A stretch of 46,845 nucleotides of DNA from Candidatus Moranbacteria bacterium CG_4_9_14_3_um_filter_44_28 (GTDB taxonomy: Bacteria; Patescibacteriota; Minisyncoccia; Moranbacterales; UBA11712), in the NCBI GenBank assembly GCA_002790655.1, contig PFVO01000043.1:1-46845 (forward strand). The letters run 5' to 3'. This document shows, one piece after another, positions 1 through 46,845 of the stretch (positions are counted from its first letter, which is position 1; every line of letters begins with the position of its first letter). Position numbers and translations under genes: made by a program. The notes under the pieces were generated by a model, which was not told where the DNA came from, searched no databases, and was given only the letters and a program-made list of their open reading frames with translations.

Positions 1-5
1 AAGTC

Positions 6-26
6 AAAAAGCCCGGAGCGGGCCCA
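6..26 (-). terminator. Putative Rho-independent terminator downstream of ftsX
   Basis: Minus strand reads GCCCG-CTC-CGGGC followed by TTTTT, just after the ftsX stop. Confidence 0.6.
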
Positions 27-51
27 TTGAGTCTGGAATTTGCAAAACTCC

Positions 52-963
52 TCAAGTTTTCAAGTATCTCCGAATCGCCAAAAGACTGCTAACAACTCCC
101 AAAAGAGTTCCTAAAATTATCTGGGTGATGAATATCAAAACAAAATATTTTCCAAAATCGGCCTGAATCAGGGCGACATAAGAGGATCCAACAATATAAG
201 GCGTGATTAATTTGACTATCGGGAAAAGAAGAAGCATTGCGATCACCGCCGCGAAACAGCCGTAGATTATTCCTTCGAAAACGAACGGAAGCCGCACAAA
301 ATTATTCGAAGCTCCAACGAGGCGCATAATTTCGATTTCTGTTCCGTGATTATAGATTGTCATTCGGATAACATTGAAAGTAATAAGAATGGCTATCAGG
401 GAAAATAAAGTAAAGAGAAAAACGCCGGTTTTCCTGATTGTTTTTATGGTTGTATTGAAGCGGTCAATGACTAGTTTGTATTGCTGATAATTAACACTGG
501 CAATATTCTCCTTGTAGGCTGAATTTTCCACAGCCTTGGCGATCAAGTCATATTGCTCGGGATTTTTGGCTTTTATATTAATGGAAGCGAGAAGCGGATT
601 TTCATCAACAGCTTCAATGGCTTTCAAAATTTCCGGCTTGCCGACGTTATTGCTTTTGAATTCGGAAAGGGCTCTGTCTTTTGAAATGTAATCGGCTGAT
701 TTCACCTCTTTGTATTTCATGACTTCTGATCGGAAGTCCATTATTTTTGATTCCTCCGTTTCGCTTTTGAAATATACCCGAATATCAATCTTGTCCTGGA
801 TATATTTCAAGCCAAGATTGGCGCTGATACTCAAGACAATAATCACGCTGATTATGAGAAGCGCCAGTGTCAGGATACTCACTGCGGCCACGCTCAAAGA
901 GCCATTTCGGTAAAAATTTTGGAGACCGGATTTGAATGTTCGGGAAATTGTGAGAAAAATCAT
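52..963 (-). CDS. ftsX: Cell division protein FtsX (permease-like ABC subunit)
   Basis: ORF 303 aa; N-terminal TM, extracytoplasmic domain, C-terminal TM bundle with EIEIMRLVGASNNFVRLPFVFEG motif; adjacent to ftsE. Confidence 0.93.
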   Translation of the reverse strand: MIFLTISRTFKSGLQNFYRNGSLSVAAVSILTLALLIISVIIVLSISANLGLKYIQDKIDIRVYFKSETEESKIMDFRSEVMKYKEVKSADYISKDRALSEFKSNNVGKPEILKAIEAVDENPLLASINIKAKNPEQYDLIAKAVENSAYKENIASVNYQQYKLVIDRFNTTIKTIRKTGVFLFTLFSLIAILITFNVIRMTIYNHGTEIEIMRLVGASNNFVRLPFVFEGIIYGCFAAVIAMLLLFPIVKLITPYIVGSSYVALIQADFGKYFVLIFITQIILGTLLGVVSSLLAIRRYLKT

Positions 964-973
964 AATAATATTC

Positions 974-1669
974 TTATATAGCGTATCTGCCCTTGCTGTG
1001 ATCGCGGATAATTCTTCCCTGATCGAGGGTAATCACTCGTCTTTTTATATTATTGACAATGTCTTTAACGTGGGTAGCAAGCAAAACTGTTGTTCCCAAT
1101 TTGTTTATTTTCAGAAGCAATTGAATAATTCCCCAGGCGCTGATTGGATCAAGATTTCCCGTGGGCTCGTCAGCGATAATGAGAGCCGGACGGTGAACGA
1201 GAGCCCTGGCTATAGCGGTGCGTTGTTGCTCCCCGCCGGAAATTTCACTTGGGTAGCTTTCTATTTTGTTTGAAAGGCCGACTATCTCAAGAATCTGCGG
1301 AACGCTTTTTTCAATTTCTTTATTTAGGCAGCCGGAAACTTCCAGGGCAAAAGCTACGTTTTCGTAGACTGTTTTTTTGGGAAGAAGCTTAAAATCCTGA
1401 AATATTGTTCCGATGCGGCGGCGGTGATAAGGAAGCTGTTTCGGGGCGAGTTTGATGATATCTTCTCCGTTGAAAAATATTTCGCCTGAAGTCGGTTTTT
1501 CCTCGGCGGTGATAAGTTTGAGAAGAGTTGATTTTCCCGCGCCGCTGTGTCCGACGATAGAAACAAACTCTCCTTTTGCAATCTCAAAAGTAACGTCATC
1601 AAGGGCGACTGTGTTCATCCCGCCGGTATAAATTTTTTTTATGTTGCGGAAAGTAATCATTTGATGCAA
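974..1669 (-). CDS. ftsE: Cell division ATP-binding protein FtsE
   Basis: Walker A GHSGAGKSTLLK, signature SGGEQQRTAIARAL, Walker B LIIADEPTGNLD. Confidence 0.95.
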   Translation of the reverse strand: MHQMITFRNIKKIYTGGMNTVALDDVTFEIAKGEFVSIVGHSGAGKSTLLKLITAEEKPTSGEIFFNGEDIIKLAPKQLPYHRRRIGTIFQDFKLLPKKTVYENVAFALEVSGCLNKEIEKSVPQILEIVGLSNKIESYPSEISGGEQQRTAIARALVHRPALIIADEPTGNLDPISAWGIIQLLLKINKLGTTVLLATHVKDIVNNIKRRVITLDQGRIIRDHSKGRYAI

Positions 1670-1676
1670 ATGTTAT

Positions 1677-2778
1677 TTATTCACGGGCGTCGGCGATGCA
1701 CTTTTTTAGGTAAGTTTCAATGAAATCGTCTAATTTTCCGCCTAAAACCTCTTCGGGGTTTTTTGATTCAAATTTCGTGCGGTGATCCTTGACAAGTTTA
1801 TACGGATGCAGAACATATGATCGGATCTGGCTTCCCCATTGAATGCCTGCGTGCTCGCCTTTCATTTTTTTCTTTTCTTTTTCTTTTTCTTCAATTTCTT
1901 TCTGAAATAATTTGGCCCGCAGAATTTTGAGGGCCTTTTCTTTGTTTTGAAACTGACTGCGTTCGTTTTGGCAAGAGACGGTTATTCCCGACAGTAAATG
2001 GGTGATTCTCACCGCGCTTTCAGTTTTATTCACGTGCTGTCCTCCGGCTCCTCCCGCCCGAAAAGTGTCAATTTTAAGATCGGTTGGGTCGAATTCGATT
2101 TCTTTTATTTTATCAACTTCCGGCAAAACTTCAACCAGGGCAAAGGATGTCTGCCGGAGATTATTGGCATTGAACGGCGAGAGTCTAACTAGGCGGTGAA
2201 TTCCCGCTTCAGTTTTGAGATATCCATAAGAATAGCGTCCCATTATTTCCAGAGTCGCGCTTTTAATTCCCGCTTCGGACCCTCGTGTCTCGGACATAAT
2301 TTTCGCTTTCCAGCCCTTTCTCTCGGCAAAACGCAGATACATTTGAAGAAGCATTTCGGCCCAATCCTGCGCGTCAGTTCCTCCTGTTCCGCTGTGGATG
2401 GAAAGAATCGCATTCCGGCTGTCAAATTCTCCTTGAAAAAGCGATTCAAATTCAAGCTTCTCCACTCTTTTTTCCAATTCACGCAGCTGATTTGAAATTT
2501 CGTCCGTCAAACTTTTATCGCCTTTGGCAATATCAGCTATTTCAAGTAGATTGTCAGCCTCGGCTTCCAAATTAGTTATTTCAGCTGCGTCATTGCGCAG
2601 GCCTTCCAATTTTTGTGTTATTTTTTGCGCCTCTTCCCGGTTTTGCCAAAAATTTTCTTTTTCAGCTTTTCTTTCGAGATCCCGGATTCTTTTTTTCTTT
2701 TTGGGCAAGTCAAAGACAGTCACCCGCGAGGGTGATTCTTTTCTGAAGCTCTTTGATTTTAGAAATAATTTCCTGCAT
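1677..2778 (-). CDS. prfB: Peptide chain release factor 2, probably expressed through a +1 programmed frameshift
   Basis: GGQHVNKTESAVRITH motif. The supplied ORF starts at 2723, but an upstream zero frame from ATG 2778-2776 (MQEIISKIKELQKRITLAGDCL) ends at CTT TGA C (2715-2709); a +1 shift continues into DLPKKKKRIRDLERK. Confidence 0.93.
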
Positions 2779-2848
2779 TGAAGTTATTTTATCACAGAAT
2801 GAAACATATTGCCAGAACAATAATAATTGCTATAATTTGTTTGTAATC

Positions 2849-2919
2849 GCGGGTGTAGTATAGTGGTAATACGTGACCTTCCCAAGGTCAAGTCGTGGGT
2901 TCAATTCCCATCATCCGCT
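2849..2919 (+). tRNA. tRNA-Gly (anticodon CCC)
   Basis: Cloverleaf: acceptor GCGGGTG/CATCCGC, anticodon arm GACCT-TCCCAAG-type loop with CCC, T-loop GTTCAATTCCC; no encoded CCA. Confidence 0.9.
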
Positions 2920-2930
2920 CAAAAATTTAA

Positions 2931-2953
2931 GCCTGCGTAGCTCAATTGGCAGA
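2931..2953 (+). pseudogene. tRNA 5'-end remnant (acceptor + D-arm only)
   Basis: gcctgcgtagctcaattggcaga resembles a tRNA 5' part but lacks anticodon and T arms. Confidence 0.5.
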
Positions 2954-2960
2954 TTTACCC

Positions 2961-2999
2961 GCCGCCTTAGCTCAGCTGGTAGAGCAGCACTTTCGCTTG
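2961..2999 (+). pseudogene. Truncated tRNA (acceptor 5', D-arm and partial anticodon arm)
   Basis: gccgccttagctcagctggtagagcagcactttcgcttg ends abruptly at a cccgcaccattt motif; no T-arm follows before the next tRNA. Confidence 0.6.
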
Positions 3000-3012
3000 T
3001 CCCGCACCATTT

Positions 3013-3084
3013 GCCGAGATAGCTCAATGGTAGAGCAATACTTTCGTAAAGTAGAGGTTATGGGTTCGAGTCCCATTCTCGGCT
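3013..3084 (+). tRNA. tRNA-Thr (anticodon CGT)
   Basis: Acceptor GCCGAGA/TCTCGGC, anticodon arm TACTT-TCGTA-AAGTA, T-loop GGTTCGAGTCCC. Confidence 0.88.
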
Positions 3085-3120
3085 CAAGTAAATGCTGGTA
3101 AATAACGTATAAGTTAAGAG

Positions 3121-3166
3121 TTCGCCCGGTCATCCGACCGGGCGCCCCGTCGAATGACGGGGCGAA
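3121..3166. repeat. Two abutting GC-rich hairpins
   Basis: CGCCCGGTC-ATCC-GACCGGGCG followed by GCCCCGTC-GAAT-GACGGGGC; the two share one G. Confidence 0.75.
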
Positions 3167-3185
3167 TCTCACTTCCAGCTCAAAC

Positions 3186-3221
3186 TAAAACCCGACTTTG
3201 TTTCTGGAGCCGGGTTTTTGC
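3186..3221. terminator. Likely bidirectional terminator between the tRNA cluster and the PpiC gene
   Basis: aaaacccgac...gccgggttttt; A-run upstream and T-run downstream. Confidence 0.65.
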
Positions 3222-3230
3222 GAGGATAGT

Positions 3231-4301
3231 TTAGGGAAATACCGATGGATCTCCCTGTGAATTAACCGAGAGGTTCTTTTCGAATTCGCGGAGTTCCGCG
3301 TTGGCGAATTCAGCCTGACCTTCATCCGTGTTCCATTGGAAATCATGAAGAAAGATTACAACTCCATAGTCCTTCATTTTTTCCTTGAGCCAGTCGGCAA
3401 ACGTCGTTGTTTTCACAAAAATTTGGCGAAGATGCATCATGTCTTTTCCGTCTTCAATTTTCTTTTCTTCAAGCTTGATGATATGAAATCCGAGCGGGCT
3501 GGAAATTACATCACTGATTTCCCCGATTTTCATTGAAAAAGATTTTTCGGCGACGGGCTCGACAAGCTGTTCTCTGGTTGACCAGCCCAAATCTCCTCCG
3601 TTTTCGGCGCTTTTTCCTTCCGATGACTCGCGGGCTATTTGAGCGAAGTCTTTCTTGTTTTTAACGGTCTTTTCCCAGAGAGAATTGGCTTTTTTTTGCT
3701 GGTTTTCGGTGTCGACCTCGCTGGCGAAAGACTCGGCCAGGCTTTTGGCGTAAAGTTCGGGTTTTACCACTTTCTGTTCAAAGTCATTGAGCGTCCAGCC
3801 ATAAAGACGAGCCAAATCACTAACAAGTTTTTCCCGGTTGCCGAATTGACTGATGCTGTCGGCCACTTGTTGTTCAACCATCCGGTCGGTGATTTTCACG
3901 CCTCGCTTTTGAGCCAGATCTTCAATGATTTTATTTTCGATCATTTTGTTGATGATTTCCTTTTCTTTTATCCTAAGCCTTTTTTGTCCCTGTTCCGTAC
4001 TGAAATCAACCCGCATGCCGACTTGCTCGAAATCTTGAGACTCATAAAATTTTTTGACGGCGGAAACGTTGTTTTTAATTTCGTTGAAGCTGATGAATCC
4101 GGCTCCGCGGATATAGACGGCGGGAAAGGGAATTATTTTCTCCGCGAGGCGGACTAAGTGGCTATTTGAATTATATTTATAAATGGCAATCGCTAAAGTC
4201 GAGAGCAGTATAAAAATCAGGACAACCGCGCTTATGACGCCAACCAGAATTTTAATCTTTTCTTTTTTGCGCATAATATTGTTGATAATTTTAATTCTCA
4301 C
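3231..4301 (-). CDS. PpiC/SurA-type parvulin peptidyl-prolyl isomerase, membrane anchored
   Basis: N-terminal TM; SurA_N-like helix region; rotamase motifs ENGGDLGWSTREQLVEPV and PLGFHIIKLEE. Confidence 0.85.
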   Translation of the reverse strand: MRIKIINNIMRKKEKIKILVGVISAVVLIFILLSTLAIAIYKYNSNSHLVRLAEKIIPFPAVYIRGAGFISFNEIKNNVSAVKKFYESQDFEQVGMRVDFSTEQGQKRLRIKEKEIINKMIENKIIEDLAQKRGVKITDRMVEQQVADSISQFGNREKLVSDLARLYGWTLNDFEQKVVKPELYAKSLAESFASEVDTENQQKKANSLWEKTVKNKKDFAQIARESSEGKSAENGGDLGWSTREQLVEPVAEKSFSMKIGEISDVISSPLGFHIIKLEEKKIEDGKDMMHLRQIFVKTTTFADWLKEKMKDYGVVIFLHDFQWNTDEGQAEFANAELREFEKNLSVNSQGDPSVFP

Positions 4302-4711
4302 TCAAAAAAGAATTTCAGCCATTTTTGCCAGTTGGGCGACTTGTCTTCCGCATAATTCGTATTGGGATCTTGTTTTGCATTTTTGGCTTCCTTTTGCCGC
4401 TCCAATTCTTTCCGAAGGACAATCATTCGTTCGTCCTCCTTTTGAAGATTGAGCTTTTCGCGAGCTTCCTTCTCTTGAAATTCTTTAGTCGAAAGGTAGG
4501 ATATAAAATTCTCAAGCTCGCTGTTTTCCTGATTCATTTTTTGGATTTCCGATTGCAAATTTTCAATCTCCTTTTGGATTTGGCGTTTGCGATAAGTTTC
4601 TTTTCCAAGCGATATACCGATCAGCACCAGGATGACGAGGCCGGCGATAAAAAACAATCCCGTGAAAATCCCAACGCTTTTTTTTGCTTTTTCTTTTCTG
4701 ATTCTACCCAT
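4298..4711 (-). CDS. FtsB/DivIC-like septum formation initiator
   Basis: Single N-terminal TM followed by coiled coil (QKEIENLQSEIQKMNQENSELENFISYLSTKEFQEKEAREKLNLQKEDE). Confidence 0.75.
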   Translation of the reverse strand: MGRIRKEKAKKSVGIFTGLFFIAGLVILVLIGISLGKETYRKRQIQKEIENLQSEIQKMNQENSELENFISYLSTKEFQEKEAREKLNLQKEDERMIVLRKELERQKEAKNAKQDPNTNYAEDKSPNWQKWLKFFFE

Positions 4712-4725
4712 CTATTGATTGAATT

Positions 4726-4836
4726 TCAAAAACTTCCCATCATAGGGGCGATTGTAAAAGCAATCATCGAGAGAACAGCGAGGATGGTTATTATGATCCA
4801 AAATATTTTTATTTTTCGTCGGTAGCGAGCTCTCAT
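4726..4836 (-). CDS. Small single-TM membrane peptide (36 aa), below the ORF-track cutoff
   Basis: ATG..TGA encoding MRARYRRKIKIFWIIITILAVLSMIAFTIAPMMGSF; fits between ftsB-like gene and lepA on the same strand; basic N-terminus plus one TM helix. Confidence 0.5.
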   Translation of the reverse strand: MRARYRRKIKIFWIIITILAVLSMIAFTIAPMMGSF

Positions 4837-4858
4837 AATATCTTTATCAATTATAGCA

Positions 4859-6730
4859 CTACTTTCGTAAAACCGCCAAAAAGGCGGAGCTGGGGATTTC
4901 GACCCGGCCGATTTGGGTCATTTTTTTCTTTCCTTTTTTCTGTTTTTCAAGAAGCTTTCTTTTGCGGGTGACGTCTCCGCCGTAAAGTTTCGCCGTCACG
5001 TCTTTCCGGAAGGCTTTCAATGTTTCGCGGGCGAGGATTTTTCCGCCGACTGTCGCTTGAAGCGCCACCTGGAAATTCTGGCGGGGAATAAATTCTTTCA
5101 ATTTTTCAACCATTCCTTTTCCTTCGGAGAACGTGTTTTGGCGCGGAACGATGCGCGAGAAGGCTTCCACTCTGTCGCCAGCCACAAGAATGTCGAGTTT
5201 CACAAGGTCATTCGGCCGGTACCCGATAAATTCATAATTCATTGAAGCAAAGCCGCTAGAGGCGCTTTTCAATTTGTCATGAAGGTCAATGATGACGTCA
5301 GTGAGCGGAGATTCGAAAGTGAGAATTATTCTGTCGCTGTCGATGTATTCGGTGTTTTTGTATTCGGCTCGAGTAGCCCTCATCAGTCCCATAATCGCGC
5401 CAAGATATTTTGACGGCGAGATGATGTCAAGTTTCACATAAGGCTCTTCAATTGATTCAATAACAGACGGATCAGGCATTTCCAAGGGAGAATAAATTTT
5501 TAATTTTTCATTTTTACTTTTTAATTTGATCTTGTAAACCACGCTTGGCGTCGTGATCACCGGATCAATCTCAAATTCCCGCTTCAGCCTTTCCTGAATG
5601 ATTTCTATATGAAGGAGTCCCAAAAACCCGCAGCGGAATCCCCGGCCAAGAGCGAGATTTGCTTCCGGCTCAAATGTGAAGGCGGCGTCGTTGAGTTTCA
5701 GCTTTCCCAGAGCGTCGCGCATGAAATTATAGTCGCTTCCTTCTTTTGGATAAAAGCTGGCATAAACCATCGGCTTGACTTCCTTGTAGCCGGGCAGACT
5801 CGCAATCTGTAGTTTGTAACTTGTAGCCGTTATGGTATCGCCGACACGGCAGTCCTCAACGCTTTTGAAGCCAGTGGCAATGTAGCCGATTTCTCCGGCG
5901 GTCAGTTTGTTTATTTCGGTTAGTTCTGGAGAAAAGTAACCAACTTCAATTACGGAGCTTTCCTGCTTTGTGGCCATCGTGAAAATTTTGTCTTCGGCTT
6001 TCACTTCGCCGTCAATAATTTTCACATAAGCCAGAACACCCTTGTATGAATCGTATTTTGAATCAAAAATGAGCGCTCGAAGCGGCTTTTCATTTTCACC
6101 TTTGGGCGGCGGGATTTTTTCGATGACTTTTTCGAGAATTTTTTCCACGCCTTCTCCTGTCTTTCCGCTGGCTTCGAGAATTTCTTCAGCTTTGCATCCG
6201 AGAAGATGCACAATTTCTTTTTTCGTTTTTTCAATTTCGGCGTTCGGGAGATCAATTTTATTCACCGCTGAAATTATTTCGAGATTTTGCTCGACGGCCT
6301 GGTACAAATTCGCGACCGTCTGCGCCTGCACGCCCTTGGTCGCGTCCACAAGAAGCACCGCTCCTTCGACGGCGGCAAGGGACCGGGAAACTTCGTAGGA
6401 GAAGTCCACGTGCCCGGGGGTGTCTATTAAATTCAGGATAAATTTGCCATCAGAAAGGTTCGACCTTGAGGAATCCCGACAGCGGAGCTGTCGGGAGGAA
6501 AAGGTCGAACCTTGGCCGGAAGTTCGATAATTATAAATCATCCTCACTGGCTGTAGCTTTATCGTGATTCCCTTTTCCCGCTCCAAATCCATCGTATCAA
6601 GAAGTTGCTCTTTCATTTTCCGCTGCTCGACGGTTTTCGTGATTTCAAGCATCCGATCGGCGAGAGTCGACTTGCCGTGATCGATGTGGGCAATTATTAC
6701 AAAATTTCGGATATTTTGCTGGTTAGCCAT
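4859..6730 (-). CDS. lepA: Elongation factor 4 (LepA), with an in-frame palindromic insertion
   Basis: AHIDHGKSTLADRM, DTPGHVDFSYEVSRSLAAVEGA, C-terminal KKKMTQIGRVEIPSSAFLAVL; an extra segment interrupts the loop before DGKFILNLIDTPGH. Confidence 0.96.
   Translation of the reverse strand: MANQQNIRNFVIIAHIDHGKSTLADRMLEITKTVEQRKMKEQLLDTMDLEREKGITIKLQPVRMIYNYRTSGQGSTFSSRQLRCRDSSRSNLSDGKFILNLIDTPGHVDFSYEVSRSLAAVEGAVLLVDATKGVQAQTVANLYQAVEQNLEIISAVNKIDLPNAEIEKTKKEIVHLLGCKAEEILEASGKTGEGVEKILEKVIEKIPPPKGENEKPLRALIFDSKYDSYKGVLAYVKIIDGEVKAEDKIFTMATKQESSVIEVGYFSPELTEINKLTAGEIGYIATGFKSVEDCRVGDTITATSYKLQIASLPGYKEVKPMVYASFYPKEGSDYNFMRDALGKLKLNDAAFTFEPEANLALGRGFRCGFLGLLHIEIIQERLKREFEIDPVITTPSVVYKIKLKSKNEKLKIYSPLEMPDPSVIESIEEPYVKLDIISPSKYLGAIMGLMRATRAEYKNTEYIDSDRIILTFESPLTDVIIDLHDKLKSASSGFASMNYEFIGYRPNDLVKLDILVAGDRVEAFSRIVPRQNTFSEGKGMVEKLKEFIPRQNFQVALQATVGGKILARETLKAFRKDVTAKLYGGDVTRKRKLLEKQKKGKKKMTQIGRVEIPSSAFLAVLRK
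6455..6513. repeat. 59-bp nested perfect palindrome inserted in-frame in lepA
   Basis: Outer 13-bp arms AAGGTTCGACCTT/AAGGTCGAACCTT; inner 9-bp arms CCCGACAGC/GCTGTCGGG with GGA loop. Confidence 0.9.
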
Positions 6731-6776
6731 AGGTTTAATCTAACTATTTTTCAGATACTTAGCAATAGCCTCAGAC

Positions 6777-6806
6777 AAAAATATGCCTTATAAAAGGCAT
6801 ATTTAT
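6777..6806 (-). terminator. Putative terminator downstream of the 77-aa membrane ORF
   Basis: Minus strand AAATATGCCTT-TTAT-AAGGCATATTTTTG. Confidence 0.55.
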
Positions 6807-6846
6807 TTTAGAGTCTATTGAAGCTGGACCTTGAAAGTAAATGAGC

Positions 6847-7080
6847 TTATTTCGCTTTATTTTTTTCTGACCGCCGTAATTTAATCGAATCGTATATTGC
6901 GGCAATTATAAAAATAATCTGCAAAATAATAAAAATTAGGTCACCGAGATGAATACTGTAAATTTCCAGACATATTCCCCCGATTATATATAGTATGTCT
7001 TGGATAAATCTTTTTTTATTGACGATGCCGATTGATATCAATAGTAATCCCAAGGCACCGATAAATTTAAATATCGACAT
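6847..7080 (-). CDS. Small multi-TM membrane protein, unknown function
   Basis: 77 aa ORF with about 3 predicted TM helices and a basic C-terminus; same strand as neighbours; terminator follows. Confidence 0.6.
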   Translation of the reverse strand: MSIFKFIGALGLLLISIGIVNKKRFIQDILYIIGGICLEIYSIHLGDLIFIILQIIFIIAAIYDSIKLRRSEKNKAK

Positions 7081-7136
7081 ACTTTCAATTTACATATTAT
7101 CCGAGATCCGATCTCGAATAATACCTTATACAAGCC

Positions 7137-8771
7137 CTATATCCCGCTCGCTTCTGTCGGGTCTTCGGGTAAAGTCTGGCGAAAACGGAAAATTTTTCCA
7201 GTAAGAAGTCTTTTGACGGATTCGAATTCTTCAAGCCGCAGGAACTGCGAGAAAAGGAGATAAACGAGAATTCCGGCGCCGCCGCTCGTCAAAAGTTGCG
7301 TGAAAACTCCAACAAAAGTGTCCAGATTAGTGTAGGGCCCGATGAGATATTTGACAAGCTGGGCCGTGAGTCCCGCAGAGAGCGCGGCAATCGCGAATTT
7401 TGCGACTGACGAGACTATTTTTTTATCATCAAGATCCCCCAGCTTGCGGCGAAGAATAAAAAACAGAAGGAGCATATTAGTGATACTCGCGGCGGAGAAC
7501 GCCCAGACAAGGCCGAGCACGCCGAATTTCATTGAAAGAAAAATTGCCAAACCCAGATTAATTGCTTCACTGACAAGGCCTGTTAAAAAAGGTATTCGGG
7601 TGTTATGGAGAGCGTAAAACGACCGCGCCAGAAGCGGCAGAGAACTTTGGGCAAAGAGGCTCACCGCAAAAATTCCCAGCGACTGAAAAGTGAGAATGGT
7701 GTCTTCCCAGTTGAATTTTCCCGATCCCAGAATTACCCGAACCGTTTGCGCCCGGAGAATGATAAGCAAAACGCTGGTCGGGATGACGAAATACAGGATT
7801 TGACGGAAGGTTTGGGAAAAATTTCGCACAAAAACTTCCCGCTCGTCTTTGGCGGCGTGATGCGACAAGACCGGGAAAACCGCCAGCGCGAAAGGAATGG
7901 CAAAAACTCCCAGCGGAAAACTCTGCAGGTTGTTGGCAAAATTGAAAACAGCGAGACTCCCGGCGGCAAGAGTTGAAGCGATTATTGTAATGATGAGCAA
8001 ATTTATCTGCGTCACGGCCAGTCCCATTGTGCGGGGAATCATAAGCTTTAAAACTTTTCGAAGATGATGATTTTTGAAATGGAAAAGAGGCGTGAAAGAA
8101 AAACCGGTTGTTTTCACGGCTGGGTATTGAAGAAACATATGAAGAAAAGCTCCGAGGACAACACCCCAGGCAAGTCCGGCGATGCCGAATGGCTTTACGA
8201 AGAACAAGACACCGATGATTATTCCGAGGTTATACATTATCGGCGCCAGTGAATAAACCAAAAATCTTTTGAAAGAATTGAGAATGCCGCCGAAAATTCC
8301 GCTCACGCCCAAAAAAATCGGGCTCAAGAACATTATTCTTGTGAGGTGAATGACCTGCGTCATCTTTTCGCCGGAGAATCCGGGAGTGATCAGCCTCATC
8401 AGCTGCGGCGTGAAAATTGCAAAAATAGCGCTAATTGCAAGTAATACCAAAAGAGCTACGCTCAAAAGATTATTGGCAAGATTCCAGGCTTCTTTTTCTT
8501 CGTCTCTTGCGATAAGGCTTGTAAAAACAGGAATGAACGCGGCGCTTAAAGCTCCAAGAATAAGAAGATTATAAATCAAATCCGGCACCCGAAAAGCGGC
8601 GTAATAGACGTCGAGCGTATCCCCTGCTCCGAATTGAGAAGCCAAAATCCGGTCGCGGATGAGTCCCAGTACCCGGCTCAAAACACCCGCCGCGGCAATA
8701 ATAAGCGCGGCGGAGTTGATGGATGAGGAGGGATGGGAGTTGGTGAGTTTATTGGTTAGGGTTTTGATCAC
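7137..8771 (-). CDS. murJ: Lipid II flippase MurJ (MviN)
   Basis: AGVLSRVLGLIRDRILASQFGAGDTLDVYYAAFRVPDLIYNLLILGALSAAFIPVF N-terminus and repeated TM topology. Confidence 0.95.
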   Translation of the reverse strand: MIKTLTNKLTNSHPSSSINSAALIIAAAGVLSRVLGLIRDRILASQFGAGDTLDVYYAAFRVPDLIYNLLILGALSAAFIPVFTSLIARDEEKEAWNLANNLLSVALLVLLAISAIFAIFTPQLMRLITPGFSGEKMTQVIHLTRIMFLSPIFLGVSGIFGGILNSFKRFLVYSLAPIMYNLGIIIGVLFFVKPFGIAGLAWGVVLGAFLHMFLQYPAVKTTGFSFTPLFHFKNHHLRKVLKLMIPRTMGLAVTQINLLIITIIASTLAAGSLAVFNFANNLQSFPLGVFAIPFALAVFPVLSHHAAKDEREVFVRNFSQTFRQILYFVIPTSVLLIILRAQTVRVILGSGKFNWEDTILTFQSLGIFAVSLFAQSSLPLLARSFYALHNTRIPFLTGLVSEAINLGLAIFLSMKFGVLGLVWAFSAASITNMLLLFFILRRKLGDLDDKKIVSSVAKFAIAALSAGLTAQLVKYLIGPYTNLDTFVGVFTQLLTSGGAGILVYLLFSQFLRLEEFESVKRLLTGKIFRFRQTLPEDPTEASGI

Positions 8772-8889
8772 GATGAATTACTTTGATATCAAAAAGTAAA
8801 TATAAAAAAGCAAAAATTTGGCGTCTGGCTTCGCCAGTCAAATTATTTTTGTTTTTAATATGTATATTTTCTATTTACTATTTAATATT

Positions 8890-11304
8890 TTATTTCTCTA
8901 CTGCTATTCCCATAAACCTATCCGTATTCAAAGTAGTGTCTAGTCTGACAGCACTTCTGTCTAGTGTTGTGTTTTCCGGCCAGTGCCAAATGGTTTTCAT
9001 ATTTTCCGGCAATTTTATTTCCGAAATTAGTTTGCTTCCCATGCTTCCCGATTGTTTTTGAAAAAGCGTTGAAAATGAATCGGCCGGATGGTGGAGCGAA
9101 TCAAAATTCAGCCTGAAGGGCAGAATATATTTATAAGTAATCTTTGCTTGCTCGCCCGGGCTGACATAAACCCAGTTGGCAAAAACAGTTTTGTGGTTTT
9201 CATCGTAAGCCCTCGTCCCGGTTTCTTCGTCCACTTGCGTCGAAACCTCATTGACCTCAACCTGCGGGTCTTTTTTGAATCCGAGCGTCTTATAATCCAA
9301 CGGCGGCGAAACGAATTCGCGGGTCTGGCCGCTCGCTTCAAGTAGTTTCGATCCTTCCGGAACATAAACGCGCAGCCAGTCTCCATTCACTTTGTTCCAC
9401 CAGTCATATTTTTTATTTCCTCCGTTGTGTTTTCGCGTTATAGAGACCGTATCCACAATGCTCCCGTCATCCTGAATTTCGCTTCGGTGCTCGATTGTTT
9501 CGTCAATCACGCCGTCGGTTTTGAAGCCGTTAATATTAGTATTGACGACGCTCAAATAATCTTTTTGCGCGTTGAGAATTTCTCCCGACCAGTTTTCTTC
9601 GGAAATCAGTTTTTGAACGTTGAAATTTTTTGAATAAAGCAAGAGCTGTTTTTCATCGAGGGATTTATCAAGCACTGACAAAACATGCATCATCTGCAGG
9701 GCTTCTTTCGTGTTGAAAACTTTGTCAAGTATCTTCGGCATCAGGTCAGCAATGAATTTTTTCGGCTGGTTTTCCTCTTTATTGTAATCAACCTCAATTT
9801 CGTACTGCGTCTTTTCAATGAAATTTTTCGCATCAACGGTTGTGTCGTATTCCGGCATTTCGATGGGGCCGGTGATTTCGAGAAGATCCTGAATTACATT
9901 TGGAGTCATGGCAATCACACCATCCACCGTCGGCCCGCCGGTTTTTTCATAAAACCAGGAAACTTTTTCGGCTGAAGTCGGAAAATTGGGAAACCAGTTG
10001 GCGTCGTGCATCGTCCAGACAGCGCTCATTTTCTGAATCGGTTCAGGTGGGATGATGCGGGCTTTGAGCTGCCCGTCGGGATTGTAAATATCATCCACAA
10101 ACAATTTTTTCACCCGGCCATTTGAAATGTCAAGAATTCCATAGCTCCCGATAAACCCGCCAGTGGCCCGCATTTCCTGATTATTTTGAAAAAGAAACAA
10201 AAATTTTCTCGGCCCGTTGTATCCCAAGACGTCAAGAAATATCTGGGAATAATCAAGGAAACTTTTGAGGCTGGCGTTTGCGACGGGCAGTTTTTCTTTG
10301 AGTTCCAAAAATTGCGGTTTTATTTCTTCGGGAAGATCTTCCAAATTGACCTTGCTGATATTTCCCTCCGCTTTTTCGAGCTCATCACGGGCGCTTTGAA
10401 CGCCGGAGCGCAGATTGAGAAATATATCGGTGAGCGCCGGACTGTTTTTTTCGTTTTGATCCAGCGGATTTTCGAGTGAGCCGAGAACTTTTGCCGACTC
10501 GGACATTTTTTTGCCGGCCAGAGCCAAATTTTCTCCGGCTGAAATGACATAATTGGCGCTGGCGAGTTTCGATATGCCGGGAACAAATCTCAAAATTTCA
10601 CTAAAGCCTCCTCCGATTCTCCCGATTTCATTTTTTGCTTCGTTTAATATTTCATAAGACTGCTCGAAGTTCACAGCGGCGCTGTCAAATTTCCTCGAGG
10701 CGAAATTGTCTTTGGCCTGGGCGAGTTGCCCGAGTGCTTCTTGGCTGTTTTTGAGAAGAGATGTTTTTGTGTCGAAACCTTTCTTTATAAGACCAACAGC
10801 GGGAACAATGAGCGAAAAAATTATCAACACGCCCGCAAAACTCGACGCGTAACTGAATTTCAGGCGGGGAATAATTTTTTCCGGAAAAGGCTGCGTTTCG
10901 GCGTCGAGATATTTTTCCCGTTTATACTTCTTTTTCCGTTCGGATTTCAGCCTTTTTGTTTTTAATGAGCCGATAATATCTTCGGCTGATTTTTCTGCCT
11001 CTTCCGGCAGTTCGTAACCGGCGAATACTCCCGAATCTTCCGGGATTCTTGGGATGAAATCATCAGAAATAATTTTTCCCAATTGAACGATGTTTGCCCG
11101 GCGCGGTTCTTCATGCGGGATTTCGCAGTCAAATTCACCCCGCGGCGATGAGTCCCGCTCAACTCTCTTTTTTTCCGGAACAATAATGGTTCTCCGAACG
11201 CCCCGGATTTTTTCCAAATCTAAAGAGCCATCCTGTCGGGTGGGACGAACGTCGAACATCTGGGATAAAATGTTTTTTCGTTTGGACATAAACCGATGTT
11301 CCAA
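8890..11304 (-). CDS. DUF4012-domain protein (translation may start at the internal Met at about 11292)
   Basis: Single TM then large extracytoplasmic domain with FLFLFQNNQEMRATGGFIGSYGILDISNGRVKK, characteristic of DUF4012 proteins. Confidence 0.82.
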   Translation of the reverse strand: MEHRFMSKRKNILSQMFDVRPTRQDGSLDLEKIRGVRRTIIVPEKKRVERDSSPRGEFDCEIPHEEPRRANIVQLGKIISDDFIPRIPEDSGVFAGYELPEEAEKSAEDIIGSLKTKRLKSERKKKYKREKYLDAETQPFPEKIIPRLKFSYASSFAGVLIIFSLIVPAVGLIKKGFDTKTSLLKNSQEALGQLAQAKDNFASRKFDSAAVNFEQSYEILNEAKNEIGRIGGGFSEILRFVPGISKLASANYVISAGENLALAGKKMSESAKVLGSLENPLDQNEKNSPALTDIFLNLRSGVQSARDELEKAEGNISKVNLEDLPEEIKPQFLELKEKLPVANASLKSFLDYSQIFLDVLGYNGPRKFLFLFQNNQEMRATGGFIGSYGILDISNGRVKKLFVDDIYNPDGQLKARIIPPEPIQKMSAVWTMHDANWFPNFPTSAEKVSWFYEKTGGPTVDGVIAMTPNVIQDLLEITGPIEMPEYDTTVDAKNFIEKTQYEIEVDYNKEENQPKKFIADLMPKILDKVFNTKEALQMMHVLSVLDKSLDEKQLLLYSKNFNVQKLISEENWSGEILNAQKDYLSVVNTNINGFKTDGVIDETIEHRSEIQDDGSIVDTVSITRKHNGGNKKYDWWNKVNGDWLRVYVPEGSKLLEASGQTREFVSPPLDYKTLGFKKDPQVEVNEVSTQVDEETGTRAYDENHKTVFANWVYVSPGEQAKITYKYILPFRLNFDSLHHPADSFSTLFQKQSGSMGSKLISEIKLPENMKTIWHWPENTTLDRSAVRLDTTLNTDRFMGIAVEK

Positions 11305-11307
11305 GAT

Positions 11308-12477
11308 TTAGTCTTGGGAAGCGTCATAGTAAATCTCCAGCGTTTCCCTTGCCATCTTTTCCCAGCTGTATTTCTTGATCTGTTCCTGTCCCGCGGCAAT
11401 CAGTTTTTTTCGCAGTTCGTTGTCAGTGGCAACTTTTTCAACTGCTTCAGCTATTTCACCCAAGGCATTCGGATCGAAATAACAAGCGGCATTCCCGAGA
11501 ACTTCCGGAAGGCAGGACGCGTTTGAGCTCACAACTGGGAGATTGCGGGCCATAGCTTCGAGCGGCGGCAATCCGAAACCTTCATAAAGCGACGGAAAGA
11601 CATAAAGCAATGCTTCGCGATAGACGGCTCCCAGATCTTCATCAGGAACAAAATCGGTAAAAGCAATTTGTTTCACCCAGTTATCCCTGACGAATTTTTT
11701 CAGCTTTTTGTAAAAATAATCCTCTTTCCCAACCAGAACTAGATGCAGGTGCGGGTGTTTTCTCGCGACCTCTCTGAACACCAAAACCAGCCTCTCTAGA
11801 TTTTTGTGAGGGTAGGCGTTTCCGACATACAAGATGTACGGTTTTATTATACCATATTTTTTCAAAATGTTCCTGGCTGTGTCTTTGGCGGGCGTACTGG
11901 CAATGTCCACGGCCTCATAAGTGACAAAAACTTTTTCTTCCGGAACATGAAAATGCTCGATAATATCTTTTTGGGTGTGTTTTGACACAGCGATTATTTT
12001 TTGAGCTTTTTGGATGGCGTTTTTGATAATTTTTTTATAAGCTGTTTTTTTGATGAAATACAGGAGTGGCGACAAAGTCGAAGCCCGTCGGGTTGGATAG
12101 TGAAAAAGGATGAGATCATGAATGGTGACGACAAATTTTCCTTTCCAGGAAATTGGAACATTGAAATGCGGGAAATGGACAAGGTCAAGGTTATGTTTTT
12201 TGAGAATTCCGGGAAGCTGCAACTGCTCCCGAATTCCGTACCAGGGAATATTAGCCAGCACCTTGGTAAAATTTTTGCCCGAGGGCTGATACTCTTCCCA
12301 ATTTTCCTTTCTTAAAAATATAAAATACTGATTTTCTTTGTCCCAGCCAGAGGCTGGTCCGCCTTGGGCGGAGATTTTTCCGAGATTTTCGATTAATTTT
12401 TGAGTATATCGCCCGAGGCCTTTTCCAATCGAGCCAAAAAACCGGGCGTCAATGCCGATTCTCATGAATTTCTTCAA
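11308..12477 (-). CDS. Glycosyltransferase family 4
   Basis: GIDARFFGSIGKGLGRYTQKLIENL; ILYVGNAYPHKNLERLV; PSLYEGFGLPPLEAMA. Confidence 0.9.
   Translation of the reverse strand: MKKFMRIGIDARFFGSIGKGLGRYTQKLIENLGKISAQGGPASGWDKENQYFIFLRKENWEEYQPSGKNFTKVLANIPWYGIREQLQLPGILKKHNLDLVHFPHFNVPISWKGKFVVTIHDLILFHYPTRRASTLSPLLYFIKKTAYKKIIKNAIQKAQKIIAVSKHTQKDIIEHFHVPEEKVFVTYEAVDIASTPAKDTARNILKKYGIIKPYILYVGNAYPHKNLERLVLVFREVARKHPHLHLVLVGKEDYFYKKLKKFVRDNWVKQIAFTDFVPDEDLGAVYREALLYVFPSLYEGFGLPPLEAMARNLPVVSSNASCLPEVLGNAACYFDPNALGEIAEAVEKVATDNELRKKLIAAGQEQIKKYSWEKMARETLEIYYDASQD
12343..12372. repeat. 30-bp double-hairpin insertion, in-frame in a GT4 gene
   Basis: CCAGCC-AGA-GGCTGG directly abutting TCCGCC-TTG-GGCGGA; encodes SAQGGPASGW on the minus strand. 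Confidence 0.8.
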
Positions 12478-13684
12478 TTATTTTTAGAGTGCTTGCAGCG
12501 CATTTTTTCCAATTGAATTTTTGAGCTTGCTTAAGTCCTTTTTCCTTGAGCTTGCTGCGCAATTTTTCGTCTGTGAGAATAGCCTCCATTGCCTCGGCAA
12601 TTTCGTCCGGCCGGTGAGGACTGACCAAAATAGCGGTGTTTCCGACGACTTCGGAAAGAGAAGAGTTGTTTGACGCAATGACTGGAGTTCCGCAAGCCAT
12701 TGCTTCGAGAACCGGAAGGCCGAAGCCTTCAAAATGCGAGGGATAAACGAAAAGCGAAGCGAGGTTGAAAATATAAGGCCGGTCCTCTCTTTTAATATAC
12801 CCGCAAATTGCGATATTCTCTTTTTTCTTATCCATTATATCACGGCAAAGCGGATTGATATTACCCGCCAGAACCAGTTTATATTTTTCAAGTTTGGGGT
12901 TGTTGCGCAGGAGATTTTTATAAGCCTTGATTACGGAAGTGATATTTTTGCGGGGTTCGATATTTCCCAAATAGAGAATGAATTTATAGGGAAGTTTGTA
13001 TTTTTTCTGTGCTTCCAATAATTTCGGATCATTTCGGTCGATTATTCTGAAGTCGCCGGACACCCCGTGATAAACGACTCCAATCTTTCCGGAATTGATT
13101 TTATAAATTTCTTTGAGATCTTTTTTGGTCGATTCAGAAACGGCGATGATCCGTTCTGATTTCTGGGCAATGCGCCGGGGATTTACGAAATAGTAATGCC
13201 AGAGGCAGGTCTTTCGCGTAAAAAATTCCGGAAAACGCTCAAAGGAAAGGTCGTGAAAAGTGGTAATTAACTCGCAGTTTTTACCCCGCACCAAATCATT
13301 GTTTTGGAATTTATTAGATAATTTTCTTATGCAGACGATATTGGGAGTGGATTTGGTGCGGGGTGAGCTCACTGCCAAGAAGTTTATATTAGGCGCAAAA
13401 AAAATATCCGTACCTTCAATCAGCCGATCCAGCTTTGGCCATCCGAAGTACCAGAGGAAAAAATTGAGAAGTTTGTTTGGCCAGCGTGATCTTTTTAGTT
13501 TGGCGTTGGGATATTTCTCAAAAAAATTAAAATTTCTGCTTTTTTGCTTGTATGAATTTGAAAATATGACGTACTCATTCTTTTCGTCAATTTCCAGCAA
13601 ATTGCGAACTAGCTCCAGCGCGTATTCCCCCACCCCGGATATTTTCTCTTCCTCGAGGCATCTCAAATCAATTCCAATTCGCAT
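12449..13684 (-). CDS. Glycosyltransferase family 4 with an in-frame palindromic element (ORF extends to 13759 but MRIGIDLRCLEEE at 13684 is the likely start)
   Basis: GIDLRCLEEEKISGVGEYALELVRNLL; ILYLGNIEPRKNI; PSHFEGFGLPVLEAMACGTPVIAS. Confidence 0.9.
   Translation of the reverse strand: MRIGIDLRCLEEEKISGVGEYALELVRNLLEIDEKNEYVIFSNSYKQKSRNFNFFEKYPNAKLKRSRWPNKLLNFFLWYFGWPKLDRLIEGTDIFFAPNINFLAVSSPRTKSTPNIVCIRKLSNKFQNNDLVRGKNCELITTFHDLSFERFPEFFTRKTCLWHYYFVNPRRIAQKSERIIAVSESTKKDLKEIYKINSGKIGVVYHGVSGDFRIIDRNDPKLLEAQKKYKLPYKFILYLGNIEPRKNITSVIKAYKNLLRNNPKLEKYKLVLAGNINPLCRDIMDKKKENIAICGYIKREDRPYIFNLASLFVYPSHFEGFGLPVLEAMACGTPVIASNNSSLSEVVGNTAILVSPHRPDEIAEAMEAILTDEKLRSKLKEKGLKQAQKFNWKKCAASTLKIIEEIHENRH
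13284..13363. repeat. 80-bp palindromic element, family PE1 (13-bp TIR), inside a GT4 gene
   Basis: CCCCGCACCAAAT ... ATTTGGTGCGGGG, perfect 13-bp TIR; coding strand encodes PRTKSTPNIVCIRKLSNKFQNNDLVRGK. Confidence 0.92.
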
Positions 13685-13685
13685 T

Positions 13686-14300
13686 TCATTTATCCTCTGA
13701 AATATAATGTTTCCCGAAGGCAAGTAACATTCCAATAAATATTCCAATAAGCGCCGCAATTCCTAGGTTGATTCGCAAGTCCTGCGTATTTTTGAGAATT
13801 ACCAAATTGGTCATATTAACCGCGAACCAGTTCGGGTCACGGGTTTCGGAATTCAAACCTTTTGTTTTTTCCGAAGCGACCGAAGCGAGAGCGCCGGCAA
13901 TTTTTCTCGCTTCATCCTCCGTTTGAGTTGAAAATTTTACGCCGACTATCTCCGAAGATAATTTTTCCGCCTGGAGGCTTTTTCCAAGCTGACGCATTGA
14001 TTTTTTGTCCGATTCAACTCCGGCTTTTTCGAAAATGTCTTTCGCGACTCCGGGCGATTTCAGCCACTCGACAATCGTTTCGGCGAATTTCTCGTCGGCC
14101 TGCAGGCGGTAGAACTGGTCATAGCGATAATCGGCCGTGGATTGAGTTTCGGTCCGGCTGATATTGAGGAGAAGCGAAGCCGAATAGGTCTCGGATTTTT
14201 TCACCGACCAGGCATAGACAACCACGACGGCGATCAAGGTTGTATAGATTACAACCGAAATATTTTTTTTGATAATTTGATAGTATTCTTTAAGTTCCAT
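13686..14300 (-). CDS. Wzz/chain-length-determinant-like membrane protein
   Basis: Two TM segments near the termini; MELKEYYQIIKKNISVVIYTTLIAVVVVYAWSVKKSETYSASLLLNI. Confidence 0.7.
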   Translation of the reverse strand: MELKEYYQIIKKNISVVIYTTLIAVVVVYAWSVKKSETYSASLLLNISRTETQSTADYRYDQFYRLQADEKFAETIVEWLKSPGVAKDIFEKAGVESDKKSMRQLGKSLQAEKLSSEIVGVKFSTQTEDEARKIAGALASVASEKTKGLNSETRDPNWFAVNMTNLVILKNTQDLRINLGIAALIGIFIGMLLAFGKHYISEDK

Positions 14301-14310
14301 AAATCATTGC

Positions 14311-14432
14311 TGCCATCCCGACCGAGCGTAGCGAGCGGAGGGATCTTTGCTGAAAATAGTATGACTTACCATTGCTAGTGCACGAAGATTCCTCGGCTTC
14401 TTCCCGATAAATCGGGAATTCGCTCGGAATGA
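14311..14432. repeat. Composite intergenic inverted-repeat element
   Basis: catcccgaccgagcgtagcgagcggagggatct ... cttcccgataaatcgggaattcgctcggaatgac; contains CGAGCGTAGCGAGCG and CCCGATAAATCGGG sub-hairpins. Confidence 0.55.
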
Positions 14433-14446
14433 CAATAAAAATATTA

Positions 14447-15550
14447 TCAATTTTTCACGAAATGTCTTTGCAAGCTGTTTTCCACGTAGTCCTTTATTCT
14501 ACCCTTAAATATCTCTCTGTCAAATGGCAGAGCCCGCTCCCTGATTTTTTGCGGGTCAAATTTTTGGGAATCGAATTTTTTGAGTGCATCAACCAGGGAA
14601 TCGGAAGTCTGCTCGTCAAAAAATATTCCCTCAATTCCCTCGCGTACATGCTCGACTATATCTCCGCCCCGGAAAGAAATTATCGGCTTTCCGGCGACCA
14701 TAGCCTCAATGGCCACGATTCCAAAATCCTCTTCCTGGGGAAAAACGAAGGCTTTGGCTTCGGAATAGGTTCTGGCAAGCTCTTCTTCGCTCAAGCGCCC
14801 CGTGAAAATAATATTGGGCTTGGCCATTTTAGAAAGCCGTTTCATGTCCGGTCCCCGACCAATTATTTTTAAAGGCCAGCTTAATTCATTGAACGCTTCA
14901 ATGACAATATCAAAACGCTTATAAGTCATAAGACGTCCGACCATCAGAAAATAGTCAGCCGTTTTTTCGCCGATACGGAATTTATTCACGTCCACGGGCG
15001 GATTGATGACAATTGAATTTTTTTTGTAATATTTTTTAATTCGGCCGGCGACGAAATTTGAATTGGCAACATATTCATCCGGCCTTTCGGCGCTGATCCG
15101 GTCCCAAACGCGGATATAATTCATAAAAAAAGGAACAAGTTTTTTTACAAACTTTGGAAAGCCGAACTCCTCGATATATTTTTGGCAGTCGTCCCAGGCA
15201 TAGCGCATCGGCGTGTGGCAGTAGCAAAGGTGAAGAACGTTAGGCGGCGTGATAACCCCCTTGGCATAACTGGAAGAATCGGAAAGAACGATGTCATATT
15301 TTGAAAAATCAAACTGTTCAATGGCCGGCGGCATAAGAGGAGGGAAAATGCGGTGATTTTTGTGTGAATACGGAAAATTCTGAAGAAAGGATGTACAAAT
15401 TCTTTTTCCTTTGAAAATTCCGTGCGTTTTTTCTTCGTCGTAAATGAGTGTATAAATCGGCGCGTAGGGCCAAATTTCCGTGAAACATTCAAGCACCCTC
15501 TCCGCCCCGCCGTATTGGACGAGATAATCGTGGACTAAGGCGATTTTCAT
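14447..15550 (-). CDS. Glycosyltransferase family 4
   Basis: MKIALVHDYLVQYGGAERVLE; LCYCHTPMRYAWDDCQKY; FPQEEDFGIVAIEAMVAGKPII. Confidence 0.92.
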   Translation of the reverse strand: MKIALVHDYLVQYGGAERVLECFTEIWPYAPIYTLIYDEEKTHGIFKGKRICTSFLQNFPYSHKNHRIFPPLMPPAIEQFDFSKYDIVLSDSSSYAKGVITPPNVLHLCYCHTPMRYAWDDCQKYIEEFGFPKFVKKLVPFFMNYIRVWDRISAERPDEYVANSNFVAGRIKKYYKKNSIVINPPVDVNKFRIGEKTADYFLMVGRLMTYKRFDIVIEAFNELSWPLKIIGRGPDMKRLSKMAKPNIIFTGRLSEEELARTYSEAKAFVFPQEEDFGIVAIEAMVAGKPIISFRGGDIVEHVREGIEGIFFDEQTSDSLVDALKKFDSQKFDPQKIRERALPFDREIFKGRIKDYVENSLQRHFVKN

Positions 15551-15636
15551 GCAAGTGTGATGCTAATCTACTAATCTTATGCTAATCAACGAATTGCGAA
15601 TAAATTGTAGCTTTTTTAATGGATTTTGGCAATTCA

Positions 15637-15740
15637 TCCCTCACCATTTCCCGTCTTAATGTTAGTAAGCATAAACATATAATTATTTTTTGTATTTATA
15701 TTTTCCAATATATGGTATCAGAAATAAAAATGGTGAGGGA
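15637..15740. repeat. 104-bp palindromic element, PE1 family (TCCCTCACCATTT variant)
   Basis: catccctcaccattt ... aaatggtgagggatg terminal inverted repeats. Confidence 0.85.
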
Positions 15741-16060
15741 TGAAAAAAGGCCTGTTGGTTTTTCCAATATGCCATCTCATAGTTGCCGGCATTCAGCTCC
15801 ATCCGAACGTGATTTTTTTCGCAAAAGGAGCGCATAATCTGCTTAGCGGTCGCGATTCCTTTCCGAGTTATCAGTCCCCGTTCATTTTGTGGATTTTCCA
15901 TAAGATCGCCATCATTAATGACGAGCTCGATTTTCTCCTCCTGGATCACTTGCGCCATTCGGGCAAATATACGGTGCAGCTTTTTCTTACTACTCGTGAG
16001 CCAAATGATGATCTTTTCGATCCAATTCGGCTTTTGGGTTTTGAATTTTTCCTTTTTCAA
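15683..16060 (-). pseudogene. Degraded protein, possibly a metallophosphoesterase fragment, truncated in the palindromic element
   Basis: LVINDGDLMENPQNE and NAGNYEMAY resemble GDxxEN and GNHE motifs; N-terminal DxH motif absent; last ~20 codons are element sequence. Confidence 0.4.
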
Positions 16061-16157
16061 TCCTCCTTGCGGGGATTTTTTTTCAGTTTTTAAGGAAACA
16101 TTGTAGTTTGGCGCAAAAAATGAAATTTGTCAAATTCTTGCCATAAATTTGCTACAA

Positions 16158-16898
16158 TTAAACAAAATATTCCTTTTCCAATAATTTTGGATATTTCTGG
16201 AGAAAAATTTTCCAGAGGTATTTTTGGCTTTTATATGCGTTTATTGCCTGCAATTTTTTATTCATCTCGGATTCCGTGAGCTCGATTTCTTTAGAAATTT
16301 CTTTAATATCGGTTCCGATGAGAGGCAATTTATATTTTTTCACAATTTCAAGGAGAATAGTTGCCCCTAATACTTTCGGTTTTTTATCTGCCGAAAGAGA
16401 TTTAACAACTTTTATTACGCTTTTGGCCAAATATCTGTGATCGGGATGATCAGTTATGCCATTTGGATGAAAAGTGTAAATCAATTGGGGACGGTAAAAT
16501 TCGATATATTTTTTGATTTCACTCTCAATTTTTGCAATGTTTTTTCCAAATTTCATATCCTCAATTTCCAAAAAATGCAGCTTTGAAATGCCGTAAATTC
16601 GGGCAACTTTTTCGGCTTCGGATTTTCTGATTTCCAAAAGCGCTTCATTCGGTTTTCGAAAAATAGAAAGCCACCAAATAATCAGATTTTGAATGGGGAT
16701 AAGAAATGGAAAATATCCAAAAAGCAGATAGGCGAAATAAAAAGATCGCGCAGATCTCCTACTCGACTCCCCGCTTCTTTCTCCAAAACTCGCGCATAGC
16801 CAAACAGCTTTGTCACCGCTAGCGACATGCCTCGCGATTATTCCGCCGGCGAAAATCGTTTCGTCGTCCGGGTGAGGAAAAATGAATAAAATAGTCAT
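16158..16898 (-). CDS. PIG-L/LmbE family deacetylase
   Basis: FIFPHPDDETIFAGG motif; YTFHPNGITDHPDHRYLAK. Confidence 0.92.
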   Translation of the reverse strand: MTILFIFPHPDDETIFAGGIIARHVASGDKAVWLCASFGERSGESSRRSARSFYFAYLLFGYFPFLIPIQNLIIWWLSIFRKPNEALLEIRKSEAEKVARIYGISKLHFLEIEDMKFGKNIAKIESEIKKYIEFYRPQLIYTFHPNGITDHPDHRYLAKSVIKVVKSLSADKKPKVLGATILLEIVKKYKLPLIGTDIKEISKEIELTESEMNKKLQAINAYKSQKYLWKIFLQKYPKLLEKEYFV

Positions 16899-16900
16899 AC

Positions 16901-17494
16901 TTACTCCAAAATCTCTTTCGCTTGCTTCTTTTTATACAAAGTGAGTCCGATGAAAAACATCACCGCTCCGGTGAGGATTATGTATCCGGCGTATTTGATG
17001 TATTCGCTTATTTGTTCCGCCGCGTAGCCGAAGAAATAACCAACGATCACCAGAAAAGAACTCCAAAAAAGGCCGCCTAAAATTGAGTACTTCACAAACT
17101 TGGATAGCTTCATTCTAGTTGTGCCGGCGAGGATGAAAGTTATATAGCAAAGACCGGTAGTTGATTTGACATAGAAAATAATCTTGGCGCCGTTTTGGCG
17201 AAATTTTTCCCGCAATTTTTCAATAACAGATTCTTTGATTTTCAAAAATTTCTCCGCTTTGAGGAGAATCTTGTGTCCGCCGAAATACCCGATGAAATAT
17301 AAAACAATATCGCCCAGTACATCCCCTAAAACACTCAAGCTAAAAACGATGAAAATGTTAAAATAACCAAGCGAAGCTAAAAAAGCTGAAATTATGGTAA
17401 TAATCGGCCCCTCGAGCGTCATAAGAAGAAGCATCAGAGGATATCCCCAGTATGGAAGAAGCTGTATGAATTCTTGGGAAGTGTGGTTGAACAT
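16901..17494 (-). CDS. DedA/SNARE-associated family membrane protein
   Basis: ALEGPIIT-like segment; FLKIKESVIEKLREKFRQNGAKIIFYVKSTTGLCYITFILAGTTRM; multi-TM. Confidence 0.8.
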   Translation of the reverse strand: MFNHTSQEFIQLLPYWGYPLMLLLMTLEGPIITIISAFLASLGYFNIFIVFSLSVLGDVLGDIVLYFIGYFGGHKILLKAEKFLKIKESVIEKLREKFRQNGAKIIFYVKSTTGLCYITFILAGTTRMKLSKFVKYSILGGLFWSSFLVIVGYFFGYAAEQISEYIKYAGYIILTGAVMFFIGLTLYKKKQAKEILE

Positions 17495-18913
17495 TTACAG
17501 ATTTTTTCTCTTTTTTAACAAAACGAAAAAAGTCTTAAATAAAATCTCAATATCGAGCCACAGCGACCAGTTTTCTATATAATAAATGTCAAGCCGGGCT
17601 TCATCAGCGAAGGAAAGGTCCGACCGGCCGGAAATTTGAGCCAGTCCTGTGATTCCCGGCTTGATGGAAAGAGTCCGCTTCTGCCACTTTTCATATTTTT
17701 CCACTTCCCGCAGCTGGTGGGGACGCGGCCCGACCAGACTCATGTCGCCTATAAGAACATTGAACAACTGCGGCAATTCATCAATTGACAAAGTCTCGAT
17801 GATTCTTCCCACCCGGGTTTTTCGCGGGTCACTCCTAATTTTATAAAGCGGACCCCGGCGCACGCTTTGTTTTTTAATTAATTCTTCTTCAAGTTCGAGA
17901 GCTTCCTCGTGATTGGGATTTTGCGGGCCGGTGCAGTATTCGAGTTTCATGTAGCGGAATTTCAAAGCATTGAAATTTCCTTCGTGGCCGACGCGCTCGT
18001 TTTGAAAAATAACGGGACCGCGCGAATCCAGTTTGATGGCGATGGCAGTGAGAATCATAATTGGCGAAGTGATAATTATGCTAAAGAGAGAACCGAGGAT
18101 GTCAAAAACCCTTTTGGCAATTTTTCCCCAGCCGTCAAGAGGCGTATTTTTGATGACGATTATCGGCTCGTCAAAAAGAGTCTTGATTTCAAAATTGGTG
18201 CTGACGGACTGAAGAATGGCCGGGGCAAACTTGAATTCAATGCGGTTGCGATGGCAAAAATCACTGACCTCGCGAAGCTCTTTCATGGGAATATCCGGAT
18301 CGCAGGCCAAAATTTCATCAATGCCTTTTTCTTTGTGGATTTGCCGCAATGAATCAATATTAATTGTATTTTCCCGGGCGATGATTTTGTAACCGTGCTC
18401 CGGGTTTTCTTTGAACCGGCGGCAAACCATGTCGCAATATCCGCTTCTGCCGATAAGCGCAAGGCGATATACGCCGATGCCTTTATAGACAAGAAGAAGC
18501 TTTTGAATAAAGTTGATAATGTAGCGGGTTATGGCAATGAGAAAAATCGCGATTAACCAAGTGGAAAGAATGATGAAGCGGGAAGAAAACCACTCCCTTC
18601 GGAGAAATATTGCCAAAATGATTATGGTGATCCCGACCGTTGTTGAAATAACGATTTTTAGAAATTCCCGCCAAAAAGTGCGGGTGGTTTTCAGCGAATA
18701 AAGTCCTTCGATGGCAAAAATCAAAATAAAAAACGGCGCGATAACGAGCGCTATTTTTATATATTCATTGAACGGAAAATTAAACAGGGCCGGTTTTATT
18801 TCAATTATGCCGGGAGTGAAACGCAGCCAGTAAGCAATTGCCGCCGAGGCAACTATTATTGCAAAATCAACAGGAACAAGGATAGCGGCGAAAAAAAGTT
18901 CAGACTTCTTCAT
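17495..18913 (-). CDS. Polyprenyl-phosphate sugar-1-phosphate transferase (WbaP/WcaJ-like)
   Basis: C-terminal KRVFDILGSLFSIIITSPIMILTAIAIKLDSRGPVIFQNERVG ... LSIDELPQLFNVLIGDMSLVGPRP; N-terminal TM bundle. Confidence 0.93.
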   Translation of the reverse strand: MKKSELFFAAILVPVDFAIIVASAAIAYWLRFTPGIIEIKPALFNFPFNEYIKIALVIAPFFILIFAIEGLYSLKTTRTFWREFLKIVISTTVGITIIILAIFLRREWFSSRFIILSTWLIAIFLIAITRYIINFIQKLLLVYKGIGVYRLALIGRSGYCDMVCRRFKENPEHGYKIIARENTINIDSLRQIHKEKGIDEILACDPDIPMKELREVSDFCHRNRIEFKFAPAILQSVSTNFEIKTLFDEPIIVIKNTPLDGWGKIAKRVFDILGSLFSIIITSPIMILTAIAIKLDSRGPVIFQNERVGHEGNFNALKFRYMKLEYCTGPQNPNHEEALELEEELIKKQSVRRGPLYKIRSDPRKTRVGRIIETLSIDELPQLFNVLIGDMSLVGPRPHQLREVEKYEKWQKRTLSIKPGITGLAQISGRSDLSFADEARLDIYYIENWSLWLDIEILFKTFFVLLKKRKNL

Positions 18914-19058
18914 AATAAATTATGCTAATCTACGAATAGATGACAATCAACAAATTACGAATCAAAACATATTCGCATATTCGAAATTAGTAGATTAGAA
19001 TTTATTAGCAGATTAGCAAAATTTATTAGTCAAGGCCTATAAGCCGGATTCTGTCTTA

Positions 19059-19138
19059 TCCCTCACCACTTTTCGTGATTTTTCGTTAAGACTTTTTTCA
19101 AAAATCTCACGAATTTTATCAGCAAAAGTGGTGAGGGA
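19059..19138. repeat. 80-bp palindromic element (PE1 family) inside rnpB near the 3' end
   Basis: TCCCTCACCACTTTT ... AAAAGTGGTGAGGGA, with an inner CGTGATTTTT/AAAAATCTCACG inverted repeat. Confidence 0.9.
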
Positions 19139-19371
19139 CGAGATAATCATCTATCTAGGCCCGACGTTGCCGTCGGACTCAAGCGTCTTCCCCGCCGCTT
19201 ACAAGCGGCGGGACGCAGACTTGCACCAAGCAGGGTTTGCCAAGCTCCGGCCGTTGCCGTCCGGCTCCAATTGCAGCTTAATACCTCGCGCGAGCAAAAT
19301 ATCAAACACCAATCGGCTTTTCACCTTTTGCCGATTTTGTCTGCGCGAAGGCGCAGCAACAAAATCGAGCA

Positions 19372-19479
19372 CCCCGCACCAATCCTAACCACCTAATTTC
19401 ATACATCTATAGACGAAAGGCAGAGCCGCTTCGCTCTCGCGCTTGAATAAATAAGCAGATGATCGGAATTGGTGCGGGG
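19372..19479. repeat. 108-bp palindromic element (PE1 family) inside rnpB
   Basis: CCCCGCACCAAT ... ATTGGTGCGGGG, perfect 12-bp TIR. Confidence 0.9.
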
Positions 19480-19662
19480 TAGCTCCGTCAAACATGCGAG
19501 CATGTTTGATTGGCCCGTATAGTCTCTGCGGCACTTTCCCTAAATACATCTTTCAACGTACCCGATGGGTGTTACCCATTACTTGTGATATTGGTGTCCG
19601 GACTTTCCTCCTTGCCCCTCGCGAGGGGCAAGGCGATTATCCAGCTTTGACTAACTAGGTAT

Positions 19663-19689
19663 ATTATAATACCTTTTTCTTTTTGTCAA
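19663..19689 (-). promoter_or_regulatory. Putative housekeeping promoter of rnpB
   Basis: Minus strand TTGACA (19689-19684), 15-bp spacer, TATAAT (19668-19663), about 8 bp upstream of the deduced RNA 5' end. Confidence 0.7.
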
Positions 19690-19735
19690 CAATACCCAAT
19701 ACAAAAAAGAGGCTTATATAAGCCTTGGGATTTAC

Positions 19736-20173
19736 TCAAAACATTCGGCTTTGAGCGCGGGTGGCTTCATCCAGAGCCAAGTTTGCCAGCCGATCGGCTT
19801 CCGCGTTTTTTGATCTTGGTATGTGAAAGTATTTTACCTCCTTGAAGTCAATGTCGAGATTCCAGAGCAAGAGAAATAATTTCTGGATATTTTCTTCGAG
19901 AACTTTGTATTTGCGGTTGAGTTGTTTGACAATCAGCTCGCTGTCGAGATAGCACTCAATATTTAAATTTTTACTCCTCGATTTTCCGTGAACCAGCTTC
20001 ACCTTTTGCAGAGCAAAAATCAAAGCCTTGTATTCTGCTTCGTTGTTGGTGGCGTAACCGATGAACTCGCGATAAGTCTTCTTTGAGCCGTCGGCTTCGA
20101 TCACGATTCCAATGGCCGAAGGGCCGGGATTGCCCCGGGCGGCGCCGTCAGTGAAGATTTTTATTTTATTCAT
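19736..20173 (-). CDS. Ribonuclease HI-like protein
   Basis: IFTDGAARGNPGPSAIG; NNEAEYKALIFAL; DSELIVKQLN; NAEADRLANLA. Confidence 0.9.
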   Translation of the reverse strand: MNKIKIFTDGAARGNPGPSAIGIVIEADGSKKTYREFIGYATNNEAEYKALIFALQKVKLVHGKSRSKNLNIECYLDSELIVKQLNRKYKVLEENIQKLFLLLWNLDIDFKEVKYFHIPRSKNAEADRLANLALDEATRAQSRMF

Positions 20174-21879
20174 AATTTCTCTTTTTTAATATCAATTATA
20201 TGCAGTTCGATTTTGCGATTCCCATTCCACTCGTTTGACCGCAGATTATAAACAACAGAAACTTTGTCGCCAGCTTTGAATTCAAGGGATCTTTCCCCGC
20301 CCTTGAAAAAAATTCCTTCAAATATTTTTGCGTCAGTGTTTTCAGTGCTGAAAATAAATTTTAAATGTTTTTGTTCACTGCCAACCAAATTGATTTCCTG
20401 AACGATCAGACTCTTTGTCAAAAATGCAGGCTCGCGGTTTCCTTCGCCAAAAGGCTCGAATTTCTTGATTTCAGAGAGGATATCCCAGTCAATTTTTCCC
20501 GCTTCAATTTCGGCGTCAATGTGAACTTGCTTTCTCCAAGTATCTTTATCGTAACTCTTTTCTATAATTTTTCGCAAATCATCCTCGAACCGAGCAAAAT
20601 TTTCCGGTTTAATCTTAATTCCCATAGCTTGGGCGTGTCCTCCGTATTTCTCAAGAAGGTTGTCCAGCCGGCTGACCGCCTCGATTAAATTAAATACGTC
20701 GATACTTCTTCCCGACCCCTCGATTAATTTTTCATCATCGCGGAGAATAAAAACCGGGCAATGGTACTCCTCGGCAATTTTTCCGGCTACGATTCCCAGA
20801 ACGCCCACCGGCCATTTTTCCCCCTTTCGGATTATCAAGTTGTAGCTTTTGCCCTCTTTGAGGGTCGCTTTCGCTTCCTCATAAATCTCCTGGGTTATTT
20901 TCTGGCGCTGGCTGTTTTTGCTTTCCAGCTCAAGAGCCGCAAGACGCGCTTTTGCCGGATCACTCTCGCAAAGCAGATTCAAAGTAATATCGGCATGATC
21001 CATTCTTCCTGCCGCATTGAGGCGGGGCCCAATTTGAAAAGCGATATTTTCAACACTGGGAGGATTTTTGTCGCCGATATTGAGCCGGGCGGTCTTGATA
21101 ATTTCCTGAATTCCGAGCCTTTTTGTTTTTTGAAGCACAATGAGGCCAAACTTGGCGAGTATTCTGTTTTCGCCGACGAGCGGAACGCAATCGGCGATTG
21201 TTCCGATAGCGACAATATCCAAATACCATTTCAACTGCTCGCTTTTTTGAGAAATGAATTTTTCCCAAAGGGCCCGACAGACCTTGAAAACCACGCCCAC
21301 GCCGGCCAGATCTTTGAAGGAATATTTTTGCCTTGGCAATTTGGGGTTTATCAGAATGCAGCCAGCCGGCAGTTTTTTGGGGATGGAGTGATGATCAATA
21401 ACAATTACATCAATATCCAAACCGCGGGCGTATTCGATTTCCTCTTTGTTTGATATTCCGCAGTCAACAGTGATGAGAAGTTTGGGGTTATATTCTTTTT
21501 TGATAAAATCAAGGGCCGGTCTGTTGAGGCCGTAGCCTTCTTTGTTGCGGTCGGGAATATATGTTCGCGGTTTGAAATCCAGTTCTTCCAGAGTTTCCTT
21601 AAGAAGAACAGTTGAAGTAATCCCGTCCGCGTCATAATCGCCAAAAATTACAACTGATTCTTTGTTCTTCCGGGCTTTTTCAATTCTCTCCACGGCTTCG
21701 GCAACTCCATTCAGATCATTTGGCGAATGCAAATTTTCGTACCGGCTGTTCAGAAATTTTTCAATACTCTCTTTAGAAAAAAAACCTCTCTGGAGAAGAA
21801 GCCGGAGAGTTGTTGGATTTAGGGAAAAAGATTTTAGCTCTTCCGGAATTTCCGGAATCGGTTTAATGACCCAATTCAT
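20170..21879 (-). CDS. recJ: Single-stranded-DNA-specific exonuclease RecJ
   Basis: VVIFGDYDADGITSTVLL; LITVDCGISN; VIVIDHHSIP; GPRLNAAGRMDHAD; KYGGHAQAMGIKI. Confidence 0.95.
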   Translation of the reverse strand: MNWVIKPIPEIPEELKSFSLNPTTLRLLLQRGFFSKESIEKFLNSRYENLHSPNDLNGVAEAVERIEKARKNKESVVIFGDYDADGITSTVLLKETLEELDFKPRTYIPDRNKEGYGLNRPALDFIKKEYNPKLLITVDCGISNKEEIEYARGLDIDVIVIDHHSIPKKLPAGCILINPKLPRQKYSFKDLAGVGVVFKVCRALWEKFISQKSEQLKWYLDIVAIGTIADCVPLVGENRILAKFGLIVLQKTKRLGIQEIIKTARLNIGDKNPPSVENIAFQIGPRLNAAGRMDHADITLNLLCESDPAKARLAALELESKNSQRQKITQEIYEEAKATLKEGKSYNLIIRKGEKWPVGVLGIVAGKIAEEYHCPVFILRDDEKLIEGSGRSIDVFNLIEAVSRLDNLLEKYGGHAQAMGIKIKPENFARFEDDLRKIIEKSYDKDTWRKQVHIDAEIEAGKIDWDILSEIKKFEPFGEGNREPAFLTKSLIVQEINLVGSEQKHLKFIFSTENTDAKIFEGIFFKGGERSLEFKAGDKVSVVYNLRSNEWNGNRKIELHIIDIKKEKL

Positions 21880-21891
21880 TAACGTAAAAAA

Positions 21892-22461
21892 TTACAGGAC
21901 AGAATCGCACTTCGGACACTTCAGAATCGCGTCATATCTCTTTTCTTCCGCTTTCGGCGTCACCTCTAGGATTACTTTTTCCTGGCAATTAGGACAATTA
22001 AAACTTCCGCCGGGAAGAGTTTTGGCCAGCCTTGGCGCATCCCAGGCATAAGGATCGAAGCTCAACTTATAACTCCCGCCGCTTTTCGTAAGACTTCTTA
22101 TTTTTTCCACAATCTCGTTTATCGTAATTGTCCCCTGAACGATAAATTCAGTGATTCCGAGCTCCTGCGCTCTTTTCCGATCTTCTTCGCGGCCCAAATG
22201 GGAAAGAATGGCAACGGGAATTTCACGGGTTTGAACGTTTTCCTGAAGGGTTTTGATGAGCTGAAAGCCGTCCATGCGGGGCATGATGATGCCAGTCAGA
22301 ATAACGTCGGGAATTTCTTTGGTTGCAAGATCAATTCCCTCCACGCCGTCAACGGCGCTCAAGACATCAAAGCCTTTCTGGTTGAACACTTGCACGTATG
22401 TTTCGCGAATAACATCGTCGTCGTCAACTATGAGAATTTTTGCTTTTTTTGCTTCGGTCAT
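21892..22461 (-). CDS. Atypical (pseudo-)receiver domain protein with C-terminal zinc ribbon
   Basis: REC fold ILIVDDDDVIRETY...PDVILTGIIMPRMDGF with Gly at the phospho-Asp position; C-terminal CPNC...CPKC. Confidence 0.85.
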   Translation of the reverse strand: MTEAKKAKILIVDDDDVIRETYVQVFNQKGFDVLSAVDGVEGIDLATKEIPDVILTGIIMPRMDGFQLIKTLQENVQTREIPVAILSHLGREEDRKRAQELGITEFIVQGTITINEIVEKIRSLTKSGGSYKLSFDPYAWDAPRLAKTLPGGSFNCPNCQEKVILEVTPKAEEKRYDAILKCPKCDSVL

Positions 22462-22470
22462 TGTTTTTTC

Positions 22471-24543
22471 TTATAAATAAACTTTGGCGTCTAATATTTG
22501 ATACTGGCTGCCGTTATTATAGAACATCACGGGATTTATATCAATTTGGCTCACGTCCGGGTTTTCAGCGGCAATTTGCTGGAGGGCCAGAATTATTTTC
22601 GCGATTTCGCCGGCGTTGTATCCGCGATCTCTGCGAAATCCTCTCAAAACCGGCGCTATTTTCAAATTATTAAGCTTATTCTTTATCTCTTTAATCGTAA
22701 GCGGCGGGATCAGAATTATTCGGTCTGCAAAAATTTCCGTAAAAATTCCGCCCCATCCCGCGACAATCACCGGGCCGAAAGATTTGTCCCTTTTCATGCC
22801 GATGATCATTTCCAATCCCGGCTTTGCCATTGGCTGTACAAGAAATTTCCTCGCGCCGGTTGATTTTTTTATTTTATTATAGGCCGATTTCAATTCATTC
22901 TTATTTCGTATACTAAGCGCCAGAGCCTTTTTGTCCCAGCGGTGGATGATTTTGGGGTCGTTGGTCTTTAGAGCGCAGGGATATTTTATTTTCACGCGCT
23001 TCATTTCACCCGGAGATTGAAAAGAAATAGATTTCAACAGATTAATTCCGTAACTTTTAAATACTTTTTCTGCTTCATTCCAAAACAGCATTTTTCTTTT
23101 TTTCTTCAGGGCCGACTGAATAATTGAATTCACTTTCAGTTTCAGGCGGATTGTTTTTTGGGTCGTGCCGGAGCGCAGAATTTTTTTGTTTTTGCCGCAG
23201 CAAATTATTTTCTCAATGGCCGAGAGAGCTCTTTCCGGGCTTTCAAAATTGGCAATTCCGTTTTCATGAAGATATTCGATTGCTTTTTTCACTTTTACTC
23301 CTCCCATGAAGGAGGTAACCAGAGTTGAAAAATTGTTTTTGTAGCGGTGGATTACCTTTGCCGCTTTTCCCGGATCAGTTTGCGTCTGGGGCGTCAAAAT
23401 CACAAGAAGCGGATTTCTGGGGTATCTTTGGGAAATTATTTTCAGGGTGTTCTCGTAGCGGTCAGGCGCGGCGTCGCCGATAATGTCAATCGGATTTTCA
23501 ACTGATGCGCTCGCGGGAAGATATTTCTTGAGTTTGTTTTTCGGGCCGCCTGATATCTTTTCCAGTTTCAGGCAGTTTGATTTTCCGACGAAATCAGAGG
23601 CCAAAACTCCCGGCCCGCCGGCGTTGGTGAGAACAATAATTTCATGTTTCCCCGGGATTTTGCCGGAATTCAAAAAGAGAATAATATCCTGAAATTCCTC
23701 AATATTTTTTGCCTCGATAATATTCAATTTTTCAAATACTGCTTCGGCGACGGCTTCATCTTGAGCTAAAGAGCCGGTGTGCGAAGTTACAGTCTTTTGT
23801 CCAGCCGGGGTTTTTCCAGCCTTGAGCACAACTAGCGGTTTTTTTCTGCTGATTTTGCTGATTGCTTCAATGAATTTCGATCCGTCCTTGATATCTTCAA
23901 GATAAAGCGCGATGGCTTCGGTATTTTTATCCTCGGCAAGAAAATTCAGGACATCACACTCATCAAGCGCGGCTTTGTTGCCAATGGAGACAACTTTTGA
24001 AAATCTGACGGACATATTCTCGGTCCAGTCAAGAAGAGCCACGGCCAATGCGCCGGATTGGGAGACAATGGCAACTTTCCCGGGTTTGAGTTTTCCGGAC
24101 GTGAACGTTGCGTTAAGTTTCTGAAAAGGATTGATAAACCCAAGGCAATTGGGGCCGAGAATATTGAGTTTGCGCTCTTGGGCAATTTTTTGTAGCTCTT
24201 CTTCAAGTATTTTTCCGTCTTTTCCCGTCTCTTTGAAACCGGAAGAAATAACGGCATAGTTCGCTATTTTAGGCGAGGCTTCGGTTCCCTCTTTGACTGC
24301 CTGATTGACCAGCGGCGCGGGAATAGCAACTAAAACCAAATCAACCGGCTTTTTTATTTCACTTAAACTCGCGTAATAATTTTTGTTCGTCTTTTTGTAT
24401 TTGGGATTTACCTGGAAAATTTTCCCTCTCCACCCGCTCTCCCAAATATTTCGCATCAAAACATTCCCTAAATTTTCTTTTTTAGGCGACGCGCCGACAA
24501 TGGCAATGGATTTGGGATTAAAAAACGTATTTAAATTTCTCAT
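22471..24543 (-). CDS. ADP-forming acetyl/acyl-CoA synthetase (fused alpha-beta; CoA-binding + ATP-grasp)
   Basis: FFNPKSIAIVGASPKKENLGN; ILGPNCLGFINP; IVSQSGALAVALLDW; VTSHTGSLAQD (catalytic His); C-terminal ATP-grasp-like KYPCALKTNDP...FLVQPM. Confidence 0.9.
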   Translation of the reverse strand: MRNLNTFFNPKSIAIVGASPKKENLGNVLMRNIWESGWRGKIFQVNPKYKKTNKNYYASLSEIKKPVDLVLVAIPAPLVNQAVKEGTEASPKIANYAVISSGFKETGKDGKILEEELQKIAQERKLNILGPNCLGFINPFQKLNATFTSGKLKPGKVAIVSQSGALAVALLDWTENMSVRFSKVVSIGNKAALDECDVLNFLAEDKNTEAIALYLEDIKDGSKFIEAISKISRKKPLVVLKAGKTPAGQKTVTSHTGSLAQDEAVAEAVFEKLNIIEAKNIEEFQDIILFLNSGKIPGKHEIIVLTNAGGPGVLASDFVGKSNCLKLEKISGGPKNKLKKYLPASASVENPIDIIGDAAPDRYENTLKIISQRYPRNPLLVILTPQTQTDPGKAAKVIHRYKNNFSTLVTSFMGGVKVKKAIEYLHENGIANFESPERALSAIEKIICCGKNKKILRSGTTQKTIRLKLKVNSIIQSALKKKRKMLFWNEAEKVFKSYGINLLKSISFQSPGEMKRVKIKYPCALKTNDPKIIHRWDKKALALSIRNKNELKSAYNKIKKSTGARKFLVQPMAKPGLEMIIGMKRDKSFGPVIVAGWGGIFTEIFADRIILIPPLTIKEIKNKLNNLKIAPVLRGFRRDRGYNAGEIAKIILALQQIAAENPDVSQIDINPVMFYNNGSQYQILDAKVYL

Positions 24544-24650
24544 AAACCCATTCTATCACACTTTAAATAAATAAAAAACCGCGATAAAATCGGGTCTCGG
24601 GCATCTTCTTGCTTTATTATCATATATCTAAATGGTTATTTATTGATTAT

Positions 24651-25064
24651 TTATCCCCTGCCGGCTTTTCGCGCTCCTTTTTCGTCAGAACCGAAATGAT
24701 GGGCGATTTCATGCCGAACAGTTTTGAAAATCTGGTTTTTTAATTCTTTATTTGTCTCGCAGAGGCTTTCCATAGGTTTTTTAAATATGGTGATTTGGTC
24801 CGGAAAAACGGGTCCGATGTCGAGACGCTTTGACTGATAATAACCTTCATAAAGCCCGAGGAGCAGGACGCTTTTTCTTCCTTGCAGTCTCGTTTTTTTC
24901 AATTGCTCCTTGGTCGGATAATCTTCGACAAAAAAAGCCAGATTGTTAATCCTTTTTTGGAATTTTTCCGGCACATTGTCGATGGCTTCGGCTACCCATT
25001 TTTCAAATTGTTCTTTGGAAACTTGCATGGATAATAAAATTTCAGCTATATTCCCCCCCGCCAT
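24651..25064 (-). CDS. Metallopeptidase family protein (minimal zincin); likely start at the internal MQVSKEQFEKWV
   Basis: HEIAHHFG zinc motif near C-terminus; FEKWVAEAIDNVPEKFQ N-terminus; YEGYYQSKR. Confidence 0.75.
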   Translation of the reverse strand: MAGGNIAEILLSMQVSKEQFEKWVAEAIDNVPEKFQKRINNLAFFVEDYPTKEQLKKTRLQGRKSVLLLGLYEGYYQSKRLDIGPVFPDQITIFKKPMESLCETNKELKNQIFKTVRHEIAHHFGSDEKGARKAGRG

Positions 25065-25188
25065 AAATTATTCCAAAATATTTTATTGCTCAATTTTCCC
25101 CATTTCAAGCCAAATTGTCAAAAGTTATCCACAGGGCGGTTGAAATATTTCCTGTTTTGTTTTGGAAAAACAACAAGGCCGTGCTCCT

Positions 25189-25479
25189 CTATCCAGTCCT
25201 GAACTTTTTGCCGCTTATCTTTTCAAGAAGTTTAACGGTTACTTTCACAGAGGGATTGTCCGTCGGCAGCAGAATAAGTCGATCTCCCAATTGATTGAGA
25301 AGCGGCACCAAAAACTCATCACCCCAGGAAGGAGAAAACGTGATGACGCCGCTAAAGTCTATCTCCAGATTCTCGCTAGCGCCAATTTCCCCGAGGGTCG
25401 GCTGAAACGACGCAAGCGCCTCTTTCCCCGCCTGCCTGGAGATCAACGTTGTCCCGAATTTTTTTAGCTCTACTTTCAT
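25189..25479 (-). CDS. STAS-like domain protein (DUF4325-like)
   Basis: LISRQAGKEALASFQPTL...LEIDFSGVITFSPSWGDEFLVPLLNQLG; paired with downstream HATPase. Confidence 0.7.
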   Translation of the reverse strand: MKVELKKFGTTLISRQAGKEALASFQPTLGEIGASENLEIDFSGVITFSPSWGDEFLVPLLNQLGDRLILLPTDNPSVKVTVKLLEKISGKKFRTG

Positions 25480-25501
25480 ATATTTACATTATTTTACTAA
25501 A

Positions 25502-26035
25502 TTAAAACTTGATTATCGCTAAACAACCACAGATATCGGCTTCAGCACGCGTAATTGATAATTCGGATTCACCCTCTTGAAGCCGCAATTCGGCGTCACC
25601 GCTGCGAAAAAATAAACTCATCGGGTTTTCAGTAATAACTTCACGAACAAATTTCAATCCGTTTCCGCGTCTTTCCGGATCGCGTCCGGAAATAATTTCA
25701 GTAAAGGCAACTCGAAGAGCTTCCACGTGATTTTTCAGTTCGGGCCGAACGCGACTGAGCGTTTCTAAGATTCCCAATCCCCGGTCAGCCAGAACAATCA
25801 GCCTCTTATTTAGATCATAGCCAAAAAATATTCCCGGTACATCAGGCCATTTGCCCAGGTTATGATCAAATGAATTATTTCCGATTTCACCCGTAACTGC
25901 AACGATAAGCGAAACTAACTTGGAAAACTGCGGCGATTGAAGGAGAGAGCTCTGTAATTTCATAAGTTTTGTTTGAAAAACTGCGCTGATAGCATAGATT
26001 ATAAAACTATGCAATACTTCAATAAAACTATGCAT
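25502..26035 (-). CDS. HATPase_c-type (anti-sigma/GHKL) ATP-binding protein; real start may be the internal Met at 25963
   Basis: N-box-like EIGNNSFDHNLG; G1-like ADRGLGI; G2-like RRGNGLKFV. Confidence 0.65.
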   Translation of the reverse strand: MHSFIEVLHSFIIYAISAVFQTKLMKLQSSLLQSPQFSKLVSLIVAVTGEIGNNSFDHNLGKWPDVPGIFFGYDLNKRLIVLADRGLGILETLSRVRPELKNHVEALRVAFTEIISGRDPERRGNGLKFVREVITENPMSLFFRSGDAELRLQEGESELSITRAEADICGCLAIIKF

Positions 26036-26054
26036 ATTATAGATAAACTATGCA
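26001..26054. repeat. Three direct repeats ATAAA(A)CTATGCA at 21-bp spacing
   Basis: Copies begin at 26001, 26022 and 26043 (the third lacks one A). Confidence 0.8.
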
Positions 26055-26063
26055 TTTTTCAAT

Positions 26064-26092
26064 AAAAAGCCACTGGCGAGCCGATGGCTTTG
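26064..26092 (-). terminator. Putative terminator of the PfkB-family gene
   Basis: Minus strand AAAGCCA-TCGGCTCGCCAG-TGGCTTTTTATT. Confidence 0.6.
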
Positions 26093-26108
26093 TTTTACAG
26101 AAAATTAG

Positions 26109-26984
26109 CTACAATTCTCTTCCAATTTCTCTTTTCGTCATCAGTCCTTTCGTCGTCCCGACATATTTCACAACATTGGCGCTGTTGATGATTCCAGCCT
26201 TGAGGGAATTTTCGAGCAAGGCGCCTTTGAGATAAAATCCCAAAAATCCGCTGGCGAAAGCGTCGCCGGCGCCGGTGACGTCAACGGTTTTTACTTTTTT
26301 AATCGGCGAGTAATATATTTTTTTGCCGTTGCTCGCGTATGCGCCTTTTCTGCCATCAGTCAAACAGACGATTTTAGGGCCAAGTTTGTGAAGAAGTTTT
26401 ATTAGAATTTTAACGTTTGTATTCCTTATTTTTTCATTCGCTGTAATTTCAATCGCTTCGTTTTTGTTAAGAAAAATAATTTCCGCGTTTTTCAGTAATT
26501 TTTTCAGATTCTTGTACTCATCCCGAATCATGCTGGTGCTGGGAGCGAGAATTAACTTTGCCTTTTTTTGTTTTATATAAGCTAAAATTTTGCCGGCTTG
26601 CTGATTCCAGTTTCCAGTAAGCGAAGAAACAGAAAGCCATTTTGTTTTTGTGTTTTTCAGATTTATTAAGTTAATTGTCCCCGAAGTTTTCTCGTAGAAA
26701 ATAATCCTTTCGCCGGTTTTCCGGTCAACGATTATGACGGAAACGGCTTTCTTCGCGGGACCAATAGAAGCCGATTTAAGGCCGAATTTTTTTGTCCCGA
26801 TTAATAAATTCGTCGCCACTCCGCCGTCGCTTTCCAGAATATTTTCAGCGCGTATTTTTTCTCCCAATTCAAAACCAAGCCACTCGGGCGCCAGTTTGTC
26901 TTTAGGCGTTTTGAAAATTTTTCCCCGATTGGTGATAAGGATTAAATCCTTCACTACTGAACCAATGGATATTAGATCATACAT
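26109..26984 (-). CDS. PfkB-family carbohydrate kinase
   Basis: C-terminal VDVTGAGDAFASGFLGF signature; N-terminal SIGSVVKDLILI. Confidence 0.88.
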   Translation of the reverse strand: MYDLISIGSVVKDLILITNRGKIFKTPKDKLAPEWLGFELGEKIRAENILESDGGVATNLLIGTKKFGLKSASIGPAKKAVSVIIVDRKTGERIIFYEKTSGTINLINLKNTKTKWLSVSSLTGNWNQQAGKILAYIKQKKAKLILAPSTSMIRDEYKNLKKLLKNAEIIFLNKNEAIEITANEKIRNTNVKILIKLLHKLGPKIVCLTDGRKGAYASNGKKIYYSPIKKVKTVDVTGAGDAFASGFLGFYLKGALLENSLKAGIINSANVVKYVGTTKGLMTKREIGREL

Positions 26985-26988
26985 ATTT

Positions 26989-28611
26989 TTACAGTAAGCT
27001 TTTTAGCTTCATTTCTTTCAGTTTATCAATATTCATCGCATCGCACAATGTCGGTGCGATGTTGCCCAAGATTCCGCCGGATTTCAATCTTTTTCCCCGC
27101 AGTTTATTGACACAGGTTATAAACGGCACCGGATTTTTGGTATGAAAGGTCATTGGCAGCTTGGCTTTTTTATCCCACATACAATCGGCATTGCCGTGGT
27201 CAGCGGTGATAATCAAGCTCCCATTACGTTTGTTTATTTCTTTATACAGCTTTGCGAGGCACTTATCAACCGCTTCAACCGCTTTCACGGCCGCTTTTAT
27301 GTTCCCGGTATGACCGACCATATCGGCATTGGCGTAATTTACGGTTATGAAATCATATTTGCCGGCTTTTATAGATTTCAAAATCTGTTCGGTGATTTTT
27401 TCTGCCGACATTTCCGGTTTTTTGGCATAGCTGTCAATTACAGGAGAAGGAACCATAAGACGATCCTCCCCGGCAATCGGATCGGCGTAGCCGCCGTTCA
27501 AAAAGTACGTTACGTGAGCAAATTTTTCCGTCTCGGCGATATAAAACTGGCGAATGTCGCGAAAGGCAACCGGCAATGTCCCGTTTATCGGATGGCCGTA
27601 ATAGGCGGTATGAACGGGAAGGTCGGGACCAAAGTTGGTCATAGCGACGAAATACAGATTTTTGAGACGCGGCAAGAGCAGTTTTGTCTCATCCGAATCT
27701 TCCTGAACAAAAAGTTTTGAAAACTGGCGGGCCCGATCGGAACGGAGATTATAGAAAATTACGGCGTCGTTATCCTTGATAGATGCAATCGGTTCCCCGT
27801 TTCCCGTTATCACAGAGGGCTTGATGTATTCATCAGTGATTTCGTTTTTATAATTTTCCCGGACAGCATGTTCGGCGTTTTTAAATTTCCTGCCTTTGCC
27901 TTTGACCAGAAGCTCATAGGCAACTTTCAGGCGCTTCCAATTTTTGGCGCGATCCATGGCATAAAACCGGCCAACCAAAGTTGCGATTTTTCCGACTCCA
28001 ATGTCATAAATTCTCTCTTTCCAGTCCCGAATGTGATCAATCGCGCTTTTGGGATAAGAATCTCTTCCGTCGGTGAAAAAGTGAATATAAACATTTTTGA
28101 TTCCGTTTTTTTTGGCGAGAATTAATAGTGCTTCAAGATGATAAGGGCTCATATGAGGGCTGTCTTCGTTTCCCAGAAGTCCCATCAGGTGAAGATCTGA
28201 TTTGTTTTTCCTGACGTGAGAAATTGCTCCCAGAAATGCCGGATTGTGAAAAAAAGCGCCGGAGTTGATACTTTCCGAAATAACGCGCGAGTCCTGTTCG
28301 GCAATCCGGCCGGCGCCGATATTCATATGTCCGGTTTCCGATCCACTGGTTTGATTATTTTCGAGACCGACATCGGAACCGGTCGCTCCCAATTGAGTAA
28401 AGGGATATTTTTTCGAGAGATAGTCAAAGGCTGGCGTTTTGGCAAGCCAAATAGCGTTGGTTTTGTCTTTGAGCCCGATTCCCCAGCCGTCGAGGATGGC
28501 AAGAATTGTTGGTTTACCCCGCACCAAATTCCCGTGATTTCTTGTTTTTGGGATTATTTCGATTTTTTCCATTGTTTTGTGAGATTTGGTGCGGGGTTTA
28601 TTTGAGTTCAT
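26989..28611 (-). CDS. gpmI: 2,3-bisphosphoglycerate-independent phosphoglycerate mutase, with element-encoded N-terminal extension
   Basis: PTILAILDGWGIG; SDVGLENNQTSGSETGHMNIGAGRI; VNYANADMVGHTGN; LIITADHGNAD. Confidence 0.95.
   Translation of the reverse strand: MNSNKPRTKSHKTMEKIEIIPKTRNHGNLVRGKPTILAILDGWGIGLKDKTNAIWLAKTPAFDYLSKKYPFTQLGATGSDVGLENNQTSGSETGHMNIGAGRIAEQDSRVISESINSGAFFHNPAFLGAISHVRKNKSDLHLMGLLGNEDSPHMSPYHLEALLILAKKNGIKNVYIHFFTDGRDSYPKSAIDHIRDWKERIYDIGVGKIATLVGRFYAMDRAKNWKRLKVAYELLVKGKGRKFKNAEHAVRENYKNEITDEYIKPSVITGNGEPIASIKDNDAVIFYNLRSDRARQFSKLFVQEDSDETKLLLPRLKNLYFVAMTNFGPDLPVHTAYYGHPINGTLPVAFRDIRQFYIAETEKFAHVTYFLNGGYADPIAGEDRLMVPSPVIDSYAKKPEMSAEKITEQILKSIKAGKYDFITVNYANADMVGHTGNIKAAVKAVEAVDKCLAKLYKEINKRNGSLIITADHGNADCMWDKKAKLPMTFHTKNPVPFITCVNKLRGKRLKSGGILGNIAPTLCDAMNIDKLKEMKLKSLL
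28517..28596. repeat. 80-bp palindromic element (PE1 family) at the eno/gpmI junction, translated as GpmI N-terminus
   Basis: CCCCGCACCAAAT ... ATTTGGTGCGGGG perfect 13-bp TIR; coding strand encodes PRTKSHKTMEKIEIIPKTRNHGNLVRGK. Confidence 0.92.
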
Positions 28612-29851
28612 TTTCTATTTCCAGCAAACGATTGTACTTTGCCGTTCGCTCTCCCCGGCAGGGGGCGCCGAATTTGACGAACTCGGCTCCAGCGGCGACG
28701 GCGAGATCAGCGATGAAATTATCTTCTGTTTCTCCGCTTCGATGAGAAACAACAATTTTAATTTTATTTTTCTGGCACTTTTTTATAAATTCAATCGTTT
28801 CCGTGAGGGTTCCAATTTGGTTCGGTTTCGCAATCGCGGCGTTCACGGCCGAAAAAGACAAAGCTTTTTTAAGACGATTCACATTTGTTACCAGCAGATC
28901 ATCGCCGATCACAAGAGTATTGTTGCCCATTTTTTTGTTCAGCTTTTTCCAGCTGGGAAAATCGTCTTCCATCAGCCCGTCCTCAATTGAAAACAATTTA
29001 TATTTCTTTTTCCATTCCTGATAAAGGGCAATTAATCTTTCAGCTTCCAAGGAAGTATTTTCCGGCTTCAGAGTATAACTTTGCTGATCGGGATCATAAA
29101 AATTCGAAGCGGCGGCATCAATCCCTATGGAAACAGTTCCGCTGAAATTATAGCCGGTTTCCTCAATCGCTTTTTCTAAATATTCAAAAGCAGCAGTATT
29201 ATCTTCTAATTTTGGCGCGAATCCTCCCTCGTCGCCTACTCCAATTGGATAGCCGGCGTTGGCAAGTAATCCCTTGAGCTTATGAAATATCTCACTGGCT
29301 GCTTGCAGTTTTTCCGAAAAATTTTTGAACTCGCGGGGAATAATCTGAAATTCCTGAATGGAAAGCCCGGAGTCGGAATGAACGCCGCCGTTCAAGACAT
29401 TGAAAAATGCCGTTGGAATCTGACGCGGCTTTTTAAATTTAAAAGTCTTGGCAATGTATTCATATAATTCCAAATTTTCTGATTTGGCGGCGGCTCTTGC
29501 GCAAGCCAAAGAGACAGCCAACATCGCATTGGCGCCGAGACTAGATTTGTTTTCTGTCCCGTCAAGTTTAATAAGAGTTTCGTCAATTTTAATTTGATCA
29601 GAAACATTAAGACCGACAAGAATTTTGCTGATTTTTTTATTGATATTTTTGCAGGCTTCCAGCACTCCCGTTCCGTTGTAGCGCGTGTCTTTGTCGCGCA
29701 GTTCCAGAGCCTCATACGAACCTGTCGAGGCGCCGGAGGGCACCGACGCTGACCCGGAAATGCCGTCATCAAGAGTCACGGTCGCTTTTACAGTTGGATT
29801 TCCGCGGGAATCAAGAATTTCAAGGGCGGTAATTTTCGTTATTTTTGGCAT
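28598..29851 (-). CDS. eno: Enolase
   Basis: ALEILDSRGNPTV; SGASTGSYEALELRD; SHRSGETEDNFIADLAV. Confidence 0.97.
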   Translation of the reverse strand: MPKITKITALEILDSRGNPTVKATVTLDDGISGSASVPSGASTGSYEALELRDKDTRYNGTGVLEACKNINKKISKILVGLNVSDQIKIDETLIKLDGTENKSSLGANAMLAVSLACARAAAKSENLELYEYIAKTFKFKKPRQIPTAFFNVLNGGVHSDSGLSIQEFQIIPREFKNFSEKLQAASEIFHKLKGLLANAGYPIGVGDEGGFAPKLEDNTAAFEYLEKAIEETGYNFSGTVSIGIDAAASNFYDPDQQSYTLKPENTSLEAERLIALYQEWKKKYKLFSIEDGLMEDDFPSWKKLNKKMGNNTLVIGDDLLVTNVNRLKKALSFSAVNAAIAKPNQIGTLTETIEFIKKCQKNKIKIVVSHRSGETEDNFIADLAVAAGAEFVKFGAPCRGERTAKYNRLLEIENELK

Positions 29852-29883
29852 AAATTTATTTTTTTTAATTTTTGACGCTAGAT

Positions 29884-29911
29884 TGTCATTCCCGCTTACG
29901 CGGGGATGACA
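29884..29911. repeat. Short REP-like hairpin between eno and pgk
   Basis: TGTCATTCCCGC-TTAC-GCGGGGATGACA. Confidence 0.65.
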
Positions 29912-29920
29912 AAATGAAGC

Positions 29921-30979
29921 TTACTGACTATTCTCCAGCGCTTGGATCCCCGGCAGTTTTTTTCCGGCGAGAAACTCAAGCATTGCTCCCCCGCCAGAGG
30001 AGATAAAGTTGAATTTGTCCGCGCTGTTTTGAAAATCAATATATTCCAGCGTTTCTCCGCCCCCGGCGATTTTGTAGGCGTCGGCTCCGCAAATTGCTTT
30101 GAATATTGCGTCCGTCCCTCTTCGATAGGTCTCTTCTTCAAATTTTCCCATTGGACCATTCCAGACGATAAACGAAGCGGCGGAAATCGCCCGGCCGTAT
30201 TTCTCCATCGTCTTGGAACCGATATCGAAGTTTCCAGCGGAAAAATCTTCCGGCAAAACAACATTTTGCGGGAACTTCGTATTTTGTTCTTTGGCTTCAA
30301 CAGCCACTTTCCCGCCGATGAGAACCACATCGTAAGTCTTGGCCAGATTTTCAATGACCGGAAGCTTGGTTTCGATTTTTGCTCCGCCGATTATGGCAAG
30401 AGACGGCCTTTTGGACGGCTTGAGAGCCTGCGTTAGCTCCTTGATTTCTTTTTCCATCAGCAATCCCGCACAGGAGGGTTTCCAGCGGGGAATTTGAGCA
30501 ATGGATGCGTGAGCCCGGTGAGAGACGCTGAAAGCGTCGTTCACAAACACCCCGAAATGGTGACAAAGGTTAACAGCAAATTGTTCGTCGTTTTTTTCTT
30601 CTTCCGGATAAAAGCGGATATTTTCCGCGAGGGCCGCTTCCCCATTGCCCAGATTTCGAATCGTTTTATCGCCCTCTTCGTCAATAATATCATCAATAAA
30701 TTTTATTTCTTTCTTGAGCAATTTTCCCAGTCTATCGGCAACGGGTTTCAGTGAAAATTCAGGCGCGGCCTTTCCATCCGGCCGGCCCAAGTGAGAAATA
30801 ATAACAATTTTTGATTTCGGCTGTTTGAGAATATATTCGATCGTTGGCAGAGTGAGACGAATTCGCGAATCATCTTTAACAGCGCCGCCTTCAAGCGGAA
30901 TATTATAATCAACTCTGACTAACACACGTTTATTTTTAAAATCCAAATCAGCTAAATTTTTCATAAAATGACTCCTCAC
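29921..30979 (-). CDS. pgk: Phosphoglycerate kinase, unusually compact (352 aa)
   Basis: KRVLVRVDYNIPLEGGAVKDDSRIR; SHLGRPDG; NDAFSVSHRAHAS; VWNGPMGKFE; GGGETLEYI; SSGGGAMLEFLAGKKLPGI. Confidence 0.95.
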   Translation of the reverse strand: MRSHFMKNLADLDFKNKRVLVRVDYNIPLEGGAVKDDSRIRLTLPTIEYILKQPKSKIVIISHLGRPDGKAAPEFSLKPVADRLGKLLKKEIKFIDDIIDEEGDKTIRNLGNGEAALAENIRFYPEEEKNDEQFAVNLCHHFGVFVNDAFSVSHRAHASIAQIPRWKPSCAGLLMEKEIKELTQALKPSKRPSLAIIGGAKIETKLPVIENLAKTYDVVLIGGKVAVEAKEQNTKFPQNVVLPEDFSAGNFDIGSKTMEKYGRAISAASFIVWNGPMGKFEEETYRRGTDAIFKAICGADAYKIAGGGETLEYIDFQNSADKFNFISSGGGAMLEFLAGKKLPGIQALENSQ

Positions 30980-31035
30980 CCTTCGGGTGACACCAAAATT
31001 TTTAATTTTTAACTTTAAATTTTTAATTTAAACTA

Positions 31036-32130
31036 TCATCCCATGCCCAATATCCCGATAATAAGCCCCATTCCGGCGGCCACGCCAGTCAGGATCCAAG
31101 CGCGCATTGTCACTTTCGTTTCCGGCCACCCGACGGCTTCAAAATGGTGGTGAATCGGGGTGGAGAGAAATATTTTGCGTCCGAATAGTTTTTTTGAAGT
31201 CAGCTGGATTATGACCGAACCGGATTCAATTACATAAACGAGACAGATTATGGGAAGAACTAAAACAGAGTTAGTAAGCATGGCAATCACGGCCAGTGTC
31301 GCGCCGAGCGAAACCGCTCCGGTATCCCCCATAAAGAACCGGGCCGGATAAATATTGAACCATAAAAACGCCAGAAGCGCGCCGCAAACCGCAGCGCAAA
31401 AAGCGGCAAGGTCAATCTTGCTCTGGGCAAAAGCAATCACGCCGAAGGCGGCATAAGCAATCAGAAGAATTCCGCCATTTAGGCCGTCTAAGCCGTCCGT
31501 TATGTTGGAAGAAAAAGCGGTTGCCAAAACCACAAAAGTAAAAAAGGGAATATACCACCAGCCGATATCGAAATTTCCTATTCCCGGAACATGAATTGAG
31601 TCATACTCGAGTTTATAGTGGAACCAAAGGGCGCCGAGAACGGCAATGATAACCAGCCAGCCGAAGCGGTATAAAAAACGGATGCCCCCGCCCTTATTCG
31701 ATCCCCAGCCGCGAACGCTGAAGATATCGTCAAAGGCTCCCAAGATTGCCGCCGAAATAAGGGCGAAAAAAGGAAGCCAGGTTTGCGAACGGCTCAAAAA
31801 ATCAAGGCGGGTTATCAGTTTGGCGCTGAAAAAGGGTGTCAGGTAATGCATAAAAACCGCTAGAAACAAAACCGTAACCCAAATCAGAGCGCCGCCCATC
31901 GAAGGAGTGCCGCTTTTATCTTTGTGAAGCTCGTGATAGATTGGGGCTTTTTTTCCGTCAACGGAAGTTTTTTTGATTTTCACGCCGATTTTGTATTTAT
32001 ACAAAAAATGCGTGAGAATTGGTGTCCAAACCATCGCAGTGACAAACGCCAAAATCCCCAAAATCCAGATTTTGAGCACGGCCATCGCGGCGGGAATGGT
32101 TGTAATATCGGCAAATTTAAACATACTCAC
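31036..32130 (-). CDS. mraY: Phospho-N-acetylmuramoyl-pentapeptide-transferase
   Basis: KSGTPSMGGALI; NITDGLDGLNGG; FMGDTGAVSLGATLA; TPIHHHFEAVGWPETKVTMR. Confidence 0.95.
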   Translation of the reverse strand: MSMFKFADITTIPAAMAVLKIWILGILAFVTAMVWTPILTHFLYKYKIGVKIKKTSVDGKKAPIYHELHKDKSGTPSMGGALIWVTVLFLAVFMHYLTPFFSAKLITRLDFLSRSQTWLPFFALISAAILGAFDDIFSVRGWGSNKGGGIRFLYRFGWLVIIAVLGALWFHYKLEYDSIHVPGIGNFDIGWWYIPFFTFVVLATAFSSNITDGLDGLNGGILLIAYAAFGVIAFAQSKIDLAAFCAAVCGALLAFLWFNIYPARFFMGDTGAVSLGATLAVIAMLTNSVLVLPIICLVYVIESGSVIIQLTSKKLFGRKIFLSTPIHHHFEAVGWPETKVTMRAWILTGVAAGMGLIIGILGMG

Positions 32131-32209
32131 GAATTACGAACTAATTACAGCGAATAGGAGCGGATATTCGTTCTTATTCGTTTTTAATTCGTTCTTTTAT
32201 TCGCGAGTT

Positions 32210-33238
32210 TTACTTCCACTCGTAATTCTCGAAAGTCCAGTTGATTAGTTTGGCCATATCCTCCCAGCGGTTGTTGTCGTTTAGAATCACAGCCACAATT
32301 TTGTGTTTTCCGGTAGCTGGATCGGCGGCGGCCAGAAGAAGCGATTTCCCGGCGTTATAGGTGAATCCGGTTTTTCCGCCAAGGCAATTCGGGATTTGCC
32401 CGATCAGCAGATCCGTATTCTTGAGCCGATGCGAATATTTTCCGTCGCAAGAGCCGATTTCAATTTCCGACATTTTCATAATACTCCAAATTAGGTCATA
32501 CTTCATTGAATAGGCTGTCACTCTGGCAATATCGTAGGCCGAAGAATAGCAATCGTCCTCGTCCAGCCCCGAGGGATTGCAAAATTTTGAGTCGCCCAAA
32601 TTCAATTCCTCCGCCTTTTCATTCATAAGGCGGGCAAATTCCTTTTGCGAGCCGGCAATGTGATTTCCAAGAGCGATAGCCGCGTCGTTGGCGCTGTTAA
32701 GAAGCATTGCCATCAGCAAGTCTTTGACGGTTACTTTTTCGCCTTCGTGCAGGCGCTCGTCAACACAGTAACCGCTTCTGGGACAGCCGACTTTCGTTCC
32801 CTCGGCCAAAATTGCCTCTTCGCTTATTGTAACCTGTTCATCCAAATTTTTCACTCTCTCCATGACAATTATCGCGGTCATTATTTTGGTAAGCGAAGCG
32901 ATAGGCGTGCGATTGCGGCCGTTGTCATAGTGAAGAATCGTACCCGAGTCAACGTCAAGAACAACCGAGGAGTCGGCGAATACTTTTGTATTGTAATAAT
33001 TTTTCCCGCGCTGGGGAATATAGCCGGAACCCCCGAATCCTTCATTTTGTTTTTTTTCTCCTGTGAGGCTTCCTTTGAAGCTTTTTTCAGGAGCGGAATT
33101 CCCGCTGTTTTTCGCGTCAGAGACTCCCTCGATTTTGTTTTGATCAGGCGCCGCGCTTTTCGGCGCGTTGAGAAAACCAATAAAATAATATTGGAAAGGA
33201 AGGAGGAGAAATATCAGAATTGTAACAAAAATATTCAT
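32210..33238 (-). CDS. D-alanyl-D-alanine carboxypeptidase (S11 family)
   Basis: IASLTKIMTAIIVME (SxxK), LLNSANDAA (SxN), KTGFTYNAG (KTG). Confidence 0.93.
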   Translation of the reverse strand: MNIFVTILIFLLLPFQYYFIGFLNAPKSAAPDQNKIEGVSDAKNSGNSAPEKSFKGSLTGEKKQNEGFGGSGYIPQRGKNYYNTKVFADSSVVLDVDSGTILHYDNGRNRTPIASLTKIMTAIIVMERVKNLDEQVTISEEAILAEGTKVGCPRSGYCVDERLHEGEKVTVKDLLMAMLLNSANDAAIALGNHIAGSQKEFARLMNEKAEELNLGDSKFCNPSGLDEDDCYSSAYDIARVTAYSMKYDLIWSIMKMSEIEIGSCDGKYSHRLKNTDLLIGQIPNCLGGKTGFTYNAGKSLLLAAADPATGKHKIVAVILNDNNRWEDMAKLINWTFENYEWK

Positions 33239-33789
33239 AGCTTTGCAGAATCATCTAATAGTTCTTCAACTTTTTCATTTTGAGACAAAGTCTTCCAGTC
33301 GGGCAGTTCACCGGCGCTTTGAATTCCGAGTGTCTTTAAGAAATCAAAAGAAATTTCATAGAGATATCCGCGAATGTCAACTGTTTCTTTGCGTTCCACG
33401 AGCCCGCGCATAAGAAGGCTCCGCAGAACAAAACTGGAATTGACTCCTCGGATCGCCTCGACCTGCGCTCTTGTAACCGGGCCTCTGTAGGCGACAATGG
33501 AAAGCGTTTCCAGAGCCAATTTTGAAAGTTCAGAGCTTATCTCGCCGGACACAAGCCGGTTCACGTAATCGGCATTTTCCGGATCAGTTCCCAATTGAAC
33601 AGAATCAGCTTTTTTTATTATTTTTAAGCCTCTTTTTTGCTCACTGCAGTCTTTCTCCATCGCCCGAAGTGATTCTTCTATTTCATTCTTTCCTGTATTG
33701 CAAATCTTGGCAAGGCGGGAAATTTTTATCGGCTCTCCGGAAATAAAAAGAAGACTTTCGAGAACAGATTTTAGTTTTGTTGCGTCCAT
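33235..33789 (-). CDS. scpB: Segregation and condensation protein B
   Basis: LESLLFISGEPIKISRLAKI; LETLSIVAYRGPVTRAQVEAIRGVNSS. Confidence 0.94.
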   Translation of the reverse strand: MDATKLKSVLESLLFISGEPIKISRLAKICNTGKNEIEESLRAMEKDCSEQKRGLKIIKKADSVQLGTDPENADYVNRLVSGEISSELSKLALETLSIVAYRGPVTRAQVEAIRGVNSSFVLRSLLMRGLVERKETVDIRGYLYEISFDFLKTLGIQSAGELPDWKTLSQNEKVEELLDDSAKL

Positions 33790-33792
33790 AAT

Positions 33793-34515
33793 TCAGAATT
33801 TCTTTATTTTTATCTCCTCAAATAGCTTGTTTTGCTCCACCGAGACAATTCTCTGCTTCACGAGTTCCAGGAGTGCCAAAAAACTCACGATTACCTCCAC
33901 TCTGTCCCCGGCTGAATTTTTCAGCTGGGAAAAACCGACCTCAACTCTTTCTTGAAGGGTTTTTTGAAGTTCGTTGATTTTTTCTTCCAGGGTTATTATA
34001 TCACGAACTGTTTCCTTGGGAAGCTTCTCCGGCAGAACAATCTGATCAATGATTTTTCGAAATGTTTTCTTGAGGTCAAAGGCGCTGACGTTTTTCGGAG
34101 GAGAGAAAACTGCCGAAACTCCCAAGAGATAATCACGGGAAAACAACCGGTTCCTGTTTTTCAAAAGAAAACTGATTTTGTCTGCCGCCTCCTTGAATTG
34201 CTTGTATAGTTTCAATTGCTCTTCAAGGTCTTTGATTTCTTTTTCTTCTTCGGGCGCAACTTCAAGAGTCGGCAATATGCTCCGCGACTTGATAAGAATG
34301 ATTTTGGAAGCGATGTTCACGAACTCGGCCAGGTTTTCAAGGCTGATATTTTCCTCGCTTCTCATAAACTCCAGATAATCATTAGCCACTTTCGCGATTG
34401 ACATTTCGGCAATATCAAGACGACGCTCCTCGATAAGTTCGAGGAGCAAATCAAGCGGACCTTCGAATTTTTCAAGCTTTACATTGAAAATCATGGAGCA
34501 TGAAACATGGAACAC
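33793..34515 (-). CDS. scpA: Segregation and condensation protein A
   Basis: FNVKLEKFEGPLDLLLELIEERRLDIAEMSIAKVANDYLEF; C-terminal winged helix FLALLELVKQRIVSVEQ. Confidence 0.94.
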   Translation of the reverse strand: MFHVSCSMIFNVKLEKFEGPLDLLLELIEERRLDIAEMSIAKVANDYLEFMRSEENISLENLAEFVNIASKIILIKSRSILPTLEVAPEEEKEIKDLEEQLKLYKQFKEAADKISFLLKNRNRLFSRDYLLGVSAVFSPPKNVSAFDLKKTFRKIIDQIVLPEKLPKETVRDIITLEEKINELQKTLQERVEVGFSQLKNSAGDRVEVIVSFLALLELVKQRIVSVEQNKLFEEIKIKKF

Positions 34516-34542
34516 ATAACAAAATTTGTTCCATGTTATGTG

Positions 34543-35058
34543 CTATGTGTTATGTGAAGAAAAACTTCCCTTCACTGGTTCCTCGTTTTTGAGATACTGC
34601 TTTGCCGCAATTTTGATCGAATATTCATATTCTCCCGATCCGACATATAAATTCTTCTGCTTGGCAAGCGCGTTGTCAATGAAAATATCAAGCTTCAGAA
34701 ATTCCCGAAAGGCGGGGGTGGCTCCCACTTTTCCGGAAATATTTTTTTTCATCCAGACCTCTTTGGCGAGATCAAGGGATTTTGCTGGTGCCAATTTTTT
34801 CTTTTTCCGGTCGGCGTTAATGGTTTTTTGCAGTTTCTTCTTGTCCAGCCGTTTGTTGGCCGGGACAAGCGCCAATAGATAATCTCTGTCTGCCTTAACA
34901 ACCAGCGCCTTCACAATTTCTTCCGGCTTCATCTTTTTCTCTTGTTTCTGCGTTGTCCGCGCTGTGTCATATGCTGTATAAGTGGTTTTATGCTCGATTA
35001 TCTCGAATTTGTATTTTTTCTTTTTGAGATAATCGAGGATTTTTTTGGAGATGGGCAT
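34543..35058 (-). CDS. YbaK/EbsC-domain protein (aminoacyl-tRNA deacylase-like)
   Basis: MPISKKILDYLKKKKYKFEIIEHKTTYTAYDTART...KALVVKADRDYLLALVPANKRLD...GKVGATPAFRE. Confidence 0.75.
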   Translation of the reverse strand: MPISKKILDYLKKKKYKFEIIEHKTTYTAYDTARTTQKQEKKMKPEEIVKALVVKADRDYLLALVPANKRLDKKKLQKTINADRKKKKLAPAKSLDLAKEVWMKKNISGKVGATPAFREFLKLDIFIDNALAKQKNLYVGSGEYEYSIKIAAKQYLKNEEPVKGSFSSHNT

Positions 35059-35095
35059 AATATTAAGTTAAAAATTAAAAGTGCAAAGTAAAAAG

Positions 35096-36295
35096 TTATT
35101 TGCATTTTTTTGCCTGAGGCGGAATTCGGCTGCTGGCCAGATTGAAGGAAGTCGGTATTCCGCTCAAAGCCATTATCCCGATTATAGCAAAAATTGCCTT
35201 TATTTGGAATAAATATACGACAGGCGCGGCAATAGCAGCTCCAATTACATACGAAAGTGGAGTCACATTGCGAAAAAAGTCTATTATATCCACGTCGCGA
35301 CAGTCAACGCGCTTATAAAAATAAGAATCTCTCAAAACTTCCGTGAGACTGGCGCCGATGCGAGTGCAGAATAGGATTCCCGCCCAGGCAAGAAAGTTTT
35401 GGGAATTAATAAAAGTCATAGTGATTGTGGATAAACCAATAATTAAAAGAGCAAACGGCAGGATGTTTTTTTCTTCAATTTTTTTATCAGCTAGGTAGCC
35501 AATGGAATATTCAATGAGGATAAAAGGAATCAGCATTAGTGTGAACATCTTTCCCATATCGGCCCAGGAAAATCCCAATTCTAAAAGACGCAAGGGGGTA
35601 TAAATAATCATTAAGGCATAGAAAACCTGCAAAAGGAATGAAATATAATAGATTTTCATTACATTCTTCCGTTGAATTATTTTGCGGATGACGTCAATAA
35701 AATTTATTTTTTCTACTGCCTCATGATTTATACTTCTAAATTTCCAAAACGCTATAGCCAGAATAGGGATGAAAAAAATAAACGAAGCCTTGAGGGAAGC
35801 CTGAAATCCGTAACGGCTTACCAGCAATCCAGCCACTACCGGGGAAAGAACGTAACCGGCGCTGGTTATGGTTAGATACAAACCTCTTATTCTCCCCGTA
35901 ACCTTATCGGCTGAGAAATTTTCCAGCATTATGTCAAAATCCAGCCAAGTGAGAGCCGCTGCAATCATATAAGCAGCCATTAACCAGGCACTATATTTAT
36001 TAACAGGAGTAAAAGCAAGGGCTAGAATTATTAAGCCTTTTAAAGTAAGCGAAGTCAGAAAAACCTTAGACTTTCCATAGATCCTAATAAGATGATGCCA
36101 ACTCGAAATTAAAACTAGGGTAATAAGGTAAGCAATAATATAAAAAGAAGTAATATTATTACTTCCTATGGCCGTTTTGATATAGTCTGATTCCAGATAC
36201 AAAACAAAAGCTGAAGTAGCACCGAGGAAAAAAGAGGAAAAATACAAATACTTCAGTAATTTTTTGTTGAAATGTTCTTTGTGTTTTAGATTCAT
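35096..36295 (-). CDS. Major facilitator superfamily transporter
   Basis: 12-TM pattern; SADKVTGRIRGLYLTITSAGYVLSPVVAGLLVSRYGF. Confidence 0.75.
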   Translation of the reverse strand: MNLKHKEHFNKKLLKYLYFSSFFLGATSAFVLYLESDYIKTAIGSNNITSFYIIAYLITLVLISSWHHLIRIYGKSKVFLTSLTLKGLIILALAFTPVNKYSAWLMAAYMIAAALTWLDFDIMLENFSADKVTGRIRGLYLTITSAGYVLSPVVAGLLVSRYGFQASLKASFIFFIPILAIAFWKFRSINHEAVEKINFIDVIRKIIQRKNVMKIYYISFLLQVFYALMIIYTPLRLLELGFSWADMGKMFTLMLIPFILIEYSIGYLADKKIEEKNILPFALLIIGLSTITMTFINSQNFLAWAGILFCTRIGASLTEVLRDSYFYKRVDCRDVDIIDFFRNVTPLSYVIGAAIAAPVVYLFQIKAIFAIIGIMALSGIPTSFNLASSRIPPQAKKCK

Positions 36296-37608
36296 GGAGC
36301 CAGCCTTTTAACATCTCTCGGAAAGAGTATGGCCTCCTTGACGTTCTTGAGACCGAGAATTTTTTGGACAATCCGTTCGCTTCCCAGCCCCCAGCCTCCG
36401 TGAGGCGGCATTCCATATTTGAAAATTTGAAGATAATATTTAAAGTCATCGGGATTAAGTTTCTTTTTTTTCATATTTTCCACCAGCTGGTTGTAATCGT
36501 GGATTCTTTGTCCCCCTGAAGCCAGTTCTATTCCCCGATAAAGCAAATCGAAGCCGAAGGTTTCTTTTGGATCATCAGGATTCGGCATGATGTACATCGG
36601 GCGAATGTCCCAGGGATAATTAGTCAGGAATATAAAATCACTCCGGTGTTCTTTTTTAGCCCACTCGCAAATTAGGCGCTCTCCTTCCGGATCAATGTCA
36701 ATGCCTTCTATTTCCTTTTTAAATTCTTTTTTGAGGATATCAACGGCGTCCGCTAGTTTCAGGCGCGGGAATTTTTTTGGAATATTGACTTTGGCGCCGT
36801 ATATTTCAAGTTCTTTCTTACAATTTTTTTGCACTTCGCTCAAAACATATTTCATCGTTTCCTCAAGTTCGTCCATAACATCGTCCGGACCGTCAATAAA
36901 ACCCATTTCAGCGTCGAGGCCGACAAATTCATTGATGTGGCGGCTGGTAAAATGGGGCTCGGCGCGAAAAACGGAACCGATTTCAAAAACTCTCTCAAAA
37001 GCCCCGACACCCGCCTGCTTGAAAAATTGGGGACTTTGAGCCAAAAAAGCGTCGCGGTCGAAGTATTTTATTTTAAAAAAATTGGCTCCGCCTTCAGTGG
37101 CTCCGGAGAGAATTTTTGGAGTTTTTATTTCCAGAAATCCGCGCGAGCGCATAAAATTCACATAAGCTTTGAGAACCTCGGCATAAACCTTGAAAATCGC
37201 TCCCACCTTTTCGTTTCGGATGGTGAGATTGCGATAGTCAAGAAGCGTTTCGATGTGCAAATTCATATCATCAAGCGAAATATCAATTAGTAGCTCCTCC
37301 ACTTCCGAAAGAATTTTAATTTCCTTCACGTTGAGTTCGATTTTTCCCGTTTCAAGACCGGGATTGATGAGTTTCGCCGGCCTGTTTTTCACAGTTCCTG
37401 CAATTTCAAGAACCCATTGGGATCTGATTTTTTTCAATTCCCCGTAATTTTTTGCTCCCGGAGAAATTACGCACTGCAAAATTCCGCTTCGGTCGCGAAG
37501 GTCAATAAAAATAATTTTCCCGTGGTCGCGGCGGACGTGAACCCAGCCACAGACTTTCACAGGCTGGCCGGTTTTTTGAATTGTTTCGGAAATGAGAGTG
37601 CGTTGCAT
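36292..37608 (-). CDS. aspS: Aspartyl-tRNA synthetase of the short archaeal type, possibly non-discriminating
   Basis: CGWVHVRRDHGKIIFIDLRDRSG; AQSPQFFKQAGVGAFERVFEIGSVFRAEPHFTSRHINEF; HGGWGLGSERIVQKILGLKNVKEAILFPRD; no bacterial GAD insertion. Confidence 0.88.
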   Translation of the reverse strand: MQRTLISETIQKTGQPVKVCGWVHVRRDHGKIIFIDLRDRSGILQCVISPGAKNYGELKKIRSQWVLEIAGTVKNRPAKLINPGLETGKIELNVKEIKILSEVEELLIDISLDDMNLHIETLLDYRNLTIRNEKVGAIFKVYAEVLKAYVNFMRSRGFLEIKTPKILSGATEGGANFFKIKYFDRDAFLAQSPQFFKQAGVGAFERVFEIGSVFRAEPHFTSRHINEFVGLDAEMGFIDGPDDVMDELEETMKYVLSEVQKNCKKELEIYGAKVNIPKKFPRLKLADAVDILKKEFKKEIEGIDIDPEGERLICEWAKKEHRSDFIFLTNYPWDIRPMYIMPNPDDPKETFGFDLLYRGIELASGGQRIHDYNQLVENMKKKKLNPDDFKYYLQIFKYGMPPHGGWGLGSERIVQKILGLKNVKEAILFPRDVKRLAP

Positions 37609-37614
37609 ATTTTA

Positions 37615-37651
37615 AACATTCAATGTTAGGGAAAACCTAACATTGAATGTT
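37615..37651. terminator. Strong intergenic hairpin at the end of the dual-receiver gene
   Basis: AACATTCAATGTTAGG-GAAAA-CCTAACATTGAATGTT, perfect 16-bp stem spanning the stop codon of the upstream gene. Confidence 0.6.
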
Positions 37652-38468
37652 AGGTTTTCCTGGCAATCAACTCCTTCACCTCCTCCGCCACTTCGCCCGG
37701 AGTGACTTGGGTTTTGATGTGATAGGCGTCCGCGCCCAGCTCCATCGCCTTCTTCACTTCGCTGTCGAGAGCCGAATTGGAAAGAATGATGATCGGAATA
37801 TTTTTAGTGTTAACGTTCACCCGCAATTCCTGAATTGCTTCGTAGCCGTTCATAGCCGGCATCATCATATCAAGAAGAATGCAGCTAAAACCGCCCTTTT
37901 CAGCCTCTTTAAGCCCCCAGCGACCGTTTTTGGCCGGCACAACTTCAAATCCTTCCTGCTTCAGCTTGTCGCCGAACATCTGAATAAAAATATCCTCGTC
38001 TTCTATAATCAAAACCCTATGGCCGTTTGATTCTTTTTTGGCTTCAGGAACAGCTTCGGGAGAACTAGCTGAAACAGAAGACTGCGGGGACTGAATGGTT
38101 TCGTAACCGAGAATTTTTTTCACTTCTTCGGCAAGCTGCGAAGGAGTGAAGCTTGATTTCGTCAAAAAGCCGGCCGCTCCCAAGCTCTTTGCTCTGTCCA
38201 TATCTTCTTTGGAAGACAAATTACTGAAAACGTATATTAGAACATTCTTGATATCCCGCTCCCTTTTCACAGCCTCCAATATCTCAAAGCCGTCCATATC
38301 GGGAAGAACAACGTCAAGTAAGACTAATTCCGGCTTCCAGTTTTTTATTTCATCCTTTGCTGTTGCTCCCGCAGTGACAATCTTCACCTCAAAACCAGCA
38401 TCTTGCAGTTTTTTTTCGTATATTTCAATCAGCATCGGATCATCCTCGACGATCATAATTTTGGCCAT
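37650..38468 (-). CDS. Tandem double-receiver response regulator
   Basis: Two REC domains: IMIVEDDPML...LVLLDVVLPDMDG and VLIIEDEDIF...CILLDMMMPAMNG; no output domain. Confidence 0.9.
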   Translation of the reverse strand: MAKIMIVEDDPMLIEIYEKKLQDAGFEVKIVTAGATAKDEIKNWKPELVLLDVVLPDMDGFEILEAVKRERDIKNVLIYVFSNLSSKEDMDRAKSLGAAGFLTKSSFTPSQLAEEVKKILGYETIQSPQSSVSASSPEAVPEAKKESNGHRVLIIEDEDIFIQMFGDKLKQEGFEVVPAKNGRWGLKEAEKGGFSCILLDMMMPAMNGYEAIQELRVNVNTKNIPIIILSNSALDSEVKKAMELGADAYHIKTQVTPGEVAEEVKELIARKT

Positions 38469-38530
38469 AAAATCATTCTAGTATTTATGAACTTATTATA
38501 CAAAATTTCTTAGAAATTAGAAATTGCGCG

Positions 38531-39808
38531 TCAGCGCCCTATACCTTTATAAATTATCCCGAGCTCCTTAATTTTTTCCTTATCCAGGCAGTTTTTTCCG
38601 TCAATAATAACCTTTATGTTGTTTTCTTTGAATTTTTCAGGCGGAATTTTTAGAAACTCCCTGTGGTCGGTGGCGACAACTACTGCCTCGCATTTTTCCA
38701 GCAAGTCCTCAATGTTTTCAACATTTGATTTTTCAGGCGCATAAGGATCGAAAATATGAGGCACGGCTTCACGCTCTTTCAGCAGTTCAATAATTTTCAG
38801 CGCCGGACTTTCCCGTAAATCGCCGACGCCGGCTTTATAGGAAATTCCCAGAATCCCAATAGCCGTATTTTTAAATGCTCTTTCAATGCGATTCAGCGCA
38901 TCTTGGAGCAATTCCACGGTATAAAGAGGCATGCTGTTGTTGATGGCTCTGGCTACTCTCAAAAACTTATGATCGAAATCAAGCTCTTTCGCTTTCTCAA
39001 TGAGATAGTAAGGATCAACCGGAATGCAATGCCCGCCTACGCCGCAACTGGGCCAGTGAGCCATAAAGGCAAAAGGCTTCGTGGCCGCTCCGCGGATGAC
39101 ATTCACAACATCAATTCCCATAAGATCAAAAGATTTCGCCAGCTCGTTCACAAAAGCGATATTGATATCCCGAAAAGAGTTTTCCATAATTTTCGTCGCT
39201 TCAGCTTCAAAAATGCTTTTCATGGGCATTATTTCCGCGTCAACTACACTGCGGTAAAAGCCCAGCGTTTTTTGAAGGCCGGTTTCGTCAAAAGACCCAA
39301 CAACCCGGGGAATGTTTATTACATTCCATTTTGGATCGCCTGGGTTGATCCTTTCCGGACAATGGGAGATAAAAATATCTTCTCCGATTTTATGGCCAGC
39401 TTTTTCAAAAATGGGCCGGACTATTTCGTCGCAAACCCCTGGATTAATAGTTGACTCAACAATTACCAACGCGCCCTTTTTTATGTTCCTTGCGACCGTC
39501 TCCGAGGCTGAAATGATGTAACTCAAGTCTGGATAATATTTTTCGTCAACGGGCGTGGGAACGGCGATTACAAAAATATCACCTTCGCGCAAATCTTTGG
39601 GATTGGCAGTTGTCCTGATCTTGGCTTTGGGTAAAAATTCTTCCAAAAATTTTTCACTGACTATATTTTCACCCCTATCAATTCTTTTTATCTTCTTTTT
39701 ATTTGTGTCAAAGCCAATCACTTTGTATCCTTTCGCCGAACACAAAACCGCCAGCGGAAAACCGACGTAACCAAGGCCGATGACGCACACTTTTTGGTTA
39801 TTTTTCAT
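38531..39808 (-). CDS. Nucleotide sugar dehydrogenase (UDP-glucose/UDP-ManNAc type)
   Basis: KVCVIGLGYVGFPLAVLCSAKGYKVIGFD; CGVGGHCIPVDPYYL; ILGISYKAGVGDLRESPALKI. Confidence 0.93.
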   Translation of the reverse strand: MKNNQKVCVIGLGYVGFPLAVLCSAKGYKVIGFDTNKKKIKRIDRGENIVSEKFLEEFLPKAKIRTTANPKDLREGDIFVIAVPTPVDEKYYPDLSYIISASETVARNIKKGALVIVESTINPGVCDEIVRPIFEKAGHKIGEDIFISHCPERINPGDPKWNVINIPRVVGSFDETGLQKTLGFYRSVVDAEIMPMKSIFEAEATKIMENSFRDINIAFVNELAKSFDLMGIDVVNVIRGAATKPFAFMAHWPSCGVGGHCIPVDPYYLIEKAKELDFDHKFLRVARAINNSMPLYTVELLQDALNRIERAFKNTAIGILGISYKAGVGDLRESPALKIIELLKEREAVPHIFDPYAPEKSNVENIEDLLEKCEAVVVATDHREFLKIPPEKFKENNIKVIIDGKNCLDKEKIKELGIIYKGIGR

Positions 39809-39892
39809 AATTTAAGATTAACTCAACATAAAAAATCGTACCACAAACGGCACGAAAAAACAACCCTTGCGTTACAAGTTACGAGTTACGAG

Positions 39893-41548
39893 TTATGCGA
39901 CGTTCACTGGTAACTCAAGTATAAATCGGCTACCTTTCCCCTTTCCTTTTGACTCGGCCCAAATTTTTCCTTTATGGACTTCAACTACTTTTTTTCCGAT
40001 ATACATACCTAGTCCCGTTCCCTCGGTATGGTAGTGGGAAACTTCTCTCCCTCTTTGAAATTTTTGAAAAATCATATCTACTTCTTCTCTATCCATTCCA
40101 ATTCCGGTATCGGAAACAACGACCCGAATCGTGTTTTTTTGTTTCTTCTCCTCCGCGTCCCAATAGTTAGCTTGACCAGCTCTCACCGTAACTCCCCCGC
40201 GTTGCGTGTATTTAATGGCGTTATCAACCATATTAGAGATAACCTCCTTAATCTTAGTAATGTCAATCTTGATTTTTGGCAACGGCTCGTTTGGTTTTTG
40301 ATAATCAAGGTACAATCCTTTATCCTTCGCCGAAAGTTCTAGGGTATCAACCGCTTCCTTCACCAAATCTTCGATTTGCGCCGGCTGGAAATCAAACTCC
40401 ATCTTGCCGGCGTCAATTCTTGAGATATTGAGTAGATCTTCAACGAGCTGGATTAACCTCTCGTTGGCAATATATACCTTCTCCAGAGCACCTCTCTGCG
40501 CCTCGGGAACGTGGCCGTAGGTCCCCTCAAGAAGCAAAGACCCAAAGCCTTTAATTGAAGTGAGCGGCGTGCGCAATTGATGGGAAGCGATGGAGATGAA
40601 TTCGGATTTAGCTTTGTCAAGCTGATGCAACTTATCATTTGCGATTGCCAACTGATCCGAAAGAGATTGCAGTTCCTTTTTTCTTTTTACTTCATTCTCA
40701 ACACTCCGAACAAGTATAAAAATTAAAATGAAAAGGATGAAAAATATAATCAACCCATCCGTCAATTCATAGATATTACTAGCAAAAAGAACCTGAATTA
40801 GACTGACAAGCAATATTCCTAAAGACAAAACTTCGGCCGCAACTGTTTTAATGTCAAATAAACGATGTTTTATTACTGAATATCCAGCGAAAAGTGGGAT
40901 AAATACTGTACTGAATATTCCTAGTCGTGTATAAAATACATAATTGGCACTGTTTTTTAGGTAATTATTAAGAATGACATTTGTTAATAAGGAAATAATA
41001 ATCGTTAGGAAAAAACCAACGAATAAATAAGCATATTGAGAACGACTTTCTTTAGTAGTTGATTTATAATTCTTTATTATTATGGCAAGAATAGAACAAA
41101 CTGTAAAAAATATTATGCCATAAAAAAGATTTATGACCGGTCCAAAAACCGGTGTTATAGAACCTACTGCTGTTATTTCATAATCACTAATAACCGATTT
41201 AGTGAAGAAAATCAGTATAATAAAAGCAATAGGTATTAGCAAAATAACATTCTCTAAGTACCGAATCCTAAAAATACTAAGCCTAGGCAAAGACAAACAA
41301 AATAAAAGTCCCAGAAATACAAATAAAATTCCAAAGGAGTAATCCAGCTTTAATAAATTAAACATCAATTTATGATCAGTAAATTCATCCTCAAGGTAGT
41401 TAGCGTTGATCCAAAAAATGTTAACGAGAGAGAAAAAGAAAAAAATGATATTGAGCTTGCTCTTTGCATTTTTAAGAAGAACAAAAAAACCCAACAATAA
41501 GGTTAGAAAAGAAATTAATATTAATAATATCAGCGAGGGATTAAACAT
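39893..41548 (-). CDS. Membrane sensor histidine kinase
   Basis: Multi-TM N-terminus; FISIASHQLRTPLTSIKGFGSLLLEG; VSNMVDNAIKYT-type N box; VSDTGIGM; GTGLGMYIGKKVVE. Confidence 0.92.
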   Translation of the reverse strand: MFNPSLILLILISFLTLLLGFFVLLKNAKSKLNIIFFFFSLVNIFWINANYLEDEFTDHKLMFNLLKLDYSFGILFVFLGLLFCLSLPRLSIFRIRYLENVILLIPIAFIILIFFTKSVISDYEITAVGSITPVFGPVINLFYGIIFFTVCSILAIIIKNYKSTTKESRSQYAYLFVGFFLTIIISLLTNVILNNYLKNSANYVFYTRLGIFSTVFIPLFAGYSVIKHRLFDIKTVAAEVLSLGILLVSLIQVLFASNIYELTDGLIIFFILFILIFILVRSVENEVKRKKELQSLSDQLAIANDKLHQLDKAKSEFISIASHQLRTPLTSIKGFGSLLLEGTYGHVPEAQRGALEKVYIANERLIQLVEDLLNISRIDAGKMEFDFQPAQIEDLVKEAVDTLELSAKDKGLYLDYQKPNEPLPKIKIDITKIKEVISNMVDNAIKYTQRGGVTVRAGQANYWDAEEKKQKNTIRVVVSDTGIGMDREEVDMIFQKFQRGREVSHYHTEGTGLGMYIGKKVVEVHKGKIWAESKGKGKGSRFILELPVNVA

Positions 41549-41667
41549 GAGTATTTATAGCTTTTTATACTGAAATTTTACCATAGTGTCGATAACTTGA
41601 CAATTTTGAAGCAATCGTCTATTATTTTACAGCTAAAATAAAATCCCAAGGAAACAAGGAGGTAGAA

Positions 41668-42453
41668 ATGATAAAGAAAGTTCTTTATACCCTTTTTAGA
41701 ATCAAAAAGGTCCAAAAAGGGGAAATCGTTATTTCTCGCCTAAGTGACCTTTTGAGGGCAGGATTTAGTCCTTCCTTTCTCGCTGACGAATTTCTTCGGA
41801 TCGACAGCGAGGTGTGGGGGGAGATTACCGACGATAGTCGGTATCTAAGGACAAGGGACATTGTCCTAACCAATTTTATCCATTGTCCCGATATTATTTA
41901 TTGCGCTTTCGAGGACGGGATAATGGTTGGAACCCTAACGAATATGTACCTAGAGGAAGAAAAAATTTTAGCCAAGACCTCTTGGTACGAAAAAACAGCG
42001 GGAGGAACTCTTGCTAACCATAAAAGAAGTTGTGAGACCGCTTTAGGAGTTGATCTCACTGTAGTTAAAACAGCTTCTAGACGAGTTTCCGAACGCCTAG
42101 TGCTTACTGCTCTTGTGGTGAGCTTACTCGGTGGAGGTCTTAAGGCGGTATTTGTGGGGTCAAGAATTCCGGCCTATCACAAAAACTCTCATCTTTCCGT
42201 TAGGGAATACGTCTCTGGGAGACGCCCTAATGGGAAACCCTTGGATCCGGAACTATATTTTTACCTCAAGAACGGCTTTAAGATCGCGAGGATTATCCCC
42301 AATTACATGAATGATCCTCAAAGCCTAAATTACGGGGTGATGGTAAGGTGGGATAATCCTTTCTACAAACTCACAAAAATTTTCTCACCCCTGAAACATC
42401 TAATAAAAAAAATCGGGGAAATGACCCTACTTGGGTTACCCCACATCAAATAG
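41668..42453 (+). CDS. GNAT-like acyltransferase domain protein
   Basis: 261 aa ORF; preceded by AAGGAGGTAGAAATG; ...RRPNGKPLDPELYFYLKNGFKIARIIPNYMNDPQSLNYGVMVRWDNPFY resembles the C-terminus of GNAT proteins. Confidence 0.65.
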   Translation: MIKKVLYTLFRIKKVQKGEIVISRLSDLLRAGFSPSFLADEFLRIDSEVWGEITDDSRYLRTRDIVLTNFIHCPDIIYCAFEDGIMVGTLTNMYLEEEKILAKTSWYEKTAGGTLANHKRSCETALGVDLTVVKTASRRVSERLVLTALVVSLLGGGLKAVFVGSRIPAYHKNSHLSVREYVSGRRPNGKPLDPELYFYLKNGFKIARIIPNYMNDPQSLNYGVMVRWDNPFYKLTKIFSPLKHLIKKIGEMTLLGLPHIK

Positions 42454-42484
42454 AGCGTTCCGCAACGGCTGGACGCTCTTTCTA
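42453..42484 (+). terminator. Rho-independent terminator after the GNAT-like gene
   Basis: AGAGCGT-TCCGCAACGGCTGG-ACGCTCTTTCT. Confidence 0.7.
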
Positions 42485-44245
42485 ATTTTCAAAAAAAACC
42501 TTTTCCATCCTGTAAATTGCAATCAGCTCCCATCTTTTTCTTAGCGGCAATTTATAAAAAAAATTACTATCTATTCGAAATAACTCTGATATTAAAGGAC
42601 TTTGAATTAGTTCCTTTTTGTTAAAGGCTTTTTCAATTTCTCTATCGTAATCACTTGGCGGATCGGGAAAGGCTAATTTTCTTCGATTGTATATAGACTT
42701 TGGGAGTAAGTTATTTAACTTAGCGGCAGTTCGGGGAATATACTTCTCTTTTTTATCCCAAATCTTGAATTTTGATGGCGTAGCCAACGCAAGTTTGAAA
42801 ATTCGCGTATCAACATGAGGAAGTCTAACCTCAACGCCATTAGCCATTGAAAGTCTATCTTCTTGCATAAACATGGACTGCAGATGGGTTTTTATACTAT
42901 ATCTCACCAGTGAATCAAGTTTGTCACTATTTTGATATGAAACGAAATTTTTATCTAAATTACTTTCAATAATTTCCTTCGCTAATTTTTTTGTCTTATT
43001 CGAAACAACATGTTTAAAATCAAAACCTTTCATCCAATAATGCATTAGGCCAGTTCGATTAATTTCCCTTGGGTTCAATCTAAAAATATTATAAAAGAAA
43101 TAATATCCCAGCCATAATTCATCAGCTCCTTGCCCGTTAATAACGGCTTTTAAGTTATGCTTCCTGGCAATTCGATAATTTTCATGTTGGGCAAAGAAGA
43201 CCTTGTCTAAAAGCGGTTCTTCGAGAGAATAAGTTAGCTTATCAACATCATTAATGCCCCATTCACTGTTTATCGCAACCTTATTCAATTTAGTATTTTT
43301 CATTTCTCTACAGAGCAATTTTACGTTTCTGAAATCTCTATTTTCTTTCACGTATTCAATTGTGAAACACTGGAAAGGCGTTTTGTATTTTTCATTATGA
43401 AATTCGGAGGCTAATTTTGTTATAGAACTACTGTCTATTCCTCCCGACAGCAGAGATCCAATTTCGGTGTCAGCGTCCATTCTTAACCTCACCGAATCGT
43501 GAAGCAGGTCTACATATTCATCTAAAATTCCACTGGGATCATTCCTTTTAGTTTCAATTAAGTCGATATCCCAATATTTAACTATTTTGGGGTTCTTCTT
43601 TTTTTCTAGATCAAACTCAAAATAATGTCCCGGCAAGATGTGATATATTCCTTTAAAATGTGTTTCCTTTTTATCAGAGAAAAATTTGAATATGAGATCG
43701 GAAATAAATCTATTAATATTTGGCCCAGCTGTAACATACGGATGTTTGAGCAATGCTTTTATCTCGGATGCGAAAACCCAGTCTCCATTTTTGGCTAATG
43801 TATAGACGATCTGTTTCTTTCCAAGCGGATCTCGCACAATAAATAATTTTTTATTCTTGTTATCGTAGAGCACAAAGGCAAAACAACCATTAAATTTATT
43901 CAAGGCTTTGATTCCCCATTTTTGAATTGATCTGATAATTACCTCTGTATCAGAAGTCGTTTTAAAAACAGCGCCCTCGACTTCCAATTGCCCTCTTATC
44001 TCTTTGTGATTATATATTTCCCCATTATAAGTTATAGAAAAACCATCTAGCTCGAGAGGCATATTCGATCGCGATTTCAGGTCTATTAAAGATAGTCTAG
44101 TATTGCCTAAGCCTAGACGATGATCGCAATATATCTTTTGTCCCTTTGCATCTGGTCCACGATGTTGAAGCGCATCTATCATTTCAGACAATACCTTCTC
44201 ATCTATCCTTTTTTGAGAATTATATAAGCATAAAACACCGCACAT
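42482..44245 (-). CDS. asnB: Asparagine synthase (glutamine-hydrolysing)
   Basis: MCGVLCLYN (Cys nucleophile), LQHRGPDAKG, NGEIYNHKEIR, SLLSGGIDSSSI, GQGADELWLGYY. Confidence 0.9.
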   Translation of the reverse strand: MCGVLCLYNSQKRIDEKVLSEMIDALQHRGPDAKGQKIYCDHRLGLGNTRLSLIDLKSRSNMPLELDGFSITYNGEIYNHKEIRGQLEVEGAVFKTTSDTEVIIRSIQKWGIKALNKFNGCFAFVLYDNKNKKLFIVRDPLGKKQIVYTLAKNGDWVFASEIKALLKHPYVTAGPNINRFISDLIFKFFSDKKETHFKGIYHILPGHYFEFDLEKKKNPKIVKYWDIDLIETKRNDPSGILDEYVDLLHDSVRLRMDADTEIGSLLSGGIDSSSITKLASEFHNEKYKTPFQCFTIEYVKENRDFRNVKLLCREMKNTKLNKVAINSEWGINDVDKLTYSLEEPLLDKVFFAQHENYRIARKHNLKAVINGQGADELWLGYYFFYNIFRLNPREINRTGLMHYWMKGFDFKHVVSNKTKKLAKEIIESNLDKNFVSYQNSDKLDSLVRYSIKTHLQSMFMQEDRLSMANGVEVRLPHVDTRIFKLALATPSKFKIWDKKEKYIPRTAAKLNNLLPKSIYNRRKLAFPDPPSDYDREIEKAFNKKELIQSPLISELFRIDSNFFYKLPLRKRWELIAIYRMEKVFFEN

Positions 44246-44269
44246 AAATTTCGAGTGTTCTCATTTTCG

Positions 44270-44938
44270 TTATTTATAGAAAATTGTCTCAATATTTTTT
44301 ATTTGATCTGAAAATTTTGAATAACGCAGAATTTCCATAGCATCTTCTTCAGACTTCCTGTACTTTTCATGCAGTATGTTTATAATTTTTTCCCCATGAA
44401 ATATATTTGAATGTCTATAGCACTTATAAATGCCTGAGCTTAAGTTCAGTAATCCCAGTCTGTAGAGATACCATACGGCCACCAGAAAAGAACAAGGTAC
44501 ATGTTTTTTGTTTTTTATGTACTTTAAATAATTTCTTTTAATCTTCTGATTCTTGATATTGTTTAATAAAAAGAATTTCTTTTCAACTAATTCTGACTCA
44601 AATCCGATGAAATGAGGATATATGTTATGTCTATCTAGCTCATAAAGAAAAGATTTCAATTGCAATTTTTTTATCTTCGGGTTATAGTCATCTATTAAAA
44701 CGCAACACGAAAATGTCAATCTCTTTTTGAGACATTTCAAAATAACAGCCTTTAATATTTCTATGCTCTTTTTTTGCTCTGCCCCGAACTTTTTATCGGA
44801 ATATATATGAGCAAATTCTATATTATAGTTAACCACAAGGAAGCTCTTAATAATGCTTTCTTTAAGTTTCGAATATCTGCTAAAAAAAAGCAAGCTCCGG
44901 AGATTTTTCACCGGAGCATTGGAAGCTAGCCGAGGCAA
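44270..44938 (-). CDS. Hypothetical protein (true start uncertain; probably downstream of the annotated ATG)
   Basis: 222 aa ORF; first codons overlap a terminator and the 3' end of the upstream gene. Confidence 0.5.
   Translation of the reverse strand: MPRLASNAPVKNLRSLLFFSRYSKLKESIIKSFLVVNYNIEFAHIYSDKKFGAEQKKSIEILKAVILKCLKKRLTFSCCVLIDDYNPKIKKLQLKSFLYELDRHNIYPHFIGFESELVEKKFFLLNNIKNQKIKRNYLKYIKNKKHVPCSFLVAVWYLYRLGLLNLSSGIYKCYRHSNIFHGEKIINILHEKYRKSEEDAMEILRYSKFSDQIKNIETIFYK
44889..44917 (-). terminator. Rho-independent terminator of the 161-aa membrane protein gene
   Basis: Minus strand GCTCCGG-TGAAAAATCT-CCGGAGC-TTGCTTTTTTT. Confidence 0.75.
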
Positions 44939-45411
44939 AACGATGTCACGACTAGCGAAATAACGACTAATTCGAGGATTATTTCCGTCAGAGCTGAATA
45001 ACGAATCAATTTTGGAAGCCTTTTCCCTCCCTTAACGAGAAGATAACCCGGGGCAAGAAAGGCGATTGAGCAATTCAAGACCAATCCCACCCAACCCAAC
45101 GTGCTTGCGAATTTGACTTTAGCCAAATCCGCCGAATGGATAGTTTTCATGAATTTAGCAAACTCCAGATTCTGAAGATGGGCCAATACATTGATGCCAA
45201 GGGCTGATAGAATGAGCATTAGTCCAACGGTATAGATAACTTCCGCACTGAATACAAGAAATAGGTAGAGTTTACCGGAAACGCCGAATTCCTCGGCAAG
45301 ATCTTTTCGTTTTCTGACGATTAGACCAACGATCACGACCGTAATGAAGATCGTGATGATGGTGATAAGATTAACAAGCAATCGAATAATCTCCGACAAA
45401 TTCATTTTCAC
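44926..45411 (-). CDS. Multi-TM membrane protein of unknown function
   Basis: 161 aa, about 4 TM helices; SD-like GGGGGGTGAAAATG. Confidence 0.65.
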   Translation of the reverse strand: MKMNLSEIIRLLVNLITIITIFITVVIVGLIVRKRKDLAEEFGVSGKLYLFLVFSAEVIYTVGLMLILSALGINVLAHLQNLEFAKFMKTIHSADLAKVKFASTLGWVGLVLNCSIAFLAPGYLLVKGGKRLPKLIRYSALTEIILELVVISLVVTSFCLG

Positions 45412-45441
45412 CCCCCAACTGGCCAGGATTTGAAATGAGAG

Positions 45442-45468
45442 CCTCGGGGCACAACGTGTCCCGAGGCC
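45442..45468. terminator. GC-rich hairpin between the beta-barrel gene and the membrane-protein gene
   Basis: GCCTCGGGGCACAACGTGTCCCGAGGC. Confidence 0.6.
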
Positions 45469-45472
45469 AGCT

Positions 45473-46474
45473 TCAGAAATTCATGAATACCGTCGCCATC
45501 ACCATCTGGCTGCGGCCGAGGTGACGGTTGAGGTCATCAAAAGTATTATTCATATAGGCGACGTTTGCACCGCCCCATTTCCAGTAAGCGCTAATGCCGG
45601 CGGTCGGCCCGCTATTGGCCCATCCTCCATAGACAGCCAAAACTTCTTTGATCACGTAGAATTCAGCGCCGACGAAATATTGGTCGCGCTTGACATGACC
45701 AATATTGAGGTGCTGATAATCGGCCGCCAAAAGAAGTCGGGGCAACACCTGCCAACTGACGCCAAGGCGAAACTGGTGTATATCGCTCGTGGAGCGCTTT
45801 GCCGACCAGGATTGCAATCCGTCATCTTCATTGATGTTGAGCTTGCGATCGTCATTTCTGTCGCATAAATATGAATACATCCCGCCGAAATTCAAACCCT
45901 TCATCGGCTGATAGAGAAAACCGGTTTTAGCTTGAAATCCACGCGTGCGGGACACAAGCATGTTCTGTCCCGACAGCGAGAAATTCATCTTCGCAGTTGA
46001 CAATGATCCACCAACACCGAGATACAGCTTATCGCCGTCGCGGAGAAGACTTTCAAATGCCTTCACGCCGTACATTAACTCAATAGTTGGCGCGTAAGCA
46101 AATTTTGCGTCCACGTCCATCGCCGTTCCAGCTGAACCGGAATTCGCGCTGGAAAAGTTCACTTGCAGTACTCCTTTCGGTAGAGCAACCGAGGCGCTAC
46201 TAATGTGAACATTCAAATTCGGCCCCCGTTTGAAAGCAATTAGCCCATATGAATACGAGGCACCGAAACAGAACGGATCGCCGGCGGCTACATTAGCCGG
46301 GTTATTGGCGCTAAAACCCGGGAGCGCCACCCAACAATTGCCCATCCCAGCCACATCCGCCCCGGGAGGAATGTTGGATGTCACAATTGACAGTGCGGTT
46401 CCAAAGTCTGCCGCAGAGCAGATCGCTGGCACCGTGAGAAACATAGCCGCCACAAAAACAGCTATCTTTTTCAT
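45473..46474 (-). CDS. Predicted outer-membrane beta-barrel protein (FadL/PorV-like)
   Basis: Sec signal peptide MKKIAVFVAAMFLTVPAICSAADFG; PPGADVAGMGNCWVALPGFSANNPANVA motif; amphipathic strands; C-terminal Phe (SQMVMATVFMNF). Confidence 0.7.
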   Translation of the reverse strand: MKKIAVFVAAMFLTVPAICSAADFGTALSIVTSNIPPGADVAGMGNCWVALPGFSANNPANVAAGDPFCFGASYSYGLIAFKRGPNLNVHISSASVALPKGVLQVNFSSANSGSAGTAMDVDAKFAYAPTIELMYGVKAFESLLRDGDKLYLGVGGSLSTAKMNFSLSGQNMLVSRTRGFQAKTGFLYQPMKGLNFGGMYSYLCDRNDDRKLNINEDDGLQSWSAKRSTSDIHQFRLGVSWQVLPRLLLAADYQHLNIGHVKRDQYFVGAEFYVIKEVLAVYGGWANSGPTAGISAYWKWGGANVAYMNNTFDDLNRHLGRSQMVMATVFMNF

Positions 46475-46645
46475 TCTTAGACCTCCATATTTTCAAAGAA
46501 TAGACTTCGATAATCAATTTTGACTATCCGCTTATTGTATATGCTAAAATCAGATTTGTCAAGTATAATTTTAGCTTATATAAGGGAATAAAATATCACC
46601 TTATTTAGGGGTAGTATTTTAGAAAAATTCAAATATGCGTGGTTT

Positions 46646-46845
46646 TTACAATTTCTTTATTAAACCTTTGATTGAAGTAGTTTCTGCCTTCTTCTCACCT
46701 CTCTTTTTCACTTCCACTCCCCCGGCTTTCAGGGATTTTTCGCTGACGACCACGCGCCAAGGAATTCCGATGAGATCCGCGTCGGCGAATTTTTCGCCGG
46801 GACTCACGTCGCGGTCATCATACAAGACTTCGATATTTTTTTTCT
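46646..46845 (-). CDS. proS: Prolyl-tRNA synthetase, C-terminal part (truncated by window edge)
   Basis: Minus-strand translation ...[65 protein letters not shown]. Confidence 0.88.

Follow-up and report, generated by a model that had tools for sequence, protein, structure and literature searches.

What is an 80-bp palindrome doing, in frame, inside a glycosyltransferase gene of a Moranbacteria genome, and does it stand alone? The window, that is the whole stretch of DNA analysed here, is the 46,845 nucleotides of contig PFVO01000043.1 (Candidatus Moranbacteria bacterium CG_4_9_14_3_um_filter_44_28), and the locus comprises three features.

13284-13363, no strand assigned: 80-bp palindromic element in the GT4 gene, with arms at 13284-13297 and 13350-13363 (14 bp, perfect) and a unique interior of 52 nt.
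13280-13367, no strand assigned: the element with its feet TTTA (13280-13283) and TGAG (13364-13367), a net insertion of 84 nt as judged from the empty sites of orthologs.
12449-13684, minus strand: GT4 glycosyltransferase gene that hosts the element and is read through it (Pfam PF13439 and PF00534, and orthologs).

The first-pass annotation of this DNA had given the sequence and position of the palindrome correctly, with perfect terminal inverted repeats (TIRs) of 13 bp; the repeats are perfect and extend over 14 bp (CCCCGCACCAAATC and GATTTGGTGCGGGG, with the core CCCCGCACCAA). The folding energy of the 80-mer is -23.6 kcal/mol (z = -5.2, none of the shuffled sequences being equally good), and in the minus-strand coding sequence it encodes PRTKSTPNIVCIRKLSNKFQNNDLVRGK. 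The proposal that 28 residues had been inserted in frame is borne out by the orthologs of 16 relatives, which align to query residues 1-106/107 and from 134-137 onward on contiguous DNA (for example G007:C10, 19546-19863 and 18733-19542); since they skip exactly these residues, the insertion is confined to the source genome. The empty site in relative G001 reads GCA GTC TCC AAA AAT TGC and the source genome GCA GTG AGC TCA[80]T AAA AAC TGC. Because excision of the 80 bp and of four nucleotides, CTCA on the sense strand, restores VSKNC, the protein sequence of G001, 84 nt must have been added (80 + 4), and the frame is thereby preserved. Translation of the copy probably yields a loop of 28 residues, flanked by FAPNINFLAVS and KNCxLxTTFHDLSF; the AlphaFold model of the GT4 enzyme alone is uninformative (pLDDT 37), and none of the top PDB alignments spans the insertion.

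With the 80-mer as query, BLAST detected the interior nowhere else in the source genome and gave a single weak match of 33 nt in 56 relatives, but the ends alone recur. The arm pattern, with at most one mismatch, has 30 matches in the source genome and the reversed-pattern control none. Most of these ends are paired in inverted orientation over 44-150 bp, around interiors that are unrelated, and make up about 20 paired copies within 0.79 Mb; the arms within one copy match each other (AAAT/ATTT, AAAA/TTTT, CCCCACACC/GGTGTGGGG). The second copy announced by the first-pass annotation concerns the following features.

28517-28596, no strand assigned: second copy, also of 80 bp, at the junction between eno and gpmI, with the duplication TTTA at 28513-28516 and 28597-28600.
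26989-28611, minus strand: gpmI, its 5' end lengthened by the element copy, with an in-frame ATG within the element.

This copy is real and 80 bp long, but it does not lie inside the protein: it forms an N-terminal extension at the eno-gpmI junction. It is flanked by a perfect 4-bp duplication, TTTA/TTTA on the plus strand, and the ATG that it contains may be used as start. The site is empty in six relatives (G002, G003, G004, G005, G007 and G009); G001 has an orthologous copy, partly decayed, as judged from one wobble and mismatches in its arms. These same changes in the DNA rule out a compensatory arm change in G001. The picture of two loci has in any case to be widened, given the number of paired copies and the presence of others in RNase P RNA, 16S rRNA and tRNA genes and in several phyla. 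Within the window, the gene for RNase P RNA is interrupted twice, one interrupter belonging to a sister family with TCCCTCACCA ends.

19372-19479, no strand assigned: 108-bp copy in loop P12 of RNase P RNA, with CCCCGCACCAATY ends.
19059-19138, no strand assigned: 80-bp copy of the sister family, with TCCCTCACCACTTTT ends; it lies close to the 3' terminus of RNase P RNA.
19024-19652, minus strand: RNase P RNA gene (class A) containing both copies (Rfam RF00010, 169 bits, E = 1.3e-54).

In P12, a mini-palindrome, CAAACATGCGAGCATGTTTG, adjoins the insertion at 19489-19508, as though this loop were a recurrent target.

The anatomy of the copies is one of conserved ends around free contents. Across 31 copies of 77-85 bp, information content is high over 13 positions and then falls to about zero (~0 bits past position 14); the copies share their ends only (core CCCCGCACCAA, arms of 13-20 bp), and the interior of about 54 nt has no common sequence. 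At positions 12-14, immediately beyond the searched core, the arms within a copy agree in 54, 54 and 46 of 66 cases, as against 29, 33 and 18 with shuffled partners, and this covariation exceeds that of all shuffles (500/500); the arms are therefore kept paired or copied from each other. The arms are read in all frames (PRTK.., PAP.., PHQ..; ..LVRG, ..GAG, ..WCG). Since every one of these frames occurs, no encoded peptide is conserved.

The four-nucleotide feet conform to YNNR in 162 of 232 cases, most commonly as TTCA, CTTG and TTTA; GTAG and CGTC are each seen at one foot among the 232. Among 70 copies located outside tRNA, RNase P and rRNA genes, a perfect 4-bp duplication flanks 10, where 1.4 would be expected (p<=0.0005); most copies are without a clean duplication. 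In the source lineage the net addition equals the element length plus 4 nt, and the copies in protein genes of Patescibacteria measure 44, 77, 80, 80 and 104 bp, all of them 2 mod 3, which is what an addition of +4 with selection on the reading frame should give; the host frame thus stays open. In-frame copies of Planctomycetota measure 80-82 bp. In MurD exactly 28 residues are inserted between positions 174 and 175 of PDB 3lk7, and because this copy consists of 81 bp with three more nucleotides, the +4 rule is not exact.

Element lengths appear to fall into classes of ~43-44, 63, 80-83 and 100-104 bp, in steps of ~19 nt (G057-G060, G066; L262-L271), the numbers being small and the interiors of the longer classes unrelated. 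The 44-bp class of Phycisphaerae (L262, L263, L264, L265, L267, L270, L271) has a conserved interior, CCCCGCACCAATTAGGCGTGAGCCTAAGCTCAATTGGTGCGGGG, that resembles a true REP-type unit. The same 104-bp in-frame insertion is found in an orthologous membrane protein of two families (L032, 1501-1604; L139, 995-1098), with arms kept and interior diverged; since both families retain it in this state, copies can be very old.

The hosts are diverse. In-frame, stop-free copies occur in the genes for GT4, TopA, MurD, MnmE, URO-D, a DinG-like helicase, a ComF-like protein and others; in the source genome, topA is interrupted in frame by a 77-bp copy with CCCCTCACCA ends, and the ComF-like gene carries in frame a 44-bp copy with the duplication TTCA/TTCA. 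RNA hosts outside the window comprise RNase P RNA at four further loci, 16S rRNA at two, and tRNA genes. A general rule of insertion into hairpin loops was considered and rejected: it holds for tRNA and RNase P, and outside structured RNA genes the complementarity of the flanks is not significant (p = 0.06).

The tRNA hosts are illustrated in the window by a single locus.

2961-3085, plus strand: 5' half of a tRNA (2961-2995), foot CTTG, a lone arm TCCCGCACCATTT (3000-3012) and a complete tRNA-Thr(CGT) (3013-3085).

This is the remnant of a nested tRNA cassette, and an example of outer tRNAs that are decayed or reduced to one half and one arm. A complete tRNA is enclosed by the arms in 27 cases, usually one of the same isotype as the interrupted tRNA. 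When the sequence outside the arms was ranked against the 27 inner tRNAs, its own inner tRNA came first in 10 cases and among the first four in 22, and the best match was for the same amino acid in 17 of the 27 (our own count from the ranking table). On G015:C1 (L034, 1501-1718) the nest has three levels, a tRNA in a tRNA in a tRNA, the two inner ones each held by an element. The intact tRNA genes of G015 cover all amino acids without the interrupted ones, and the interrupted outer tRNAs are therefore dispensable in that genome. We infer that the nests arise by capture of a cassette and then rescue of the interrupted gene, which fits the data. It is quite conceivable, if a little short of probable, that one family of palindromes moves among distant phyla with arbitrary DNA as its cargo, whole tRNA genes included, and that its tRNA-loaded form persists by inserting into a same-isotype tRNA gene and assuming the function of that gene; such a self-rescuing cassette would build tRNA-inside-tRNA nests. 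We also considered a permuted-tRNA reading of the arms, CCCCGCACCA resembling a tRNA 3' end and GCGGGGT a 5' start, and abandoned it, as there are no D and T arms in permuted order. In two genomes (L134, L152), outer tRNAs that are interrupted bear a second palindrome, ACCTGCCTGCCGGCAGGCA, in their D loop. Among the 39 tRNAs of the source genome (G000) there is no intact tRNA-Phe or tRNA-Glu, which may reflect a gap in the assembly or interrupted genes.

An exact scan for two arms 56-86 nt apart in a 257-Gb collection of ~85,000 genomes returned 66 loci, against 0.5-4 by chance (by our own arithmetic, ~0.5 at even composition and ~4 at 65% G+C). They belong to many Patescibacteria, to Planctomycetota (often with several per genome), Omnitrophota, Elusimicrobia, Zixibacteria, KSB1 and TA06, and to one Pyrodictium contig, whose match may be due to chance. 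The pattern at 78-108 bp is absent from 2.9 million viral contigs.

We consider it very probable that these elements are non-autonomous selfish palindromes of a MITE- or REPIN-like kind, which work like the Rickettsia palindromic elements (RPEs) without being such. This is supported by the empty sites of orthologs, the ~20 paired copies, the 66 loci, the covariation of the arms, the 4-bp duplications and the insertions both in frame and in RNA genes. On the other side, no autonomous parent with these ends was found in Patescibacteria or Planctomycetota, clean duplications are wanting at most copies, copies with unrelated interiors are of near-constant length (80-83 bp), the nucleotides gained or lost at tRNA sites vary, and movement is something that we infer. 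It can be hypothesised that the ends are recognised by a transposase from another locus, which moves them in trans together with any DNA that they enclose. Gene-disrupting insertions would be lost, and those kept would lie in a loop of a protein or an RNA, or in a tRNA gene that regains its function through the cargo tRNA.

Other explanations must be weighed against the same observations. Loop insertions are common among GT4 enzymes, and the palindrome could in principle be a chance inverted repeat within an ordinary loop extension; the recurrence of its exact ends some 20 times in the genome and at the 66 loci outside, together with its folding score, refutes this and leaves the idea practically without credit. 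An intron-like behaviour, in which the elements are cut from RNA or bypassed by ribosomes so that host products are uninterrupted, would agree with arms that remain paired, with interrupted tRNAs and RNase P RNAs that otherwise bear ~80-150 extra nt, and with the intact acceptor and T stems of some outer tRNAs. It is nevertheless highly improbable: copies in protein genes are in frame and free of stops, which neither splicing nor bypass would demand, the inserts are much shorter than group I or II introns, and outer tRNAs decay or lose one half. A spliced tRNA intron also presupposes a cell that needs the interrupted tRNA, and G015, with its complete intact set, does not. The splicing of tRNA halves was rejected on the same two grounds, the G015 set and the state of the outer tRNAs.

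Paired and covarying arms, as well as the orthologous copies L014 and L054, which retain their arms while the interior diverges, would also be expected of a conserved structural or regulatory motif in RNA or DNA, selected site by site. Such a motif is hard to reconcile with unrelated hosts, with the use of both strands and all coding frames, and with orthologs that are empty at the same sites, and we hold it to be very unlikely indeed.

To return to the selfish palindromes, a possible refinement, towards which we are rather sceptical, is that an HUH (Y1) transposase of RAYT/TIRYT type moves the elements, which would then be REPINs or TIR repeats proper. Of 12 arm-bearing relatives, 11 have Y1_Tnp genes, as do 22 of 45 others (Fisher p = 0.009, kinship being ignored), and one such gene in Zixibacteria lies between 13-bp arms, CCCCGCACCAACA and TGTTGGTGCGGGG. 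The layout of the elements is REPIN-like (PMC3116915), and RAYT-like genes with flanking TIRs, like TIR repeat families, are already known (PMC3733652). Against this proposal, the RAYT genes of four Patescibacteria genomes are flanked by other palindromes, the feet are neither GTAG nor CGTC save for the single instances given above, the 4-bp duplication suggests a staggered cut of DDE type, and the Zixibacteria arms are present at that one locus only. Among the loci examined, no arm pairs lie 250-5000 bp apart except around this Zixibacteria gene. The Y1 transposase genes of G000, G001, G005 and G015 (L170-L187) are tightly flanked by palindromes of their own, such as CTACCCTAGAGCTGAGCTCTAGGGTAG, which differ from gene to gene.

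Rickettsia provides the best-known cases of in-frame selfish palindromes, and the same habit is encountered here, with unrelated ends, in the tiny genomes of Patescibacteria and in Planctomycetota, Omnitrophota and Elusimicrobia. With their exact empty sites, the insertions are natural experiments on the tolerance of essential proteins for 16-36 additional residues and of essential RNAs for ~100 nt. The elements also account for odd insertions in RNA genes of CPR bacteria that mislead annotation and primers, and the tRNA-in-tRNA nests, if formed as proposed, would represent a new route for the movement and replacement of tRNA genes. The open-access literature yielded nothing relevant on these ends or on tRNA-nested or CPR palindromes, and as far as could be found there the family is undescribed.

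Compared with known systems, the likeness to RPEs that the first-pass annotation had pointed out stands: small palindromes of unrelated sequence lie in frame and stop-free in unrelated protein genes, are absent from homologs and recur in the genome. RPEs measure ~150 bp, are classed in ten families by sequence and code for a peptide that is conserved (PMC10969869), and they have a CGTC end (PMC3733652). The elements described here differ in sharing their ends only, without similarity over the whole element, a conserved peptide or a CGTC end; they use all frames, have YNNR feet and reside in hosts that span phyla. With REPINs and REP dimers, they have in common two conserved inverted ends, a fairly constant spacer length and a hairpin; the GI REPIN 16-mers start 71 bp apart (PMC3116915), and spacers that differ in sequence but are equal in length are already known from REP dimers (PMC3733652). 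They are distinguished by the lack of a GTAG/CGTC tag, by many intragenic positions and by local RAYT genes with other palindromes. A RAYT gene flanked by the same repeat was found in Zixibacteria only, and in none of the four Patescibacteria genomes. Type II MITEs are small and non-coding, with similarity strictly within terminal inverted repeats and short direct target repeats (PMC10969869). The present elements are likewise non-coding and shorter than 500 bp, with similarity limited to the inverted ends, and their target duplication is in excess of expectation and missing from most copies, as in old MITEs; they depart from MITEs in arms that covary beyond the core, and in a cargo that can be a complete tRNA gene. 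No parent insertion sequence with these ends was found among the loci examined, apart from the Zixibacteria Y1_Tnp gene. The intervening sequences of rRNA resemble our elements in being insertions built on hairpins and placed in the loops of structured RNA genes, and the difference is that the ends described here are also found in protein and tRNA genes. The elements would therefore be filed among the small palindromic mobile elements.
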